From NCBI RefSeq assembly GCF_027594865.1, contig NZ_CP089391.1:5796501-5860500 (forward strand): a stretch of DNA of 64,000 nucleotides, in the 5' to 3' direction. This stretch comes from Bradyrhizobium xenonodulans (GTDB taxonomy: Bacteria > Pseudomonadota > Alphaproteobacteria > Rhizobiales > Xanthobacteraceae). The notes beneath the pieces are model-generated. The model worked only from the letters and a program-made list of their open reading frames with translations, made no database searches and was not told the DNA's origin. The position numbers and the translations under genes were made by a program. Positions within the stretch are counted from its first letter, which is position 1. Each line of letters begins with the position of its first letter. Of the stretch, positions 1 through 64,000 are shown piece after piece.

Positions 1-93
1 CTTGCCGTGACGACCTCGATTCCGTTGGCGCAATTCGCCTCCGTCCGCAAGGGCGCACCAACCAGAACGCTCGAGCAATACATCGACGAATGA
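1..93 (+). CDS. C-terminal end of a truncated CDS, unidentified
   Basis: Frame 1 is open from the first base and ends in TGA at 91-93, giving 30 residues that finish ...RTLEQYIDE. The piece is too short to identify. It ends 14 bp before the stop of the response regulator on the other strand, so the two genes converge. Coding status is inferred from the open frame and position only. Confidence 0.4.
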   Translation, partial: LAVTTSIPLAQFASVRKGAPTRTLEQYIDE

Positions 94-107
94 TGACCAG
101 AGTGGAG

Positions 108-476
108 TTACGAGATACGGGCGCGCTCGACGGATTCGATCAACGACTGCGCCGCAAAGGGTTTGACCAAATAGGCAACGCAGCCGGACGCAAGCGCCGC
201 AGCACGGCTCGCGAGGCTGTCATTACCGGTCACATAGATCACCGGCGCCACGACGCCCTTCTCAGCCAGTATTCGCCGCACCTCGATCCCGGACCTTCCG
301 TCAAGATTGATGTCGAGAATGATGCAAATCGCGGTGTAGAACTTGCCATGATCGAGCAAGGCACCCGCGGTGTCGAACAGCGTGGTGTCGAAACCGTGTC
401 GTCGCAGGAGCCTGTCCATGCTGGATCGCATGGACGGATCGTCGTCGACGACAAAGACGGACTCGCGCAGGGGCAA
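108..476 (-). CDS. Single-domain response regulator (FixJ-type receiver)
   Basis: A 122-residue protein made of one receiver domain and no output domain. The acidic pocket D11-D12-D13, phospho-acceptor D55, switch T83 and K105-P106 are all present, so it should be phosphorylatable. The sequence style is that of the FixJ branch of receivers. The start is a TTG preceded by GGAAAGG nine bases upstream; an in-frame TAG lies just before it, so no longer start exists. Without a DNA-binding domain it may act as a phosphate sink, or on a partner kinase or protein. It lies downstream of a full FixJ-like regulator on the same strand, separated by 177 bp. No histidine kinase is visible in the window. 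Confidence 0.85.
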   Translation of the reverse strand: MPLRESVFVVDDDPSMRSSMDRLLRRHGFDTTLFDTAGALLDHGKFYTAICIILDINLDGRSGIEVRRILAEKGVVAPVIYVTGNDSLASRAAALASGCVAYLVKPFAAQSLIESVERARIS

Positions 477-653
477 GGCGATCTGCCTTTCCGGGAGATG
501 ACGCTACGATAGTGGGATAATGAATACGATTGCTCCGCGTTCCGAGCGGACCTCTGTGCACTATTGCACACGGCTCGCCGTGCACTGTCAACACGGCTCA
601 GCATTGCCCTTTGGGGAAGTCACAACGGGAACCGTGCCGCGGTGACAAAGCGG

Positions 654-1277
654 CTAATGGTGGTTCGGATCGAGCATTCCGAGCCGCTCTGCGATCGAAA
701 CCAGTTCCGCCAGCGAATGAACCTGCATCTTCTCCATGACTTGATGGCGATGCGCCTTCACCGTGCGTTCGGTGGTTCCGAGCTCATGCGCGATCTGTTT
801 GTTGATCCGGCCACGCACGATGAGATCGAACACCTGCCGCTCGCGCTGCGTCAGCGTGGCCACATGACCGCGAAACGCATCAAGCTTGCTGCGCTGGGCC
901 CGCACCGTTTGCTGACCGGCCAAGGCGCGCTCGACCGCATCGAGCAGCTGCTCGGAGGATATCGGTTTGGTCAGGAAGTCTTCCGCACCTGCCTTGATCG
1001 CACGAACGGTGGTTGCCGTGTCGACATGACCGGTCAGGAAGATGATGGGCAACATCGAACCTGACGCGATCAACCGGGCCTGCAGGTCGGGACCGCTCAG
1101 TCCCGGGATCCGCACGTCGAGCAGAATACACCCCGCCTGCTCGTCATTCGGCACCGCGTCCAGGAGTTCCAGCGCTGATGCATAGGTCGCGACCTCGTAT
1201 CCCGCGAGCTTCAGCCGACGCTCGATGGCGGTCCGAAAGGACTCGTCGTCGTCAACAACGTGAACGAGGCCTGGCAC
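654..1277 (-). CDS. FixJ/NarL-family two-component response regulator
   Basis: A 207-residue protein with receiver residues D9-D11, phospho-acceptor D54, T82 and K104-P105, followed by a LuxR/FixJ-type helix-turn-helix at about 140-200 (TLTQRERQVFDLIVRG, then TTERTVKAHRHQVMEKM). This is the standard two-domain FixJ layout: phosphorylation by a cognate kinase releases the DNA-binding domain to activate transcription. The start is a GTG behind an AGAGG ribosome site. The partner kinase is not in the window. The nearby FixK-type gene at 1583 is divergently transcribed and is a natural candidate target, as FixJ activates fixK in rhizobia, but no binding site was established here. Confidence 0.88.
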   Translation of the reverse strand: MPGLVHVVDDDESFRTAIERRLKLAGYEVATYASALELLDAVPNDEQAGCILLDVRIPGLSGPDLQARLIASGSMLPIIFLTGHVDTATTVRAIKAGAEDFLTKPISSEQLLDAVERALAGQQTVRAQRSKLDAFRGHVATLTQRERQVFDLIVRGRINKQIAHELGTTERTVKAHRHQVMEKMQVHSLAELVSIAERLGMLDPNHH

Positions 1278-1461
1278 CTTTTACCTCTCGCACGAGATTT
1301 AATGAGAACGGCTCGACGTCCCCCTCAATCTTCAAGGTCATCTTCGCGTTTGGAAGTCGGAATATCTGCTTCGCGAAATGTCGCATCTCCACCGCGATAA
1401 GCTTCTCATCCCGCGCAGCAATCGCCGGTGCTGTCCTTTGGTACAATGAACCTTGGGACAA
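1252..1461 (-). CDS. Possible small protein overlapping the response-regulator start
   Basis: A 69-residue open frame on the same strand as the response regulator, ending 26 bp inside that gene. Its middle (VEMRHFAKQIFRLPNAKM...) has a protein-like composition, and it lies directly upstream in what could be a coupled unit. No family was recognised. It may be a chance frame in the divergent promoter region or a remnant of a longer protein. Confidence 0.25.
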   Translation of the reverse strand: MSQGSLYQRTAPAIAARDEKLIAVEMRHFAKQIFRLPNAKMTLKIEGDVEPFSLNLVREVKGARPRSRC

Positions 1462-1582
1462 TGGATTGAACTACCACCTTGGTCGAAAATCAACTGCGGC
1501 GGGAGTGGATGGCGCGGCGCATTTCCGGCCGAGGATATTTCGTCTGACGGACCAATTCGGCGGCAAGCTGAGGAGTTGGCCT

Positions 1583-2266
1583 ATGTTCGTTCGCATCACA
1601 ACAGATCCCACCCTGCGCCCCAACACCCTCCGCGACCTCGGCATGACAAGTCATTCAAATGCGCTGGTGAATTTAAGCGAATTCTCGTACCGAAAGGGAT
1701 CTGAGATCTACGGCGAGAAAGAGCCAGCCGAGTATGTTTACCAGGTCAAGTCCGGCGCAGTACGAAGTTACAAGCTGCTGTCGGATGGCCGCAGGCAGAT
1801 CGGCGCATTTCACCTCGTCGGCGACATCTTCGGGCTCGAGAACGGCAGCGAGCACCGGTTCACGACGGAAGCCATCATCGACACCACGGTGCGCCTGATC
1901 AGACGGCAAAGCCTCGAAACCGTGGCCGAGAGCGATGTCATCGTCACCAGAAACCTGCTCAGCATGACCACAGATAACCTCCAGCATGCGGAAGACCACA
2001 TGCTGCTCCTCGGCCGCAAGACCTCCCTGGAGCGGGTCGCGGCGTTCCTGCTCGAAATGGATAAGCGCCTGACGGCCGCCGGCATCATGGCGCTCCCGAT
2101 GTCGCGACGCGATATCGCCGACTATCTCGGCCTCACGCTGGAGACCGTCTCGCGCGCTCTCTCACGCCTGCATGACCTCGGCGTTCTCGGCTTCATCGGA
2201 AACACCCAGCGCCAGATCGTGCTGCTGGATCGGGACCAGCTCGGCAGCCTGGATCTACAGCCCTGA
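1583..2266 (+). CDS. Crp/Fnr-family regulator, FixK-type, cysteine-free
   Basis: A 227-residue protein with an N-terminal cyclic-nucleotide-binding-type beta roll (about 30-120), a dimerisation helix, and a C-terminal helix-turn-helix. The recognition helix carries E187-T-V-S-R191, the E-xx-S-R signature of FNR/FixK proteins that read TTGAT-N4-ATCAA sites. No cysteine occurs anywhere, so it cannot bind the FNR iron-sulfur cluster, and it lacks the redox-sensitive cysteine known from B. japonicum FixK2. Activity is therefore probably set by expression level. The open frame extends upstream to 1178, but ATG 1583 has AGGAG ten bases upstream and starts at the usual family position. It faces the FixJ-like regulator divergently, and the FixK-boxed channel gene convergently. 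Confidence 0.88.
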   Translation: MFVRITTDPTLRPNTLRDLGMTSHSNALVNLSEFSYRKGSEIYGEKEPAEYVYQVKSGAVRSYKLLSDGRRQIGAFHLVGDIFGLENGSEHRFTTEAIIDTTVRLIRRQSLETVAESDVIVTRNLLSMTTDNLQHAEDHMLLLGRKTSLERVAAFLLEMDKRLTAAGIMALPMSRRDIADYLGLTLETVSRALSRLHDLGVLGFIGNTQRQIVLLDRDQLGSLDLQP

Positions 2267-2305
2267 TCTGCGGCTCCATTCGTTGCGCCCGTTTCGGTCC
2301 CCGGA

Positions 2306-2827
2306 TTACGACCTTGTAAATCCAGGTGCCTTGACGGCTTCGAGATGGTCGAGCGTCTTGCGGAGGACCTCGAACAGCACGGCCGCCGACCATCCAAACA
2401 GCAGCACCCCGTTCATGGCTGTCAGGGGGCCAATGAGCCGCCATTCGCGAACAGGCGTGACATCGCCGTAGCCAAGAGTCGTATAATTGACGAAAGCAAA
2501 ATAGATCAGCCCATGCTCCGCGGCTGCCGCCCCGACAATGCCGTAAGTCGCGGCCCATATGAGGACTTCCAGTATGTGCGCGGCCATCAAAACCACCGCA
2601 GTTGCCATCATCACGCCCATCAAATGCGGTCTCGGCCGCGTCGGGTGACGCAAACCTGCGCTGCGGGCTATGTCGATCGCAACGACAGTCGCTAGCGCGT
2701 GCACGGCGATACTGACCAGGCTAACCAGCGTGCCGACAAGAAACTGGAGCATCATAGCTTTCCACCGCAACTCAACTGGCTCGTCATTGTCTTCGGTCAC
2801 CGAATTCCGAGACGGCTGTGCCGCCAC
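2306..2827 (-). CDS. Small two-TM potassium-channel-like protein
   Basis: A 173-residue membrane protein. It has hydrophobic segments at about 27-52 and 70-95, a pore loop with the selectivity filter T117-L-G-Y-G-D122, and a last helix at about 132-153. This is the Ion_trans_2 (two-TM K+ channel) fold without a regulatory domain, so gating is unknown. The longest start is GTG 2827; ATG 2755, preceded by GGAAA, would remove only the polar N-terminus and is an alternative. A FixK-type box lies 51 bp upstream of the GTG, suggesting induction at low oxygen. The gene ends 40 bp from the convergent FixK-type regulator. Confidence 0.82.
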   Translation of the reverse strand: MAAQPSRNSVTEDNDEPVELRWKAMMLQFLVGTLVSLVSIAVHALATVVAIDIARSAGLRHPTRPRPHLMGVMMATAVVLMAAHILEVLIWAATYGIVGAAAAEHGLIYFAFVNYTTLGYGDVTPVREWRLIGPLTAMNGVLLFGWSAAVLFEVLRKTLDHLEAVKAPGFTRS

Positions 2828-2877
2828 GGTGAGCTGTTCGGCTGTGCGTATCTGGACGCGGCCGGCAAATGTCGTGA

Positions 2878-2891
2878 TTGATCCACGTCAA
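2878..2891 (-). promoter_or_regulatory. FixK/FNR box upstream of the channel gene
   Basis: TTGATCCACGTCAA matches the anaerobox TTGAT-N4-ATCAA at 9 of 10 defined positions. Its centre is 57 bp upstream of the GTG start of the channel gene. A class II activator position (-41.5) would put the transcript start near 2843, leaving a plausible 16-base leader. Confidence 0.7.
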
Positions 2892-3144
2892 TGTAGACCG
2901 GTAGGCCGATCTCACACTTGGCTGGCGTGTTTCAGCGGTGGATGGGCTTCGGCCCTAAGCCCACGTGAAACCAAGGTCACGCAGCGCGCCCGCCTGGCGC
3001 ACTGTGTCTCGGGTCATCCCTGAACGAGCCGAGCGCTTCGGCACTGGGCATCCGTGAACACGAGGCGTAACCATCGACGATCGCCCGCGCCCGATGAACA
3101 AGGCTCCCAAATTTTCCGAATCGTCGCACGGCGTGCGACACAAA

Positions 3145-3265
3145 AGCGTCGTAAGAGACCCGGTTTGCTCTGCCGCGGAATTAAAAAAGGCCCTTGCGGG
3201 CCAATTTCTTAAGGGTGGTGGGCGCACCAGGGCTCGAACCTGGGACCCGCTGATTAAGAGGCAGC
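3145..3265 (-). repeat. Left island end: displaced 3' fragment of tRNA-Lys (att copy)
   Basis: This 121-bp segment matches 19979-20099 in direct orientation with seven differences; 3190-3260 is perfect over 71 bp. On the minus strand it contains the tRNA-Lys sequence from the anticodon loop to CCA (3216-3260), followed by the tRNA's terminator hairpin. Sequence right of 3261 diverges from tRNA-Lys, so the 5' half of the gene is missing. This is the expected remnant at the far end of an element integrated into the 3' part of a tRNA gene. Confidence 0.9.
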
Positions 3266-3466
3266 CCCGGGTTGAGCACAATCAATGACTTACTTGTCGC
3301 ACCACTGGGCTTATCCGACCGAGAGTGGGTATTCGTCGCACGATCAAATTCATCGCGCTGCCTGATATCTCAACACGCGCTACCCTGTCGGGTGCGACAC
3401 AGCCGTTGAGGATGGGTAATACTGTTTTACCGTGGCCGACACATGTTGCCTGCGATTTAGTGCTGC

Positions 3467-3676
3467 GTGTCAGCTTCGAGCTATTCCAAGCAAGCCATGG
3501 TGAAGGCAGCAAGAGAGGTCTATCTCGTCGCCGACTCCACCAAAGTGAATAGAAATTCGTTCACACGGCTCGGCGGACTCGATCTGATCCAGGCCTTTAT
3601 CACCGACGACGGCCTTTCCAACGTCGATGCAAAGGCAATCGAGCGAATGGGAATCAAGATCATTATCGCTACTTGA
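3467..3676 (+). pseudogene. C-terminal fragment of a DeoR/GlpR-family regulator
   Basis: The frame encodes KAAREVYLVADSTKVNR and then LITDDG-like AFITDDGLSN and GIKIIIA, which are the conserved end of the DeoR sensor domain. The N-terminal helix-turn-helix and most of the sensor domain are absent; about 60 of roughly 250 residues remain. It lies about 200 bp inside the left island end and is one of several broken genes there. Confidence 0.7.
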
Positions 3677-3740
3677 CCTGGCAAAGCCATCCAGCAAGCC
3701 GAACAAACGGATTCGCCCCAAAGGAGGACGGGCCCTCTTG

Positions 3741-3836
3741 TCAGAGGCCCTGCCGAGCGCTGTAGCCGCGGTGAACCAATTCACGGTCGGCCTGGCGTTG
3801 CAGTATGCGAAAGCGGGCATCCCCGTGAATTTAGTG
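3741..3836 (+). pseudogene. Possible short-chain dehydrogenase fragment
   Basis: A 32-residue stretch reads SAVAAVNQFTVGLALQYAKAGIPVNLV. It resembles the helix after the catalytic YxxxK of SDR enzymes (usually ...LALEYAKAGIRVNAV...). The rest of an SDR is missing. The match is short, so this is only a suggestion. Confidence 0.35.
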
Positions 3837-3873
3837 ATGGACGACACCCTCCGTATTCCTGAGAGAGACGAGG

Positions 3874-4071
3874 TTGAAGCGCGTTCAAGACCAATTGCTC
3901 GATGCCGGCCCGTCAACGACTGTGACTGAGCTAGCCTTCGGGGCCGGATTCACTCATCTTGGCCGCTTCAGTGAGACCTACCGCAAGGCGTATGGAGAAA
4001 CGCCGAACGAGACACTCGCTCGTTCGAGGAAGTCATCCCGACGTGGGAAACCAAGAAAGGGGCCGCCTTGA
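3874..4071 (+). pseudogene. C-terminal fragment of an AraC-family regulator
   Basis: The 65-residue frame contains the second AraC helix-turn-helix: VTELAFGAGFTHLGRFS followed by YRKAYGETPNETL. This matches the usual WGF.H.GRFS..Y....G..PSE pattern. The first helix-turn-helix and the sensor domain are absent, and no ATG start fits. It reads towards the convergent asparaginase gene. Confidence 0.65.
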
Positions 4072-4198
4072 GGTGCCGTCGGGTACTTCCATAATCTACC
4101 CCCGTTCGCGCGGACATATTTTCGAAGCCGTCGAAATCCATCGGCCCCAAGTTGAGGCCCATCAAGGGCGCTTGCTACGTCGTACACCAGCGGAAGAG

Positions 4199-5116
4199 CT
4201 ACTCCGATAGTTCCAGCCAAAGACGCACGAGCGCAGCCTCCGGCGTCAACCTCCCGCCATTTTTAACACCGCTCTTCCAAAGCAAAGCACCTGCGGCATA
4301 CGCACCGGGCACAAGGCCTCCATTTTCGCAGCTGCTTACCGCGACAATACGACAGCCACGGCTCGTCGCGTCGGCGAACGTACGAAGCAATTCCGGGCTG
4401 TGCATCAGCGTCCCGGTACCAAAAACCCGGAGTACGGCACCTTCGAGCTGGCGGAGAGCCGCATCGATGGCCGCCACGCAAACGCCAGGCGAAAGGGTCA
4501 GAATGGCGAGCCGTCGTGGCAGGAAGCGACGCGGACGAAACTGCGCAAATTGTTGCTGACAGCTTTGATCGTCGGTTTCCCGGAAGGATGCCGGCCCGAT
4601 TGAATGATGCTTGACCAGCCTTCGAGCGCACAGCAGCCTGCCATCAAAGGCCAGCCAGACACCTGGAGGCCCCGAAGCAGCACTACGAAGAGCGAAACGC
4701 AGATTCTCTTCCGCATTCTGCCCTATTCCCAGAGGCTGCATTGAACCCGTGAAGACCACGGGAAGGTCAATGCCTTCGAGCGCGTACGATAAAGCGGCAC
4801 ACGTGTACGACATTGTGTCCGTCCCGTGCACAATGACGACGCCATCATATCGCCGCGACATGATCAACTCGATCAGTCGATTCCATTGCTCTGAACTGAA
4901 GTCAGCACTATCGACAAGCGGAGTAAACGAAACAACGTTTAGCCGCGCGGCTGCAGGAGCGAGTAGACTAAAAGCCGCTTCGACGAGCCCCGAAGCCGGC
5001 ACGAGGCCATTCGGCCCGTCCGCCATGCTGATTGTGCCGCCCGTATTGATCGCCAAAATGTCCCGCACGTCTGATCCTCGATCATCAGGCCGACGGGGCA
5101 CCCGTCCGCAAATCAC
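4199..5116 (-). CDS. L-asparaginase (type I/II bacterial fold)
   Basis: Hydrolyses asparagine to aspartate and ammonia. The 305 residues carry both catalytic threonine motifs: T25-G-G-T28-I-S near the N-terminus and H97-G-T-D-T-M102, with the GSMQP segment after them. No signal peptide is visible, so it should be cytoplasmic. The N-terminal 16 residues are polar and unusual; a GTG at codon 17 (VRDILAINTGG) is an equally good start. It is the last gene of the island operon, 42 bp after serine dehydratase. In this context it may free the amide nitrogen of asparagine or of an asparagine-derived product of the upstream flavoenzyme; that link is inference. Confidence 0.88.
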   Translation of the reverse strand: MICGRVPRRPDDRGSDVRDILAINTGGTISMADGPNGLVPASGLVEAAFSLLAPAAARLNVVSFTPLVDSADFSSEQWNRLIELIMSRRYDGVVIVHGTDTMSYTCAALSYALEGIDLPVVFTGSMQPLGIGQNAEENLRFALRSAASGPPGVWLAFDGRLLCARRLVKHHSIGPASFRETDDQSCQQQFAQFRPRRFLPRRLAILTLSPGVCVAAIDAALRQLEGAVLRVFGTGTLMHSPELLRTFADATSRGCRIVAVSSCENGGLVPGAYAAGALLWKSGVKNGGRLTPEAALVRLWLELSE

Positions 5117-5158
5117 GGCACCGGTGCTGGCGAAGTTGCCCGATTTGTCCCGGCACCG

Positions 5159-6562
5159 TCAGCATGCAACCACATTGACCGCGAGCCCTCCAAGGCTCGT
5201 CTCCTTGTATTTGCTGCTCATGTCCGCACCAGTCTGTCGCATTGTTTCAATAACAGTATCCAATGAGACGACCTGGTCATGTGCCTTCAGCGCAAGCCGA
5301 GCAGCGTTGATCGCCTTGACCGCGCCCATCGTGTTGCGTTCGATACAGGGAATCTGGACCAGGCCGCCAACAGGATCACAGGTCAGCCCAAGATGATGCT
5401 CCATGCCGATTTCGGCTGCATTGGCGACTTGCTCATTGCTGCCGCCGAGCACGGCCGTGAGGGCGCCGGCCGCCATGGAGCACGCAACACCGATCTCCCC
5501 CTGGCAGCCCATCTCGGCCGCTGAGATGGAAGCGCCTATCTTGTACAGAATGCCGATTGCCGCGGCCGTAAGCAGGAACTCGCGAGATCGGGACGGCGAG
5601 GCGCCTGAACAGAACTTCTCGAAGTATTTGAGGACGGCTGGGAGAACGCCGGCAGCTCCGTTGGTCGGAGCTGTAACGATCCTGCTTCCAGCCGCATTCT
5701 CTTCATTTACCGCGAGCGCATAAAGGCTGACCCAGTCCATGCCGCGCATCGGATCCTGCTGATCGGACGACTGGCACAGTGACCTATGCATTGCCGGCGC
5801 GCGCCGCCTTACATTGAGACCGCCGGGCAGAATGCCATCCGCGAGACATCCGCGCTGAATGCTCTCCATCATGGTATCGCGCACAAGATCCAGAAACACA
5901 CCTGTTTCTGTTTCCGGTCTCCATGCGCCTTCGTTCGCCTGCATGATCCCGGCTATCGTCATGTTCTGATGGCGCGCGATCTCGAGCAACTCAGCCGCGG
6001 AACCAAAAGGGAAATCAAGGGGATGATTCGGCAGAGACCGGCTGACGCGACCGTCGCCGTCCATGATCGTGCCGCCGCCTATGGAGTAATAAACCCGTTG
6101 CAAAACGACGTCGTTGCCATTGAAGGCGGAAAACTCAACGGCATTTGGATGACGAGGCAGGAATTCGTGCTTGCGGAAGTTGAGATGCGCAGCCTGGACG
6201 AACAACACGCTCTGGGTTCCACCAAGGCGAAGCTCATGCCGCGTCTGGATGTCGTCGATGATCGACGGAATGTTCTCGGGATCAATCGTCGCTGGATCAT
6301 ATCCCGATAGGCCCAGCATGACGGCGACGTCGGTCGCGTGCCCTTTTCCGGTGAGGGCAAGCGAACCGTACAGGTCAATCCTGACACCGGTGCAGTCCGA
6401 GATTTTGTCTCCAAGTTCGTTGACGAACCGGAGGGCTGAGCGCATTGGGCCGACGGTGTGCGAACTCGATGGCCCGATTCCAATGCCATAGATTTCAACC
6501 GCCGATATCTGAGCCACAGGGTCGGAAGTAGAACATTGCTGATCCCCACTCATAAAGGTCAC
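5159..6562 (-). CDS. sdaA: L-serine dehydratase, single-chain iron-sulfur type
   Basis: Converts L-serine to pyruvate and ammonia using a [4Fe-4S] cluster. The 467 residues fit the single-chain (type 2) enzymes. There is an N-terminal beta domain with the SSSHT motif (32-36) and a C-terminal alpha domain with cysteines C353, C395 and C406. The last residue is C467, matching the tail-in-mouth cysteine known as the resting-state ligand of this type. The ATG overlaps the stop of the preceding ACT-like gene (ATGA), implying coupled translation. RidA two genes upstream would deal with the 2-aminoacrylate this enzyme releases. Confidence 0.92.
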   Translation of the reverse strand: MTFMSGDQQCSTSDPVAQISAVEIYGIGIGPSSSHTVGPMRSALRFVNELGDKISDCTGVRIDLYGSLALTGKGHATDVAVMLGLSGYDPATIDPENIPSIIDDIQTRHELRLGGTQSVLFVQAAHLNFRKHEFLPRHPNAVEFSAFNGNDVVLQRVYYSIGGGTIMDGDGRVSRSLPNHPLDFPFGSAAELLEIARHQNMTIAGIMQANEGAWRPETETGVFLDLVRDTMMESIQRGCLADGILPGGLNVRRRAPAMHRSLCQSSDQQDPMRGMDWVSLYALAVNEENAAGSRIVTAPTNGAAGVLPAVLKYFEKFCSGASPSRSREFLLTAAAIGILYKIGASISAAEMGCQGEIGVACSMAAGALTAVLGGSNEQVANAAEIGMEHHLGLTCDPVGGLVQIPCIERNTMGAVKAINAARLALKAHDQVVSLDTVIETMRQTGADMSSKYKETSLGGLAVNVVAC

Positions 6563-6885
6563 TGCTCCGCAACTCTACCGGCGAAACTGCTGATGGAGCA
6601 TTCTTTAACCACGCCAATAGCTTCGAGACGCAGCAAGAGATTGGCCAGTGCAGCGTCGTCACGCGCCCCGATACGGTAGTTTACCACGCCCGCGCCTGCC
6701 TCCATCCGGGCTTCGATCGCCTTGAGTTTAACACCATGCTCGAGCAGAATCGGAGCCGTCGAACAAACAACAGCAAGCGCATCAGTTCCGATCAGATTGA
6801 TTTCGTGGACCACCTCAGTCCCGGGGAAGGCGGCGCCAACCAGTGCCCAGAACTTGAACTGACGCTCCGTGTGGTTGTCGTTCAT
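6559..6885 (-). CDS. Small ACT-like protein of unknown function
   Basis: A 108-residue protein with no confident family. Its centre (VHEINLIGTDALAVVC... then VKLKAIEARMEAGAGVVNYRIGA) alternates short strands and helices like an ACT-type ligand-binding domain. ATG 6885 is chosen; GTG 6918 would add 11 residues, and neither has a strong ribosome site. Its stop overlaps the serine dehydratase start by four bases. Some serine dehydratases carry their own ACT domain while this SdaA does not, so a separate amino-acid-sensing subunit is an attractive but unproven idea. Confidence 0.6.
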   Translation of the reverse strand: MNDNHTERQFKFWALVGAAFPGTEVVHEINLIGTDALAVVCSTAPILLEHGVKLKAIEARMEAGAGVVNYRIGARDDAALANLLLRLEAIGVVKECSISSFAGRVAEQ

Positions 6886-6976
6886 GCTCGACTTGCCCAC
6901 TTCTTCCTGTAATTCCACCTATGCATCAGCGACGCCGCAACACTGAATTTCGTAGCGGCGCCGCGCCTGCAATTGC

Positions 6977-7336
6977 CTATTGAGAGACCGCGGCTGTAAC
7001 GATGATTTCCACCAGCACATCGGGTGCGCCCATGTCGCACTGCGCGGTTGCGCGGGTTGGAGCCGCATTCCGCGCAGTCCAAGCGTTCCAGACTTCGTTC
7101 ATGCCCTCGAAGTCTTTGGCGATGTCCTTGATCCAGATCTGCGCGGTGAGCAGACGGCTCTTGTCAGTACCCGCCTTGGCCAGGAACTCCTCGATTTTTA
7201 CGAGTGTCTGCCTGGTCTGCCCTTTGATGTCCTGACTGCGATCGTCCGCGGTCATGCCGCCTACAAAGACCATTCCGTTGTAGACCACGGCACGACTGCG
7301 ACGCTTATCGGTCTCAATGCGGGCGATATCACTCAT
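6977..7336 (-). CDS. RidA/YjgF family enamine/imine deaminase
   Basis: A 119-residue Rid-family protein. The conserved arginine of the substrate pocket appears in APTRATAQCDMG, and the glutamate in VLVEIIV near the C-terminus. ATG 7336 follows GAGG; the longer frame from 7369 has no better site. RidA proteins hydrolyse reactive enamines and imines to keto acids and ammonia. Both neighbours make such intermediates: the flavoenzyme oxidises amines to imines and serine dehydratase releases 2-aminoacrylate. Placement between them supports a housekeeping role within this pathway. Confidence 0.9.
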   Translation of the reverse strand: MSDIARIETDKRRSRAVVYNGMVFVGGMTADDRSQDIKGQTRQTLVKIEEFLAKAGTDKSRLLTAQIWIKDIAKDFEGMNEVWNAWTARNAAPTRATAQCDMGAPDVLVEIIVTAAVSQ

Positions 7337-7380
7337 TCGATTTTCCTCGTCAGTCTGTTGTTGTTTCAAGGTTTGTTTCC

Positions 7381-8751
7381 CTAACCGCCAAGCTCGCCGA
7401 GCGTGATCGGTTTGATGGGCGGCCGAATTCGATAGTATCCGATGTCAGACGGCTCGACGCCGCGCGCCTGGGCGATCATCTCGGTGACCGTCAAACCGCA
7501 GAAGCGTCCCTGGCAAGGTCCCATGCCGCAGCGACCAAATGCCTTGGTCTGATTAGGACCCAAACAACCCAGTTGGACATAATGACGTATCTGCCCCGAT
7601 GTGACTTCCTCGCATCTGCAGACCATGACGTTGTCGGACTCGGGTATCCGGTTCTCGTTGTTCGGCCGGTAAAGAGCATCCAAAAACGGACGGATATGTG
7701 TGTGGCGCTTGAGTTCGCGGAGCAACGGGTTCGAACGCCGTGCAATGCTCGTCGCAGCGCCAAGTCGCTGGCCAATTGCGAGAGCAGCCAAGCGACCTTG
7801 TACGGCCGACGCTTGGGCTCCCACGATGGCTCGACTATCGCCAGCCACATAGATCGACGTTTCTCCTAACCGGCCCCACGCATCCGTGACCGGCTGCCAG
7901 CAAAGTTGATCCGCACTCCAGCGATGCTCTGCGCCAATGGACCAGCTTAGCTGCGTGTTCGGAACGACCCCTTGATGCAGCAGCACCAGGGACGCAGGAA
8001 GCTGAACTCGCTTCCGACGATGTGTGAAGGTCACGCCCTCGACCTGCTTCTCACCTTCGATTTGGAGCCCGCTTGCTCCGGAGAAAACCGGAACAGCCTG
8101 ACGCCGAAGCACCGTCAGCAGCTTCACGCCCTTCCCCAGGTCCCGCCACCCCTTCAGGGCCGCCGGCAAATAGCGAATGGCGCGCAAGTAGGCGGACGGT
8201 GCGGTAGTGTCGACCAGCGCCGCGATCTTGGCGCCTGCGCGCAAGTACTGCGAAGCCAACAGATAGAGCAGCGGACCGCAGCCTGCGAGGACAATCGGAT
8301 TCGTCGGCAGCGCACCTGCGCTTTTGAGGAGGATTTGCCCCGCACCGGCTCCCATGACACCGGGCAATGTCCAGCCCGGGATCGGAAAAGGCCGCTCCAT
8401 CGCGCCGCTTGCGATCAGGATGTGTTTGCCAGCAGCTTTGGCCGCCTTGCCATTCGCAACGTAGTCGACCGTGCCGTCCAGGGATACTTTCCAGACGGTC
8501 GCCCCGCCCAGATATTGCGCGCCACTGGCGCGGAATTCCGCCACCAAACGCTGACCAGCGGCATAGTCCTGGCCGAGAATGGTGCGTCGGTCCGTTGGTG
8601 CAGATTCAATGCTTCGATAAATCTGCCCGCCAATCGTCACCTGCTCGTCGAGCAACAGGACAGATAGACCAAGCGATCGAGCTTCGCAGGCAGCGGCCAT
8701 TCCGGCTGGACCCGCCCCGATGATGACGAGATCTGCCACGCGATCAGTCAT
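7381..8751 (-). CDS. Opine-oxidase/HcnB-like FAD and [2Fe-2S] subunit
   Basis: A 456-residue subunit with an FAD Rossmann motif at G12-A-G-P-A-G17, a second nucleotide-binding region (VLAGCGPLLYLLA), and a C-terminal BFD-like iron-sulfur domain (VCRCEE... then RCGMGPCQGRFC). This is the alpha-type subunit of heterotrimeric amine dehydrogenases such as OoxA (octopine/nopaline oxidase), HcnB and D-hydroxyproline dehydrogenase. ATG 8751 is preferred over the longer frame; it overlaps the preceding ferredoxin gene by 8 bp. It works with the two genes upstream. The substrate cannot be read from the sequence. Confidence 0.85.
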   Translation of the reverse strand: MTDRVADLVIIGAGPAGMAAACEARSLGLSVLLLDEQVTIGGQIYRSIESAPTDRRTILGQDYAAGQRLVAEFRASGAQYLGGATVWKVSLDGTVDYVANGKAAKAAGKHILIASGAMERPFPIPGWTLPGVMGAGAGQILLKSAGALPTNPIVLAGCGPLLYLLASQYLRAGAKIAALVDTTAPSAYLRAIRYLPAALKGWRDLGKGVKLLTVLRRQAVPVFSGASGLQIEGEKQVEGVTFTHRRKRVQLPASLVLLHQGVVPNTQLSWSIGAEHRWSADQLCWQPVTDAWGRLGETSIYVAGDSRAIVGAQASAVQGRLAALAIGQRLGAATSIARRSNPLLRELKRHTHIRPFLDALYRPNNENRIPESDNVMVCRCEEVTSGQIRHYVQLGCLGPNQTKAFGRCGMGPCQGRFCGLTVTEMIAQARGVEPSDIGYYRIRPPIKPITLGELGG

Positions 8752-9079
8752 GGCTTCTCTCCGAGGTGCCACCATTCAACTCCGCGGCACCAATCTGACG
8801 CCGCACTTGCATTCCATCCCGCACCTCGATGAGGCAGCTCTGTCGCGCGGGCACATCGTCGATTTCAACCAGGCATTCGAAGCAGACACCCATCATGCAA
8901 TAGGGAGCTCTCGGAGCCCGCCCCACCACGCTTGAGCGGAAATCGCGCACGCCAGCGGCAAGCAAGGCGGCCGCAACACTGATTCCAGCGGGAACGCGGA
9001 GGGCTCTGCCTTCGAAGGTAATCGTAACGGCTTCCGACTCTGAGGTTCTCGGAAGTACGAAGAGCGGTTCAGTGGTCAT
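8744..9079 (-). CDS. Small [2Fe-2S] subunit (HcnA/OoxC-like)
   Basis: A 111-residue ferredoxin-like protein with cysteines C61, C66, C69 and C82 (Cx4Cx2Cx12C), the plant-type [2Fe-2S] pattern of the small subunit in opine oxidase/HCN synthase type complexes. It passes electrons between the two flavin subunits encoded on either side. ATG 9079 overlaps the end of the DAO-family gene by 11 bp; the 8-bp overlap with the next gene also points to tight coupling and a fixed complex. Confidence 0.85.
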   Translation of the reverse strand: MTTEPLFVLPRTSESEAVTITFEGRALRVPAGISVAAALLAAGVRDFRSSVVGRAPRAPYCMMGVCFECLVEIDDVPARQSCLIEVRDGMQVRRQIGAAELNGGTSERSHD

Positions 9080-10205
9080 GGGAGACGCTCGTATTGGGAC
9101 CGGCGAACCGATCCCCCTTGAAGACATCGAATTCGGCGGGCGTTTGCGCGAGTCCGCTCATCCATGGTCCGATGACGAGAGCATGCGCGGATGCAAGCGT
9201 GACGCCGCTGTGGCAGGTGGCGACATATGCCCCCGGACAGGACGGCGACTCCTGATAGACCGGATAACCATCAGGCGTCAGCGGTCGCAAAGCCCCCCAG
9301 GCCCGGACCAACCGCGCTTGCGCCAGGGCGGGAAACGTCGCGACCGCGCGGCGAGCCAACCATTCGATTTTATCGGAGCTGGTACCGTCGTTCAGACCGA
9401 CATCTTCAGAGGTGGAGCCGATCTGCACGGTGCCTTCGACGGTCTGCCTTGCCTTGTTTGTCGGGTAATCGAGGAACGGCTTCAGCCGCTCCGTGATCAG
9501 CACCTGCCCGCGAGTCGCAGCGACCGGAGCACATAGACCTACCTGCGGTGTCAGCGACGCATTGCCGAGCCCCGCCGCCAGCACGATCCGCTCGCTCTTC
9601 CAGCTCTGGCCATCGCCCGCGATCGCTTCAAACAAGCTGCTACTGGCATCGTACTTAACCTGTTTGACGTCCACGCCGTTTATGACGTCGGCGCCTTTGA
9701 GGCGCAGGCCTGCATGCAAGCCATGAAGCAGCATCAACGGGTTTGCATGGCCATCGAGCGGACCGAAACTTCCACCGACCACGGCGGACCCAAGTCCGGG
9801 CAGGTATTGCCTGAGCTCAGCCGGCTCCATCATCTGAAACGGGACGCCACCGGCCTCGCGATCTATCTTTTCTAGCACCTTGGCGCGGGCCTCGACCTCT
9901 GCCTCGCTGAAGCCCAACCAAAAGCCTCCTGGCTGCCGCAAGCCGGAGTCGACACCCGTCAACTCAAGGAGTTCCTTGTGCAAGGCCGGCCATAGTTTGG
10001 CGGCATCTCGACTCCACCGGGCATAGCGGGGAACCCCTGAGCCCTTGCTTGAAACCCAAACGAGCCCGAAATTGCCGCGGGACGCTCGAAAGGCGACGTC
10101 GCCCTGATCAAGCAACCGGACGCGCGCGCCGGCCCGGGCGGCACCGTAGGCGATAGCTGCCCCTACGAGGCCGCCTCCCACGACAGTTAGACATTCGTTG
10201 CTCAT
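9069..10205 (-). CDS. DAO-family FAD oxidoreductase (OoxB/HcnC-like subunit)
   Basis: A 378-residue D-amino-acid-oxidase-fold protein. It starts with the FAD motif VVGGGLVGAAIAYG and has GFW, RGQVLITE and a C-terminal CHSGVTLASAHA segment typical of the beta subunit of opine oxidases, HcnC and related amine dehydrogenases. This subunit should bind the amine substrate and oxidise its C-N bond to an imine. It opens the three-gene overlapping block and follows the ABC permease genes by 105 bp. Glycine, opine, D-hydroxyproline and related N-substituted amino acids are possible substrates. Confidence 0.85.
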   Translation of the reverse strand: MSNECLTVVGGGLVGAAIAYGAARAGARVRLLDQGDVAFRASRGNFGLVWVSSKGSGVPRYARWSRDAAKLWPALHKELLELTGVDSGLRQPGGFWLGFSEAEVEARAKVLEKIDREAGGVPFQMMEPAELRQYLPGLGSAVVGGSFGPLDGHANPLMLLHGLHAGLRLKGADVINGVDVKQVKYDASSSLFEAIAGDGQSWKSERIVLAAGLGNASLTPQVGLCAPVAATRGQVLITERLKPFLDYPTNKARQTVEGTVQIGSTSEDVGLNDGTSSDKIEWLARRAVATFPALAQARLVRAWGALRPLTPDGYPVYQESPSCPGAYVATCHSGVTLASAHALVIGPWMSGLAQTPAEFDVFKGDRFAGPNTSVSHDH

Positions 10206-10310
10206 TCAAACTCTTCCAGTTCTCATCCTAGGCGAGCTCTCAGACGCGCGAGCGCTGTCGTCCTCCGGCGACGAGGCGAGAGACGAGAGGCGATTCAGGC
10301 GAAGGGCGAG

Positions 10311-11120
10311 CTAGCTTTTCCCGACCAAGACCCTGTCCAGACCAACGATCCGGTCGAGGGCGAACATCAACATCATCGTTCCGATAATCAGCACCGTGGA
10401 GACGGACGTCGTCACCGGATCCGTCAGTTGTGATACGCGGTTGTACATGGCGACCGGCAGCGTCATCGTCCCTGGCGTCGCCACGAAGATCGTCATCGTG
10501 ACCTCATCGAAACTTTGAATGAACGCCAGAAGCCATCCCGCGATCACGCCTGGCAAAATCAACGGCAGGAGAATTCGCCGGAAAGCGACGTACCGCGATG
10601 CGCCGAGTGACCTTGCCCCGGATTCCGCGTCGCGCTCGAGGCCGATGACAGCCGCAAGAGTCAGCCGGAGGGAATAGGGTACGACGACAACGGCATGGAC
10701 GAGGACCAGCGCCGGGAACGAGCCGGTCCAATCCATGAGGGAAAAGAACCTCAGGAATGCCACTCCGAGCACGACATGAGGAATCATCAGCGGAGACATC
10801 AACACCGCCATCAACGCGTCGCGGCCGGCGAAGCGATGCCGCGCGATGGCAATGGCTGCAGGAATGGCAACAACGGAAGCCAGGGTGGCCGACGCGAGAC
10901 CCAGCCAGATCGAGAGCCAGAACGCACTGACCAGTTCCGGCGCGGCGAATATTTCCCGATACCAGCGCAAGGAGGCGCCATCAAACGGCATCGAGATGTA
11001 GTCCTTGTTCGAGAAGGAGACCAGCATCACCACAATCAATGGTGCTGTGATAAAGACGATGAGCAGCACGTGAAATGCCAGCGCCACCGGCCCGTTCCGT
11101 CCGACTGTGCGGCTGGTCAT
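10311..11120 (-). CDS. ABC transporter permease, PotC/spermidine-putrescine type
   Basis: A 269-residue inner-membrane protein with about six hydrophobic segments and the EAA-loop region (LERDAESGARSLGASRYVAFRRILLPLILPG) that contacts the ATPase. The type is the PotC/PotI half of polyamine-class importers, also used for several opines. It overlaps the other permease by four bases. No other subunit appears to be missing from this transporter. Confidence 0.88.
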   Translation of the reverse strand: MTSRTVGRNGPVALAFHVLLIVFITAPLIVVMLVSFSNKDYISMPFDGASLRWYREIFAAPELVSAFWLSIWLGLASATLASVVAIPAAIAIARHRFAGRDALMAVLMSPLMIPHVVLGVAFLRFFSLMDWTGSFPALVLVHAVVVVPYSLRLTLAAVIGLERDAESGARSLGASRYVAFRRILLPLILPGVIAGWLLAFIQSFDEVTMTIFVATPGTMTLPVAMYNRVSQLTDPVTTSVSTVLIIGTMMLMFALDRIVGLDRVLVGKS

Positions 11121-11986
11121 GTGAACACCTCCTTGAAGCGTCGCTCTACCAACCGATTGGAGCCGACAATCACAAGGACAATGGCCACCAGCAGCAACAC
11201 AGCGATTGCCGCCCCGAGAGGCCAGTTCAACGAATTTAGAAACTCATCATAAGTTGCCGTGGCGACAACCTTGACCCTCCGGCCGCCGATGATGGACGGA
11301 GTCGCAAACGCTGACGCGGACAACGCGAATACGATGATCGCGCCAGACAGAATGCCCGGCATCAGCTGCGGCAAGATTATGCGAAAGAAGGTCGACGTCG
11401 AAGTCGCTCCGAGAGACCTCGCGGCATGTTCGACTTGCCGGTCGAGCCTTTGCAAAGCACTCCAGACGGCAATAATCATGAAGGGCAGGAACACATGCGT
11501 CAGCACAATGATCACGCCTGTCATGGAGAACAGCAGACGAAGCGGTTGGTCTATGAGGCCGATCCCGAGGAGCACAGAATTTACCAGGCCACGATTGCCG
11601 AGCAGAACGGACCAGCCGAGGGTCCGAACGACGACGGAAATCAGCAATGGGCCAAGGATGATTGCGAAAGACGATCCGCGCCATAACGGTGTCATCCGCG
11701 ACAGGATCAACGTTTCGGGCACTCCGAGAAGGATGCAAATGAAGGTAACGCCAAGCGCCATTCCTGCGGTGCGCAAGAATATCTGATGATAATAGCTGTC
11801 CAGCAAGATCTCAGCGTAGTTCTGCAAGCCAAGGGCAGGCTGGATCCCGCGCATTCCATCGAACGCATTGAGCGAAAGGATCGCGGTCAAGGTGAGCGGC
11901 ACGGCCAGAAGACCCAAGAACAGCAAAAGAGCCGGCATGGACAGAAGCCAGGGCGTACCGCGATCCAGGAAGGTTGGCTTAGCCAT
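11117..11986 (-). CDS. ABC transporter permease, PotB/spermidine-putrescine type
   Basis: A 289-residue membrane protein with an N-terminal cytoplasmic stretch, six or so hydrophobic helices, and an EAA loop (LDRQVEHAARSLGATSTSTFFRIILPQLMPG). It is the partner permease of the following gene (four-base overlap) and overlaps the ATPase gene by eight bases. Overlap at both ends indicates one translationally coupled unit. Confidence 0.88.
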   Translation of the reverse strand: MAKPTFLDRGTPWLLSMPALLLFLGLLAVPLTLTAILSLNAFDGMRGIQPALGLQNYAEILLDSYYHQIFLRTAGMALGVTFICILLGVPETLILSRMTPLWRGSSFAIILGPLLISVVVRTLGWSVLLGNRGLVNSVLLGIGLIDQPLRLLFSMTGVIIVLTHVFLPFMIIAVWSALQRLDRQVEHAARSLGATSTSTFFRIILPQLMPGILSGAIIVFALSASAFATPSIIGGRRVKVVATATYDEFLNSLNWPLGAAIAVLLLVAIVLVIVGSNRLVERRFKEVFT

Positions 11987-13046
11987 CTGTTTGCTCCGAA
12001 GCGACGATCCGCAGGTCTCCGTGATTCCAGCCTATTCCAACGACCTCTCCTTCTTGGGGCTGTTCCATTCCCAGATTCTGCGTCGTAACGCGAAGCGCAC
12101 CGATGTCGCTCTCGATTTCGAAGAGCCAGAGACCACCGAGGAAGAGCCGTGTATTCACGCGTCCCCGGACGTTGGAGGCATCGGCTGCCATGATGCGCAA
12201 GCGCTCGGGACGAACGAACAGCTCGATCTCGGAGCCCACATGCGTCTCGCTGATTGCGGCCGAAAACGTCGTTGAACCAACACGAACGACAGCGCTGGAA
12301 TGATTTCTCGACGTGATCTCTCCCGTAATGACATTTGCATGCCCGAGAAATTTGTAGACGAATTCGGACGCTGGCTTGTCATAGATCTCATGTGGGCTGC
12401 CCAACTGAGAAATACTGCCATTTGTCATGACGGCGATCCGGTCGCTCATCGTCATGGCCTCGACCTGGTCATGCGTCACGAGAACCGTGGTGATGCCGAG
12501 GCGCCGTTGAAGCGCACGCAGTTCCACATGCATCTCGCCCCGCAATTTGGCATCGAGATTGGACATGGGCTCGTCCAACAGAAGGACACTCGGCTGGATT
12601 GCCAACGACCGCGCGATGGCGACACGTTGGCGCTGGCCGCCCGAGAGTTGACTTGGATAGCGATCTCCGAAGCCGGAGAGGCGCACCATGGACAGAGCCT
12701 CCTCGACGCGATCATCGAGCTGAGTTCGCGCCAGCTTCCGCATCTCCAGGCCAAAGGCGATATTCTGCCGCACGGTCATATGAGGGAAGAGCGCATAGCT
12801 CTGGAAGACGACGCCCATGTCGCGCTTTTCGGGCGCGACCTCCGTGAGATCCCGTCCCCCTACCACGACAGTACCTGCGGTCGGCGGCACAAAGCCTGCG
12901 ACCATCTGCAGAGTCGTGGTTTTGCCGCACCCGGAGGGGCCGAGCAAGGAGAGGAACTCTCCGCGCTCTACATCTAGGTCCAGGTCGCGAACAGCGTGCG
13001 CCAGGCCATAGACTTTCGACAATCCACGTAGAGACAAATAGCTCAT
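11979..13046 (-). CDS. ABC transporter ATPase, PotA-like
   Basis: A 355-residue ATPase: Walker A GPSGCGKTTT near residue 36, Q-loop, signature LSGGQRQRVAIARSL, Walker B LLLDEP, H-loop THDQ, then a C-terminal TOBE-like domain from about 240. This is the length and layout of polyamine/thiosulfate/iron-class importers. It powers uptake by the two permeases that follow. Confidence 0.92.
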   Translation of the reverse strand: MSYLSLRGLSKVYGLAHAVRDLDLDVERGEFLSLLGPSGCGKTTTLQMVAGFVPPTAGTVVVGGRDLTEVAPEKRDMGVVFQSYALFPHMTVRQNIAFGLEMRKLARTQLDDRVEEALSMVRLSGFGDRYPSQLSGGQRQRVAIARSLAIQPSVLLLDEPMSNLDAKLRGEMHVELRALQRRLGITTVLVTHDQVEAMTMSDRIAVMTNGSISQLGSPHEIYDKPASEFVYKFLGHANVITGEITSRNHSSAVVRVGSTTFSAAISETHVGSEIELFVRPERLRIMAADASNVRGRVNTRLFLGGLWLFEIESDIGALRVTTQNLGMEQPQEGEVVGIGWNHGDLRIVASEQTDG

Positions 13047-13097
13047 GAGATCCGCTGAGGCTTGGAGGAACGGCTCGCTCTAATGAAAGCGCCGCGC

Positions 13098-14123
13098 TCA
13101 CCGTTCGATTGTACGATTCCAGCGATTGGTCCAATCGGCCCGCATCTCGTTGATCTTGGTCCAATCCACGATTGCCATTTTGGCAATCGTATCGTCACCA
13201 TAGGGCACTTGAGCCGCCAGCTTGTCGTCCAGCTTTGTCTGCTTGTTGGTCGGCCCCCACCCTTCAGTGGCCAACTTCGCCTGAACTTCCGGCGACACCA
13301 GATATTGGACGAACGCTTGAGATACTTCAGGAGCGCTGTTCTGGACGACCGAGCAGGCCGCCGGAAGGAGCGCTACTGCTCCCTCTTTCGGATAGACAAA
13401 CTCAACTGGAAATCCCGTGTTTTTGAGCGCCATTGTGCGGCTACTTCCCCAAACAGCCACATCAATTTCATTGTTCTGGAACATTTCAGCGAGCTGCGCT
13501 GGCGATGAGGACCAGCTCAGCACGTTCGGGGCGAGGTTCTTGCGGATTTCCTCGAACCCGGGCTCGATGTTGTTCTCACCACCGCCCTTGATGCGAGCAA
13601 ACGTCACCAGCGTATGAACGCCGTACGTTCCAGACAGCGACGATGCCGTGAAGCGCTGCGCATATTTCTTGTCGGTGAGATCCAGCCACGAGACCGGAGG
13701 TGCCCAGCCTTTCTTTTGAAAACTGGCCTTATTGTACGCGATGCCGGTTGCTATGAGACCAACTCCGACCGCTCGTCCGCCGAAGTGAGCAAATTCGTAG
13801 AGGTCGTTGTAAACCCGTGACGGCGCCAGTTTGTCGCAGTATCCGTATTGTATCGCCTGATACATCGGGCCGTCATCGACGATGACGACGTTCAACTCTT
13901 GCTTGCCGCGCTGCGCCTGCAACTTGGCGACGATCTCACTTGAAATCCCTGGCACATACGTAATCTTGACGTTGTGCTTGGCTTCAAACTCCGGGATGAT
14001 TTGAGTTTGAAACAATCTTTGGACGCTGCCGCCGGACCCGGCGACGTACATCGCTTGCTGGGCAAACGCAGCTGAACTGATCAAGGTCGCGCCCAAAAAA
14101 GCCAGAGTGCCCAACGGCTTCAT
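13098..14123 (-). CDS. Periplasmic solute-binding protein of the PotD/Fbp class
   Basis: A 341-residue protein with a clear signal peptide (MKPLGTLAFLGATLISSAAFA) and the extracellular-binding-protein-1/6 fold seen in polyamine, iron and opine importers. It is the first structural gene of the island operon, 51 bp ahead of the ATPase gene. The 238 bp between it and the LysR gene should hold the main promoter. The ligand is unknown. Confidence 0.88.
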   Translation of the reverse strand: MKPLGTLAFLGATLISSAAFAQQAMYVAGSGGSVQRLFQTQIIPEFEAKHNVKITYVPGISSEIVAKLQAQRGKQELNVVIVDDGPMYQAIQYGYCDKLAPSRVYNDLYEFAHFGGRAVGVGLIATGIAYNKASFQKKGWAPPVSWLDLTDKKYAQRFTASSLSGTYGVHTLVTFARIKGGGENNIEPGFEEIRKNLAPNVLSWSSSPAQLAEMFQNNEIDVAVWGSSRTMALKNTGFPVEFVYPKEGAVALLPAACSVVQNSAPEVSQAFVQYLVSPEVQAKLATEGWGPTNKQTKLDDKLAAQVPYGDDTIAKMAIVDWTKINEMRADWTNRWNRTIER

Positions 14124-14361
14124 TTGTTTTCCTCCCTACCTTGCTCCGGCGTCCCTTAGGGCCGGATCCGATAATGAATGAACCCTATGAGCCAGCCCCC
14201 ATCAGGACAAATAGAAAGATACGTAGAGGTTATGCATCGGCGATATAGGCCCTGCGGGTCGCTCAAAGGGTGCGGATTAGAAGTAAATCTCCTGGAAGTT
14301 GTGATTGACAGCCGATAGAGATCAAGCACCGCCTGTGGACCGACCGAGCCGATCTACGGGG

Positions 14362-15270
14362 TTACGCCGGCCCTGTCAGGGCACGCTGCTCCTCTAGGGT
14401 CACCGTCTTGAGGACTTCCACAAAGCTGGAAACGAGGCGATCCTCGCGGCTTTCCCTCGGATAGATCAACATGGCCGAATGCTTGATCGACGGGCGGAAT
14501 GGTCGGATCACAACGCCCATGTGCTGATAATCCTGAGCAGCAATTGGATTGACGATCGCGACACCAAGACCCTGCGCGACAAGGGAGCAGGTGATCGAAC
14601 TGTAGGGCGTGTCGAGCGTCATTTGACGAGCGACGCCAGCCTGCTCGAAAATCGCGTCGACGTCGGAGCGGCCATAGTCGTTTTGAGAAAAGGAGATGTA
14701 GGGTTCTCCCGCCAGGTCAGCGGGCTCAATGTACGCTTTCGCGGCCAGGGAATGGCCCTTCGGCATCACGCAGACCCCGTCTATCCGGTAGAGCTCCTCG
14801 CTTTCAAAGCCGTAGCTTCCAGTTAGATGAGACACGACACCAAAGTCGCAAAACTGCTCGTCGACCCATTGCGACACTGCAGCCGAATGACCAGCATGGA
14901 TCGAGATGCTCGCCTCGGGATAGATTTGAGCAAAACGCCTGAGCGCTCGCGGAATCAAACCAAGCGCCAACGTCTGGATGGCAGCGATCCTGAGCAACCC
15001 TCCGCTGAAACGACGGATACGTTTCGCAGCCTCTTCGAGGCGCTGCAATCCAACGAAGCTGCGCTGCACTTCCTTGAATAACGAGAGCCCGTCTTTCGTT
15101 GGAACGACCTTGCCGGGAAGACGCTCGAACAGGCGTAAACCCGTGGACTTCTCCAACTGAGCGATTGATCGGCTAACATTTGGCTGAGAGGTATTCAGAA
15201 TGCGCGCAGCCGCAGTTGTGGAGCCGGAGACCATCACGGCTCGAAATGCCTCCACATGTGAAATGCGCAT
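14362..15270 (-). CDS. LysR-type regulator, OccR/NocR-like
   Basis: A 302-residue LysR protein: helix-turn-helix at 5-60 (HVEAFRAVMVSGSTTAAARIL, then PNVSRSIAQLE) and an effector-binding domain after about 90. The opening and the FVGLQRLEEAA linker recall OccR and NocR, the opine-catabolism regulators of Agrobacterium, by eye. The open frame extends to 15477, but ATG 15270 places the helix-turn-helix at the usual position. It lies directly upstream of the transporter/oxidase operon on the same strand and is its likely activator, with a pathway compound as co-inducer. Confidence 0.85.
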   Translation of the reverse strand: MRISHVEAFRAVMVSGSTTAAARILNTSQPNVSRSIAQLEKSTGLRLFERLPGKVVPTKDGLSLFKEVQRSFVGLQRLEEAAKRIRRFSGGLLRIAAIQTLALGLIPRALRRFAQIYPEASISIHAGHSAAVSQWVDEQFCDFGVVSHLTGSYGFESEELYRIDGVCVMPKGHSLAAKAYIEPADLAGEPYISFSQNDYGRSDVDAIFEQAGVARQMTLDTPYSSITCSLVAQGLGVAIVNPIAAQDYQHMGVVIRPFRPSIKHSAMLIYPRESREDRLVSSFVEVLKTVTLEEQRALTGPA

Positions 15271-15705
15271 CAATACCCGCACCCCTTCTTGGCTTCCATT
15301 CTGAGCGCGAGAGTCTAGCAACTTTTTGGGTGACATCCAGAGTGCCAAGCGCAAGGTTCTGAGTGAACTGTAGGCCCCCCGAAGCACCGATGACATCGAG
15401 AAAGTGCCGATCAGCGGCTTAAGCTTCCATGGGAGCCGAGCAGGCCTGCGCCCCGGGGCAAGTCCGATCAGAGCCACGCTGTCAGCAGCGAAAGGCTTTA
15501 CGTTTCAATCATCAATACTATTGTGGCTATCAACGCTAAGGTCCCGCTGCCAGGGACATTCCCTGCCGATTCCCCCTCGAACACCGCATATCTGGATGCG
15601 ATCTCCTGGAGCAGGACGACTACGAACAACTTTATCCGTACGATCGTCCCAAGCTAGACGGCATTCGGCGAGACACGCAGCAAAATCTACGAACCGCGAC
15701 CATCC
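15271..15705. other. Intergenic region without a recognised gene
   Basis: 435 bp between the OccR-like gene and the downstream end of the lyase/nitroreductase cluster. Open frames run through it but none resembles a protein. It presumably holds the promoter of the LysR gene and the terminator of the cluster; no clear hairpin with a T-run was found. Confidence 0.5.
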
Positions 15706-16245
15706 TTAAGATGGTGGATCGAAATCGTAAGAGATACGACCGGCGGGCAGGTAGAACAATGCGATGACGGCACCGCCTCTGACCTCAGGATAGTGGCGGC
15801 TCCCCGGATCAGGCGCAGTCCAGCCGGGTCCCTGCCAGCCCTGCAAACCCTTCAACTCGGCGCCCTTGTTCAAAGGCACCACCAGATTGAGCTCGCCGTA
15901 GGGATGACCGTGAAACTGCCCGCGCAGCACTTCATCATCATGATCGTCCCTGAAGCGCTTGGCGTCGTTGCTGTTCATGTACACGGCGGTAATGCTGAAG
16001 TGGAACGTTTCGGGCGACGGCTCCCAAATCCGGCTACGCCGGTAATTCGGACCGTCCACCTCCTGATTTGCCGCCCACCCCTCCTCGACCCCGATCTTGA
16101 TCAGACAAGCCAGATCCTGATACAGCGAACTCTCCTCGCCGTATTTGTCATTGAGCCAGCGCTCCATCTCGGCGTTCGGCGTCATATCCTTGACTTCCCG
16201 AAGAAAGGGAATGCTGCGCTGGATCAGCTCATCACGGGCGTCCAT
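15706..16245 (-). CDS. 4-hydroxylaminobenzoate-lyase-like protein (PnbB/DUF4863 family)
   Basis: A 179-residue protein without signal peptide or membrane segment. The C-terminal half has cupin-like features (FHGHPYGELNLVVPL, then ALFYLPAGRISYDF). I recognise it as the DUF4863/PnbB family, whose studied members turn 4-hydroxylaminobenzoate into 3,4-dihydroxybenzoate plus ammonia. The next upstream gene on the same strand encodes a nitroreductase, the other enzyme of that two-step route. Family recognition is from memory of its layout, so the substrate should be treated as provisional. Confidence 0.65.
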   Translation of the reverse strand: MDARDELIQRSIPFLREVKDMTPNAEMERWLNDKYGEESSLYQDLACLIKIGVEEGWAANQEVDGPNYRRSRIWEPSPETFHFSITAVYMNSNDAKRFRDDHDDEVLRGQFHGHPYGELNLVVPLNKGAELKGLQGWQGPGWTAPDPGSRHYPEVRGGAVIALFYLPAGRISYDFDPPS

Positions 16246-16270
16246 GGTCGTCTTCCTCCTCGATCAGGTG

Positions 16271-16990
16271 TTAATCTTCGAATCCCGCGAACGTGGCGAA
16301 CTCATCGACTTCCGCTCGCGGCATCAATCTTTCCTTCGCCTCACACTTCGCTCGACCGATCGAAATTCCGCACACCACGATGTGCTCTGCCGGAATCGAC
16401 AGCAGCGGGCGAAGTATCCGGTGATATCTGGAGAACGTCTCCTGCGGACAAGATTGGAGGCCGTGCCCCGCCGCGGCCAACATGACGTTCTGAACAAACA
16501 TCCCGAGATCGAGCCAGCTTCCCACTTCCAGCCGACGATCGATCGTCACGATCAATCCCACCGGCGCACCGAAGAAAGCGTAGTTTTTTGCCGTTTGCCG
16601 GCTCCGGGCCTCGACGTCGCTTTGAGCGATCCCGAGAGACCCGTAAAACAGCCTTCCGAATTCCTGCCGTCGCGTCAGGTACGGGTCCGGTAACTCATTG
16701 GCGTAGTACTTGTACTCGGATATGTGCTCGTCGCGACACGTTTGGTGTGCCTCGAGGAGTGCCGCTGACACTCGGTCCTTATCCGTGCCCGCCAGCACAT
16801 ATGCGCGCCATGGCTGGATGTTCGCGCCGCTCGGTGCAAACCGCGCCACGCGAAGAATCTGCTCGACGGTCTGGCGCGAAACGGGAGCGTCGGAGTAGTC
16901 GCGGCACGCAAATCGGCCAACGATGATCTCGTCAATCCGCACAAGCCCAACCGTGCCCTCGCCGATCACGGCTTCGTCACGAGTGAACAT
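16271..16990 (-). CDS. Nitroreductase-family flavoprotein (PnbA/NfnB-like)
   Basis: A 239-residue FMN-dependent nitroreductase fold protein. The N-terminal FMN-binding motif is FACRDYSDAPVS followed by ARFAPSGANIQPWR; the middle has YLTRRQEFGRLFYGSLGI, an element typical of the subgroup that reduces nitroaromatics such as nitrobenzoate. The C-terminal SCPQETFSRYH segment also fits. Its start lies 25 bp inside the preceding binding-protein gene, suggesting coupled translation. Together with the lyase-like gene it could take 4-nitrobenzoate or a similar compound to a catechol. Confidence 0.82.
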   Translation of the reverse strand: MFTRDEAVIGEGTVGLVRIDEIIVGRFACRDYSDAPVSRQTVEQILRVARFAPSGANIQPWRAYVLAGTDKDRVSAALLEAHQTCRDEHISEYKYYANELPDPYLTRRQEFGRLFYGSLGIAQSDVEARSRQTAKNYAFFGAPVGLIVTIDRRLEVGSWLDLGMFVQNVMLAAAGHGLQSCPQETFSRYHRILRPLLSIPAEHIVVCGISIGRAKCEAKERLMPRAEVDEFATFAGFED

Positions 16991-18189
16991 CCTCCCTCCT
17001 TCAACGGCCTGAAGGCCTCTTCTCCTGGAATTGTCGCGAGCAGCTTGTAGTAATCGAACTTGTACTTCGACTCCTCCGGCGACTTGACGCGGAACAAATA
17101 CATGTCGCGAACCAGCCGACCATCCTCTCGAATCCTGCCGTTCTTGGTCATGAAATCGTTCACGGGCATTTCGTGCATCTTGGCGGAAACAGTCGGTCCG
17201 TCCAGCGTGCCCGCAGCTTCAACCGCCTTGAGATAGTGCATCACCGCGCCATAAGTGCCGGCATGGATCATGGTGGGGACCTTGCCGGTCTTCTCGATGA
17301 AGCGCCTGGACCATGCGCGTGTCTCGTCGTTGAGATCCCAATAGAATGCCGAGCTCAGCATCAGGCCCTGCGCGCTTTGCAATCCAAGGCTATGAATGTC
17401 GGCAATGAAAACGATCAGACCCGCAAGCTTCTGCTGCTGCGTGATGCCGAATTCACCCGCCTGTTTGACAGCGTTGATGAAATCGCCGCCGGAATCGGCG
17501 AGCGCGATCACGTCCGCCTTCGAGGATTGCGCTTGCAGCAGGAAGGAGGAAAAATCAGGCGTATTCACTGGATGCTTCACAGCGCCGACAACCTTGCCGC
17601 CGGTGGCCTCGATCACCTTGCGGCTATCGGCCTCAAGCTGCGAGCCGAGGGCATAATCGGCTGAAAGGAAGAACCAGGTCTTCGCGCCGAGGCGCGAAAT
17701 GGCCTTGGTTGTGCCCTGCGATAGGGCATAAGTGTCGTAAGTCCAATGAATCCCGGTGGGCGAGCATTCGTCGCCCGTCAGGCGGGAGGTGGCGGCGCCC
17801 GTCGCGAGGAAAAGCTTCTTCTTGTCTCTGGTGATGCCCTGTACCGCGAGCGCCACGGCCGAGTTAGGCACGTCGAGGATCGCCTCGACGCCCTCGTTTT
17901 CGAGCCACCGTCGGGTGATTGCCGATCCCACGTCGGCCTTGTTTTGATGGTCGCCGGTGACAACCTGAACGGAGCGCCCGAGCACTTTCCGGTTGAAATC
18001 GTCGACGGCCATTTGCGCCGCGACCACCGAGCCCTGTCCGCCGTTGTCGGCGTAGAGTGAGGACATATCGGTCAGGACGCCGATCTTGATGAGATCGTTC
18101 TGCGCGATCGCCGATGTCGAGAATATCGCCAACGTGAGTATCGCACCGATCGCCCTTCCTGTGGCACCCGACATCGCTCCGGATCTCAT
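16966..18189 (-). CDS. Branched-chain/amide-type ABC solute-binding protein
   Basis: A 407-residue periplasmic protein of the Leu/Ile/Val-binding (type I) class, starting after the signal sequence with IKIGVLTDMSSLYADNGG. ATG 18189 is chosen because GGAGGA lies seven bases upstream; the longer frame starts at a TTG. No permease or ATPase gene accompanies it, so it must share a transporter encoded elsewhere or act in sensing. It heads the unit containing the nitroreductase and the lyase, so an aromatic acid is a reasonable ligand. It is divergent from the LysR gene. Confidence 0.85.
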   Translation of the reverse strand: MRSGAMSGATGRAIGAILTLAIFSTSAIAQNDLIKIGVLTDMSSLYADNGGQGSVVAAQMAVDDFNRKVLGRSVQVVTGDHQNKADVGSAITRRWLENEGVEAILDVPNSAVALAVQGITRDKKKLFLATGAATSRLTGDECSPTGIHWTYDTYALSQGTTKAISRLGAKTWFFLSADYALGSQLEADSRKVIEATGGKVVGAVKHPVNTPDFSSFLLQAQSSKADVIALADSGGDFINAVKQAGEFGITQQQKLAGLIVFIADIHSLGLQSAQGLMLSSAFYWDLNDETRAWSRRFIEKTGKVPTMIHAGTYGAVMHYLKAVEAAGTLDGPTVSAKMHEMPVNDFMTKNGRIREDGRLVRDMYLFRVKSPEESKYKFDYYKLLATIPGEEAFRPLKEGGCSLVTKP

Positions 18190-18407
18190 TTGCCGCTCCT
18201 CCAAACTTGGCCATGAGATAATGACGGGATCGACTGGTTGCGGAAGTGAAACTCTTGCAGAATGGTCCTGAACCGCCTTCAGGTTACCTGCAAGGCCGCT
18301 ATTTCCGGCTGTTCAATTAGTTGCGCCTACGGCAGGCCTGGATTTAACTATCGACGATCGCGGCGGCCTGTTCAGGCACGCGGTCAGTCACCAACTGGAT
18401 CCTCCTC

Positions 18408-19385
18408 GTGTCCGTTTCCTTCAAGACATTGGACCTGAACCTGCTCAAGGTCTTTGACGCCGTCATGGAGGAGCGCAGCGTGCTGCGGGCCAGCCAGAAA
18501 GTTGCGCTAAGTCAGTCCGCCGTGAGCCACTCACTCGCTCGGCTGCGCGAAATGCTGGACGACGACTTATTCGTGCGCACGGCAACAGGAATGCAACCCA
18601 CAGCTCGCGCGCTGACGATGGCGCCGCAGGTTCGCGATGCCTTGCGCGCCCTCGAGGCAGCGGTCGAGCTGCCGACCTTCGTTCCGGCAAGCTCAACCAA
18701 GCTATTCACACTCGCCGCCAACGACTTCACCACAATGGTGCTGGCATCTCCACTCCTCAAGATACTCGGCCGCGAGGCGCCTTCTATCGACCTAACTATC
18801 AAACCAGTAACTCGGATCGATCTTGCCGAGCAGATCGATCTTGGCCGCATCGACGTCGCGATCGGTGTGTTCTCGGTCCCGCCGAGCCGCTTCCGCACTT
18901 CGCTGCTCTTTGAATATGACGACGTGCTGATCGTCGGCGGAAAACGCAAAGTCGGCCGGCTGGACAAAGCGAGGCTCGCGCGCCTGCCGCTGGTCGTCGT
19001 CTCCTTTGGCGGCGAGCAGGAGGGCGCGATCGATGGCTTCATCTCCGAGCGGGGCCTTGCCAGGCGCTCTGAAATGTACGATCGCGCCGCACTCGAGCGG
19101 GCGCTCGCCGAGAGCGAACGGCCACCGCGTATCGCAGTCTCATTGCCGCATTTCCTTGCCCTGCCCGCGCTGCTGCAGGATTCCGAACTTGCAGCCATCG
19201 TCCCGCGCCCGCTCGCCAAGGCTCTCGCGCAAAGCAATGGGATAGCCACTTATGAGCTGCCCTACAGTACAACGCCGGCCGAAGTCCGGCTCCTCTGGCA
19301 TGAGCGAGTCGAAAGCGAGTCTTCACACGAATGGCTTCATGATATCCTCCGGCGCGCTGCTGAGGAGCTTAGGCGCGGGCGCTAG
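18408..19385 (+). CDS. LysR-type regulator of the divergent nitroreductase cluster
   Basis: A 325-residue LysR protein. The helix-turn-helix region is FKTLDLNLLKVFDAVMEE, then SQSAVSHSLARLREML; the effector domain follows. The opening (DLNLL..FDA) places it near NodD/NahR/LinR-type regulators, which often sense aromatic compounds. The start is a GTG preceded by CCTCCT rather than a classical ribosome site, so the N-terminus is slightly uncertain. It diverges from the binding-protein gene across 218 bp, the standard layout for a regulator and its target operon. Confidence 0.85.
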   Translation: MSVSFKTLDLNLLKVFDAVMEERSVLRASQKVALSQSAVSHSLARLREMLDDDLFVRTATGMQPTARALTMAPQVRDALRALEAAVELPTFVPASSTKLFTLAANDFTTMVLASPLLKILGREAPSIDLTIKPVTRIDLAEQIDLGRIDVAIGVFSVPPSRFRTSLLFEYDDVLIVGGKRKVGRLDKARLARLPLVVVSFGGEQEGAIDGFISERGLARRSEMYDRAALERALAESERPPRIAVSLPHFLALPALLQDSELAAIVPRPLAKALAQSNGIATYELPYSTTPAEVRLLWHERVESESSHEWLHDILRRAAEELRRGR

Positions 19386-19978
19386 CTAAATTATGGATCT
19401 GATTTCTGTCGACACGCTTCAAAATGGCAACCACCCTGGTCGCACAGATGTTCGATTAGCGCGCTCCAATTATCGCTCGCCGGACACTACCCCGAGAATG
19501 TCGCCTGCTCACGTTGGCTGTGGCGCGATTTTTCTTGATTTCCCGATGCACACGTCGTGCACACGCGGCCCTCTAACCAATTGAAAAAAATTGAACTCTT
19601 GCTCCAATCCATCATTGGACGACGCAACGTTCGCCCTCGGCGTCAGCTGGCAGCACTCGCGCGTGCTGCGCGATGGCATGCGATTTTCAACGTCATCAAG
19701 AGTTGATTAGTCGTTGCTTGCCGCTCGAAATCGCAGGCCGCCGTGGCGGCAATCGACTGGCCCCTGGCCCGAACGATCCGGTTCTGCTTCTGCGGCAAGC
19801 AGATGCCTGCCACGAAGGAGCAGAACAGATTGTCCGTTTTGCTCGCCCGAATATCCTATTTTACGACGAGCACGTAATCGGTCTGTGCCATCAGGTCTGA
19901 GCGCTTTATCAAATGGGACGAAGACAAGAGACAATGGAAAAGCCGAACAGCAATATGGCCATGTCCGCCTAAGCAATG
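19386..19978. other. Gene-poor right edge of the island
   Basis: About 590 bp with no recognisable gene. Short frames on both strands show no family features. An integrase is often found next to the tRNA in such islands; none remains here, so this stretch may be what is left after its loss. Confidence 0.5.
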
Positions 19979-20125
<147 letters not shown>

Positions 20126-20295
20126 GAAAGGCGGTCAATGCCTTGCGAGGCCGGTCGTTTAGCAAAGCGATCCGGGGATGGCAAGCGATGCGGTGAAGGT
20201 TTTTCCACAGTCCCCAAAAAGCGAAAAGCCGCTGGATTCCAGCGGCTTCGCCAAGGTTAATCTCGGGGTTGATCCCCGCAAAATCCCGCACGCGC

Positions 20296-20904
20296 TCAGA
20301 GCCGGCCCTCGCGGTCGCGGTCCGGGCCGCCATCGCGGTCGAAACGGTCGCGGTGAAAGTGCTCCATGCCGCGCTCCATCATGCGGTCCATGCCGCGTTC
20401 CATGAAGTGGCGGGGCGGGCCGTCCTCGCCGCCGCCGAACGGGCCGCGGTGGCGGGTCAGCACGGCGAGGCGCCGCTTCTGGCCCTCGTCGAGCGTCTTG
20501 TAGAGCGGATCGGCCGCATCGGCGATCGTCTTCAGGGCGGCGGAGGTCGCGCCCATGTCCTCGGCCCGCTGGCGCAGGCGGGCGACCGGATCCTCCGGCT
20601 TGTCGGTGTCCATGCCGGCATCGCCCGGGCCGGCGTTCATCCGCGCATTGGCGCGATCGATGCGCAGCTTGGCGAAGTCGCGCACGGCGGCCTCGACCGG
20701 CGGCCACAGCTTCTCCTGGTCGGCGTTGAGCCTCAGCCCGGCATGGACGGCGGCGATCCGCGCGTCGACGAAGGCGGCGCGATCTTCCGGGTTCATGCGG
20801 ATGTGGCGGACGTGCTCCATCCACGGGCGGTGATATTGGGCATAGACCGCGCCCGAGCCGGCGATGCTGAGCACGGCGATGGCGGCGATGGTGAACTTCT
20901 TCAT
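20296..20904 (-). CDS. Spy/CpxP-like periplasmic LTXXQ protein
   Basis: A 202-residue secreted protein with a signal peptide (first about 22 residues, ending VYA). Its helical core carries the LTXXQ-type motif LNADQEKLWPPVE, the mark of the Spy/CpxP/CnrX-related family of envelope stress chaperones and regulators. The C-terminal 40 residues are rich in Met, His, Asp and Arg, which could bind metal or simply be disordered. The promoter region has a CpxR-like double box. It is the first backbone gene after the tRNA. Confidence 0.8.
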   Translation of the reverse strand: MKKFTIAAIAVLSIAGSGAVYAQYHRPWMEHVRHIRMNPEDRAAFVDARIAAVHAGLRLNADQEKLWPPVEAAVRDFAKLRIDRANARMNAGPGDAGMDTDKPEDPVARLRQRAEDMGATSAALKTIADAADPLYKTLDEGQKRRLAVLTRHRGPFGGGEDGPPRHFMERGMDRMMERGMEHFHRDRFDRDGGPDRDREGRL

Positions 20905-20948
20905 GCGAACCTCCTCTGAAGGATGCGCTGAGGATGAGCGCCGAACCG

Positions 20949-20965
20949 CTTACACGCAACTTACA
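20949..20965 (-). promoter_or_regulatory. CpxR-like tandem box upstream of the Spy-like gene
   Basis: Read towards the gene, the site is GTAAG-N6-GTAAG, two half sites with an 11-bp period, 45-60 bp upstream of the ATG. It resembles the CpxR box (GTAAA-N5-GTAAA) that controls cpxP and spy in enterobacteria. A third GTAAG-type half site in the opposite orientation lies at 20996-21001. Confidence 0.5.
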
Positions 20966-21048
20966 ACTTGGACAGGGAAGCCGTTCTTGCAGAGATGTAA
21001 GTGCCGTGAATGCCTGTTCAGATGCACACTGCAATGATTTGCAACAAA

Positions 21049-21078
21049 GAGGGCTTCCGTGCCGACACGGAAGCCCTC
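21049..21078 (-). terminator. Terminator hairpin downstream of the TRAP binding protein
   Basis: A perfect 13-bp stem, GAGGGCTTCCGTG, with a four-base loop, 66 bp after the stop of the TRAP gene. On the minus strand it is followed by TTTG, a short T-run. Confidence 0.75.
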
Positions 21079-21143
21079 GTTCATGCATTATTTATCCGCG
21101 CACGGCGTGAGCTGGTTCGTCGTGCTCCTCGTTGGTGGCGCTC

Positions 21144-22148
21144 TTAGTTGGTGGTGCTCTTGGCTTCCTTCAGGAACTCGTCGATCAGCGGCTGGCCGAC
21201 GCGGCCTGCGGCGTCCTTGTAGACCGGCTCCATCGCCTTGCGCATCGCCTCGTCCTGCTCGCCCGTGAGCTTGATGATCTCGCTCTTGCCGCTCTTCTTG
21301 ATCTCGGCGAGCGCGTCGTCATTCTCCTTCTGCGACTGCGCGTTGCTGAAGGCAGTCGCCTCCTTCATCGCCTTCGATAGCTGGTCGCGGATGTCGGCCG
21401 GCAGATCGTCCCAGAACTTCTTGTTCACGATCACGACGTAGCCGATGTAGCCGTGATTGGTCTCGGTGATGTACTTCTGCACCTCGTGCATCTTCTGCGT
21501 ATAGATGTTCGACCAGGTGTTCTCCTGCCCGTCGACGACGCCGGTCTGGAGCGCCTGGTAGACTTCCGAGAAGGCCATCACCTGCGGCAGCGAAGAGAGC
21601 GCCTTGAACTGGGCCTGCAGCACGCGAGAGGACTGAATGCGGAATTTGACGCCCTGATAATCCGCCGGCGTCACCAGCTTCTTGTTGGCGCTCATCTGCT
21701 TGAAGCCGTTGTCCCAATAGGCGAGGCCGGTGATGCCCTTGGCGTCCAAGAGCTTGAGCAGCCTGATGCCGAGCGGGCCCTCCGTCACCTTCCGCAGCGT
21801 CTTCAGGTCGGGAAGGATGTAGGGCAGATCGAACACCTCGAACTCGCGGATGCCGAGCGGGCCGAACTTTGAGTTGGAGGGCGCCAGCATCTGCACGCTG
21901 CCGAGCTGGAGCGCCTCGAGCTCCTCCTTGTCCTTGTAGAGCGTCGAGTTCGGATACACCTCGACCTTGACCTTGCCGCCGGTGTACTTCTCGGCGAGCT
22001 CCTTGAATTTCTCGGCCCCCTTGCCCTTCGGGGTGTCGGTCGCGACGACGTGGCTGAACTTGATGATGATCGGGGACTGGGCCGAGGCCGGCCCGGCCAA
22101 GCCAAGTGCCAGTATCGCGATAGACGCGGCGGTCGCGAAGGTGCGCAT
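21144..22148 (-). CDS. TRAP transporter substrate-binding protein, DctP family
   Basis: A 334-residue periplasmic protein: signal peptide ending ASAQ at about residue 24, then the DctP fold with the ligand-contacting arginine region GVKFRIQSS and the NTWSNIYTQK segment. DctP proteins deliver organic acids to a DctQ/DctM sodium symporter. No DctQ or DctM gene is adjacent, so this one is an orphan or works with a distant membrane pair. C4-dicarboxylates are the commonest ligands for the family, but the ligand here is not determined. Confidence 0.9.
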   Translation of the reverse strand: MRTFATAASIAILALGLAGPASAQSPIIIKFSHVVATDTPKGKGAEKFKELAEKYTGGKVKVEVYPNSTLYKDKEELEALQLGSVQMLAPSNSKFGPLGIREFEVFDLPYILPDLKTLRKVTEGPLGIRLLKLLDAKGITGLAYWDNGFKQMSANKKLVTPADYQGVKFRIQSSRVLQAQFKALSSLPQVMAFSEVYQALQTGVVDGQENTWSNIYTQKMHEVQKYITETNHGYIGYVVIVNKKFWDDLPADIRDQLSKAMKEATAFSNAQSQKENDDALAEIKKSGKSEIIKLTGEQDEAMRKAMEPVYKDAAGRVGQPLIDEFLKEAKSTTN

Positions 22149-22295
22149 GATTTCTCCCTGTCGTTATTTGGACCACCCGGCGCGCGGCTGGCCGATCTAG
22201 GTGTCGACAGCATCAATAGCGGCTGGGAGACGGAGCCGCTATTGGCCCTTAGCAGGGCAGCCATTCATCGTGAACGACGCGAACACTGCTGCGCC

Positions 22296-22319
22296 CTCTC
22301 TCCCGCTTGCGGGAGAGAG
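22296..22319. repeat. Short GC-rich hairpin repeat (REP-like)
   Basis: CTCTCTCCCGC-TT-GCGGGAGAGAG is a perfect 11-bp inverted repeat. Related hairpins lie at 22399-22420 and 44631-44652, always between genes. Confidence 0.7.
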
Positions 22320-22398
22320 TCGGGGAGAGGGTGTCTCCGCAAAGGTGCAATCCCAGCGAGGAAAGAACCCTCCCCCCCCCGCTCTTCGAGCGTGGCGG

Positions 22399-22420
22399 CC
22401 TCTCCCGCAAGCGGGAGAGG
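22399..22420. repeat. Short GC-rich hairpin repeat (REP-like), second copy
   Basis: CCTCTCCCGC-AA-GCGGGAGAGG lies 20 bp after the end of leuA. It pairs with the copy at 22296-22319 and may help to terminate leuA transcription, though no T-run follows. Confidence 0.7.
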
Positions 22421-22440
22421 CAAAGACAAGCAATGTAACG

Positions 22441-24003
<1,563 letters not shown>

Positions 24004-24078
24004 TTCAAATTTCCTTTTGAGCTTCGGCGCCCTTCGTCTGCCTTGAGCGCCTGAGGTTGTCCGGTGATCTCGTACAAA

Positions 24079-24122
24079 CCCCTGAGTGCCCAGGCGCGTA
24101 GCGCCCAGCCGGCTCTCAGGGG
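24079..24122 (-). terminator. Attenuator hairpin in the leuA leader
   Basis: The outer stem CCCCTGAG/CTCAGGGG (24115-24122 with 24079-24086) encloses an inner GGCGC-GTA-GCGCC stem. On the minus strand it is followed by GTTTGT, a short U-rich tract. The stop codon of the leucine-rich leader peptide sits in the upstream arm of the stem, so ribosome position can decide whether it forms. Confidence 0.7.
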
Positions 24123-24235
24123 CAGGTAAGAAGAAGCCCGCCGATAAGGAGGGTGGGCAGCAGCGCGGCCGGGATCGTGGCGGCGGCCAGAGCCACCTCC
24201 CCCGAAATCCCATCAATTTGGCCGCGAATCAGCAT
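24116..24235 (-). CDS. leuL: Leucine-rich leader peptide of leuA
   Basis: A 39-residue frame, ATG to TGA, 112 bp upstream of leuA. Nine residues are leucine, concentrated at the end: ALLPTLLIGGLLLTCP with three consecutive leucines at 34-36. Scarce leucyl-tRNA would stall the ribosome just before the hairpin arm that contains the stop codon. The ribosome site (AAGGG) is modest. The peptide sequence itself probably has no function beyond regulation. Confidence 0.75.
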   Translation of the reverse strand: MLIRGQIDGISGEVALAAATIPAALLPTLLIGGLLLTCP

Positions 24236-24407
24236 TGCCAGACCCTTTTGAGCCCTCAAATCCTCGGTCAAAACCGTTGACGGTTGGTTGCCGGGAGGCT
24301 CGATGCGCCGTTTCTAGACGAGAAACGGGCGCATCTGCAACGCCAAAAGATGGTCAGGGGAACTGACCTGATTGCGGGATTGCGTGCGGATCGCAGTCGT
24401 TCGGCTG

Positions 24408-24677
24408 CTATCCGGCACGGCGGGCGCGTGCCCGGTTCTCCCAGCGATCCAGCATCTGACCGAGTTCGCCATTGGCCGGAGCCGGCGGCGCCATCTGGTT
24501 GATGGCGGTGACCTCGTTGGTGTTGGCAGGCGGCCTTGCGCGGAGCCAATCGGGCTCAGCATAGCTCCGCCAACGGCGCGCTTCCTCGCGCCTTTTCCGG
24601 GACATGTAGCCACGCGTGAAATAGCCGGCCGCAAACGCGATCCCAAGCAATATCACCAGTACGACGACACCTTGCAC
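24408..24677 (-). CDS. Unknown small single-span membrane protein
   Basis: No family recognised. From GTG 24677 (GGAG six bases upstream) the protein has 89 residues: one hydrophobic segment at the very N-terminus (VVVLVILLGIAFAAGYF), then a basic stretch (RGYMSRKRREEARRW), and a polar C-terminus ending MLDRWENRARARRAG. The frame continues open to 24800, but that extension is polar and has no ribosome site. Expected topology is a short N-terminal anchor with a cytoplasmic tail. Confidence 0.55.
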   Translation of the reverse strand: MQGVVVLVILLGIAFAAGYFTRGYMSRKRREEARRWRSYAEPDWLRARPPANTNEVTAINQMAPPAPANGELGQMLDRWENRARARRAG

Positions 24678-24953
24678 AATGAGCTCCAGCTTATGCCCCT
24701 GTAGTGTTCTGCCATCCCCGCGCGTCAGGTCAAGGCTTGACAGCCCCCAAAACCGATTCCGGTTAACTGCCACAGTCGGAACGAATTGCCGCTTCGCCAT
24801 CCGGCAGCCGCAATGCGGCCGTGTTCCAGCCTTTGCATCTCAGGCGTCGCGCAGAGGATGCGGACCTGCCCCTCGCAACCGGCTGCGGACCGGACTAACC
24901 TGCACCCGCTCGGCCGGATCAACCGGCCAGCTGAACATGACCGGGAGGATGCG

Positions 24954-26201
24954 ATGACACGCCAAGAGGCTGGTGACCACGCGGCTCGTGACCAAGAGCT
25001 GCGTAACCAGGATGCTGCGCTTTCACGACGAACACTCGTGCGGGGGCTCGCGCTCGGCGCAGCCGCCACGATGGCCGGCCCCGCGCTGGCCCAGACCGGC
25101 CCCGCCGCACCGCCGACGACGATCACCACCCCGCCGCGCGACTTCGGTCCGAACGGTGCGCCGACCACCTATTTCTGGGATCCCGACATCATCGCGGTCG
25201 ATCCGTCCTTCAACGATCTCGCGCAGCCGAACACCGCGATCAAGCGTCTCTACACCGGCCTGCTGTGGGCCGAAGGTCCGGCCTGGAGCGCGCAGGGCCG
25301 GTATCTGTTGTGGAGCGACATTCCCAACAACCGCCAGATGCGCTGGAGCGAGGACGACGGGCGCGTCAGCGTGTTTCGCTCGCCCTCCAACAACTCCAAC
25401 GGCAACTCGTTCGACTTCCAGGGCCGCCAGCTCTCCTGTGAGCATCTGACCCGGCGGGTGACGCGCTACGAGCATGACGGCACCGCCACGGTGCTCGCGG
25501 ACTCCTATCAGGGCAAGAAGCTGAATTCGCCGAACGACATCGCCGCGCATCCCGACGGCAGCTACTGGTTCACCGATCCGCCCTATGGCGGCCAGCTCTA
25601 CGAGGGCGAGCCCGACGTGGCGGGCGGCCCGAGCAATTCCGGCGGCAAGCTCAATCCGCGGATCGGACAGCCGGCCGGCTTCGCACCGGGCAAGCGCGAG
25701 TTGCCGACCAACTGCTATCGCATCGACCCCAGCGGCCGCATCGACCTCGTCGTCACCGAGGAGCAGGTGCCCGATCCGAACGGCCTGTGCTTCTCGCCCG
25801 ACTACAAGAAGCTCTACGTCGCCTCGACCGGCAAGGGACCGGGCGACACCGGGCCCGGCGGCAAGGGTGAGATCTTCGTGTTCGACGTCGGAGCCGACAA
25901 CAAGCTCTCCAACCCGAAGCGCTTCTCCGACTGCGTGATCGACGGCGTGAAGTGCGGACCCGACGGCGTGCGCTGCGACGTCAACGGCAATGTCTGGGCT
26001 TCAAGCAATGCCGGACGCGCCGTCGGCTATAACGGCGTGACGGTGTGGTCGCCGGATGGCAAGCTGCTCGGCCGCATCCGCCTGCCGGAAGTCTGCGGCA
26101 ACATCACTTTCGGCGGCCCCAAGCGCAACCGCCTGTTCATGGCCGCGAGCCAGTCGCTCTACGCGGTGTACACGGCAACGCAGGGCGCAGGACCCGGCTA
26201 A
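24954..26201 (+). CDS. Secreted SMP-30/gluconolactonase-family protein
   Basis: A 415-residue protein with a twin-arginine signal (SRRTLVRGLALGAAATMAGPALA at about 24-47, so folded export is likely) and a six-bladed SMP-30 propeller. Motifs include the first metal-ligand glutamate in LLWAEGPAW, the NSPNDI segment, the PNGLCFS stretch, and a metal-site aspartate region near VIDGVKCGPDGVRCD. The family hydrolyses lactones such as gluconolactone with a divalent metal. ATG 24954 follows GGGAGG. It stands alone, with a strong terminator after it. Confidence 0.85.
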   Translation: MTRQEAGDHAARDQELRNQDAALSRRTLVRGLALGAAATMAGPALAQTGPAAPPTTITTPPRDFGPNGAPTTYFWDPDIIAVDPSFNDLAQPNTAIKRLYTGLLWAEGPAWSAQGRYLLWSDIPNNRQMRWSEDDGRVSVFRSPSNNSNGNSFDFQGRQLSCEHLTRRVTRYEHDGTATVLADSYQGKKLNSPNDIAAHPDGSYWFTDPPYGGQLYEGEPDVAGGPSNSGGKLNPRIGQPAGFAPGKRELPTNCYRIDPSGRIDLVVTEEQVPDPNGLCFSPDYKKLYVASTGKGPGDTGPGGKGEIFVFDVGADNKLSNPKRFSDCVIDGVKCGPDGVRCDVNGNVWASSNAGRAVGYNGVTVWSPDGKLLGRIRLPEVCGNITFGGPKRNRLFMAASQSLYAVYTATQGAGPG

Positions 26202-26219
26202 GGCGGAGCCATTGCGACG

Positions 26220-26255
26220 CGGCGCCGGCAGGCCTTGCCGGCGCCGAATTATTTT
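26220..26255 (+). terminator. Terminator of the SMP-30 gene
   Basis: A perfect 11-bp stem CGGCGCCGGCA/TGCCGGCGCCG with a five-base loop, followed by AATTATTTT, 18 bp after the stop codon. Confidence 0.85.
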
Positions 26256-26327
26256 GATCGCCTCCTCGCGGCACGAGCTTGGGAGCAACAGAGGTGACTC
26301 CCGCGCGGAGCGCGTGATAATTGAGCC

Positions 26328-27449
26328 ATGGCAGACAAAATTCGCGTCGTTGTTCTCTATGGTGGCAGGTCAGGCGAGCACGAGGTCTCGCTGAAATCGG
26401 CCGCCTCCGTGCTCAGGCATCTCGACCGTGCGCGCTTCGAGGTGATCCCGGTCTCGATCGACAAGACCGGGCGGTGGCAATGGAACGACCTTGGTACGAT
26501 CGATCAGGCGCAGGCGGCCGCCTTGCCGATCCTGCCCGAAGCGCCCGAGATGCGGCTCGCCAGAGGACCCGATGGACGCGGCGTTCTCATCCCGATTTCC
26601 GCAAGCGCGACTGCCCCGCTCGAGATCGACGTCGTCTTTCCGGTGATCCATGGGCCTCTGTGCGAGGACGGCACGATGCAGGGCCTGCTGGAATTGGCCG
26701 ACGTCGCCTATGTCGGATCGGGCGTTCTCGGCTCCGCCGTCAGCATGGACAAGGACGTCGCCAAGCGCCTCGCCGAATTCGCCGGCGTTCCGGTCGCGCC
26801 CTATCGCGTGCTCACCCGCAAGGCATTCGTACGGGATCGCGCGTCATCTCTGGCGCAGGCGATCGAGGGGCTGAGCCTGCCGGTCTTCGTCAAGCCATGC
26901 AACATGGGCTCCAGTGTCGGCATCCACAAGGTCAAGACGCGGGATGCGCTCGACGCGGCGCTCGACGATGCCTTTCGTTATGACGTCAAGGTGCTGGTCG
27001 AACAGGGCATCGACGCCCGCGAAATCGAGGTCGCGGTGCTCGATGGCGAGCCCCTGTTCGCGAGCCTCGCCAGCGAGCTCAATCCCAACGCCCACCACGA
27101 GTTCTATTCGTACGAGGCCAAATATCTCGATCCCGACGGCGCCCGCGTCGATCTTCCGGCCAGGCTCGACGCCGCACAGATGGAGCGCGTGCGCGCGCTC
27201 GCGGTGCAGGTCTTCGCGGCGCTCGAATGCAGCGACCTCGCACGTGTCGATTTCTTCCTCGACCGGCGGACCGGCGAGTTCTGCTTCAACGAGATCAACA
27301 CCCTGCCCGGCTTTACGTCGATCAGCATGTATCCGAAGATGATGGAAGCCTCGGGCGTGCCCTATGGCGAGTTGCTGACGCGGCTCGTTCATCTGGCGCT
27401 GGACCGGCACCGGCAGCGACAATCCCTGGAACGGGGTTACGCGAGCTAG
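26328..27449 (+). CDS. D-alanine--D-alanine ligase, DdlA type
   Basis: Joins two D-alanines with ATP for peptidoglycan precursors. The 373 residues show the N-terminal GGRSGEHEVS motif, the VFPVIHGPLCEDGTMQGLLE substrate region, the ATP-grasp segment FVKPCNMGSSVGI, and the metal-binding FNEINTLPGFTSISMYP. The length fits the longer DdlA form. It is isolated from other cell-wall genes, so it is probably a second copy besides the one usually found in the mur-fts cluster. Confidence 0.92.
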   Translation: MADKIRVVVLYGGRSGEHEVSLKSAASVLRHLDRARFEVIPVSIDKTGRWQWNDLGTIDQAQAAALPILPEAPEMRLARGPDGRGVLIPISASATAPLEIDVVFPVIHGPLCEDGTMQGLLELADVAYVGSGVLGSAVSMDKDVAKRLAEFAGVPVAPYRVLTRKAFVRDRASSLAQAIEGLSLPVFVKPCNMGSSVGIHKVKTRDALDAALDDAFRYDVKVLVEQGIDAREIEVAVLDGEPLFASLASELNPNAHHEFYSYEAKYLDPDGARVDLPARLDAAQMERVRALAVQVFAALECSDLARVDFFLDRRTGEFCFNEINTLPGFTSISMYPKMMEASGVPYGELLTRLVHLALDRHRQRQSLERGYAS

Positions 27450-27578
27450 GCCACCCATGACATTTGGTTATGCTGGCATCGGAGGACCCATCCAGCGATT
27501 TGCTGGTTAGTCTCTCGCCGAAACTGCTCTTGCGGCAAGACATGCTATGCCGCTCCCCCACGGGGCCGGAGGAGCCAG

Positions 27579-30089
27579 ATGGACGATCGACCGAGACAAT
27601 CCGACAGCCTGATGCAGGACGACGGATTCGTTCATGTCCGGGGCGCGCGCGAGCACAATCTCAAAAACATCGACGTCCGCATTCCCCGCAACGCCCTCGT
27701 CGTGTTCACGGGCGTATCGGGCTCCGGAAAATCATCGCTCGCCTTCGGGACGATCTATGCGGAGGCGCAACGACGGTATCTGGAGTCGGTGTCGCCCTAC
27801 GCGCGGCGCCTCTTCCACCAGATGCAAATCCCCGAAGTCGACGACATCGAGGGCCTGCCGCCCGCCGTCGCGCTACAGCAGCAGCGAGGCGCACCGACGA
27901 CGCGGTCGTCCGTCGGCAGCGTGACGACCATCTCGAACCTGCTCAGGATGCTCTATTCCCGCGCCGGCGACTATCCGCGGGGACAACAAACGCTCTATGC
28001 GGAGTCGTTCTCGCCGAATACACCCGAGGGCGCCTGTCCGACCTGCCACGGCATCGGCCGGATGCTCGACGTGACCGAGAAGTCGATGGTGCCCGATGAC
28101 ACCAAGACGATCCGCGAGCGCGCCATTGCGGCTTGGCCGAGTGCCTGGCAGGGCCAGAATCTCCGCGACATCCTGACGACCCTGGGCTACGACGTCGACA
28201 GGCCCTGGCGCGAACTGCCCAGGAAGGAGCGCGACTGGATCCTGTTCACCGAGGAGCAGCCGACCGTCCCGGTCTATGCCGGTTACAATGCGGCCGAAGT
28301 CAGACGCGCGCTGCGCCGCAAGGAAGAGCCGAGCTACCAGGGCACGTTCACGGGCGCGAAGCGCTACGTGATGCAGACCTACGCCAAGTCCGAGAGCGCG
28401 ATGATGAAGCGTCGCGTCGCGCAATTCATGATCACGCAGGACTGTCCGACCTGCCATGGCACGCGGCTGAAGCCCGAGGCGCTCAAGGTCAAGTTCGCCG
28501 GCCTCAATATCGCCGAGATGTCGCATCTGCCGCTCAAGCAACTGCACGAGCTGATCAAGCCATTCGCAAGAACATCGACTGACAAGTCAGAGAAAACCGT
28601 CGTCGCGCGACGCATCTGCGAGGATCTGTCGGCGCGGTTGGCCGTCATGCTCGATCTCGGCCTCGGCTATCTCGCCTGCGAACGCAGCACGCCGACACTG
28701 TCGCCGGGCGAGTTGCAGCGCCTGCGGCTGGCGACCCAGGTCCGGTCGAACCTGTTTGGCGTCGTCTACGTGCTCGACGAGCCATCGGCTGGCCTTCATC
28801 CCGCGGACACCGAGGCGCTGTTGCGTGCGCTGGACCGGCTGAAGCGCGCCGGCAATTCGATCTTCGTGGTCGAGCACGAGATCGAGGTGATCAGGCATGC
28901 CGACTGGCTTGTCGATGTCGGCCCCGACGCCGGCGACGGCGGTGGACTCGTCCTCTATAGCGGGCCGCCAGAAGGGCTCGGCGACATCGCGCAATCGCGA
29001 ACCGCCCATTATCTCGCGCATCCGCGCAAGAAGCTGCCGACAGTCCGCCGCGAGCCGAAGGCACATCTGAAGCTCAGGGGTGTGACCCGCAACAATCTGC
29101 GCAGCCTCGACGTCGACATCCCCTTGGGCGTCCTCGCCAGCATCACCGGCGTGTCGGGCTCCGGCAAATCGAGCCTGATCAGCCAATTCCTCGTCGACAC
29201 CGTGGCCGGGCATCTCGGCCACACACTTGCCCCGGATGCCGATGATGACAGCCTGGCCCCCACGATCGAGACGTTGGGCGGCAAGATTGTAGCAGGCCTC
29301 GACCTGGTCGATCGCCTCGTCGTGGTGGATCAGAAGCCGATCGGCCGCACGCCGAGATCCAACCTTGCAACGTATACCGGCCTGTTCGACCATGTGCGGA
29401 AGCTGTTCGCGGCAACATCGCAGGCCAGGTCGCGCCGTTACGATGCCGGACGCTTCTCGTTCAACGTCGCGAAAGGCCGATGCAGCACCTGCGAGGGCGA
29501 AGGGTTCGTCTGCGTCGAGCTTCTGTTCCTGCCCAGCGTGTATGCGCCCTGTCCGACCTGCAAGGGCGCGCGCTACAACGACAAGACGCTCGAAGTGAAG
29601 ATCGACGGAAACTCCATCGCCGATGTGCTGGCAATGCGCGTCGATGAGGCCCTCGCCTTCTTCCGCGACGATGCAACGCTGAACCGGTCGCTGTCAGTCG
29701 TCCGCGAGGTCGGCCTCGGCTATATCCGCCTCGGCCAATCCGCCACCGAACTGTCCGGCGGCGAAGCCCAGCGCATCAAGCTGGCGACTGAGCTGATGCG
29801 TCCGCAACGTGGCCACACGCTCTACGTCCTGGACGAGCCGACCACCGGACTTCACCCGCGCGATGTCGAGCGGCTGATCGCCCAGTTGGATCGGATCGTA
29901 GATGCCGGCAACAGCGTGGTCGTGGTCGAGCATGACATGGATGTCGTCTCTTACAGCGATTGGATCATCGACCTCGGCCCCGGCGCCGGCGACGAGGGCG
30001 GCCACATCGTCGCAGCGGGCACGCCGGATCAGGTCTCGGCGGGCGGCGGCAAGACGGCGCGCTATCTGGCCCGCCGCTTGAAGCAGTAG
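27579..30089 (+). CDS. UvrA-like ABC ATPase (short UvrA/UvrA2 type)
   Basis: An 836-residue protein with the double ABC layout of UvrA. Walker [13 protein letters not shown] lies near residue 46 and [11 protein letters not shown] near 527. There are two ABC signatures ([11 protein letters not shown] and [11 protein letters not shown]) and two Walker B segments ([22 protein letters not shown]). Zinc-type pairs CPTC and CSTC/CPTC are present. Housekeeping UvrA is about 940-1000 residues; this shorter form resembles UvrA2-type paralogues whose role in repair or drug tolerance is less clear. It stands alone without uvrB. ATG 27579 has GGAG five bases before it. Confidence 0.85.
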
Positions 30090-30231
30090 CGCGCGGTCAC
30101 GCCACTCATTTCGCATTTGCGTTCGGCCGCGGGAGGATACACCCCGACTTTCGCCATGTTGACTTTCCGCCTCCCCGCTCCCCATACTTCGCAAAAAGCC
30201 CAATCAACAAACGGTCTTGAGGGAGGATAGG

Positions 30232-31542
30232 ATGCCGACTTCACGCAGGCAGCTGCTGAAGAGCTCGGCGGCTGCCGCCGCCGCACTCAGCCTCGATTGG
30301 ACGCGGGCGCAGGCGCAAGCCGAGAATTTGCGCATCGGCCTGATCTACGATCTCACCGGTCCCTTCGCCGCGGGCGGCTCGGTCGCCTCGTCGGTCGGCG
30401 CGCAGATCGCCATCGATCTCGTCAACGAGAAGGGCGGCGTCAGTGGCAAGACCAAGATCGTGCCGGTCGCGGCGGACTCGCAGAGCAAGGCCGATGTCGC
30501 GATCAACGAGGCCGAGCGGCTGATCAGCCAGGAGAAGATCGACATCATCAACGGCGTCTATTCCAGCGCGCACGCGGTGCCGATGGCGGCGAAGGTCGAG
30601 CAGCAGAAGAAGATCCTCTGGATCACGACAGCGGTCTCGACCGCCGTGTTCAAGGACAAAAACCTGCAATACGTGTTTCGCGCGCAGATCCATTCCGACC
30701 AGTACGGGCAGGCCTTCGCCGGTTTCCTCGCCGAGCACGCGCAAGGCAAGCTCGGCATGGATCCGAAGGACGTCAAGGTCGCGCTGATCCACGAGGACGG
30801 CCCCTATGGCGTCGGCGTCGCCGCCGCCGACGAGGCCTATGCCAAGCAGGCCGGCATCCAGGTGGTGCTGCGCGAGGGCTATTCGGCCTCCGCGCCTGAT
30901 CTCTCGGTGCTGGTCACGAAGATCAAGCGCGCCAAGGCCGACGTGATCTCGCATGCCGGCTACAATCCCGACATCACCCTGTTCCTGCGCCAGGCCCGCG
31001 AGAGCGGCCTGCGCTTCAAGATGCTGTTCGGCGCCGGCGCCGGCTACAGCCAGCTCGACAAGCTGCGCGCCACCTTCGGCCCCGACATCGACAATTTCTG
31101 CAACATCGATCCGGTGCCGGCGCAGCTGCTGGATCCGGCCAAGCTCGCGCCGGGTATCGGCGATCTGACCAAGACCATGGTGACGCGCTACCAGGCCAAG
31201 ACCGGCGCGACCGACGTGCCGCCGCACTGCTCGATGGGGTTCAACCAGACCTGGATTCTGCTCAACAACGTGCTGCCGGTCGCCAAGGAGAAGTACGGCA
31301 GCTTCGAGCCCGAAGCCATTCGCAAGGCGGCGCTCGACGTCGACATTCCCGCCGGCGGCACCATCCAGGGCTATGGCGTGAAATTCTTCCCGCCGGGCAC
31401 GCCGATGTCGGGCCAGAACGAACGCTCGACCCCGGTGGTGATGCAGAACGCCGGCGAGCACATCTCGGTGGTGTGGCCGACCAACATCAGAACGCAGGAC
31501 CCGGTGTTTCCGCTGCCAAAGGGATCGACTTACGGGGCGTGA
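30232..31542 (+). CDS. Branched-chain-type ABC solute-binding protein
   Basis: A 436-residue periplasmic protein. The N-terminus SRRQLLKSSAAAAAALSLDWTRAQA looks like a twin-arginine or atypical Sec signal. The mature part begins LRIGLIYDLTGPFAAGG, typical of type I binding proteins of the Liv/urea/amide class. ATG 30232 follows GGGAGG at seven bases. No transporter subunits are adjacent; downstream lies only repeat DNA and an insertion sequence that may have separated it from former neighbours. Ligand unknown. Confidence 0.87.
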   Translation: MPTSRRQLLKSSAAAAAALSLDWTRAQAQAENLRIGLIYDLTGPFAAGGSVASSVGAQIAIDLVNEKGGVSGKTKIVPVAADSQSKADVAINEAERLISQEKIDIINGVYSSAHAVPMAAKVEQQKKILWITTAVSTAVFKDKNLQYVFRAQIHSDQYGQAFAGFLAEHAQGKLGMDPKDVKVALIHEDGPYGVGVAAADEAYAKQAGIQVVLREGYSASAPDLSVLVTKIKRAKADVISHAGYNPDITLFLRQARESGLRFKMLFGAGAGYSQLDKLRATFGPDIDNFCNIDPVPAQLLDPAKLAPGIGDLTKTMVTRYQAKTGATDVPPHCSMGFNQTWILLNNVLPVAKEKYGSFEPEAIRKAALDVDIPAGGTIQGYGVKFFPPGTPMSGQNERSTPVVMQNAGEHISVVWPTNIRTQDPVFPLPKGSTYGA

Positions 31543-31570
31543 GCACGTGCATCGCGGCCTGCGGTTCTTA

Positions 31571-31718
31571 CCCTCCCCTGGAGGGGGAGGGTCGCTACGC
31601 ATGCAGCGAAGCGGAATGCGTAGCGGGGTGGGGTGATCTCTCAACACGGGCACTGTTCGAATGGAGAGATCACCCTACCCCGCTCGCGCTGCGCGCGATC
31701 GACCCTCCCCCTCCAGGG
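31571..31718. repeat. Large imperfect inverted repeat, interrupted by an IS
   Basis: Left arm (about 31571-31640) and right arm (about 31660-31718) are imperfect complements: GGGGTGGGGTGATCTCTC in the left pairs with GAGAGATCACCCTACCCC in the right, and GGAGGGGGAGGGTCG with CGACCCTCCCCCTCC. The ISAs1 element was inserted at the outer end of the right arm, and the repeat continues after it at 32909. Confidence 0.7.
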
Positions 31719-32908
31719 CAGGGCTATCGCATGTGGCCGAGGAGTTCGAAGAAGAAGGCATCGTTCCAGCCGGCCCGCTTGAGCTTGAGACGCAAGGAGA
31801 TGGTGCTGTCGGGGTGAGCTCTGGCGACGTTGAGGGCAAGTCGCCTGAGGACGGCAAGGTTGGCAGGACCGTTGTCCTTGCGGTTGCGGGCCAGATCCTC
31901 GTCGAGGATGACGTCGAGCGGCCAGTGCAGGCCGTTTTCGATGGTCCAATGGGTGCGAACGATGCGCAAAACCTGTGTGCGACTGTAGTTTTGGCTCATC
32001 AGGAAGTAGCGCTCGACAGCTTTGTCCTTGCCGCGCTTGCTGGTGATCCGGGCGACAGCTTTGAGGGCGGGAAAGTTATGTTTCTCGGCCATGTCTTTGA
32101 CGGGCACGACAAGCGCGCTGCGTCTTTCCTTACGCCCATGGTCTGCATCGGCGGTAGCAACCGGCTTCTTCCCCTTGCGCGCCGCTGCGGCAATCGCGGC
32201 CTTGGCGTCAGCCAGCAGGGCGGGCTGGTTCTCCTTCACCGCCAGCACGTAGTCGCCGCCCTGCGTCACGATCTGCTTGGCCATCCCTCGGTGACAATGC
32301 AGTGCATCGGCCGTCACGACGCAGCCTTTGAGTTGCAAGAGTTCGAGCAGTTGCAAAACGCCGGCGGCTTCGTTGTTGTTCGGCGCCAGAACGTTGGCCA
32401 GCGCCATGCGCGTCTGCGCTGCCCACGCCGTCACCATCACCGGCGGCATGTGGCTTTTGCCGCTCTCGTAGCCACGCCGCAGCGCCTTGCCGTCCAACGC
32501 GATCACGCCTTGCGGCCGTGCAATCTGCGCGCCTTGAGCGAAGGCTTCCATAAAGCGGCGGAATGCCGCCTCGAATGCTTTTGGATCGAGCATGCGGAAC
32601 ACTCGGCTGAACGTGTCATGGCTCGGCAAGCCATGCTTGAGCACCAGCACGTCCTGCCAAAGATAAGCCTTCAGCCGCGCAAACAGCGCCATGTCGGTGC
32701 AACTCGTCGCTCCGCACAACGTCGCCATCAGCGCGATGAACAAAAGCTCCGTCAGGTCGTGCAGCGCATTGTCCGCACGCGGGTCGGGCAGGTCTTCGAA
32801 GCACTCCGAAAATCGATCCATCGGTCGCCCTCTCCAACTCCGGGAGCCACCTTCAGAATCGATTTCTCTCCAAATCGCAATGCCTTAGAGCCACATGCGA
32901 TTCCCCTG
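31719..32908 (-). mobile_element. ISAs1-family insertion sequence with intact ends
   Basis: 1190 bp. Left end CAGGGCTATCGCATGTGGC and right end (complement) CAGGGGAATCGCATGTGGC form terminal inverted repeats, with two mismatches in 19. A 10-bp direct repeat, CCCTCCAGGG, flanks it exactly at 31709-31718 and 32909-32918, the target duplication. The single transposase gene is full length, so the element looks recent and possibly active. Confidence 0.92.
31724..32821 (-). CDS. ISAs1-family transposase
   Basis: A 365-residue DDE transposase. The N-terminal DDE_Tnp_1-associated domain is recognisable (FEDLPDPRADNALHDLTELLFIALMATLCG). It is followed by the first catalytic aspartate in VIALDGKALRRG, the second in VVTADALHCH, and the C-terminal YREK-like HWTIENGLHWPLDVILDEDL segment with the glutamate. 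No frameshift is seen. The stop codon lies within the left terminal repeat. Confidence 0.93.
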   Translation of the reverse strand: MDRFSECFEDLPDPRADNALHDLTELLFIALMATLCGATSCTDMALFARLKAYLWQDVLVLKHGLPSHDTFSRVFRMLDPKAFEAAFRRFMEAFAQGAQIARPQGVIALDGKALRRGYESGKSHMPPVMVTAWAAQTRMALANVLAPNNNEAAGVLQLLELLQLKGCVVTADALHCHRGMAKQIVTQGGDYVLAVKENQPALLADAKAAIAAAARKGKKPVATADADHGRKERRSALVVPVKDMAEKHNFPALKAVARITSKRGKDKAVERYFLMSQNYSRTQVLRIVRTHWTIENGLHWPLDVILDEDLARNRKDNGPANLAVLRRLALNVARAHPDSTISLRLKLKRAGWNDAFFFELLGHMR

Positions 32909-32956
32909 CCCTCCAGGGGAGGGTAAGAGAGCGCCGCTTCCGCGAACGCGATAGTC

Positions 32957-34126
32957 CTACAACACCACCCTCCGCCCCTCCTCCGCCGCCCAGTACCCCG
33001 CGTAGTTCACCTTGATCGTCTCATACGCCAGCGCCAGGTCCGACAGCGGCTGGCGGCCCGTCGCGGCGCATTCCATGAAGTCCTGGATCTCCTGCAAATA
33101 GCCGCGCGTCCATTCCTCCTCGAGGCAGACATATTGCCAGCCGGTTTTGCGGTCGACCTTTTCGGTGATGTAGACGCTGGCGAGCTTCTCCTCGGAGGTC
33201 TGGTAGCTCATCAGATGGTTGTTCGGCGTGATGTTGGCGAACAGCGAGCCGCCTGACGTATAGGTCTCGACCAGGTTGCGCACGCCGCCCATGATCATGT
33301 CGCCGGAGAACACGGTGGCCTTGGTGCCGTCCGAGAACGTCGTGGTCAGCGTACCCCAGTCCTCGACGTCGACCGGGTTGGCCTTGATGTAGGTGCGCTC
33401 CTCCGGCTTCAGGTTAGCCGTGACATTGCCGACATCGCCGGTGACGCTGGCAACGCGGATGGTCTCGCCGCGCGCCTTCGCCTCGACCTGCTTGAGATAG
33501 AGGATCGCCGAGAGCGGATGGCAACCCATCCGGATCAGCGAGCCGCCGCCGGTCATCGCCCATTGCGCGGCATGCGCGGCGTGGGAGCCGGAATGGCTCT
33601 CCTCGCCCTTCATGAACAGGATCTTGTCTTTGGTGGCCTTGAGAATCTCCGCGGTCTTGGTCACGGCCGGCGCGTAGATCCAGTCCTCGGCATACATGAA
33701 CAGTTTTCCGGTGCGCTCGATCGCGGCCCGGGTGGCGTCCATCTCCTCCAGCACGCGCTCATACATCAGCGCCTTCGGCACATGCCTGCCGATCGGCTGC
33801 GGGTCGCCGTCACGGCCGAAATAGCCTGCGAACGGCTTCTCGCAGATCACGTGCTTGCCGGCCTGCATGCTGGCGACAATCATCTCGGCATGGAGATTGG
33901 GCGGGGTGCAGATGTCGATGACGTCGAGCTCGCGGTCCGCGATCAGATCAGTGAAGCTGCGATAGACGCGCGGAATGCCGTGATGCCCCGCGAATGCGAC
34001 GACGCGATCGCCGCGCGCGGCCACCGCTGCGACCTCGACGTCAACGCCGTAGACGCGCCGGAACGCATACATGTGCAGCTCCGACACGAAGCCGCAGCCG
34101 ACGAGTCCCACCCTGATCCTGCTCAT
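32957..34126 (-). CDS. Gfo/Idh/MocA-family NAD(P)-dependent oxidoreductase
   Basis: A 389-residue protein with an N-terminal Rossmann domain (VGLVGCGFVSELH), the family's catalytic EKP motif in HVICEKPFAG, and a C-terminal beta-sheet domain. The family oxidises sugars, inositols or related polyols. No sugar genes are adjacent, so the substrate is open. It is the first gene beyond the insertion sequence, ending 39 bp after the flanking target repeat. Confidence 0.87.
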   Translation of the reverse strand: MSRIRVGLVGCGFVSELHMYAFRRVYGVDVEVAAVAARGDRVVAFAGHHGIPRVYRSFTDLIADRELDVIDICTPPNLHAEMIVASMQAGKHVICEKPFAGYFGRDGDPQPIGRHVPKALMYERVLEEMDATRAAIERTGKLFMYAEDWIYAPAVTKTAEILKATKDKILFMKGEESHSGSHAAHAAQWAMTGGGSLIRMGCHPLSAILYLKQVEAKARGETIRVASVTGDVGNVTANLKPEERTYIKANPVDVEDWGTLTTTFSDGTKATVFSGDMIMGGVRNLVETYTSGGSLFANITPNNHLMSYQTSEEKLASVYITEKVDRKTGWQYVCLEEEWTRGYLQEIQDFMECAATGRQPLSDLALAYETIKVNYAGYWAAEEGRRVVL

Positions 34127-34169
34127 AGCGCCCCCTTGCTTTGGGCGGCACTATAGCGTGACGGCAGGC

Positions 34170-34484
34170 CTATTCCACCGAGACCCGCACCACGCCGGCG
34201 CTCATCATGCCGAGCGCGCGGGCGGCGGGGACCGAGAGGTCCACGATCCGGCCGCGGATGAACGGGCCGCGATCGTTGACGCGGCACTGGATCGAGCGCC
34301 CGCTGTAGGACACCCTGAGCACGCTGCCGAACGGACGCGTGCGGTGAGCACAGGTCAGCTCGCCGCCTTTACCGGCTTTTCCGTATCCGTAATAGGAGGC
34401 GAGCCCGCTCTCGGCGTGTGCAACGGAAAAAGCTGAAAGCGAGAAAGTGGCTATACAAAACAATAGAGTCAGCTGTGCTCGCAC
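34170..34484 (-). CDS. Short RlpA-like (double-psi beta-barrel) secreted protein
   Basis: A 104-residue protein: signal peptide (LTLLFCIATFSLSAFSVAHA) then the RlpA barrel with ASYYGYG, PFGSVLRV and the conserved VNDRGPFIRGRIVDLS. RlpA proteins are septal peptidoglycan-binding or lytic proteins. This one lacks the SPOR domain and a lipobox. GTG 34484 follows GGGAG; the frame runs upstream to 34553 without a better start. A second RlpA-type gene is at 51597. Confidence 0.8.
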   Translation of the reverse strand: MRAQLTLLFCIATFSLSAFSVAHAESGLASYYGYGKAGKGGELTCAHRTRPFGSVLRVSYSGRSIQCRVNDRGPFIRGRIVDLSVPAARALGMMSAGVVRVSVE

Positions 34485-34549
34485 GGCACCGCTCCCGTTT
34501 GGCCCTACCCGGAGCTGCAAACGTGGATTTGTTCCGCTAAGTTCCCGGA

Positions 34550-34575
34550 GCACTGCCGGGCGCGCCCGGCAGTGC
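34550..34575. terminator. Perfect 26-bp palindrome between two genes
   Basis: GCACTGCCGGGCG and its complement meet without a loop, 12 bp after the stop of the CmcJ-like gene. No T-run follows on either strand, so termination is only a guess. Confidence 0.4.
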
Positions 34576-34587
34576 CATCACACATTG

Positions 34588-35433
34588 TTACTGTTTGTGA
34601 AAGACCAGTGTGCGGACCTCGATGCTTTCGCGCGGCGCGGCATCGGCGGGCGTGGTCGGATCGACGAAGGCAGTATGCGGCCCGAAGCGGGTGCGGCCGT
34701 CGGTCGCCGAATCGTAGCATTTGAGCAGCAGCGCCTCGTCCGGCGTCATCTCCGGAAAATAGAACCAGCGATGGTTCGGATTGTACTTCACCGAATAGGT
34801 CTCACCGCGACGATTGGGATAGATCAGGTCGGAAGCGACGAGATCATCGGGCGCGACCGTGGTGCCATCCACCACCGCCAGCGGTGAATCCTGCAAGGGC
34901 CCGCGGATCGGCCGCCAGAGATTGATCACCTGCACACGGCCCTTCAGCAGCTCCTCGGCCTCGTCAGGCAGATGCTCGCGCACGCGGTTGGCGCCGGAGA
35001 TGTCGGTCTGATCGACATGAACACGCGTCGCAGGCTGGCGTGGGCCACCGTCGCGGATGTCAGGGGCGCCCTCGACGCGCTTGCGTACAGTGTGGTCGAA
35101 GATGACGACGCGGTCAGCCTTCAGCGTTGCGCGCAGGAACGCCTCGACCGCGGGATAGTAGACCGCCTTGATCTCCGCCTCGTTGTAAAAGTCCTTCACC
35201 TGGTTCGGATGGCGCACCAGCGCAAAGCCCTCGCGATCGAGCGAGAAATTGTTCGCGATCAGCCGCCCATCGAAGATCGGAACCTGGTGCGGCTCCGGCA
35301 GCGAGGTGCTCTTCGGCTCGCCCGGCGGCGGATCGAAAGCATAGGTGCGCGGCTTGCCCGAAACGGGCGCGAGATAGTTGAGTTCGGCAGTGACGAAGGG
35401 AAGCGACTCGATTTTTGTTACTTGCAGGCCCAT
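34588..35433 (-). CDS. CmcJ/NvfI-like oxygenase-family protein
   Basis: A 281-residue protein. Conserved features of the CmcJ/AsaB family are the FDHTVRKR segment, HVDQTD in the centre, INLWRPI, and the C-terminal CYDSATDGRTRFGPHTAF. Members are found in cephamycin and fungal metabolite pathways and may be non-haem iron enzymes; the activity of bacterial homologues like this one is mostly unknown. ATG 35433 is chosen from the conserved start (MGLQVTKIESLPFVTAELNYL). It stands alone. Confidence 0.75.
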   Translation of the reverse strand: MGLQVTKIESLPFVTAELNYLAPVSGKPRTYAFDPPPGEPKSTSLPEPHQVPIFDGRLIANNFSLDREGFALVRHPNQVKDFYNEAEIKAVYYPAVEAFLRATLKADRVVIFDHTVRKRVEGAPDIRDGGPRQPATRVHVDQTDISGANRVREHLPDEAEELLKGRVQVINLWRPIRGPLQDSPLAVVDGTTVAPDDLVASDLIYPNRRGETYSVKYNPNHRWFYFPEMTPDEALLLKCYDSATDGRTRFGPHTAFVDPTTPADAAPRESIEVRTLVFHKQ

Positions 35434-35821
35434 GGCCGGTCTCCCGATGTGGTCGTCTGGTTGATTTTTGCGAGGGCGGGGCGCGGTGCAAGGGAGGTGG
35501 CGCAAATAGCAATGTCGGTATTGTTGAGAGGCTGGAACGCAGAAGGAATGTTTCGAGGATGGCTGTCGGATTAGATGGCGCACCTGTGTCTCACGGATGC
35601 TTGAACAGCTTGTGAGATCTCGTGCCCCGGACGCAGCGCATCACCACAAGCGCGCTTACGCGCGTCTTCGACGCGCTATCGCACTGGTGGCGGGTTCGAT
35701 CGGCATCTCGCCACGATCGTGCTCGCGCATTTCACCTGCATGTGCCTGATCGTGTGGCTCTCCCTGTAGACGCAAGCAGAGTCGCCGCGTGCCGGCTCGG
35801 ACCGCAGCGTCGGAGCCGGCC
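35434..35821. other. Intergenic region without recognised gene
   Basis: About 390 bp. Short frames show no family features. A GCCGGCTC/GAGCCGGC hairpin near 35788-35818 could be a terminator or structural element. The promoter of the catalase-like gene begins right after it. Confidence 0.45.
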
Positions 35822-35887
35822 TTAAGGGAAAGATCAGGACAACATAAGGAGCCCATAAGGACTTGGGAGACACCGTTGGCCTAGCAT
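35822..35887 (+). promoter_or_regulatory. Phased 11-bp repeats and -10 of the catalase-like gene
   Basis: Four consecutive 11-mers: TTAAGGGAAAG, ATCAGGACAAC, ATAAGGAGCCC, ATAAGGACTTG (35822-35865). After 16 bp comes TAGCAT at 35882-35887, a -10-like element. No good -35 is present, as expected for an activator-dependent promoter. The same arrangement stands at 40257-40322. An 11-bp period is the spacing used by OmpR/PhoB-type winged helices. The predicted leader to the ATG is about 160 bases. Confidence 0.75.
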
Positions 35888-36055
35888 CGACCCTGTGATC
35901 TCGTCGGTAACGGGATGCCTCATTCCACGGCTCGTGCAGGCAACAGCAGCTCGTGCAGATTGCCGATTCGAACCGGGCGGGTTTACAGTGGGAACCGCCC
36001 TGCGGCCGTCGACGCTTGCAATGGGAAGGCGACGCGCGGGCTGGAGATCAGCGCC

Positions 36056-37150
36056 ATGTCAGCCGGTCAGTATCTTCGTTATGACCCGTCCGTCGAACAA
36101 GTCCGGCCGGAAGAAGCGGAGGCCGTCGAGGCGATCGTTGCCTCGATCTCGCGGACGAGTGCCCGCAGCTTCGCGAAGGACGGGCACGGCACCCGGCAGC
36201 AGCACGCCAAGGGCGCCGGTTATCTCCGCGGCGAGCTGATCGTTTACGACGACTTGCCGGATCATCTGCGTCAGGGCCTGTTCAAACAGGCCGGCCACTT
36301 CCCGATCATCGTACGGCTCTCGACCGCATTCAACAGGAGCGACCGCGTACGTTCGCCGCGCGGATTTGCCATCAAGATCCTGGGCGTGACCGGACCCAAG
36401 GCGCTCGGCGACGACGGCTCGACGAACCAGGATCTCCTGCTCGTCAATCATCCCAGCTATTTTGCGGACGCGATGAGCTATATGCACGCGCAGCACAAGG
36501 TCGAGAGCAGCCTGATCCTGCCGGATCTGGCGTACGGACCCATCGGCTTTGTCGCGCGCGTCCTGGTCGCCGCGTCGGACAGGACAGGCATTCCGATCCC
36601 GATCGTCTTGAAAGCGCTCGGTGATGCCGGCAGCAACATTCTCGGAGAAACCTTTCACACGGAGGGAGCGCTGCGGTTTGGCGATTATATTGCAAGGCTT
36701 CGCCTGGTGCCGATCTCGGCCTCGGTCCGCCGGCTGACCGGCCAGCCCTGCCACGACGCCGATCATGCCGTGCTGGACAACGTCGTTGCCTTCTTCAGGG
36801 ACAATGCGGCCGAGTACGAACTGTTCGCCCAGCTCTGCACCGACCTGGAGCGGACACCGATCGAAGACGCCTCGATCGATTGGCCCGAGGACGTCGCGCC
36901 GCCGCAAGCGCTCGGCAAGATCACGCTTCCGCGCCAGACCGCCGACAGTCCTGCGCGTCGCGTCTATTCCGACGAGGTGCTGTCGTTCGATCCATGGCGA
37001 TGCCTCGCCGCACATCAGCCGCTCGGCTCGATCATGCGGTTGCGCCGGGACGCTTACCGTGCCTCCCGCACGCTGCGGCAGCAGCAGAATCAATACATCA
37101 TCAAGCAGCAACCCGGAGAACCGCGACAGATCGCGGACCTGCCGGATTGA
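36056..37150 (+). CDS. Catalase-family haem protein (non-standard, short)
   Basis: A 364-residue member of the catalase superfamily. The distal histidine motif appears as RQQH50AKGAGYLRGEL, and the conserved asparagine region as STNQDLLLVNHPSYF. It is much shorter than true catalases (about 480-500) and lacks their standard C-terminal haem-tyrosine motif (R...YxDtH); RRVYSDEVLSF may take its place. It could be a catalase-related peroxidase or another haem enzyme. ATG 36056 follows GGAG. The phased-repeat promoter links it to the large regulator, whose gene converges on it six bases away. Confidence 0.78.
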   Translation: MSAGQYLRYDPSVEQVRPEEAEAVEAIVASISRTSARSFAKDGHGTRQQHAKGAGYLRGELIVYDDLPDHLRQGLFKQAGHFPIIVRLSTAFNRSDRVRSPRGFAIKILGVTGPKALGDDGSTNQDLLLVNHPSYFADAMSYMHAQHKVESSLILPDLAYGPIGFVARVLVAASDRTGIPIPIVLKALGDAGSNILGETFHTEGALRFGDYIARLRLVPISASVRRLTGQPCHDADHAVLDNVVAFFRDNAAEYELFAQLCTDLERTPIEDASIDWPEDVAPPQALGKITLPRQTADSPARRVYSDEVLSFDPWRCLAAHQPLGSIMRLRRDAYRASRTLRQQQNQYIIKQQPGEPRQIADLPD

Positions 37151-37156
37151 GACCGA

Positions 37157-40100
37157 TCATGGTCCCGCAATATCGGGGCCGGCGTCCCGGCCGGCGTCGA
37201 AAAAGGATGCCGACCGCAGCGGATCGCCGGGATCGAGCGTCTCGGCCAGCGACGCAATCACCTGGCGGGAGCGGTCCCGCCACTTCGCGGCCCTTTGCGC
37301 ATGTCCGAGGCTCCCATAGAGCACCGCGACCGTGCGATAGACCTGCCAGGCGGCATGCGGCAGCCTGGCGCGGCGGACGATCGAAATTGCCGTCGCCAAA
37401 TGTTCGCCGGCGAGTTGCGCATCCTGCTTCAGGATCGCCATTCTTGCCATGACCTCGTGGCACAGCGCGAGAAACGGGCGGTCGGGTGCCGCGCTCGTCA
37501 CCTCGTGAAACTGGCCGGCCGAACTGCGGGCGCGATCCAGATCGCCGGTCGCGATCCAATAGTCGCAGCAAGTCAGCAGATAGTGGGGAATGACCAGCGA
37601 CTCCATCGGCACGCGGTCGATCTCCATTCGCCGCTCCATCGCATCGAGATGCTGCCGTGCCCGCGCCAGGTCGCCCATCCTGACATAAGCTCGCGCCAGC
37701 AAATTCCTGCCAACGAAGAAGGTGAACGGATTGGCCTCGATCATCCCACCGAGCGCATCCTCCGCACGCCGCGCCGCGCTCCCGTATTCCCCGGCCTCGG
37801 AGTACAGCCATCCGATGGTGAGGTGACACAGCGCGATGGCCTGCGGATTTGCATTCCGCTCCGAGATGGCCAACGCGGAGGCGACGTTTCTCTGCGCCCG
37901 CCCCCATTCGCCGAGATAGATCTGCGCAAAGGCCTCGACGGCTTCATAGAGCACGAACAGATAGACGTCACCGACCACGCGGGCGAGCTCCTTGCCCCTG
38001 GTCGTCGCGTCGCAGCAGGCCGGATAATTCGCGCGCAGGAACTCCAGCACCATCTCCATCGAGCAGCGTCGCAGCCGCATGCTCAGGTCCTGCTCTCCCG
38101 TGATCAGTGCCGAGGCCTGCTCGGCAAGGGAGGCGTTCTCGCGGTCCCAGCCGCAGAGCATCAGCTTCAAATTGGCAACGTTCCCCTGGACCAGCGCGCT
38201 GAACGCGGCGTCATCGATCGCACGGCTCTTCACGAGGGCCTGTTCGGCGACGGGCAGGCTCTGGCGCCGGTCGACGTAAAGACAAAACCGGCTGAGGTCG
38301 ACCAGTGCGTTCACCTCTTCGCGCACGTGCCCATTCTCCGCCGCATGCGCGACGACTGCGCTGAGATCCTGCAGGGAATTCAGGAAATCTCCGCTGGCCC
38401 GCCAGGCCCAGGCGCGCTGAAGCAGCAACTTCAGACGTGTTGCCACCCGAAACTCCGGCGGCAAATGCGGCACCAGATCCAAGGCCCGGGAGAGATAGCT
38501 CGCCGCCTCGCGCGTGCTGAATCGCCGCGCCGAGCCCTCGGCGGCAGCGCCCAGATAGTGCATCGCCTTCAGAAAATCGCGGCCCAGTTCGAAATGGCGG
38601 GCGAGCACGGCGGCGATCTCCGGAGCCTGCAGCCCATATCCCTGCTCGAGCCCCGCCCCGAGCAGTGCATGGGTTTTCGCACGGCGCGCGGGCGCGAGCC
38701 GCTGGTACAGGATCTCCTGGTAGAGCGCGTGCTGGAACGCGTAACGCCCGGAGACGTCTCCGCTCGGCCACTCCGTCATGCCGTCGACGAGGAGGATGCG
38801 ATCGGTCCGCGCCAGGTCCTCGCACATCTGCTCGACGTCCAGCACGGAACGGTCGAGGGCGCCTGCGATATGGAGCGCGGAAAACTCCGCACCCGCCGCA
38901 CTTCCGACTTCGAGCAGGCAGCGCTCGTCCGCAGTGAGATGATCGATCTGCTGCTTGATCATTCCTTCCAGATCGCGCGGCATGCTGTCCTGCGAGGCTG
39001 CGTCTTCGCGGACCAGCCGCCAGCCTGCGTCGCTCTCGACGAGCGCGCCCTGCGCCACGAGATGATCGATGAGTGAGGTCACGAACAACGGCTGCCCGCC
39101 GGTTCGCGCGAAGATGCGCTGGACCAGCTCCTTGGCGAAATCGGCGGAGTTGAAGCGCAGGGAAAGATAGCGTTCGACGTCGATGTCGGTCAGTCGGTCG
39201 AGCGCGAGCTCGGTGGCGTATCCGTGAATCCGCAGGTCCTGGTGAACCGCGCGGACGGGATGTCCGCCCACGGCGACTTCCATCGGCCGATAGGTGGCCA
39301 ACACGAGGATGGCCGCCTTCCCATCCCGGCGCGCAAGGCGCGAGAGCACATCCACGGTGGCAAAGTCGCTCCAATGCAGGTCTTCCAGCACGATCACCCA
39401 TGGTCGCCGGGCGGCGAGATGTTCCATGAGATCGGCAAATTCACGCAGCATGCGCTCGCGGGTTGCGCCAAAGACCTCGTGCTGGAATGCGGCCCGGTCT
39501 GCTTCGCCGAGGAAGCCGGGCATTTGCGCGAGCCAGGTCGGCGCGTGCTCGCGTATGGAAGCCAGCAGCGATGCTCCATCGGTTCGACGGCAACACTCGT
39601 TCAGCGCTCCGATCAGTGGAAGAAAGGCCTCATGGGTGCCGAACAATTCGTTGCAGCCACAGTGCAGCACGCCCAGTCCCTGCCGGTTCATCCTGTCGAG
39701 CGTCATTTGCAAGAGGGTGGTCTTGCCGATCCCCGCCTCGCCGGTGATGAAGACGATCTGGCGCTGTCCGGTACGCGCGAGTTGCAGCGCCTTGTCCAGC
39801 ATCTCGAGGGCCCCGGAGCGCCCGACCCGCCATTGCCGGCGTCGATCGATCGCCTGCTCCGCGGCGGAAGCCCCCTCCACGTCAGCCGCCCGCTCGATCG
39901 CACGCAATTCGGCGGTCGCGACCGCCGCAATGAAGCGATAGCCGCGCCGCGGGACCGTCTCGATATAGTTGGGGGACTGCCTGTCGTCGCCGAGTGCCGC
40001 GCGGAGCGCGTTGACGGCGACGGCAAGGCTGGACTCGCTGACGTGGAGATCGGACCAGACCGCGTCGAGCAACTCTTCCTTGGTGACGAGCTCACCGGGA

Positions 40101-40228
40101 CGATCGGCCAGACAGCACAGGACCTCGAACGGCTTCGGCGGCAGCGCGACCCGCTCCGCTCCTCGCCACAATAGCGCGTTGGCCCGATCGAGCCGGAATT
40201 CACCAAAGGTAAGCGCGTCTCTACGCAC
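37157..40228 (-). CDS. Winged-helix, AAA ATPase and TPR transcriptional regulator
   Basis: A 1023-residue regulator. Residues 8-100 form an OmpR/CadC-type winged helix (LTFGEFRLDRANALLWRG, then ESSLAVAVNALRAALGD and VPRRGYRF). An AAA_16 ATPase follows with P-loop GEAGIGKTTLL at about 163 and a Walker B-like VIVLEDLHW. The C-terminal half is helical and TPR-like (repeated A-rich helices such as AEDALGGMIEANP and ARQHLDAMERR). This is a signal-integrating activator of the STAND/LAL type, in which nucleotide and ligand binding should switch oligomerisation. GTG 40228 is preferred, with GGAGG eight bases upstream; the longer frame starts at a TTG inside the operator. Phased repeats in front of both neighbouring units, and of its own gene, are its likely sites. 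Confidence 0.85.
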   Translation of the reverse strand: MRRDALTFGEFRLDRANALLWRGAERVALPPKPFEVLCCLADRPGELVTKEELLDAVWSDLHVSESSLAVAVNALRAALGDDRQSPNYIETVPRRGYRFIAAVATAELRAIERAADVEGASAAEQAIDRRRQWRVGRSGALEMLDKALQLARTGQRQIVFITGEAGIGKTTLLQMTLDRMNRQGLGVLHCGCNELFGTHEAFLPLIGALNECCRRTDGASLLASIREHAPTWLAQMPGFLGEADRAAFQHEVFGATRERMLREFADLMEHLAARRPWVIVLEDLHWSDFATVDVLSRLARRDGKAAILVLATYRPMEVAVGGHPVRAVHQDLRIHGYATELALDRLTDIDVERYLSLRFNSADFAKELVQRIFARTGGQPLFVTSLIDHLVAQGALVESDAGWRLVREDAASQDSMPRDLEGMIKQQIDHLTADERCLLEVGSAAGAEFSALHIAGALDRSVLDVEQMCEDLARTDRILLVDGMTEWPSGDVSGRYAFQHALYQEILYQRLAPARRAKTHALLGAGLEQGYGLQAPEIAAVLARHFELGRDFLKAMHYLGAAAEGSARRFSTREAASYLSRALDLVPHLPPEFRVATRLKLLLQRAWAWRASGDFLNSLQDLSAVVAHAAENGHVREEVNALVDLSRFCLYVDRRQSLPVAEQALVKSRAIDDAAFSALVQGNVANLKLMLCGWDRENASLAEQASALITGEQDLSMRLRRCSMEMVLEFLRANYPACCDATTRGKELARVVGDVYLFVLYEAVEAFAQIYLGEWGRAQRNVASALAISERNANPQAIALCHLTIGWLYSEAGEYGSAARRAEDALGGMIEANPFTFFVGRNLLARAYVRMGDLARARQHLDAMERRMEIDRVPMESLVIPHYLLTCCDYWIATGDLDRARSSAGQFHEVTSAAPDRPFLALCHEVMARMAILKQDAQLAGEHLATAISIVRRARLPHAAWQVYRTVAVLYGSLGHAQRAAKWRDRSRQVIASLAETLDPGDPLRSASFFDAGRDAGPDIAGP

Positions 40229-40256
40229 GGCTTCCACCTCCGGATATTCCCCGATC

Positions 40257-40322
40257 TTAAGCGAAAGCTCAGCCAAATGTAAGGACGCGCTAAAGACCTG
40301 CGCCTTGCGCCGGCACTAGCAT
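40257..40322 (+). promoter_or_regulatory. Phased 11-bp repeats and -10 of the micro-membrane-protein operon
   Basis: TTAAGCGAAAG, CTCAGCCAAAT, GTAAGGACGCG, CTAAAGACCTG (40257-40300), a gap of 16 bp, then TAGCAT (40317-40322). Each unit aligns with the corresponding unit at 35822-35865, and the gap is identical. The repeats also lie 29 bp upstream of the regulator's GTG on the other strand, so they could serve autoregulation. Confidence 0.75.
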
Positions 40323-40430
40323 CGCCCTGTTCATGTCTGAGACGCCGGCAAGGTGCCGGACCGACTTTTCATCGTGACGTCATTTCAGTCGACGGGCAGT
40401 TGATGCCCGAATTTTGGCAAGGAGTTGGCC

Positions 40431-40610
40431 ATGAGCATTTTGAACCCCCAGGCAATCCCGCATCTCCCAATTGCCATACGCGGTTACGACCTCAGGGTCA
40501 TCTTGAGCGTCACCGTCCTCAGCCGCCTCTTCCTCGCTGCCATCTATTTTGCGTACGCCGGCCCGAGCCTGTCCGGGACCGACCTCATCAACGCCATCGC
40601 GCTGCCATGA
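40431..40610 (+). CDS. 59-residue single-span membrane protein
   Basis: No family recognised. ATG follows AAGGAG at six bases, a strong site. The sequence has a polar start, one hydrophobic helix at about 22-44 (LRVILSVTVLSRLFLAAIYFAYA), and a short tail. Its stop overlaps the next start as ATGA. It is the first gene under the phased-repeat promoter. The good ribosome site, overlap and promoter support a real gene despite the small size. Confidence 0.65.
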   Translation: MSILNPQAIPHLPIAIRGYDLRVILSVTVLSRLFLAAIYFAYAGPSLSGTDLINAIALP

Positions 40611-40810
40611 GCTCGGGACCGCTTGAATGGTGCATCGGGATCGCGATCATCGCCGCGATCTGCATCGGGATTTTCGCAGCCGCGCATGTCCACATCAGCG
40701 TGCCGGATCGGGACTCTCGCCGCGCGCCGCGCGACCGGGCCGCCTGCTTTCAGCGTTCCGCGAGCGGCGCAAACACCGGAGCGCTCTCGCACAGCCGGCA
40801 CCCCGCTTGA
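40607..40810 (+). CDS. 67-residue single-span membrane protein
   Basis: No family recognised. It begins MSSGPLEWCIGIAIIAAICIGIFAAAHVHIS, an N-terminal hydrophobic helix, followed by a basic, Ser/Arg-rich tail. It starts within the stop of the preceding gene (ATGA), so translation is coupled. Its TGA lies in the loop of the terminator hairpin that closes the operon. Function unknown; it could act on the envelope or on partner membrane proteins. Confidence 0.55.
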   Translation: MSSGPLEWCIGIAIIAAICIGIFAAAHVHISVPDRDSRRAPRDRAACFQRSASGANTGALSHSRHPA

Positions 40811-40820
40811 TCGGGGTGCC
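40797..40820. terminator. Hairpin between convergent genes
   Basis: GGCACCCCG-CTTGAT-CGGGGTGCC, a perfect 9-bp stem between the micro-protein operon and the Gly/Tyr-rich gene. No strong T-run follows. Confidence 0.6.
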
Positions 40821-40836
40821 CTGCCGGCGTGTGCGA

Positions 40837-41268
40837 TCACCAATATCCGCGATGATAGGCTCGATATGGCCGATAGTAGCCGTAGCGGGGGCCATAGTAC
40901 GGGCGGTAGGCCCTGTAGCCGTAATACCGAGGACGCGCGTAATACGGCCCGCCATATCCATAATAGGCCGGCGCGTAGCCGTAGCCGTAGCCCGGATAGC
41001 CATAGCCACCGTAGTATGGGCCGCCGCCATAATAGCCATAAGGTCCGCCGCTGGCGATGGCGCCGCCGATGATCGCGCCGGCCGCGAGGCCGCCGAGACC
41101 CCATCCCCAACCACCGCCGCGCCAATGCACCTGCGTCACATCATCGCCGGCCGCGGCTTTCATGGTCGCGACGTTCGTGGGCAGCGGGGCGGCCGCCGCC
41201 TGCTGAATTTCGCCGGCCGTGACCACGCCGGCCAGCGAACAGGCAATTGCTGTTTTCCAGATCCTCAT
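40837..41268 (-). CDS. Secreted Gly/Tyr-rich low-complexity protein
   Basis: A 143-residue protein. After a signal peptide (first about 27 residues) and a short spacer, it has a glycine-zipper-like hydrophobic stretch (GLGGLAAGAIIGGAIASGG). A long tail is then composed almost only of Gly, Tyr, Pro and Arg (repeated YGYYGG, GYGY, RPYYGP). Such proteins are common in rhizobia and presumed to sit at the cell envelope. ATG 41268 follows GGGAG. Function unknown. Confidence 0.75.
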   Translation of the reverse strand: MRIWKTAIACSLAGVVTAGEIQQAAAAPLPTNVATMKAAAGDDVTQVHWRGGGWGWGLGGLAAGAIIGGAIASGGPYGYYGGGPYYGGYGYPGYGYGYAPAYYGYGGPYYARPRYYGYRAYRPYYGPRYGYYRPYRAYHRGYW

Positions 41269-41608
41269 CGTCTTACTCCCTGTCTGACGTTTCGCTTGGA
41301 CATGGATCGCATCGCCATGATCGGGCATTATTGCGCGAAGTCAAAGCTTCGAATCCGGCCTCGAATTTGCGTGCACCGCACAAGACGCATGCCTCCGTTT
41401 TGTCCAACCGGTGCAGGACGGACGCTGCTGCGCCTTGTGACACCGGCACGACGGCGCCTGTGGCCCGATCACCCGGCAAAGCATTAAGCTTCCCGTGCAT
41501 TCGCAACCAACAACCACCTTCACGATTTACTATTCGTGCCATTACTATCGGTTCCAATGTGCGCGGCCGGGAGGCTTCTCGCGAGCGCCAGAGTTGTGGG
41601 AGGATGAC
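41269..41608. other. Divergent promoter region, no gene recognised
   Basis: 340 bp between the Gly/Tyr-rich gene and glgC. A minus-strand frame (41273-41557) has two CxxC pairs (CVLCG, CDPC) but no recognisable family and no good start, and is not called. The region must hold both divergent promoters; no operator was identified. Confidence 0.45.
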
Positions 41609-42871
41609 ATGAGTGCCGCGAGACCTGAGCCACTTGCCCGTCAGGCGCTGGCGTTCGTCCTAGCCGGCGGACGCGGCAGCCGGCTTCTGGAGCTGACCGA
41701 CCGGCGCGCCAAGCCCGCCGTCTATTTCGGCGGCAAGTCCCGGATCATCGATTTCGCGCTGTCGAACGCGGTGAATTCAGGCATCCGCCGCATCGCGGTC
41801 GCGACCCAGTACAAGGCGCACAGCCTGATCCGGCATCTGCAGATGGGCTGGAACTTCTTCCGCCCCGAGCGCAACGAGAGCTTCGACATCCTCCCCGCAA
41901 GTCAGCGCGTCTCGGAGAGCATGTGGTATGTCGGCACGGCGGATGCGGTCTACCAGAACATCGACATCATCGAATCCCATGCCTGCCGCTTCATCGTCGT
42001 GCTCGCGGGCGACCATATCTATAAAATGGACTACGAGGTGATGCTGCGCCAGCACGTCGAGAGCGGCGCCGACGTGACGGTCGGGTGCCTGGAGATGCCG
42101 CGCGCCGAATCCTCGGGTTTCGGCATCATGCATATCGACGAGAACGGCTGGATCAAGTCGTTCCTGGAGAAGCCGAAAGATCCGCCGCCGATGCCGGGCA
42201 AGCCCGACGTCTCGCTCGCCAGCATGGGCATCTACGTGTTCAACGCGAAGTTCCTGTTCGACGAGCTCAAGCGCGATGCCGAGGATCCCCACTCCAACCA
42301 CGATTTCGGCAAGGACATCATCCCCTACCTTGTCAAGAACGGCCGCGCCATCGCGCACCAGTACTCGACCTCCTGCGTCCGTTCCGGCAGTGACCCGCGC
42401 GCCTATTGGCGCGACGTCGGGACGGTCGATGCCTATTGGGCCGCCAACATCGATCTCACCGACGTGGTGCCGGAACTCGACCTGTTCGACAGCGCCTGGC
42501 CGATCTGGTCCTATGCCGAGATCACGCCGCCGGCCAAATTCGTCCACGACGAGGACAGCCGCCGCGGCCAGGCCGTGAGCTCGCTGGTCTCGGGCGGCTG
42601 CATCATCTCCGGCGCGGCGCTGCGCCGCTCGCTGCTGTTCACCGGCGTGCGCGTCAATTCCTACGCCAATGTCGAGAACGCCGTGATCATGCCTTACGTG
42701 AACGTCGGCCGCGGGGCGCGCTTGAAGAACGTCGTGATCGACCGAGGCGTCGAGATCCCGGAAGGGCTGGTCGTCGGCGAGGATCCCGAGTTCGACGCGA
42801 AGCGCTTCCGCACCACCGAGCAGGGCATTTCGCTCATCACCCAGACGATGCTGGACAGGCTCAATACATGA
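41609..42871 (+). CDS. glgC: Glucose-1-phosphate adenylyltransferase
   Basis: Makes ADP-glucose, the donor for glycogen. The 420 residues carry the N-terminal [26 protein letters not shown] motif region, [10 protein letters not shown], the glucose-1-phosphate site around FLEKPKDPP, and a C-terminal left-handed beta-helix ([17 protein letters not shown]). ATG 41609 follows GGGAGGATG. The stop overlaps the glgA start (ATGA). Confidence 0.95.
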
Positions 42872-44328
42872 CGCCTGTTCGCGTCCTCGCGGTCGTCTCT
42901 GAAGTCTATCCCATCGTCAAGACCGGCGGCCTCGCGGATGTCGCCGGCGCGCTGCCGCTCGCGCTGAAGGGGCATGGCGTCGAGATGCGCACCTTGATGC
43001 CGGGCTATCCCGACGTGATGCGGTTGCTCTCCGGCGCCGACGAAATCCGGCGCTGGCCGGATTATTTCGGCGGCCCCGGACGCCTGCTCGCGGGCTCGCA
43101 TGACGGGCTCGATCTGTTCGTGCTCGACGTTCCGCATCTCTATGCACGGCCGGGCAACCCCTACGTCACCGCCGAGGGTGTCGACTGGCCGGACAACGGC
43201 ATCCGCTTTGCCGCGCTGTCGCGCATCGCCGCCGATATTGGCCACGGCCTCGTTCCGGCGTTCGTGCCCGATGTCGTGCACGCCCATGACTGGCAGGCGG
43301 GGCTCGCGCCGGCGTATCTGCACTATGATGGCCGGCCGCGGCCCGGCACCGTGATGACCATCCACAACATGGCCTATCAGGGCAAGTTCGCGTCCGAGCT
43401 GATCGGATCGATCGGCCTGCCCTGGTCTTCCTTCAGCGTCAACGAGATCGAATATTTCGGCGGCATCAGCTTTTTGAAGGCCGGCCTGCAATTCGCCGAC
43501 CGTATCACCACGGTGTCGCCGACCTATGCGCAGGAAATCCAGAGCGACGAAGGCGGCATGGGATTCGGTGGCTTGCTTCGTGCGCGTGCAAGCGTGCTGA
43601 GCGGCATCCTCAACGGCATCGATATCGAGGTGTGGAATCCGCAAACCGATCCGCACATCGCCTACCGCTTCGGCGCGGAGGACCTGACGTTCCGGGCTGC
43701 GAACAAGGCGGTGCTTCAGCAGCAGTTCAATCTCGATTCCTCGGACGAGGCGCCGCTGCTCGGCGTCATCAGCCGCCTGTCCTGGCAGAAGGGGCTCGAT
43801 CTCCTGCTCGAAGCCATTCCGACCATTTTGGGCGAAGGCATGCAGCTCGCGCTGCTCGGCAGCGGCGACCGCGATCTCCAGGATCGCTATCAGGCCGCCG
43901 CGCGCGCGAATCCCGGCCGCATCGGGGTCATGGTCGGCTATGACGAGGTGCTGGCCCATCTGGTCCAGGCCGGCTCGGACGCGCTGATCGTGCCGTCGCG
44001 CTTCGAGCCATGCGGGCTGACGCAGCTCTGCGCGCTGCGCTACGGCGCCGTCCCGATCGTCGCGCGCGTCGGCGGCCTCGAGGATACCATCGTCGATATC
44101 GGCGGGGCCGACACATCGCACCACGATGCCACCGGATTCAAGTTCGCCCCCGTCACGGCGGATGCCCTCGCCGGCACGCTGCGCAAGGCCAACACCGCCT
44201 TCCACGACAAGGTGACGTGGCGCCGGCTGCAAAGAAGCGGTCTTGCGACCGACGTCTCCTGGCGCAACCGCGCCGGCGACTATGCCGCGCTCTATCGCGA
44301 TCTCATGGCGGCGCGCCACCCGGCATGA
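42868..44328 (+). CDS. glgA: Glycogen synthase (ADP-glucose type)
   Basis: Transfers glucose from ADP-glucose to the growing alpha-1,4 chain. The 486-residue GT5 enzyme has the ADP-glucose motif K18-T-G-G21 near the N-terminus, the [14 protein letters not shown] segment, and the C-terminal [18 protein letters not shown] motif with the catalytic glutamate. It is translationally coupled to glgC by a four-base overlap. Confidence 0.96.
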
Positions 44329-44358
44329 CCGACGTCGAATCCATGCTATAGAGCCGGC

Positions 44359-44619
44359 ATGGAACCCCTCGTCATCAAGCTGATCGGCTTTGCTGCCGCC
44401 ACCTGCACCACCGTGGCCTACGCGCCGCAAGTCATCAAGGTGTGGAAGACCCGTTCGGCGCGCGACATCTCGCTCGGCATGTTCCTGATCATGGTGCTGG
44501 GCCTGGCGCTCTGGCTGGTCTACGGCCTGCTCTCCGGCGACGCCCCGCTGGTCGCCGCCAACGCCGTCACCATGGTGCTCGCCGGCGGCATCCTGTTCAT
44601 GAAGCTGAAATACGGATGA
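44359..44619 (+). CDS. SemiSWEET sugar transporter
   Basis: An 86-residue protein with three hydrophobic helices and the PQ-loop motif P23-Q24 in the first (YAPQVIKVWKTRSARDISLG). SemiSWEETs work as dimers and let sugars such as sucrose or glucose cross the inner membrane down their gradient. The length and motifs match the structurally studied B. japonicum SemiSWEET type. It follows glgA by 30 bp on the same strand, so it may share the glycogen operon's transcript. The REP-like hairpin after it may end that transcript. Confidence 0.9.
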   Translation: MEPLVIKLIGFAAATCTTVAYAPQVIKVWKTRSARDISLGMFLIMVLGLALWLVYGLLSGDAPLVAANAVTMVLAGGILFMKLKYG

Positions 44620-44630
44620 GGCTTTCTTCG

Positions 44631-44652
44631 CCTCTCCCGCGTGCGGGAGAGG
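44631..44652. repeat. REP-like hairpin between convergent genes
   Basis: CCTCTCCCGC-GT-GCGGGAGAGG, same family as the copies at 22296 and 22399. It is placed 12 bp after the SemiSWEET stop and 13 bp after the dioxygenase stop. Confidence 0.7.
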
Positions 44653-44664
44653 GAGAAGAGATCA

Positions 44665-45459
44665 TCATCCAAACACATACGACGCCATCGCCACGTTGGC
44701 GACCTCGTCGACGAAGACGCGTTTGCCGACGTCGCTGCCGGCGGCACCGGCGGCCACCATCAGGGGCAGCAGATGGTCTTCACGGGGATGCGCCAGGCGC
44801 GCGCTCGGGGCGTTCTCCCAGTCGACCAGCATCGCGTTGCGGCGCGCCGCATCCGGATTGCCGATCGCCTCGTTCAGATAGGACTCGAAATCATACGACA
44901 CCGGCTTGGACTCGGGCCGATTGAAGCCGCGCATGTTGTGATAGGTGAGCCCGCTGCCGACGATCAGGATGCCCTCATCCCGGAGCGGCGCGATCGCCTG
45001 CCCGACCTTGATGTGCTCGGCCGCGTCGTAGCTCGACTTCAGCGACAGCAGCACGATCGGCATGTCGGCGTTCGGATACATCAGGCCGAGCGGCACGAAG
45101 GTGCCGTGATCGAAACCCTGATTGGCGTCCTCCCGGCAATCGAGGCCCGCGTGCTTGAGCAGCGCCTTCACCTCCATCGCGAGCTCGGGCTTGCCCGGCG
45201 CCGGATATTTGAGGTGGTAGGTATGCTCGGGGAAACCGTAATAGTCGTACACCATCGGCGGCTGCGCCGAGGTGGAGACGGTGAAAGCGTCGGCCTCCCA
45301 ATGACCTGAGATGACGAGCACGGCCTTCGGCCTCGCGGGGAGAAGCTGCGGCAGCCGACCAAACTCCTCGGCGGTCCTGGCATATTGCACCCGCCGGTCC
45401 TCCATGAACGGCCAGGGACCACCGCCATGCGACAGGAAGAGGGTCGGGAATCGCGTCAT
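44665..45459 (-). CDS. LigB/DODA-family extradiol dioxygenase-like protein
   Basis: A 264-residue protein of the class III extradiol dioxygenase superfamily (DODA/YgiD branch). Metal-site histidines are expected in LSHGGGP near residue 11, in ISGHWEAD near 53, and in GFDHGTFVPL near 118. Plant and bacterial members open catechol rings such as L-DOPA, while E. coli YgiD has uncertain substrates. It stands alone, convergent to the SemiSWEET gene. Confidence 0.87.
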   Translation of the reverse strand: MTRFPTLFLSHGGGPWPFMEDRRVQYARTAEEFGRLPQLLPARPKAVLVISGHWEADAFTVSTSAQPPMVYDYYGFPEHTYHLKYPAPGKPELAMEVKALLKHAGLDCREDANQGFDHGTFVPLGLMYPNADMPIVLLSLKSSYDAAEHIKVGQAIAPLRDEGILIVGSGLTYHNMRGFNRPESKPVSYDFESYLNEAIGNPDAARRNAMLVDWENAPSARLAHPREDHLLPLMVAAGAAGSDVGKRVFVDEVANVAMASYVFG

Positions 45460-45618
45460 GGATGCGAGCTCGGCTCAAAGACAACATGCGCGTGCGAACG
45501 GCCCGCGCCAACGGCCGCGAGCATAGGCAAACCGGCATGGTTAGCAAGTCGTTAACGATTTGCCGCCCAAAATCGCGGCGGGCCGAAGGAATCGGCCTGA
45601 AGACAAGTGAGACGTGAG

Positions 45619-45798
45619 ATGAAGAAGTTTGCGCTGGGGGATGTCGTCAACAGTGACAAGGGCCGCCGCGGCGTCGTTCGCGCCGCCTACAGGTCGAAGG
45701 ACGGCCAGCAGTTCTACGCCGTCGAGAAGGATGGCGCGATGGACTATCTCGAAGAAGACCGGCTGAGCCCGGCGCCCCGGGTCGAGCTCGCGGCCTAA
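45619..45798 (+). CDS. Small conserved-looking protein, function unknown
   Basis: A 59-residue protein starting MKKFALGDVVNSDKGRRGVVRAAYRSKDG. It has the look of a small SH3/KOW-like beta barrel and no membrane segment. ATG 45619 has GTGAG just upstream; GTG 45607 would add four residues. It converges with the carboxylesterase gene 15 bp away. Confidence 0.6.
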   Translation: MKKFALGDVVNSDKGRRGVVRAAYRSKDGQQFYAVEKDGAMDYLEEDRLSPAPRVELAA

Positions 45799-45813
45799 AT
45801 CCAACTCATTTTT

Positions 45814-47274
45814 CTAACGCGCGAGGCGGTCGAGACGCTCCATCCAGGGGTCGTCTCCGCTCGCGATGCGATCGTTCGTGATCAGCAGCAGCCGATCGCG
45901 GTCTGCGGCCGCGTCCCAACGCGGCAAGTCAGGGCCGTTGGGATCGCCGCTCCTTGCAAAGTTGATCCAGTAAGCGCGCATGCGGCTTCCGACCTCGCGA
46001 TCCCCTCGCGAGAATATTCCCGCACCGGGCACGCCTTCCGCGCCGAAGATGAACTGCAATTCGCGCCCGTGGCCTTCGTCGGGGTTTTGGCGCCGGGCTT
46101 GGGGCACGTAGGCGAAGCGATAGCGAAACGTCGGTGCGCCGGTGGCCGCATGGAGGCGGGCGAGCAATCTGACCGGCTCGGAGAAGACCTTGTCGGTATG
46201 GAATTTGGCTGCGCGCTCCCACGGCCTCGCGATGTCGGGATAAAGCCTGCGCAGCTCGTCGCTGCTCTCGCCCGAGGACGCCAGCGTCTCCTTGATCTCC
46301 GGCTCGCCATCGAAACGCGTCTCGTCGTCATTGGAGCCGATGATGAGGGGAATGCGGCTCTCGTGCCTCGCCGCAAATCCCGCTGCCACGTCCTCCGTCA
46401 CCAGGCGTCCATCCATCGCCGGCGCGAAGCTGCGTGCGGATGTGGCGAGCAGGCCTTGTTCGGCAGCAAGCAGCCGCGCCGGCGCAGCGACGCGCCAATC
46501 CGCCTCCGGCCCAAGCGCCGCCCCAAATTGCCGGCCCACGGCCTCCGCCTCCTGCGCTGAGCGCAGGCGGGCGCGGCCGGGCAGCGATTGCAGAATGGCT
46601 TTCTGGAACAGATCGCGCGATTGCGCGCACAGCATCAGAAGCGCGATCGACGTCGCGCCCGCGCCGCTCCCGAACAGGGTGACGTTGCCTGGATCGCCGC
46701 CGAAGGCCGCGACGTTGTCATGCACCCAATGCAGCGCCGCGATCTGGTCCATCAGGCCGTAATTGCCGGAGCCGCCTTCCGACAGCGCCGGATGCGTCAG
46801 CCAGCCGAGCGCACCGAGGCGATAATTGACGGTCACCACGATGAGGCCCGCCTGCGCGAGCTTTGCACCGTCGAACAGCGGATCATTCGCGGTGCCACTG
46901 ACGAAGCCGCCGCCATGGATGAACACCATCACCGGCAGCGGGCCGTCGACCCCGAAGGGGCGGAAGACGTTGAGCGTGAGGCAATCCTCGCTCGTATCGG
47001 GCCGCGACGGCTGAAGGCACGGCGCACCATATTCATAGGCGGTGCGCATCTCGGAATTCTCTTCCGTTGCCTGCGGTGGGCGCCAGCGCAGCGGGCCGAC
47101 CGGCGCTGCCGCGTAGGCCAGCGCCTTGAACGACGCCACCTCGCCCTCGACGGCGCCGAGCATCTGCCCCTCGCGCGTCAGCGCGAACGGGAACTGTCCG
47201 ACCGCCTGCGCGACGGCCGCACCGTCGCAGCAAAAGAGTGAGCAGGCCACAGCGAGCGCAAGCAGGGACCGCAT
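45814..47274 (-). CDS. Carboxylesterase-type-B fold protein without nucleophile serine
   Basis: A 486-residue secreted protein (signal peptide about 1-23). The fold is that of type B carboxylesterases: SEDCLTLNVF, oxyanion hole FIHGGGFVSGT, VTVNYRLGALGWL, FGGDPGNVTLFG. The nucleophile elbow, normally GESAG, reads G202-S-G-A-G206, so the serine position is glycine. The acid region (SNDDETRF) and the histidine region (DEGHGRELQFIFG) are kept. The frame is intact, so this is not a decaying gene by other signs. It may be a binding or structural protein like neuroligin-type pseudo-esterases, or S203 may have taken over. Confidence 0.82.
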   Translation of the reverse strand: MRSLLALAVACSLFCCDGAAVAQAVGQFPFALTREGQMLGAVEGEVASFKALAYAAAPVGPLRWRPPQATEENSEMRTAYEYGAPCLQPSRPDTSEDCLTLNVFRPFGVDGPLPVMVFIHGGGFVSGTANDPLFDGAKLAQAGLIVVTVNYRLGALGWLTHPALSEGGSGNYGLMDQIAALHWVHDNVAAFGGDPGNVTLFGSGAGATSIALLMLCAQSRDLFQKAILQSLPGRARLRSAQEAEAVGRQFGAALGPEADWRVAAPARLLAAEQGLLATSARSFAPAMDGRLVTEDVAAGFAARHESRIPLIIGSNDDETRFDGEPEIKETLASSGESSDELRRLYPDIARPWERAAKFHTDKVFSEPVRLLARLHAATGAPTFRYRFAYVPQARRQNPDEGHGRELQFIFGAEGVPGAGIFSRGDREVGSRMRAYWINFARSGDPNGPDLPRWDAAADRDRLLLITNDRIASGDDPWMERLDRLAR

Positions 47275-47354
47275 CTTGGGGATCTCGATGCGCGAAAAGG
47301 TTCCCGGCAGGTTACGTCTGCGGCCCTCGACGAAGCAAGCTCCGCGGCACCAGG

Positions 47355-47564
47355 CTAACCGCCCTTGGCGATGATGTCCGCCAATGCGCGGCGAGCGACG
47401 ATGCCGAGCTCCCCAAGCGTGGAGTGCCCCGACTGCGCCGCCTCGATCAGGCGCTCGGCGATGAATTTGCGGCTGTCATGATCGCCGCCGTGCGGCAATT
47501 GGCGGCACGTCTCTTCCAGGACGACGTCCATGTTCGCTTTCGTCCGCTCACTCAACTCGGTCAT
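47355..47564 (-). CDS. Small acidic/helical protein, function unknown
   Basis: A 69-residue protein: MTELSERTKANMDVVLEETCRQLPHGGDHDSRKFIAERL, then an amphipathic helix. No membrane segment or signal. It resembles small conserved rhizobial proteins of unknown role. ATG 47564 is the first reasonable start; the longer frame upstream is not protein-like. Confidence 0.6.
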   Translation of the reverse strand: MTELSERTKANMDVVLEETCRQLPHGGDHDSRKFIAERLIEAAQSGHSTLGELGIVARRALADIIAKGG

Positions 47565-47791
47565 GACGCCCTGGGTACGCGTGGCTTGTAAGCGCAAGCA
47601 TACACAGAAGGATGTGGTCTGATTACCCCGGAGAATCCCGGCGATTGTGCATCGCGGCGCGTGTATCGCCACCACCTTCGCGCGGCCACGATGGCGTCGC
47701 CAACGACCACCAAAGATTGCACTTGCCCTGATGACAAGCTGAACCTGCAGCGATAGCCTGCCGGCAAAACAAGATACACGGGAGGAATGCC

Positions 47792-50482
47792 ATGCCTGAC
47801 GCAATGGTCGCCACACGTGAGTCCGAAGCGGCGAGTGGAACCGCCCAGCAGGTCGATGTCGCGGTGGTCGGCGCCGGCTTTGCCGGCCTCTATCTCCTGC
47901 ATCGCCTGCGCAAGGCCGGCTTCAAGGCGATCGCCCTCGACGAGGCCGGCGATGTCGGCGGCACCTGGTACTGGAACCGCTATCCCGGCGCGCGGTGCGA
48001 TATCCAGACCATCGACTACAGCTACACCTTCGATCCGGAGCTCGAGACGGCCTGGACCTGGTCGGAGAAATACGCGACCCAGCCCGAGATCCTGCGCTAT
48101 CTCGGCTTCGTCGCCGACCGCTATGACCTCAGGCGCGACATTCGCTTCAACACCAAGGTCAGGGCAGCCACATGGGACGAAACGACGGAGCGCTGGCAGC
48201 TCACCACTGACAATGGCGCGCACGTCTCCTGCCGCCATTACATCATGGCCACGGGCTGCCTCTCGGCGCCGAAGCCGCCGGAGATCGACGGCGTCAAGGA
48301 TTTTGAGGGTAAGGTCTACTTCACCGGACGCTGGCCGCATGACGGCGTCGACTTCGCCGGCAAGCGCGTCGCCGTGATCGGCACGGGCTCGTCAGCGATC
48401 CAGTCGATCCCGCTGATCGCCGAGCAGGCCGCGCATCTGACCGTATTCCAGCGCACACCGAATTTCGCGCTGCCGGCGCATAATGGCCCGGCGCCGTCCG
48501 ATCGCATGGACCTTTTCCAGAGCGACCGTGCCGCCTATCGCGAGCAGGCGCGTCAGTCGATGGCCGGCGTGCCCTATCCGCAGCAAACCGTCGTGAGCTG
48601 GCAATTGAGCGATGCCGAGCGTCGCGAGCGGTTCGAACGTGCCTGGGCAGCCGGCGACCTCGTCCACATCCTGACGCAGCTCTGGGCCGACCAGGCCGTG
48701 GATGTCGACGGCAACAGGATCGTCCAGGACCTGATCCGCGAGAAGATCCGCGCCGCCGTCAAGGATCCCGAGACCGCCGCGGCACTCACGCCGCACGATC
48801 ATCCGTTCGGCGCCAAGCGCCCCTGCCTCGATACCAATTACTACGCGACCTACAACCGGCCGAACGTCACGCTGGTCAATCTGCGCCAGGAACCGATCAA
48901 GGCAATTACGGCGGGCGGCATCACGACGGCCAAGCGCAATGTCGACGTCGACGTGATCGTGTTCGCGACCGGCTTCGACGCCATGACCGGCGCGATCCGC
49001 GCCGTGCATCCGATCACGGGGCGTAGCGGCAAGTCGCTCACCGATGTCTGGGCGCAGGGGCCGCAAACCTATCTCGGCCTCACGGTCGAAGGCTTCCCGA
49101 ACTTCTTCATGATCACCGGACCCGGCAGTCCGTCGGTGCTGTCGAACATGGCGGTGTCGATCGAGCAGCATGTCGACTGGGTCGTCGATCGCCTCAAAGC
49201 GTTGCGCGACGCCGGCTTCACCACGATCGAGCCGACCGAGACGGCGCAGGCCGGCTGGGGCCGGCACATGGCCGACTGCTCGATGGTGACGCTGCACCGG
49301 CTCGCCAACACCTGGTACACAGGCGCGAACGTGCCCGGCAAGGTGCAGGGCCTGATGCCCTATACCGGCGGCGTCGGCCCCTATCGCAGCATCTGCGACG
49401 AGGTCACGAGCCGCGGCATGCTCGGCTTCAAGCTGACCGGACCGAATGGCGCCGCGCAAAGCAATGACGGCGAGGTGGTGAAGTTGCAGCCGGACGTGCG
49501 GCTGGTGCTGAACCTGCTCGCGTCGCTGAATCTGCCGCCGATCGAGTCGATGGGCGCACTCGGTGCGCGCGCCTTCGTCGACGAGTTCAACAAGGGCCGG
49601 CCTGCGGGACGGCCGATCGGCGACATCGTCGACGGCACCCTGCCCGGCGCCGACGGGCCGCTGCCGTATCGCGTCTACAAGCCGGCAACGCCGGGGCCGC
49701 ATCCGGTCGTGGTCTATTTCCACGGCGGCGGCTGGGTGCTCGGCGACGAGCAGTCGGACGAGCCGTTCTGCCGCGACATGGTACGGCGGACCGGGATGAT
49801 CTTCGTCAGCGTCGGCTATCGCCACGCGCCGGAGCATCGCTTCCCGACCGCGGCCGAAGATGGCTATGCGGCAGCGCGCTGGATCGCCGAGCACGCGACC
49901 GAGCTCGGCGGCAAGCCGGGCCCGGTGCTGGTTGCCGGCTGGAGCGCCGGCGGCAACATCGCCGCCGTCACCTGCCAGCTCGCGCGCGACCGCGGCGGGC
50001 CGGAGATCGCCGGCCAGCTGCTGGTGTGCCCGGTGACGGACTGCACGTTCGACCGGCCCTCCTACAACGACAATGCCACAGGCTACTTCCTGACGCGCTC
50101 GCTGATGTACTGGTTCTGGGACCTCTACTGCTCGCCGGCCGACCGCACCGATCCGCGGGTCTCGCCGCTGCGCGGCAAGGTCGCGGGCCTGCCGCCGGCC
50201 TTCGTCGTCACCTGCGAGTTCGATCCGTTGCGCGACGAAGGCATCGCCTACGCCGAGGCGATGGCCGCCGCCGGCGTCCCGGTCGAGCAGCTCAAGGCAC
50301 GCGGCCATTTCCACTCGTCCTTTGCGATGGTCGACGTGATCATCACCGGCGTGCCGGGCCGGGTGCAGATGGCCGAAGCCCTGCGGCGCTTCGCCGGGCT
50401 TCCGCCGCAGGTCAGCCGCGGCGACGAGCACGGCCACGGCGATGCCAGCCCGGGGCACAAGATCGCCGCGGCCGCGAGCTGA
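47792..50482 (+). CDS. Baeyer-Villiger-type monooxygenase fused to an alpha/beta hydrolase
   Basis: An 896-residue fusion. Residues 1 to about 540 form a class B flavin monooxygenase: FAD motif G27-A-G-F-A-G, NADPH motif GTGSSA near 196. The BVMO fingerprint FxGxxxHxxxWP is present as F171[11 protein letters not shown], with Phe177 in place of His. Residues about 600-880 form an HSL-type esterase: oxyanion motif H644-G-G-G-W, nucleophile elbow G-W-S718-A-G-G, acid D811 and histidine H839 or H841. Taken together, a ketone could be oxidised to an ester and the ester cut at once. ATG follows GGGAGG. It is not in an operon. Confidence 0.88.
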
Positions 50483-50617
50483 ATGGGGCGCCAAGGCGGC
50501 CGGGAACCTTTTTCCGGCGGCTGCGTTGAGTGCTCGTGGCATTGAGATGCAGCGATTAGGTGTAGGCCCCGGCGCGCAAATCCGCGTGCTGGGGTATTTT
50601 TTGCGTGAGGCGAGACG

Positions 50618-50890
50618 ATGGGGGACGTGGTTGCGGATTCAAAGGTCGATTTCGGCGCGCTTGCGGCCTTGTACAAATGGCCATCACTCGCAAACCAGCG
50701 TCGCCCGGATAGCACGCCGTATCAGGTGATCGAGGGCACGCTGGACGAATGCATTTCCGCTTTCACGGCGAAGCCGGCGGCGACCCGGCACCTCTATGAG
50801 ATTCGGACGATTGCGCAGCCGCCGCTGGTGACGGATATCCTCTCGCCCGAGCACGTCATCGAGCTCTCGCGCCTGAGGGAATTTCTCTGA
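50618..50890 (+). CDS. Unknown 90-residue protein
   Basis: Starts MGDVVADSKVDFGALAALYKWPSLANQRRPD and ends HVIELSRLREFL. Soluble, mixed alpha/beta composition, no signal. GAGGCGAGACG precedes the ATG. No family recognised. It is followed after 85 bp by another small unknown gene on the same strand. Confidence 0.6.
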   Translation: MGDVVADSKVDFGALAALYKWPSLANQRRPDSTPYQVIEGTLDECISAFTAKPAATRHLYEIRTIAQPPLVTDILSPEHVIELSRLREFL

Positions 50891-50975
50891 CGGCCTTCAC
50901 AAGCGCGCGAGCAGGAACCTTCTTCCGGTTTTTCCCGTTGTCAGGGATCGGAAGCCAAGACGTGAGCGCCTCAAG

Positions 50976-51281
50976 ATGCCTGAAGCCGGTAGACCATCCG
51001 CGGTCGTGCCCTATGGCGCAGACCAGACCCTGTTCGTGGTGATCGATCGCCGTGCCGAGGCGACTGAAATCCGCATCGAGCGGAGCGATCTCGAAGCCAC
51101 CATCGGCGAGCTCGTCGCCGGCTGCTTCAACGATCCCATCAAGGTGATCTCGTTCAACACGCTCGAGCACTGGATGAAGGACATCTCGACCGATGTTGCC
51201 GGCGAGATCAAGGCGCGTTGCGACATCGACGGCGTGACGCTACCCGACTATCTCAGCGATTTCGTCGAAAGCCATAGTTGA
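50976..51281 (+). CDS. Unknown 101-residue protein
   Basis: The central part reads TLFVVIDRRAEATEIRIERSDLEATIGELVAGCFNDP, with a regular strand-helix pattern. No signal or membrane segment and no family recognised. Codon choice matches the GC-rich neighbours, which supports a real gene. Confidence 0.6.
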   Translation: MPEAGRPSAVVPYGADQTLFVVIDRRAEATEIRIERSDLEATIGELVAGCFNDPIKVISFNTLEHWMKDISTDVAGEIKARCDIDGVTLPDYLSDFVESHS

Positions 51282-51339
51282 GCACACATCGCTGCGCTTT
51301 CCCGCGTCACGGCGCGGAGCAATCGGCGTGGAGCCTGGG

Positions 51340-51495
51340 TCAGGCGCGCCGGTGTTTGCCGCCGATAACCTCGATCTCGCGGCGGCGCTCGCCGGCAAAG
51401 GTCAGGAGCTTTTCGATCGTCAGCGTATCCGTGATCCGTTTGGCGAGCCGCTCGGCGCGCGCGGCCTGATCTTCGAGATACTGGATCGTGTTCAA
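51340..51495 (-). CDS. Small helical protein, function unknown
   Basis: From TTG 51495 (GGGAGG six bases upstream) the protein has 51 residues: NTIQYLEDQAARAERLAKRITD, then LTFAGERRREIEVIGG. Short helix pairs of this type recur in alphaproteobacteria (YLEQAARAERLA-like). The frame is open to 51537 without a better start. Function unknown. Confidence 0.5.
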   Translation of the reverse strand: MNTIQYLEDQAARAERLAKRITDTLTIEKLLTFAGERRREIEVIGGKHRRA

Positions 51496-51596
51496 ACGCC
51501 GCCTCCCCCAAAAGCCCCGAATTGTTCGGGCAGCCATGGTGCTTGAGGAGCGGCTAACAGCCGGTTAAGCGGCGGCATCGGATCGATCAATCGCAG

Positions 51597-52115
51597 CTAT
51601 CGCACCACGTCGAGCCGGACGCTGGCGAGGCCCTTGTCGACCATGCCGAGGGCCTCGGCCGCGGAGGGCGAGATGTCGACGACGCGCCCACGCACATAAG
51701 GCCCGCGATCGTTGACCCTGACCGTGACGAAGCGGCCGGAGGAGACATCGGTGACGCGCAGCTTGGTGCCGAACGGCAGGCTCGGATGGGCCGCAGTCAA
51801 TTCGTTCTTGTCGAACTTCTCGCCGCTTGCGGTCTCCGTGTCCGAATAGAAGCTGGCAACGCCGTGCGAGGCGGTCTGCTTTGCGTTACTGTCGGGCATG
51901 CGCGCCCGGCTGATCGGCCGCGGATGCAGCGCCGCCACCCTGTGGGGCCGCTCCACCGCAGCCTGGCGGCTGGTCGCCCCGAGGTCCGCCTTCTGGCGGC
52001 CGACCGGCGACTGTGCGCACGCGGCGAGCGAAGCGGCAGCGGCGACGGCGAGCAGCAACCGGCTCGAGGTTGCCAGCGAAATCCGGGCAGTTTCGGCATT
52101 TGCAAAGCAAGACAT
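51597..52115 (-). CDS. RlpA-family lipoprotein
   Basis: A 172-residue lipoprotein: signal with lipobox L30-A-A-C33, a linker of about 60 residues, then the RlpA double-psi barrel (GVASFYSDTETASGEKFDKN, LPFGTKLRVTD, VNDRGPYVRGRVVDIS). RlpA binds or cuts naked glycan strands at septa. The SPOR domain is absent, as is common in alphaproteobacterial short forms. ATG 52115 follows GGAGGG. It is a paralogue of the gene at 34170. Confidence 0.85.
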   Translation of the reverse strand: MSCFANAETARISLATSSRLLLAVAAAASLAACAQSPVGRQKADLGATSRQAAVERPHRVAALHPRPISRARMPDSNAKQTASHGVASFYSDTETASGEKFDKNELTAAHPSLPFGTKLRVTDVSSGRFVTVRVNDRGPYVRGRVVDISPSAAEALGMVDKGLASVRLDVVR

Positions 52116-52272
52116 GATGCGCCCTCCGAACAATCCCAAGTTTCGGTGGGCAATCGGGGCAGAACCTTGGCTGAAGGAAAGCGGGGTTAGGGCCGCAGCC
52201 GTTTCGCGCCGGCTGTGACGATTCCATCACAGTGCCGTGTCCTGAATCGGGACAGAGACAGGCAGCTCCAGC

Positions 52273-53427
52273 TCAGGCCGGAGGCGGGATCGCGCGCAAC
52301 ACGTCCCTGAAGACGCCGTATTGCAATCGAAAGGCTTGCCGGCTGTAGTCCTGATAGTAACCCGCGGTCACCGCGACGACGAGATCGAGCTCCGGGACGA
52401 TGCGGATCGACTGCCCGCCCCGACCCAACGCACCGATCCAGTTGATCTTCCGGTCATTGAGCCGTGCCTGGCCGCGCCACCACAGATATCCGTAGGATCG
52501 ATCGTCCGTCGCCGTGATCTTCTCTGCCGTCGAAGCGTCGATCCATGCCTTGGAAACGATCTGGCGGTCGTTCCAGCGGCCGCTCGCAAGTACCAGCTGG
52601 CCGATCTTGGCCATGTCGCGCGGCCGCAAGCGCAATCCGCCTCCGGCATCGGTATCCCCCCTGTACCGACCCCACGCCGTGCTGACGATGCCCAGAGGCT
52701 CGAACAAATTCTCGCGCGCGAATTCATCGAGGGGGCGTCCGGTCGCCTTGCGGATGATGGCCGACACCAGCGTGAGCGCGCCGGTGTTGTAGAAGAACTC
52801 CTGCCCCGCCGCGGCGGTCACGGGAAGACCGAGAACGTAACGGCACGGATCCGATGCCATATGCATGCGCGTCTCGTCGTTGTCGTCGTCTCCCGTTGCG
52901 GGCGTCGCTTCGACCCACTTCAGGCCCATCGACATGGTGAGCACGTGCGCCAGTCGGATGCGGTCCTTTTCGGGGGAGCGCAGATCGGACAGCTCGGGGA
53001 AGAAGCTGAAGATCGGCTCATCGACGCTGCGTATCAGCCCGCGATCGATCGCGATCCCGACGGCGAGTGACGTAACGCTCTTCGACACCGATTTCATGTT
53101 GTGCAGCGTATCGGCATCGAAGGCGACGGTTTCCACCCGGCGGCCGTAAATGTAGCCGGGCACCTCGTCAGCTCCCTTGAAGTAGCGTTCGAACGCCAGC
53201 TGGCCATCGCGGGCCACCAGCACGGCATGAACATTGGCATCGCTCGCGGCCAGCCGGTCGGCCATCCCGCACAGCGCCCCGCGATCGACGAGACCGTCGC
53301 CATCGATCGACCCGCCCGGCCAGCCGTCGCCCCGCGCCAGCGGAACACCGCAGCCATCGGCCGCCTTCGCGGAGAGCGGCGCCAGTGCGGCGCCGCCGAG
53401 AAGTGACATGAACTGGCGCCGCCTCAT
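52273..53427 (-). CDS. Beta-lactamase-fold serine hydrolase (class C/esterase-like)
   Basis: A 384-residue exported protein with a twin-arginine-type start (MRRRQFMSLLGGAALAP). The catalytic motif S113-V-S-K116 and the YNT motif in EFFYNTGALTL are present, and the third motif is likely GRGGQS. This family includes class C beta-lactamases, DD-peptidases and esterases, and the sequence does not decide between them. ATG 53427 is chosen because it begins the signal. It lies at the end of the DUF1800-DUF1501 operon, which has a BlaI-type operator. Confidence 0.82.
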   Translation of the reverse strand: MRRRQFMSLLGGAALAPLSAKAADGCGVPLARGDGWPGGSIDGDGLVDRGALCGMADRLAASDANVHAVLVARDGQLAFERYFKGADEVPGYIYGRRVETVAFDADTLHNMKSVSKSVTSLAVGIAIDRGLIRSVDEPIFSFFPELSDLRSPEKDRIRLAHVLTMSMGLKWVEATPATGDDDNDETRMHMASDPCRYVLGLPVTAAAGQEFFYNTGALTLVSAIIRKATGRPLDEFARENLFEPLGIVSTAWGRYRGDTDAGGGLRLRPRDMAKIGQLVLASGRWNDRQIVSKAWIDASTAEKITATDDRSYGYLWWRGQARLNDRKINWIGALGRGGQSIRIVPELDLVVAVTAGYYQDYSRQAFRLQYGVFRDVLRAIPPPA

Positions 53428-53434
53428 GCAAGCT

Positions 53435-53590
53435 TCATCCCTGTTGCGGCGCGGAGCAAACTTCAGCGCCGGCGGAGCCGGGCTGCGCGTTCTCCCGGAG
53501 GATGCGCGCGAATTCACGCCAATAGAGCCTTCGCCAGCTCGTCTTCAAGCTGACGAGAAAATCGAGCTCTTTTTGCGTCAGCGTGCACAT
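53435..53590 (-). CDS. Possible 51-residue protein between DUF1501 and the hydrolase
   Basis: A frame from ATG 53590 to TGA 53435: MCTLTQKELDFLVSLKTSW, then RRLYWREFARIL. It fits the gap between the two flanking genes to within seven bases at each end, as in a tight operon. The composition is plausible but there is no family match or strong ribosome site. Confidence 0.35.
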   Translation of the reverse strand: MCTLTQKELDFLVSLKTSWRRLYWREFARILRENAQPGSAGAEVCSAPQQG

Positions 53591-53596
53591 CGCGCT

Positions 53597-54847
53597 TCAG
53601 GCCAGGAGGCCCCCCATCGGCTTGACGTCGGCGCTGCCGGGGAAGACCGTTTCTGCGAGCACCTTCTCCTCGACGCGCAGATGATCCCGCAGCAGGCCCT
53701 TCAGCACGGCGCGCAGATCGGTCGTCGGCTTGAGGTCGCGGTCCTCGAACAGCTGCGCCGGCTTCAGTCCCGGCCAGTCCGCGATCACGCGACCGCCGGC
53801 GAGGCCGCCGCCGACGAGGAAGGCGACCGTGCCGGTGCCGTGATCCGTTCCCTGCGTGCCGTTGATGCGCGCGGTGCGTCCGAACTCGGTGACGACGGCA
53901 ACGACCGTCTCCCGCCACGCCTCGCCCATGTTGCTCTCGATCGCGGCGAAGGCGCCGTCGAGCGCACCGAGCAGATTGTAGAGCTGGCCTGACGCTGCGC
54001 CTTCGGCGATGTGCGTGTCCCAGCCGACGAAACCCATCGCACCGACGCGGGGGCCGTCGGGCTTGGCGAGATAGCGCGCGGCGGTGCCGGCGGCCTCGGC
54101 GAAATAGGCGCGCACGCGCGCGATGCCGGGCGGCGCCAGCGTCGGATCATCGGACATCGGATCGCCCGTGCCAGGTGCGCCGCCGAGCGAGGCGAGCTTC
54201 ATGCGCGCCTGGAGCACGGTCGCAAGCTTGGGATCGGTGTGCTGGTAGAGATCGAGCAGGCGATTCTGCGTGTCCTCGCTCGCCGGCAACAATTTCTGCG
54301 GCACCCATGTCATGACAGGCGCCGAGCCCCGCACCACCAGCGGCGTCACCGAGCCGATGCCGAGCGCGCGGCTGCCGCGCGGATCGACGCGTCCGCCCGA
54401 TTCCATCGCGAGCAGCGCGCGGTTGAGCCAGCCCGAAGCCGTCATACCGGGCTTGACGAGCCCGCTCTCGAGCACGTCCTGACCGTCGAAATGCGAGCGC
54501 TCGCGATAGGGCGTCGCGGTGGCATGGACGATCGCGGCCTTGCCGCTCTTGTAGAGCCGGTGCAGGTTCGGCATCGCCGGATTGAGCGCGAAGAAGGCAT
54601 CGAGCGGCAGCGCCGGCGGCTTGCCGTCCAGCAGCAGCGCGCGATCGCCGCGCAAGGAGACCCAATCGGGATCGCCGACCGGCGCGACCGCGCCGAGGCC
54701 GTCGAGCGCGCCGCGCAGGACGATGACGAGCAGGCGCGGATCGCGCCCTTCGGCCCGCGCGATCCGCGGCATCTGGCTCCATGCGAACAGCGCACCGGAG
54801 CCGACCAGAAGCTCGCGCCGCGTGGGCAAATGATCGACGACGCCCAT
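53597..54847 (-). CDS. DUF1501 family exported protein
   Basis: A 416-residue protein with a twin-arginine-type N-terminus (PTRRELLVGSGALFAWS). The DUF1501 fold, related to alkaline phosphatase/sulfatase, is seen in LLVIVLRGALDGLGAV, SHFDGQDVLESG, WDTHIAEGAASGQLYNLL and VAVVTEFGRTARINGTQGTDHGTG. The histidine and aspartate positions suggest metal binding; substrates are unknown for the family. ATG 54847 follows the DUF1800 gene by two bases. DUF1800 and DUF1501 genes form a conserved pair in many bacteria. Confidence 0.9.
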   Translation of the reverse strand: MGVVDHLPTRRELLVGSGALFAWSQMPRIARAEGRDPRLLVIVLRGALDGLGAVAPVGDPDWVSLRGDRALLLDGKPPALPLDAFFALNPAMPNLHRLYKSGKAAIVHATATPYRERSHFDGQDVLESGLVKPGMTASGWLNRALLAMESGGRVDPRGSRALGIGSVTPLVVRGSAPVMTWVPQKLLPASEDTQNRLLDLYQHTDPKLATVLQARMKLASLGGAPGTGDPMSDDPTLAPPGIARVRAYFAEAAGTAARYLAKPDGPRVGAMGFVGWDTHIAEGAASGQLYNLLGALDGAFAAIESNMGEAWRETVVAVVTEFGRTARINGTQGTDHGTGTVAFLVGGGLAGGRVIADWPGLKPAQLFEDRDLKPTTDLRAVLKGLLRDHLRVEEKVLAETVFPGSADVKPMGGLLA

Positions 54848-54849
54848 GC

Positions 54850-56337
54850 TCACCTCCTCTGAAAATCCGCCGACATGAACAGCAGCGCCAGCGCCTGCTG
54901 GCGGCTCTCGGCCCGGCCGACCGCCTGCTTCACCTCGGGCGCGATCTGCGATGCAAAGACGTCCTCGATGATGGCTTGCGGATCGGCCATGCTGGTGATG
55001 CGCTCGGCAAAATTGTTGGCGATGTCGAGCCGGCGGCCGACGCCGTCGATCCAGCTCGCCTCGTCGTCGGGATAGCCCTTGGGCGCGGACGGACGCCACA
55101 GCGCCTCGCCGAGCAGCGCCTGGCCGCCAGTGAAGCGTTCGGGATCGACGGTCGTGATCCCTGTCGCGCGCACCATGCCGACGCCCCATTCGCTGGGCCG
55201 CTTGAGCTTTGACGGCGGCCCGCGCCAGGCATCGTCCGACGACACCATCGCGATCGCGACCTGCTTGAGATCGCCTTCGGTGTCGCGAAAAGTCTTCGCC
55301 ATCTGCTCGACCAGCGGCGGCGGCGGCTCGTCGGCGACGAAATGGCGCGCGAGCTTGGTCGCGATGTGGGTCGCGGTCGCCGGATGTGCGGCGAGGTCGC
55401 GCAGCACGGCGCGGCCCTGCTCGACGTCGTCCTGCTCATAACGCTTGCCGAGCACGGTCTGCCCGCCGGGCTCATGCAGCCGCGGATTGAAGGTGAACTC
55501 GCCGCCGTGCTGGGGATCGGCGCCCGGCGGCACCAGCGTCCAGCCGGTCATGACGTTGGCAAAGCTGATCACGTCGTCCTGGGTGTAGCCGGTGCGCACA
55601 CCGAGCGTGTGCAGCTCCATGATCTCGCGCGCAATGTTCTCGTTGAGGCCGCGGTTGCGGTTGATGCCCGCCGTCGAGTTCGCGCCCATCGACTCCAGAT
55701 TGTCGAGATAGAACAGCATCGCCGGATGGCCCTCGGCGGCCAGCAGGAGATCGACGAAGCGGCCGAGCGCGTGAGCGCGAACCGCCTCGCGCTCATAGGC
55801 GCCGGACATGCTCTGGATCCGGTTGGCCGAGACGCAGAAATGGTTGGACCAGAACCACACCAGCCGCTCGGCAAAGCCGATATCGACACCGAGCGCGGCT
55901 TCAGTGCGCAGCTTGGCCTCCTGCAAATAGATCGGACGGCCGGGATCGGGGATGGCGTCGGCCGCCTGCTTCGCCGCCATCTCGGCAGCGTCCTTCTGTT
56001 GGGCAGCGTCCTTCTCTTGGGCATAGCCCTGCGCTTGCCCCTCGGGCTGCGCCTGGGCCTGGCCCTGGTCGCCCGCAGCAGCCATCTGCTGCTTCTTGGC
56101 CTGCTGCTGCGCCTGCTTGGCGCGCGCGGTTCGCCGCGCATTGGCATCGGCCACAGTGCGATAGGCCTTCGCGCTGGTGGGAAGGCTGGATGTGGCACTC
56201 AGCGCGAGCGGACGATCGAGCTCGGCGATCAGCGCGCCGCGCGGGTCGGTCCCGATAGCCGCAATCGATCCCGGCCGCGGCCCCATCCCGAAGCGATGCA
56301 GCGCCAGCACGGAATCGGCCTTTGCAGAATTGCTCAT
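54850..56337 (-). CDS. DUF1800 family protein
   Basis: A 495-residue protein. Conserved DUF1800 elements are LHRFGMGPRPG at the N-terminus, LVWFWSNHFCVS, and ENIAREIMELHTLGV in the middle, and PKGYPDDEASWIDG near the C-terminus. An unusual low-complexity stretch rich in Ala, Gln and Lys lies at about 70-130, with repeats such as QQKDAAE. No obvious signal peptide is seen, though the partner DUF1501 is exported. It is the first gene of the operon, with a BlaI-like operator over its promoter. Confidence 0.88.
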   Translation of the reverse strand: MSNSAKADSVLALHRFGMGPRPGSIAAIGTDPRGALIAELDRPLALSATSSLPTSAKAYRTVADANARRTARAKQAQQQAKKQQMAAAGDQGQAQAQPEGQAQGYAQEKDAAQQKDAAEMAAKQAADAIPDPGRPIYLQEAKLRTEAALGVDIGFAERLVWFWSNHFCVSANRIQSMSGAYEREAVRAHALGRFVDLLLAAEGHPAMLFYLDNLESMGANSTAGINRNRGLNENIAREIMELHTLGVRTGYTQDDVISFANVMTGWTLVPPGADPQHGGEFTFNPRLHEPGGQTVLGKRYEQDDVEQGRAVLRDLAAHPATATHIATKLARHFVADEPPPPLVEQMAKTFRDTEGDLKQVAIAMVSSDDAWRGPPSKLKRPSEWGVGMVRATGITTVDPERFTGGQALLGEALWRPSAPKGYPDDEASWIDGVGRRLDIANNFAERITSMADPQAIIEDVFASQIAPEVKQAVGRAESRQQALALLFMSADFQRR

Positions 56338-56391
56338 GGCGAACGCCCAATTCTATCGCGCCTGCGGACAGCGTGTGCGAGGCTACAAACC

Positions 56392-56414
56392 GTAATGCTA
56401 CACATCGTAGCATT
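56392..56414 (-). promoter_or_regulatory. BlaI-like operator over the DUF1800 promoter
   Basis: A perfect inverted repeat AATGCTAC-ACATC-GTAGCATT (56394-56414). On the minus strand a promoter TTGCGG (56432-56427), 17 bp, TACGAT (56409-56404) places the operator over the -10. A 22-bp alignment with 59397-59418 gives 17 identities. It lies 55 bp upstream of the DUF1800 ATG. Confidence 0.7.
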
Positions 56415-56457
56415 CGCGACAGCGGTCCGCAAGCGGAGATTGAGGGCCCCGAAGCCG

Positions 56458-58977
56458 CTAGAAATTCGGCCCGAGCGCGATCTTCGTGATCGTGCCGTTC
56501 CTGACGCCAATGCGCCATTCCGCGGAGCCGTTGGCGAACTGCGCGACATAGATATCGCTGTCGAGCGCGGTGACGCCGCGGAACGAGACCGCACGCAGCG
56601 CGCCGAGCTTCGCCAGGATCGCCTGGTCGAACGGAAGCTGCTGCCGCGTGATGTCGGCAACCTCCGACGTCATGTGCTCGTAGTCCGGCTGGCCCTTGCC
56701 GACGCCTTCGATGTAGCGGCGCAGCATCTCCTCGCCATTGGCAATCGGAACGGCGCGGCGCGCGGCGCGCCCCGGCTTTGCGCCGAGGTTCGAGGCTTCC
56801 ATATTGTGGAAGCGCGTCTGCCGGCCCGGCATCAATATCTCCAGGCAGCGTCCGGACTTGTCGGCAATCACCCAGGGATTGTTCACGGTGGTCGTCGAGG
56901 CCCAGGTCGCATTGGGCCTGACGACGCTCTGGGACTTGCGATGGCCGTCGGCGTCGAGATTGAAGACCTGGATGTCGTCGCCCATCTCGTTATAGACCAT
57001 GATCCGGATCGGCGAGGTACCGGCGCGGCCGCGCACGCTCGCCTCCTCCGCGCAAGGCACGATACCGCCGAGCTCGTCATTGCCATCGGCCCGGAACAGG
57101 ACGTCTCCGACCTTGCCGTCGGGCTCGAGCAGCAGGCGGAATTCCGCCGAGCCGTTCTCGAACTTGGCGCCATAGATGTCGTAGCCGCCGGGGCCGACAC
57201 CACGGAAGAAGATCGACTCGACCGCGCCGAGCGCCACGAATGTCGCCTGCGTTTCATTGAGCTGGCGGTGGATCTTGGCCGCCAGCGGCGCGCTCATGCG
57301 ATCGTAGTTCGGCGTGCCCCGGCGCATATCCTCGATCCCACGCAAGATCAGCTCCTTGCCGCCGGTCATCGGGACCTGCTCACGGAAGCGATCCGGCACT
57401 TCCGCGACACGGCGCGCGAAATCGGCCTCGATCGCCTGCGCGACTGCCGCGTCGATCCGCGGCGCCAGGCGCGCGCCGAAGACCGCGTTCTGGACCAGAA
57501 CGCGCGAGACTTTGGCCTGCTCATCGCGCAGGAAGATCAAGAGATTCTCGCCACGGATCGAGAACACGTCGGCACCTTCGGCGAGGAGCGTGGCACGGCC
57601 CTGCACGGTTTCCTGCACCTGGAGCCGATCGCCCTCGCGGCGCACGTTGAGCACCCGGTTCGGCGCGATCCTGTACCAGCCGACATACGGGTCGAGCGAG
57701 GCAGGATCGGCAGCCGCCACCGGCATCTCGGCGACGCGAACCGCACGCACGTCGCGCCCATTCATGCGCAGCACCAGCTCGGAGGAGCGGCGCTCGGCAT
57801 CAGCCGAGAACGTGATCTCGCCGGACGAGGACGCATAGGATGCGGTGCCGTCATTGCCGACCGTCAGGCGCAATTTGCGTTGTCCGGTGAACTGGCCATA
57901 GACCTCATCGCCCTCGCGGAAGATGGCGAACACCGAGGCCGGCCCCATGGCGTAGAAATTGACGAAGGGGCGGTAATGCTGGGCCGGCACCTCGCCGGTC
58001 TCCGCAGCGACGGGTGCGGGATCCGGCGTGCGGTAGGCGATCATGCCGGCGGACACGATCACGGCCGGGACGATCGCGGCCGCGATCCACAGCCGCTTGC
58101 GCCAGCCGACCGCGACGGGCATCGCGGCCGCTGCAATGATGCGCTCGACGCGGGCGCGCACGGTCGAGGCCCGCGCCATCGCGAGCTCGACCGAGCGAGG
58201 TTTCACGGTGCTGGCAAACTCGAGCAGGATTTCCGCATAGGACAGCCGGTCGTCGATCACTTCGATCGCCTCGGCATCGCTGATGATCTCGGCGAGCTCG
58301 GCCAGGCGCGCGAGCTGCCACCACGAGAACGGGCTGAACCAGAACACCGCGCGGTTGAGCGAGGCGAGCAGCAGGACGTAGAAATCGCGATTGGCGACAT
58401 GCGCGCCCTCATGCGCAAGCACCGCGAGGCGCTTCTTCGCATCCCAGCCGGCAAATTGCGGCGGCACCAGAATGGTCGAGCCGAAGGTGACGGGACCACC
58501 GACGTCGCGGCTGACGCGCACGTCGGCATCGATCATCTGCGCGCCCTTCATCGGCTTTGCCGCGCGCGCCAGGCGCCAGGTCAGGCAGAGACCGATCGTG
58601 AGCCGCAACAGCAGGCAAGCCGTGACGCCGGCATAGACGATGGTGGCGACCAGCCACCAATTGATCGAGAGCCCGCTCTTCGCCGGCGGCGCGACGGCCG
58701 CGCCGGGCGCGATCGGCAGCGCCGGCTGCGGCGCCTCCAGCATCGAGATGTCGGCCGGCAGGACATCATCCGGCATGGAGACCGGCAAAGGCAGCCGCGT
58801 GATCGTGAGCGTCGGCCAATGCATCACGAACGGCATCGCCAGCGAGGCCAGCAACACGACGACCCACGCCGTCATGTGGACGTGCGGATTGCGCACGCGA
58901 AAAACGTTGAGACCGAACCAGACCACGCCTCCCAGCACAAGGGAGCGCAGCGCCGCCTCCGCCAGAGTTGCGATCAT
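56458..58977 (-). CDS. BlaR1/M56-family membrane metalloprotease with a novel sensor region
   Basis: An 839-residue protein. The N-terminal part has four hydrophobic segments and the zinc protease motif H189-E-G-A-H193 of BlaR1/MecR1. The C-terminal sensor is not a penicillin-binding domain. Residues about 536-630 and 744-838 are two copies of one repeat (GGKELILRGIEDMRRGTPNY versus NGEEMLRRYIEGVGKGQPDY; each then FENGSAEFRL or FANGSAEWRI). Between them, about 650-727 looks like a VHL-beta domain (RIMVYNEMGDDIQVFNLD, then NPWVIADKSGRCLEI). On sensing its signal it should inactivate the BlaI-like repressor. The start overlaps the BlaI gene by four bases. Confidence 0.85.
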   Translation of the reverse strand: MIATLAEAALRSLVLGGVVWFGLNVFRVRNPHVHMTAWVVVLLASLAMPFVMHWPTLTITRLPLPVSMPDDVLPADISMLEAPQPALPIAPGAAVAPPAKSGLSINWWLVATIVYAGVTACLLLRLTIGLCLTWRLARAAKPMKGAQMIDADVRVSRDVGGPVTFGSTILVPPQFAGWDAKKRLAVLAHEGAHVANRDFYVLLLASLNRAVFWFSPFSWWQLARLAELAEIISDAEAIEVIDDRLSYAEILLEFASTVKPRSVELAMARASTVRARVERIIAAAAMPVAVGWRKRLWIAAAIVPAVIVSAGMIAYRTPDPAPVAAETGEVPAQHYRPFVNFYAMGPASVFAIFREGDEVYGQFTGQRKLRLTVGNDGTASYASSSGEITFSADAERRSSELVLRMNGRDVRAVRVAEMPVAAADPASLDPYVGWYRIAPNRVLNVRREGDRLQVQETVQGRATLLAEGADVFSIRGENLLIFLRDEQAKVSRVLVQNAVFGARLAPRIDAAVAQAIEADFARRVAEVPDRFREQVPMTGGKELILRGIEDMRRGTPNYDRMSAPLAAKIHRQLNETQATFVALGAVESIFFRGVGPGGYDIYGAKFENGSAEFRLLLEPDGKVGDVLFRADGNDELGGIVPCAEEASVRGRAGTSPIRIMVYNEMGDDIQVFNLDADGHRKSQSVVRPNATWASTTTVNNPWVIADKSGRCLEILMPGRQTRFHNMEASNLGAKPGRAARRAVPIANGEEMLRRYIEGVGKGQPDYEHMTSEVADITRQQLPFDQAILAKLGALRAVSFRGVTALDSDIYVAQFANGSAEWRIGVRNGTITKIALGPNF

Positions 58978-59366
58978 TCTTTTTTCACTCCCCTCGCCTT
59001 CTTCGCCTTGGCCACCTGGTCGGCCAGCGTGCGCAATTGTTGCTGGTCGAGCATCGCATTGTCCACCATGCCGACGAGAACCTCTTCCATCGAACCGTTG
59101 CAGAACCAGTCGACGATGCGCTGCACCGCCTTGGCCGCAACCCGCGAGCGCTCCTCGGCCGCGTGGTAGACATAGGTGCGTCCGTCAACCGTGTGATTAG
59201 CATAGCCCTTTTCTTCGAGCCGGCGCAGCACCGTGCGGACCGTCGATTCCTTCAGACGCCGCGACAGCCGCTCCCGCACCACTTCGGCCGTGACAGGACC
59301 ATGGGCCCAAACCAGTTGCATGACCTCGTGCTCGAGGTCGCCGAGTTCGGGCAAACGATCGTCCAT
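58974..59366 (-). CDS. BlaI/MecI/CopY-family repressor
   Basis: A 130-residue protein: winged helix at about 1-75 (LGDLEHEVMQLVWAHGPVTAEVV, then STVRTVLRRLEEKGYANHTVDG) and a C-terminal dimerisation helix. Repressors of this family hold their own operon and target genes off until the partner BlaR1 protease cleaves them; the cleavage site cannot be placed by eye. Its start overlaps the operator-bearing promoter region upstream, so autoregulation is likely. Confidence 0.93.
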   Translation of the reverse strand: MDDRLPELGDLEHEVMQLVWAHGPVTAEVVRERLSRRLKESTVRTVLRRLEEKGYANHTVDGRTYVYHAAEERSRVAAKAVQRIVDWFCNGSMEEVLVGMVDNAMLDQQQLRTLADQVAKAKKARGVKKE

Positions 59367-59396
59367 GGTGTCTGACCTTGCGGATTGAGTTTTCTT

Positions 59397-59418
59397 GTAA
59401 CGCTACGGATTGTCGCAT
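59397..59418 (-). promoter_or_regulatory. BlaI-like operator over the blaI-type promoter
   Basis: GTAACGCTAC-GGATTG-TCGCAT, an imperfect palindrome 31-52 bp upstream of the repressor ATG. It overlaps a -10 (GACAAT, 59414-59409) placed 17 bp after TTGTGC (59437-59432). The same half site, GTAA(C/T)GCTAC, recurs at 56392. Confidence 0.65.
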
Positions 59419-59517
59419 ATACGGCCGCGCGGCACAACGGCGATTCCACCTGAAATGGTGGCGCGGGGCTGACCTAGCGGCGATCTAGAAACGTCTGGGG
59501 AGTCGGATGGACCTCCG

Positions 59518-59713
59518 ACCTGATTGGCAGCGTGCCCTGCCCCTCACCCGGATTGCGCCGGACGATGCTTCGCATCGCCGGGGGCAATCCGACCTCTCCC
59601 CGCAGAAGAGCGGGGCGAGGTTAAGAAGCGTCCCCGCAAACGATCTGGCTGGTGATCCGGCGCCAGGGACGCACCCTCTCTCACTCCCTCGCCCCGTTCT
59701 TACGGGGAGAGGG
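59518..59713. repeat. Cluster of GC-rich hairpin repeats
   Basis: Between blaI and malic enzyme there are several hairpins: CGGATTGCGCC with GGCAATCCG at about 59539-59590; ACCTCTCCCCGC with GCGGGGCGAGGT (59592-59621); CCCTCGCCCCG with CGGGGAGAGGG (59686-59712). They resemble the interspersed repeats at 31571. No gene is seen in this 390-bp gap. Confidence 0.6.
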
Positions 59714-59759
59714 GTGGGGTGAGGGGCTGCCTCCACACGCCCGGCTCGAATTGTGAATC

Positions 59760-61412
59760 TCAGTACTGCGGCTCGTACATCTGGGACTGGACCAGCCCCT
59801 TCACGTCATTGGGTGCGGGCCCGTCCGCGAGCCCGCGCTGATAGGCGACATCAGCGACGGCGGCGGCGATCCGGGCCGAGACCTCGCGAATACGAGGCAG
59901 CGCCGGATAGAGGCTGCCCTGCGCGAGGTCGTCCTTGCCGACGCAATCGGCGAGCGTATGGGCGGCCGCCATGAACATCTCGTCGGTGACGAGGCGCGAA
60001 CGGGTGGCGATGACACCGAGGCCGACGCCGGGGAAGATGTAGGAGTTGTTGCCCTGGCGCGGCACGAAGGTGCGGCCGTTCAGCTTGACCGGATCATAGG
60101 GACTGCCGCAGGCAAACAATGCGCGGCCCCCGGTATAGCGGTAGGCATCCTCCGCCGAGCATTCGGCCTTCGAGGTCGGGTTGGAGAGCGCGAACACGAT
60201 CGGCTGCTCGTTGAGCTCGGCCATCGTCTTGAGCACCTCGGGCGTGAAGGCGCCACCGACCGCGGCGACGCCGATGATCGCCGTCGGCTTCAGCGTCTTG
60301 ATCGCGGTGAGGAAGTCGGCGATCGGCGCCTGGTCGGCATGGGCATAGCGGAGCTTGTGGCCGGAGAGGCCGTCACGGCCGCTGACGACGAGGCCGCGGG
60401 AATCCACCAGCCAGTTGCGCCGGAGCGCTTCGGCTTCGGAGGCGCCCTCCGCCATCATGGCGGAGACGACGAGATCGGCGATGCCGGTCGCCGCTTCGCC
60501 CGCGCCGAGGAACAGGATGCGCTGGTCGCTCAGCTTGCCGCCGTTGACGCGCAGCGCCGAGAACAGGCCCGCGAGCGCCACGGCCGCGGTGCCCTGGATG
60601 TCGTCGTTGAAGACACAGGCTTCATCGCGATATTTGTGCAGCAGCTTGAACGCCGAATGATTGGCGAAATCCTCGAACTGGATCAGCACGCCCGGAAACG
60701 TCTTTCGCGCGGCCGTCATGAATTCGTCGACGAAGCTGTCATAGGCTTCGCCGGTGAGCCGCCGCTCGCGCAGGCCGAGATAATAGGGATCGTTCAAGAG
60801 CTCTTCGTTGTTGGTGCCGACGTCGAGCACGATCGGCAGGCACTGCTCGGGGTGCACGCCGGCACAGGCCGAATAGAGCGAGAGTTTTCCGACCGGAATG
60901 CCCATGCCGTTGGCGCCGAGATCGCCGAGGCCCAAAATGCGCTCGCCGTCGGTGACGACGATCAGCTTGGCCGGATAGGGCCAGTTCTTCAGGATCTCGG
61001 CGATCTGGCCGCGATCGCGCGAGGAGATGAACATGCCGCGCGGGCGCTGGAAGATCAGGCCGTATTTCTGGCAGGCGAGCCCGACGGTCGGCGTGTAGAT
61101 GATCGGCTGGATCTCGTCGATATTGTCGACGACGACGCGGAAGAACAGCGCCTCGTTGCGGTCATGCAGCGCATTCAGCGCAACGTATTTTTCCAGATCT
61201 GTCGGCAGCGTGCGCAGATTGGTGAGTACGCGCTCGACCTGGGTCTCCATCGTCAGCACGCAGGGCGGCAGCAGGCCGCGCAGGCCGCGCGCCTCGCGCT
61301 CCGCCTCCGTGAAGGCGGTGCCCTTGTTGAGCAGGGGATCGCGCAGCAGCGTCATGCCTTGCGCGGTGTTGGATGATGTCGAATGGGCGCTGACCCGAGC
61401 AGGTCTATTCAC
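59760..61412 (-). CDS. NAD-dependent malic enzyme
   Basis: Converts malate to pyruvate and CO2 with NAD(P) reduction. The 550 residues have the long SfcA/MaeA-type layout: YTPTVGLACQKYG, VVTDGERILGLGDLGANGMGIPVGK with the catalytic region, VFNDDIQGTAAV, and the dinucleotide fold FLGAGEAATGIA. The motif style suggests the NAD-preferring class, which feeds pyruvate and CO2 to the cycle when dicarboxylates are the carbon source, as in nodules. The start is a GTG; ATG at codon 20 is possible. Confidence 0.92.
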   Translation of the reverse strand: MNRPARVSAHSTSSNTAQGMTLLRDPLLNKGTAFTEAEREARGLRGLLPPCVLTMETQVERVLTNLRTLPTDLEKYVALNALHDRNEALFFRVVVDNIDEIQPIIYTPTVGLACQKYGLIFQRPRGMFISSRDRGQIAEILKNWPYPAKLIVVTDGERILGLGDLGANGMGIPVGKLSLYSACAGVHPEQCLPIVLDVGTNNEELLNDPYYLGLRERRLTGEAYDSFVDEFMTAARKTFPGVLIQFEDFANHSAFKLLHKYRDEACVFNDDIQGTAAVALAGLFSALRVNGGKLSDQRILFLGAGEAATGIADLVVSAMMAEGASEAEALRRNWLVDSRGLVVSGRDGLSGHKLRYAHADQAPIADFLTAIKTLKPTAIIGVAAVGGAFTPEVLKTMAELNEQPIVFALSNPTSKAECSAEDAYRYTGGRALFACGSPYDPVKLNGRTFVPRQGNNSYIFPGVGLGVIATRSRLVTDEMFMAAAHTLADCVGKDDLAQGSLYPALPRIREVSARIAAAVADVAYQRGLADGPAPNDVKGLVQSQMYEPQY

Positions 61413-61564
61413 GAATTCCCCCAGGGAGTTTCTTATTGAACGGCTGGCATTGTCGGCCAGCGCTCAATCGAGATCAAGGACGTAGAAAATTCAGGCAAGG
61501 ATTGTGATCTCGCACCGCAGCGAGAACTGCGAAGGACAAAGGTTAACGGCGCAAACCTCTCTCC

Positions 61565-61671
61565 CCTCATCCTGAGGAGCCTGCGCAGCAGGCGTCTCGA
61601 AGGATGAAGGCCCCGCTCTCGCCCGTAGCCATCCTTCGAGACGCCCGCTTTGCGGGCTCCTCAGGATGAGG
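61565..61671. repeat. Large inverted repeat between genes
   Basis: The 5' arm (about 61565-61606: CCTCATCCTGAGGAGCC... to CGTCTCGAAGGATG) is complementary to the 3' arm (about 61630-61671: CATCCTTCGAGACGCC... to GGCTCCTCAGGATGAGG), with loop DNA between. The same kind of repeat is widespread in Bradyrhizobium-type genomes (from general knowledge). Confidence 0.7.
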
Positions 61672-61695
61672 AGCGTTGCTTGTGAGATAGCAAGG

Positions 61696-62691
61696 CTATT
61701 CCGGCTTGATGTCGGCGGCTTTCACGATCGGCCACCATTTCTCGGTCTCGGCCTTCTGGAAGGCCGCGAGCGCGGCCGGCGCTTGCTGGTCGGGCGGAGG
61801 AATCTCCTGCCCGAGTTCGCCAAAACGCTGTTTGACGGCGGGATCGGCGAGCACGGCGACGATGGCCGCGTTGAGCTTTGTGACGATGTCCTTCGGCGTG
61901 TTCTTCGGTGCCCAGATGCCGTGCCAGTAGGAGATATAGAGGCCGGGCAGGCCCGCCTCGTCGACGGTCGGAATGTCGGGCGCGGAGGCGAGCCGCGCCG
62001 GCGAGGTCACCGCGAACGCCTTGATCGCACCGTTCTTGTATTGCGGCAGCGAGTTCGAGGCCTGATCGAACATGATGTCGATCTGGCCGGCAACGAGATC
62101 GATCATCGCGGGCCCGGCGCCGCGATACGGCACGAACTGAAAATCGGTGCCGGTCTTCTCCTTGAAGAAGACGCCGGCGACATGCGCGCCTGTGCCGGCA
62201 CCGGCCGTCCCGGCGGTGGCCTTGCCGGGATTGGCTTTCAGCCAGGCGATCATCTCTTTCAGATTATTGGCCTCGAGCGACTTCCGGCCGACGATGAGCT
62301 GCGTCCCCATCGCGATCGTCGCGACCGGCTCGAAATCGGCGACCACGTCATAGGGCAGCTTGAGGACCGCGCCGTTGAGCACATGCGTGCCCCAATGGCC
62401 GATCGTGATCGTGGTGCCGTCAGGTGTCGCGCGTGCGACGCGGGCGCCGGCGATGCTGCCGGAGGCGCCGGCGACGTTCTCGACCACGACCGTGGTGCGC
62501 AGCTCTGCCGCGATCCGCTCGGACAGGATCCGCGCCAGCGTGTCGGTCGGGCCGCCCGCCGCGAACGGCACGATGAGGGTGATGGGGCGCGACGGGAACG
62601 GCTGGGCATTGCCCGGTACGCTCCACGCACATCCAATTAGCGCGAGCGCGACAATCACATGACCGCGCAATCCGGCCCACAGCCCCCGCAT
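61696..62691 (-). CDS. Bug-family tripartite tricarboxylate transporter binding protein
   Basis: A 331-residue periplasmic protein: signal sequence (about 1-29), then the Bug fold opening RPITLIVPFAAGGPTDTLARIL and the FVPYRGAGPAMIDLVAGQIDIMFD segment. Bug proteins bind carboxylates for TctAB-type carriers. No tctA/tctB genes are adjacent, as usual for the many orphan Bug genes. Ligand unknown. Confidence 0.9.
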   Translation of the reverse strand: MRGLWAGLRGHVIVALALIGCAWSVPGNAQPFPSRPITLIVPFAAGGPTDTLARILSERIAAELRTTVVVENVAGASGSIAGARVARATPDGTTITIGHWGTHVLNGAVLKLPYDVVADFEPVATIAMGTQLIVGRKSLEANNLKEMIAWLKANPGKATAGTAGAGTGAHVAGVFFKEKTGTDFQFVPYRGAGPAMIDLVAGQIDIMFDQASNSLPQYKNGAIKAFAVTSPARLASAPDIPTVDEAGLPGLYISYWHGIWAPKNTPKDIVTKLNAAIVAVLADPAVKQRFGELGQEIPPPDQQAPAALAAFQKAETEKWWPIVKAADIKPE

Positions 62692-62791
62692 CAGTCTCTC
62701 CCACCCTTTTTACCGCCCGCATGTTGTCAGCGGACTGGGGCCGGAGTGAACGCTGCCGGGCGGGCCGAGGCAAGCTGGAAATTCTGGCAGG

Positions 62792-64000
62792 CTATCCCGC
62801 CGCCCGCCGCGGCGTCAGGTTAGCGGCGCCATCGGCCGGCGGCGCGACCTGCATCAAAATGGTCTGGACCGGGGATGCGACTTCGATGCCGTGCTGCTGG
62901 AAGCGCAGCTTCATGCGGCGATTGAATTCGCGCTGGACCGGCCAGCGGCCGGTCTCGGTGCAGCGGATCTGGCCGACGATCGACACCATGGCGCCGTCGA
63001 CCTTGTCGATGCCCCAGAGCTCGAGGTCGCCGCGAATGGCGGCGCGAAACTCCGGCTCGCGCCGCATCTCGTCGACGATCTCCTTGAGGACCTGGCCGGC
63101 ACGGTCGGTATCCTCCTTGTAGGCGACATTGACGCTGACGGACGCATTGCCGGCGCCGCGGCTGGCATTGGTGATGGTCGTGACCGCGCTGAAGGGCACG
63201 ATGTGCACGGCGCCGTCGCCGGCGCGCAGGCGGATGGTGCGGATCGAAACATTCTCCACGACGCCCGTAAGGCCCGAGACGCTGACGGTGTCGCCGACCT
63301 GGACCGTGTTCTCCAGCAGCAGAAACAGGCCGGTGATCAGGTCCTGCACCAGCTTCTGCGAGCCGAAGCCGATGGCGATGCCGACGATGCCGGCGCCCGC
63401 GAGCAGCGGCGCGACATTGACGCCGATCTCGCTCAGCGCCGTGAGCCCGACCACCGTGGCGATCAGGCAGATCAACGCCGTCCGCAACATCGGCTGGAAG
63501 GTGCGCAGGCGCGCGGCGCGGGCGTAATGCCCGTCGCGCGAGAGCGTGTTGATCTGGCGGTCCATGAACGCGTTGCTGGCTTCCCAGATCGCCGCGGCGA
63601 TGATGACGGCGATGCCGATGGTCGCCACGGCCGAGATCAGCCGGCTGCCGATCTGGCCGCCATAGAACCAGACGATGGCATCGACGCCCCAGACTTCGAG
63701 CACGGCGACGAAGCCGACGAAGCCGATCACGCCCGAGACGATCCTGCGCAGCAGCGGCAGGTAGCGGTTGGCGCGGGTCTCGAGCCCGGGAAAGCGCTGG
63801 AGGATCTCCGGCTTGATGCGGAAGCCGCGATCGATCAGGCTCAGCGTCACCATGATGGCGACGCGCGTGATCAGCGCCACCACGACGGTGCCGACGAAAT
63901 ATTGCAGCAGCAGCGAATAGCCGTTGCGGATGTTGAGCGCCCACACCGCCCACAGCGCAAGATCGAGCGCGATGGCAAGATAGTGCCAGCCGCCGGCGAT
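62792..64000 (-). CDS. Large MscS-type mechanosensitive channel (C-terminal part)
   Basis: The frame stays open through the last base, so the N-terminus lies outside the window; 402 residues are visible. They comprise several membrane segments (residues 15-210 of the visible part), the MscS pore helix with LLAGAGIVGIAIGFGSQKLVQDLITG, the beta domain (VQVGDTVSVSGLTGVVENVSIRTIRLR), and the C-terminal cytoplasmic part. The extra membrane segments ahead of the pore point to a member of the larger MscK/YbiO/YnaI classes. It would gate in response to membrane tension. Confidence 0.88.
   Translation of the reverse strand: MAGGWHYLAIALDLALWAVWALNIRNGYSLLLQYFVGTVVVALITRVAIMVTLSLIDRGFRIKPEILQRFPGLETRANRYLPLLRRIVSGVIGFVGFVAVLEVWGVDAIVWFYGGQIGSRLISAVATIGIAVIIAAAIWEASNAFMDRQINTLSRDGHYARAARLRTFQPMLRTALICLIATVVGLTALSEIGVNVAPLLAGAGIVGIAIGFGSQKLVQDLITGLFLLLENTVQVGDTVSVSGLTGVVENVSIRTIRLRAGDGAVHIVPFSAVTTITNASRGAGNASVSVNVAYKEDTDRAGQVLKEIVDEMRREPEFRAAIRGDLELWGIDKVDGAMVSIVGQIRCTETGRWPVQREFNRRMKLRFQQHGIEVASPVQTILMQVAPPADGAANLTPRRAAG

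Follow-up and report, generated by a model that had tools for sequence, protein, structure and literature searches.

The locus described here lies in a window of 64 kb from the genome of Bradyrhizobium xenonodulans, i.e., the whole stretch of DNA that was analysed, to which all coordinates refer. Its centre is a long regulator gene on the minus strand, and a catalase-like gene on the plus strand is arranged tail to tail with it, the two stop codons being only 6 bp apart. On the other side of the regulator, one and possibly two microprotein genes are read divergently from it. Both promoter regions, the one ahead of the catalase-like gene and the one separating the regulator from the microprotein genes, contain a fourfold phased repeat, which we interpret below as an operator. 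A CmcJ/NvfI family oxidoreductase gene is located upstream of operator 1 on the opposite strand (34588-35583).

Operator 1 (35822..35862, plus strand), upstream of the catalase-like gene, was delimited by the genome scan, conservation, information content and its spacing to the -10 element; operator 2 (40257..40297, plus strand), between the regulator and microprotein genes, by the scan, the phased-unit score, conservation and spacing. Each is composed of four units in 11-bp phase with a TMAG core in every unit. In operator 1 the first three units begin with TTAAG, ATCAG and ATAAG and the fourth is ATAAGGAC, in operator 2 they begin with TTAAG, CTCAG and GTAAG and the fourth is CTAAAGAC. A presumed -10 element, TAGCAT, is found at 35882..35887 and 40317..40322 (both plus strand), 19 bp past TAAGGAC and TAAAGAC, respectively. 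The distance from the conserved TAANGAC is therefore the same in both promoters and equals 16 bp when counted from the end of the 44-bp block. A -35 element is not evident in either promoter, the canonical position being occupied by GGACTT (operator 1) and AGACCT (operator 2). These observations bear out the preliminary description of this DNA, which had reported four 11-mers matching unit by unit at both promoters, a TAGCAT exactly 16 bp after the block and no evident -35. The arrangement TTG-N(16-18)-TATA, given for RpoD promoters of B. japonicum in the available part of PMC4842269, is not present in the window promoters.

The two operators are identical at 29 of 41 positions. Chance alone would yield about five equally similar pairs in 64 kb, so that their likeness in the window is not decisive and independent support is needed. 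A full-genome scan with the four-unit motif, proposed in the preliminary description, recovered operators 1 and 2 as the sole matches: the joint two-site pattern, with up to 3 mismatches, matched twice in the 8.28-Mb genome (reversed control: 0), and a looser pattern of TMAG units plus TAGCAT found the same two places and no more.

The proposal of a regulon hinged on conservation of the repeats beside regulator orthologues, and such conservation is what the comparison of 265 Bradyrhizobium genomes revealed. The TPR tail of the regulator matched in 51 of the genomes at E 1e-15, of which 22 have a close orthologue (51-100% identity over the TPR tail); over the regulator, identity was 84-90% in five of six loci compared. 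Of these 22 genomes, 21 carry the strict operator pattern, as against none of the 243 others (reversed-pattern control: 0). The pattern is present at 38 places in total, two per genome in 17 genomes and one in four. The 22nd orthologue genome, G127, has the same element past the mismatch limit of the strict pattern. Fisher's test gives 3e-30 for this co-occurrence, a value that does not stem from independent trials as the genomes are related; moreover, block inheritance of the locus would bring along any element inside it. The 11-bp phasing and the gap to the -10 likewise persist next to the orthologues. In the phased-unit scan all 22 close-orthologue loci score at least 14 of 16, which none of 60 shuffles reached, and the spacer to TAGC(A/G)T measures 18-20 bp in 21 of the 22 operators on the divergent side and in 15 of the 19 on the catalase side. 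The catalase-side operator was found in 19 of the 22 loci, with a weak copy in G127, and not in G074, G113 and G125. In G017 a small ORF (L033, ~3978-4652) separates it from the catalase-like gene, which follows only after ~0.65 kb, and the distance is similar in G086 and G135.

Conservation is concentrated in the operators. In ungapped stacks of representatives anchored at the operator (11 of 22 rows on the divergent side, 8 of 18 on the catalase side), mean information amounts to 1.64 bits per base in the divergent-side and 1.62 in the catalase-side operator, 0.46-0.75 and 0.49-1.10 in the respective flanks, 0.91 and 1.16 in the spacers between operator and -10, and 1.39 and 1.82 at the -10 positions. 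Two promoters of one genome are alike in the operator (24-30 of 41 positions), not upstream of it (12-23 of 60). Compared to the window copy, the catalase-side operator retains 76-98% identity in 17 genomes and 61% in G127; over the 60 bp that precede it, identity falls to 18-55%. The separate conservation of both operators in other species, with diverging flanks, refutes in our view a mere chance resemblance of the two sequences; in spite of the similar pairs expected in a window of this size, we regard its probability as negligible.

The regulator gene (37157..40228, minus strand) encodes 1023 aa with a ToxR-like winged helix, an AAA_16/STAND ATPase and a TPR superhelix. Its start is most likely the GTG at 40228 and not a TTG inside the repeats, because G055 (L104) has a stop between this upstream TTG and the likely start, and G233 and G237 have Met at the GTG position. 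In G152 (L105) a TGA occurs within the regulator frame, in the TPR-tail match. The winged-helix DNA-binding domain (39911..40219, minus strand) covers about residues 4-106; Pfam PF00486 matches residues 41-115 of the longer, 1039-aa ORF. ToxR is the best PDB sequence match of this domain (E 1.3e-13), and the regulator model superposes on DNA-bound ToxR with an rmsd of 1.1 Å over 103 residues. The PF00486 match bears out the OmpR-like winged helix that had been read between the two promoters. Models of HilA/EilA and CadC match the winged helix as well, below their cut-offs. A linker of low model confidence (residues 107-131) leads to the AAA_16 ATPase domain (39311..39826, minus strand, ~residues 135-306; Pfam E 9e-24), in which the invariant GEAGIGKT (residues 163-170) and an EDLHWSD-type segment are shared by most of the 22 regulator sequences. 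The TPR-like helical repeat sensor region extends over 37184..38674 on the minus strand (~residues 519-1015). With a predicted P-loop NOD ATPase and a modelled superhelical sensor in one chain, the protein has the domain features of the STAND class.

This architecture resembles several known regulators in part. The winged helix is ToxR-like, as in ToxR, CadC and HilA; in contrast to ToxR and CadC, the regulator has no membrane-span-like stretch (top 19-residue hydropathy 1.3) and no periplasmic sensor by hydropathy, and carries a C-terminal STAND/TPR part instead. MalT is likewise a STAND transcription activator with a TPR-type sensor, and the sensor of the window regulator is MalT-like. MalT has a C-terminal LuxR-type HTH, whereas the window regulator has an N-terminal winged helix. 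TPR proteins fill the best 50 structural matches listed, and AfsR is absent among these, which given their composition does not speak against a relationship.

The catalase-like gene (36056..37150, plus strand, 364 aa) most likely begins at 36056, where the start is conserved; its Pfam match, PF00199, was obtained on a longer ORF from 35915. Catalases were retrieved both in the PDB sequence search, in which the distal residues H50 and N131 align with those of catalase, and by Foldseek. H50, N131, R330, Y334, S337 and R341 are invariant in 20 catalase-like sequences, the last four constituting what we take to be the proximal-Tyr motif of catalases, R-x3-Y-x2-S/T-x3-R. The top Foldseek match is the 33-kDa catalase-related protein of Mycobacterium avium (3e4y/3e4w), which is alike in its small catalase fold at only 16-19% identity. 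The model is weak (mean pLDDT 60), and conclusions on residues therefore rest on sequence. The 364-aa protein accordingly classifies as a small catalase-fold protein with predicted haem binding. Its gene adjoins the regulator in all 22 close-orthologue loci. Orthologues of at least 61% identity are found in exactly the same 22 genomes, and five others have homologues of 37-43%. Relatives were recognised in 640 of 7,996 scored candidates, and the family thus extends well beyond the regulon.

Microprotein 1 (40431..40610, plus strand) has 59 aa with one membrane span predicted by hydropathy, and an open counterpart of 53-64 aa in 20 of 22 loci. Its coding signal is weak. Differences at the three codon positions are 51/29/60 in six separate pairs and almost flat, 181/143/184, when 13 genomes are compared with the window copy; the winged helix used as control gave 22/15/77, excluding a misaligned G237/G057 row (79/90/64). 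A tentative microprotein 2 (40607..40810, plus strand, 67 aa) has a hydrophobic N-terminus and overlaps microprotein 1 by ATGA. A related overlapping ORF (ATGA or TTGA) was recognised in 17 of the 20 loci having microprotein 1 and is absent or unrecognisable in the other three. A coding pattern was not found in its codon-position differences (22/57/56). The neighbouring ORF on the minus strand (40837-41328) has many Tyr/Gly-rich repeats and could not be assigned to a family in Pfam or NCBIfam.

The regulator encoded between the two four-unit repeats probably uses them as its operators, through which it would activate the catalase-like and microprotein genes. The sites, their phasing, the fixed distance to the -10, their conservation and the co-occurrence with the regulator are directly observed. 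Binding by the regulator, activation versus repression, the size of the oligomer and the inducer we infer. In the mechanism that we favour, each protomer would contact one 11-bp unit, its ToxR-type winged helix recognising the TMAG core. An inducer on the TPR sensor and ATP on the STAND ATPase would cause the regulator to oligomerise, and the protomers would line up head to tail along a single face of the double helix, the last unit covering the poor -35 region. This array could then recruit RNA polymerase to the weak CTAGCAT promoter, by which the haem protein of the catalase type and one or both of the membrane microproteins would be switched on. The regulator may in addition act on its own gene, the start of which lies 29 bp from operator 2. 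A compact regulon of a sensor-activator, a haem enzyme and small membrane proteins, as had been suggested from the window sequence, is supported by the orthologue co-occurrence and by the conservation of the sites.

The best parallel is found in AfsR/SARP of Streptomyces. According to the available part of PMC10936776, these combine an N-terminal OmpR-type winged helix, a NOD (STAND) ATPase and TPR in one protein, and their operators are 11-bp direct repeats over a poor -35, with a suboptimal -10 and a 3' repeat, in arrays of two or three units, located 8 bp from it. The binding of OmpR-type winged helices to ~11-bp direct repeats is consistent with this literature as far as that part covers it. 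The window locus shares the domain combination, the 11-bp repeats over a poor -35 and the weak -10. It differs from the AfsR/SARP systems described there in that its last unit is 19 bp from the -10. As 19 equals 8 + 11 bp, this unit lies one turn further and on the same face of the helix as the SARP 3' repeat. Further differences from that description are the four units, the TMAG core, the absence of a Pfam match to the BTA domain in the regulator ORF at E 0.001, the alphaproteobacterial host and targets other than antibiotic genes. A second parallel is PhoB, whose pho boxes are tandem 11-bp units replacing the -35. The window operators likewise have 11-bp units in place of the -35, but their core sequence differs and no receiver domain was found in the regulator by Pfam.

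The same regulator and operators might alternatively serve mainly in repression, with the promoters of the microprotein, catalase-like and regulator genes kept blocked until the array is released by an inducer. Operator 2, so close to the regulator start, could well block it, yet the units end 19 bp before a conserved weak -10 and replace the -35, an arrangement known from promoters activated by AfsR-type proteins. Repression is also at odds with G127, whose divergent side has two operators (L115, 7107-7440): the copy next to the regulator has decayed, the copy next to the microprotein gene is intact. As the copy adjoining the microprotein gene is the one kept, this suggests that the operator serves the outward, microprotein promoter, and we consider predominant repression unlikely. 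An alternative sigma factor promoter, with TAAGGAC as -35, CTAGCAT as -10 and unrelated units upstream, would explain why TAANGAC and CTAGCAT, nearest to the start, are highly conserved. We regard it as very improbable, because all four units are conserved, to an equal degree in units 1, 2 and 4, and just two such promoters exist in the genome.

A comparison with 33 further homologue loci, 19 of a second clade, which speak for the activator reading, and 14 others, which count against it, gave a divided picture. Second-clade regulators are ~42-43% identical to the window regulator, and 18 of the 19 loci have four phased units at the divergent promoter, with scores of at least 13 of 16 that 0-3 of 60 shuffles reach; in the 19th (G046) the N-terminus of the regulator is damaged. 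The second-clade pattern matches in 18 of the 22 genomes given, once each. The gene set downstream of the operator is a different one: in most of ten second-clade loci examined (among L130-L146, L035, L036) it comprises a ~110-codon ORF and genes for a membrane-type protein of 62 aa and a permease-like protein of 242 aa. The 14 other loci have no four-unit repeats in the phased-unit scan (best score 12), and no other phased repeats were obvious when these clades were aligned by eye. Their regulators, mostly 44-48% identical to that of the window, are at least as close to it as those of the second clade, although two of the 14 have a cyclase domain (see below). The recognition helix, assigned following the predicted structure model, reads SES in both repeat-bearing clades and EESN or EDSN in the repeat-less homologues. 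This correlation of helix and repeat across few clades fits recognition of the operator by the regulator itself. Period-11 scores upstream of other winged-helix paralogues (seven regions, four genomes) revealed nothing clear, in a test that carries little weight as 7 of 200 shuffles reached the positive control itself.

The second clade also bears on whether the repeats belong to another factor of the OmpR family, for example CtrA. The CtrA site is TTAA-N7-TTAA, with an 11-bp period, and units 3 and 4 of the second clade read exactly so. In the window clade, on the other hand, the core is TAAG/TCAG and the preceding base varies, so that it is not TTAA; units 3-4 of the two window operators are ATAA-N7-ATAA and GTAA-N7-CTAA and do not fit. 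A global factor should, furthermore, have more than two sites per genome, and the pattern tracks the regulator orthologue instead. Such a factor appears quite improbable to us.

In two of the 14 repeat-less loci, L125 (G082) and L127 (G181), the STAND/TPR module bears an adenylate/guanylate cyclase domain where the other homologues have the winged helix. Judged by their sequences, these homologues represent the same sensor module shuffled between two outputs.

In a search of the open-access literature, no study of this regulator or its operator was found, nor of an operator that serves a comparable regulator of rhizobia. The locus combines known principles in a form of which we found no characterised example in that literature. 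Conservation pins down its operator, its promoter and its likely targets to the single base. Three questions thereby become accessible to experiment: in what way transcription would be activated by a soluble ToxR-type domain attached to a STAND sensor, whether there are as many DNA units as subunits in the oligomer, and which signals the microproteins and the catalase-like protein respond to. More speculatively, and with considerable doubt on our side, the regulator could form a DNA-templated STAND complex, in which inducer-driven oligomers assemble on the four-unit operator, promoter output counts protomers, and the microproteins made from the operator feed back on the sensor. Interest in the regulator is set in context by the richness of the window genome in winged-helix and STAND ATPase paralogues, with 18 matches to the regulator sequence.
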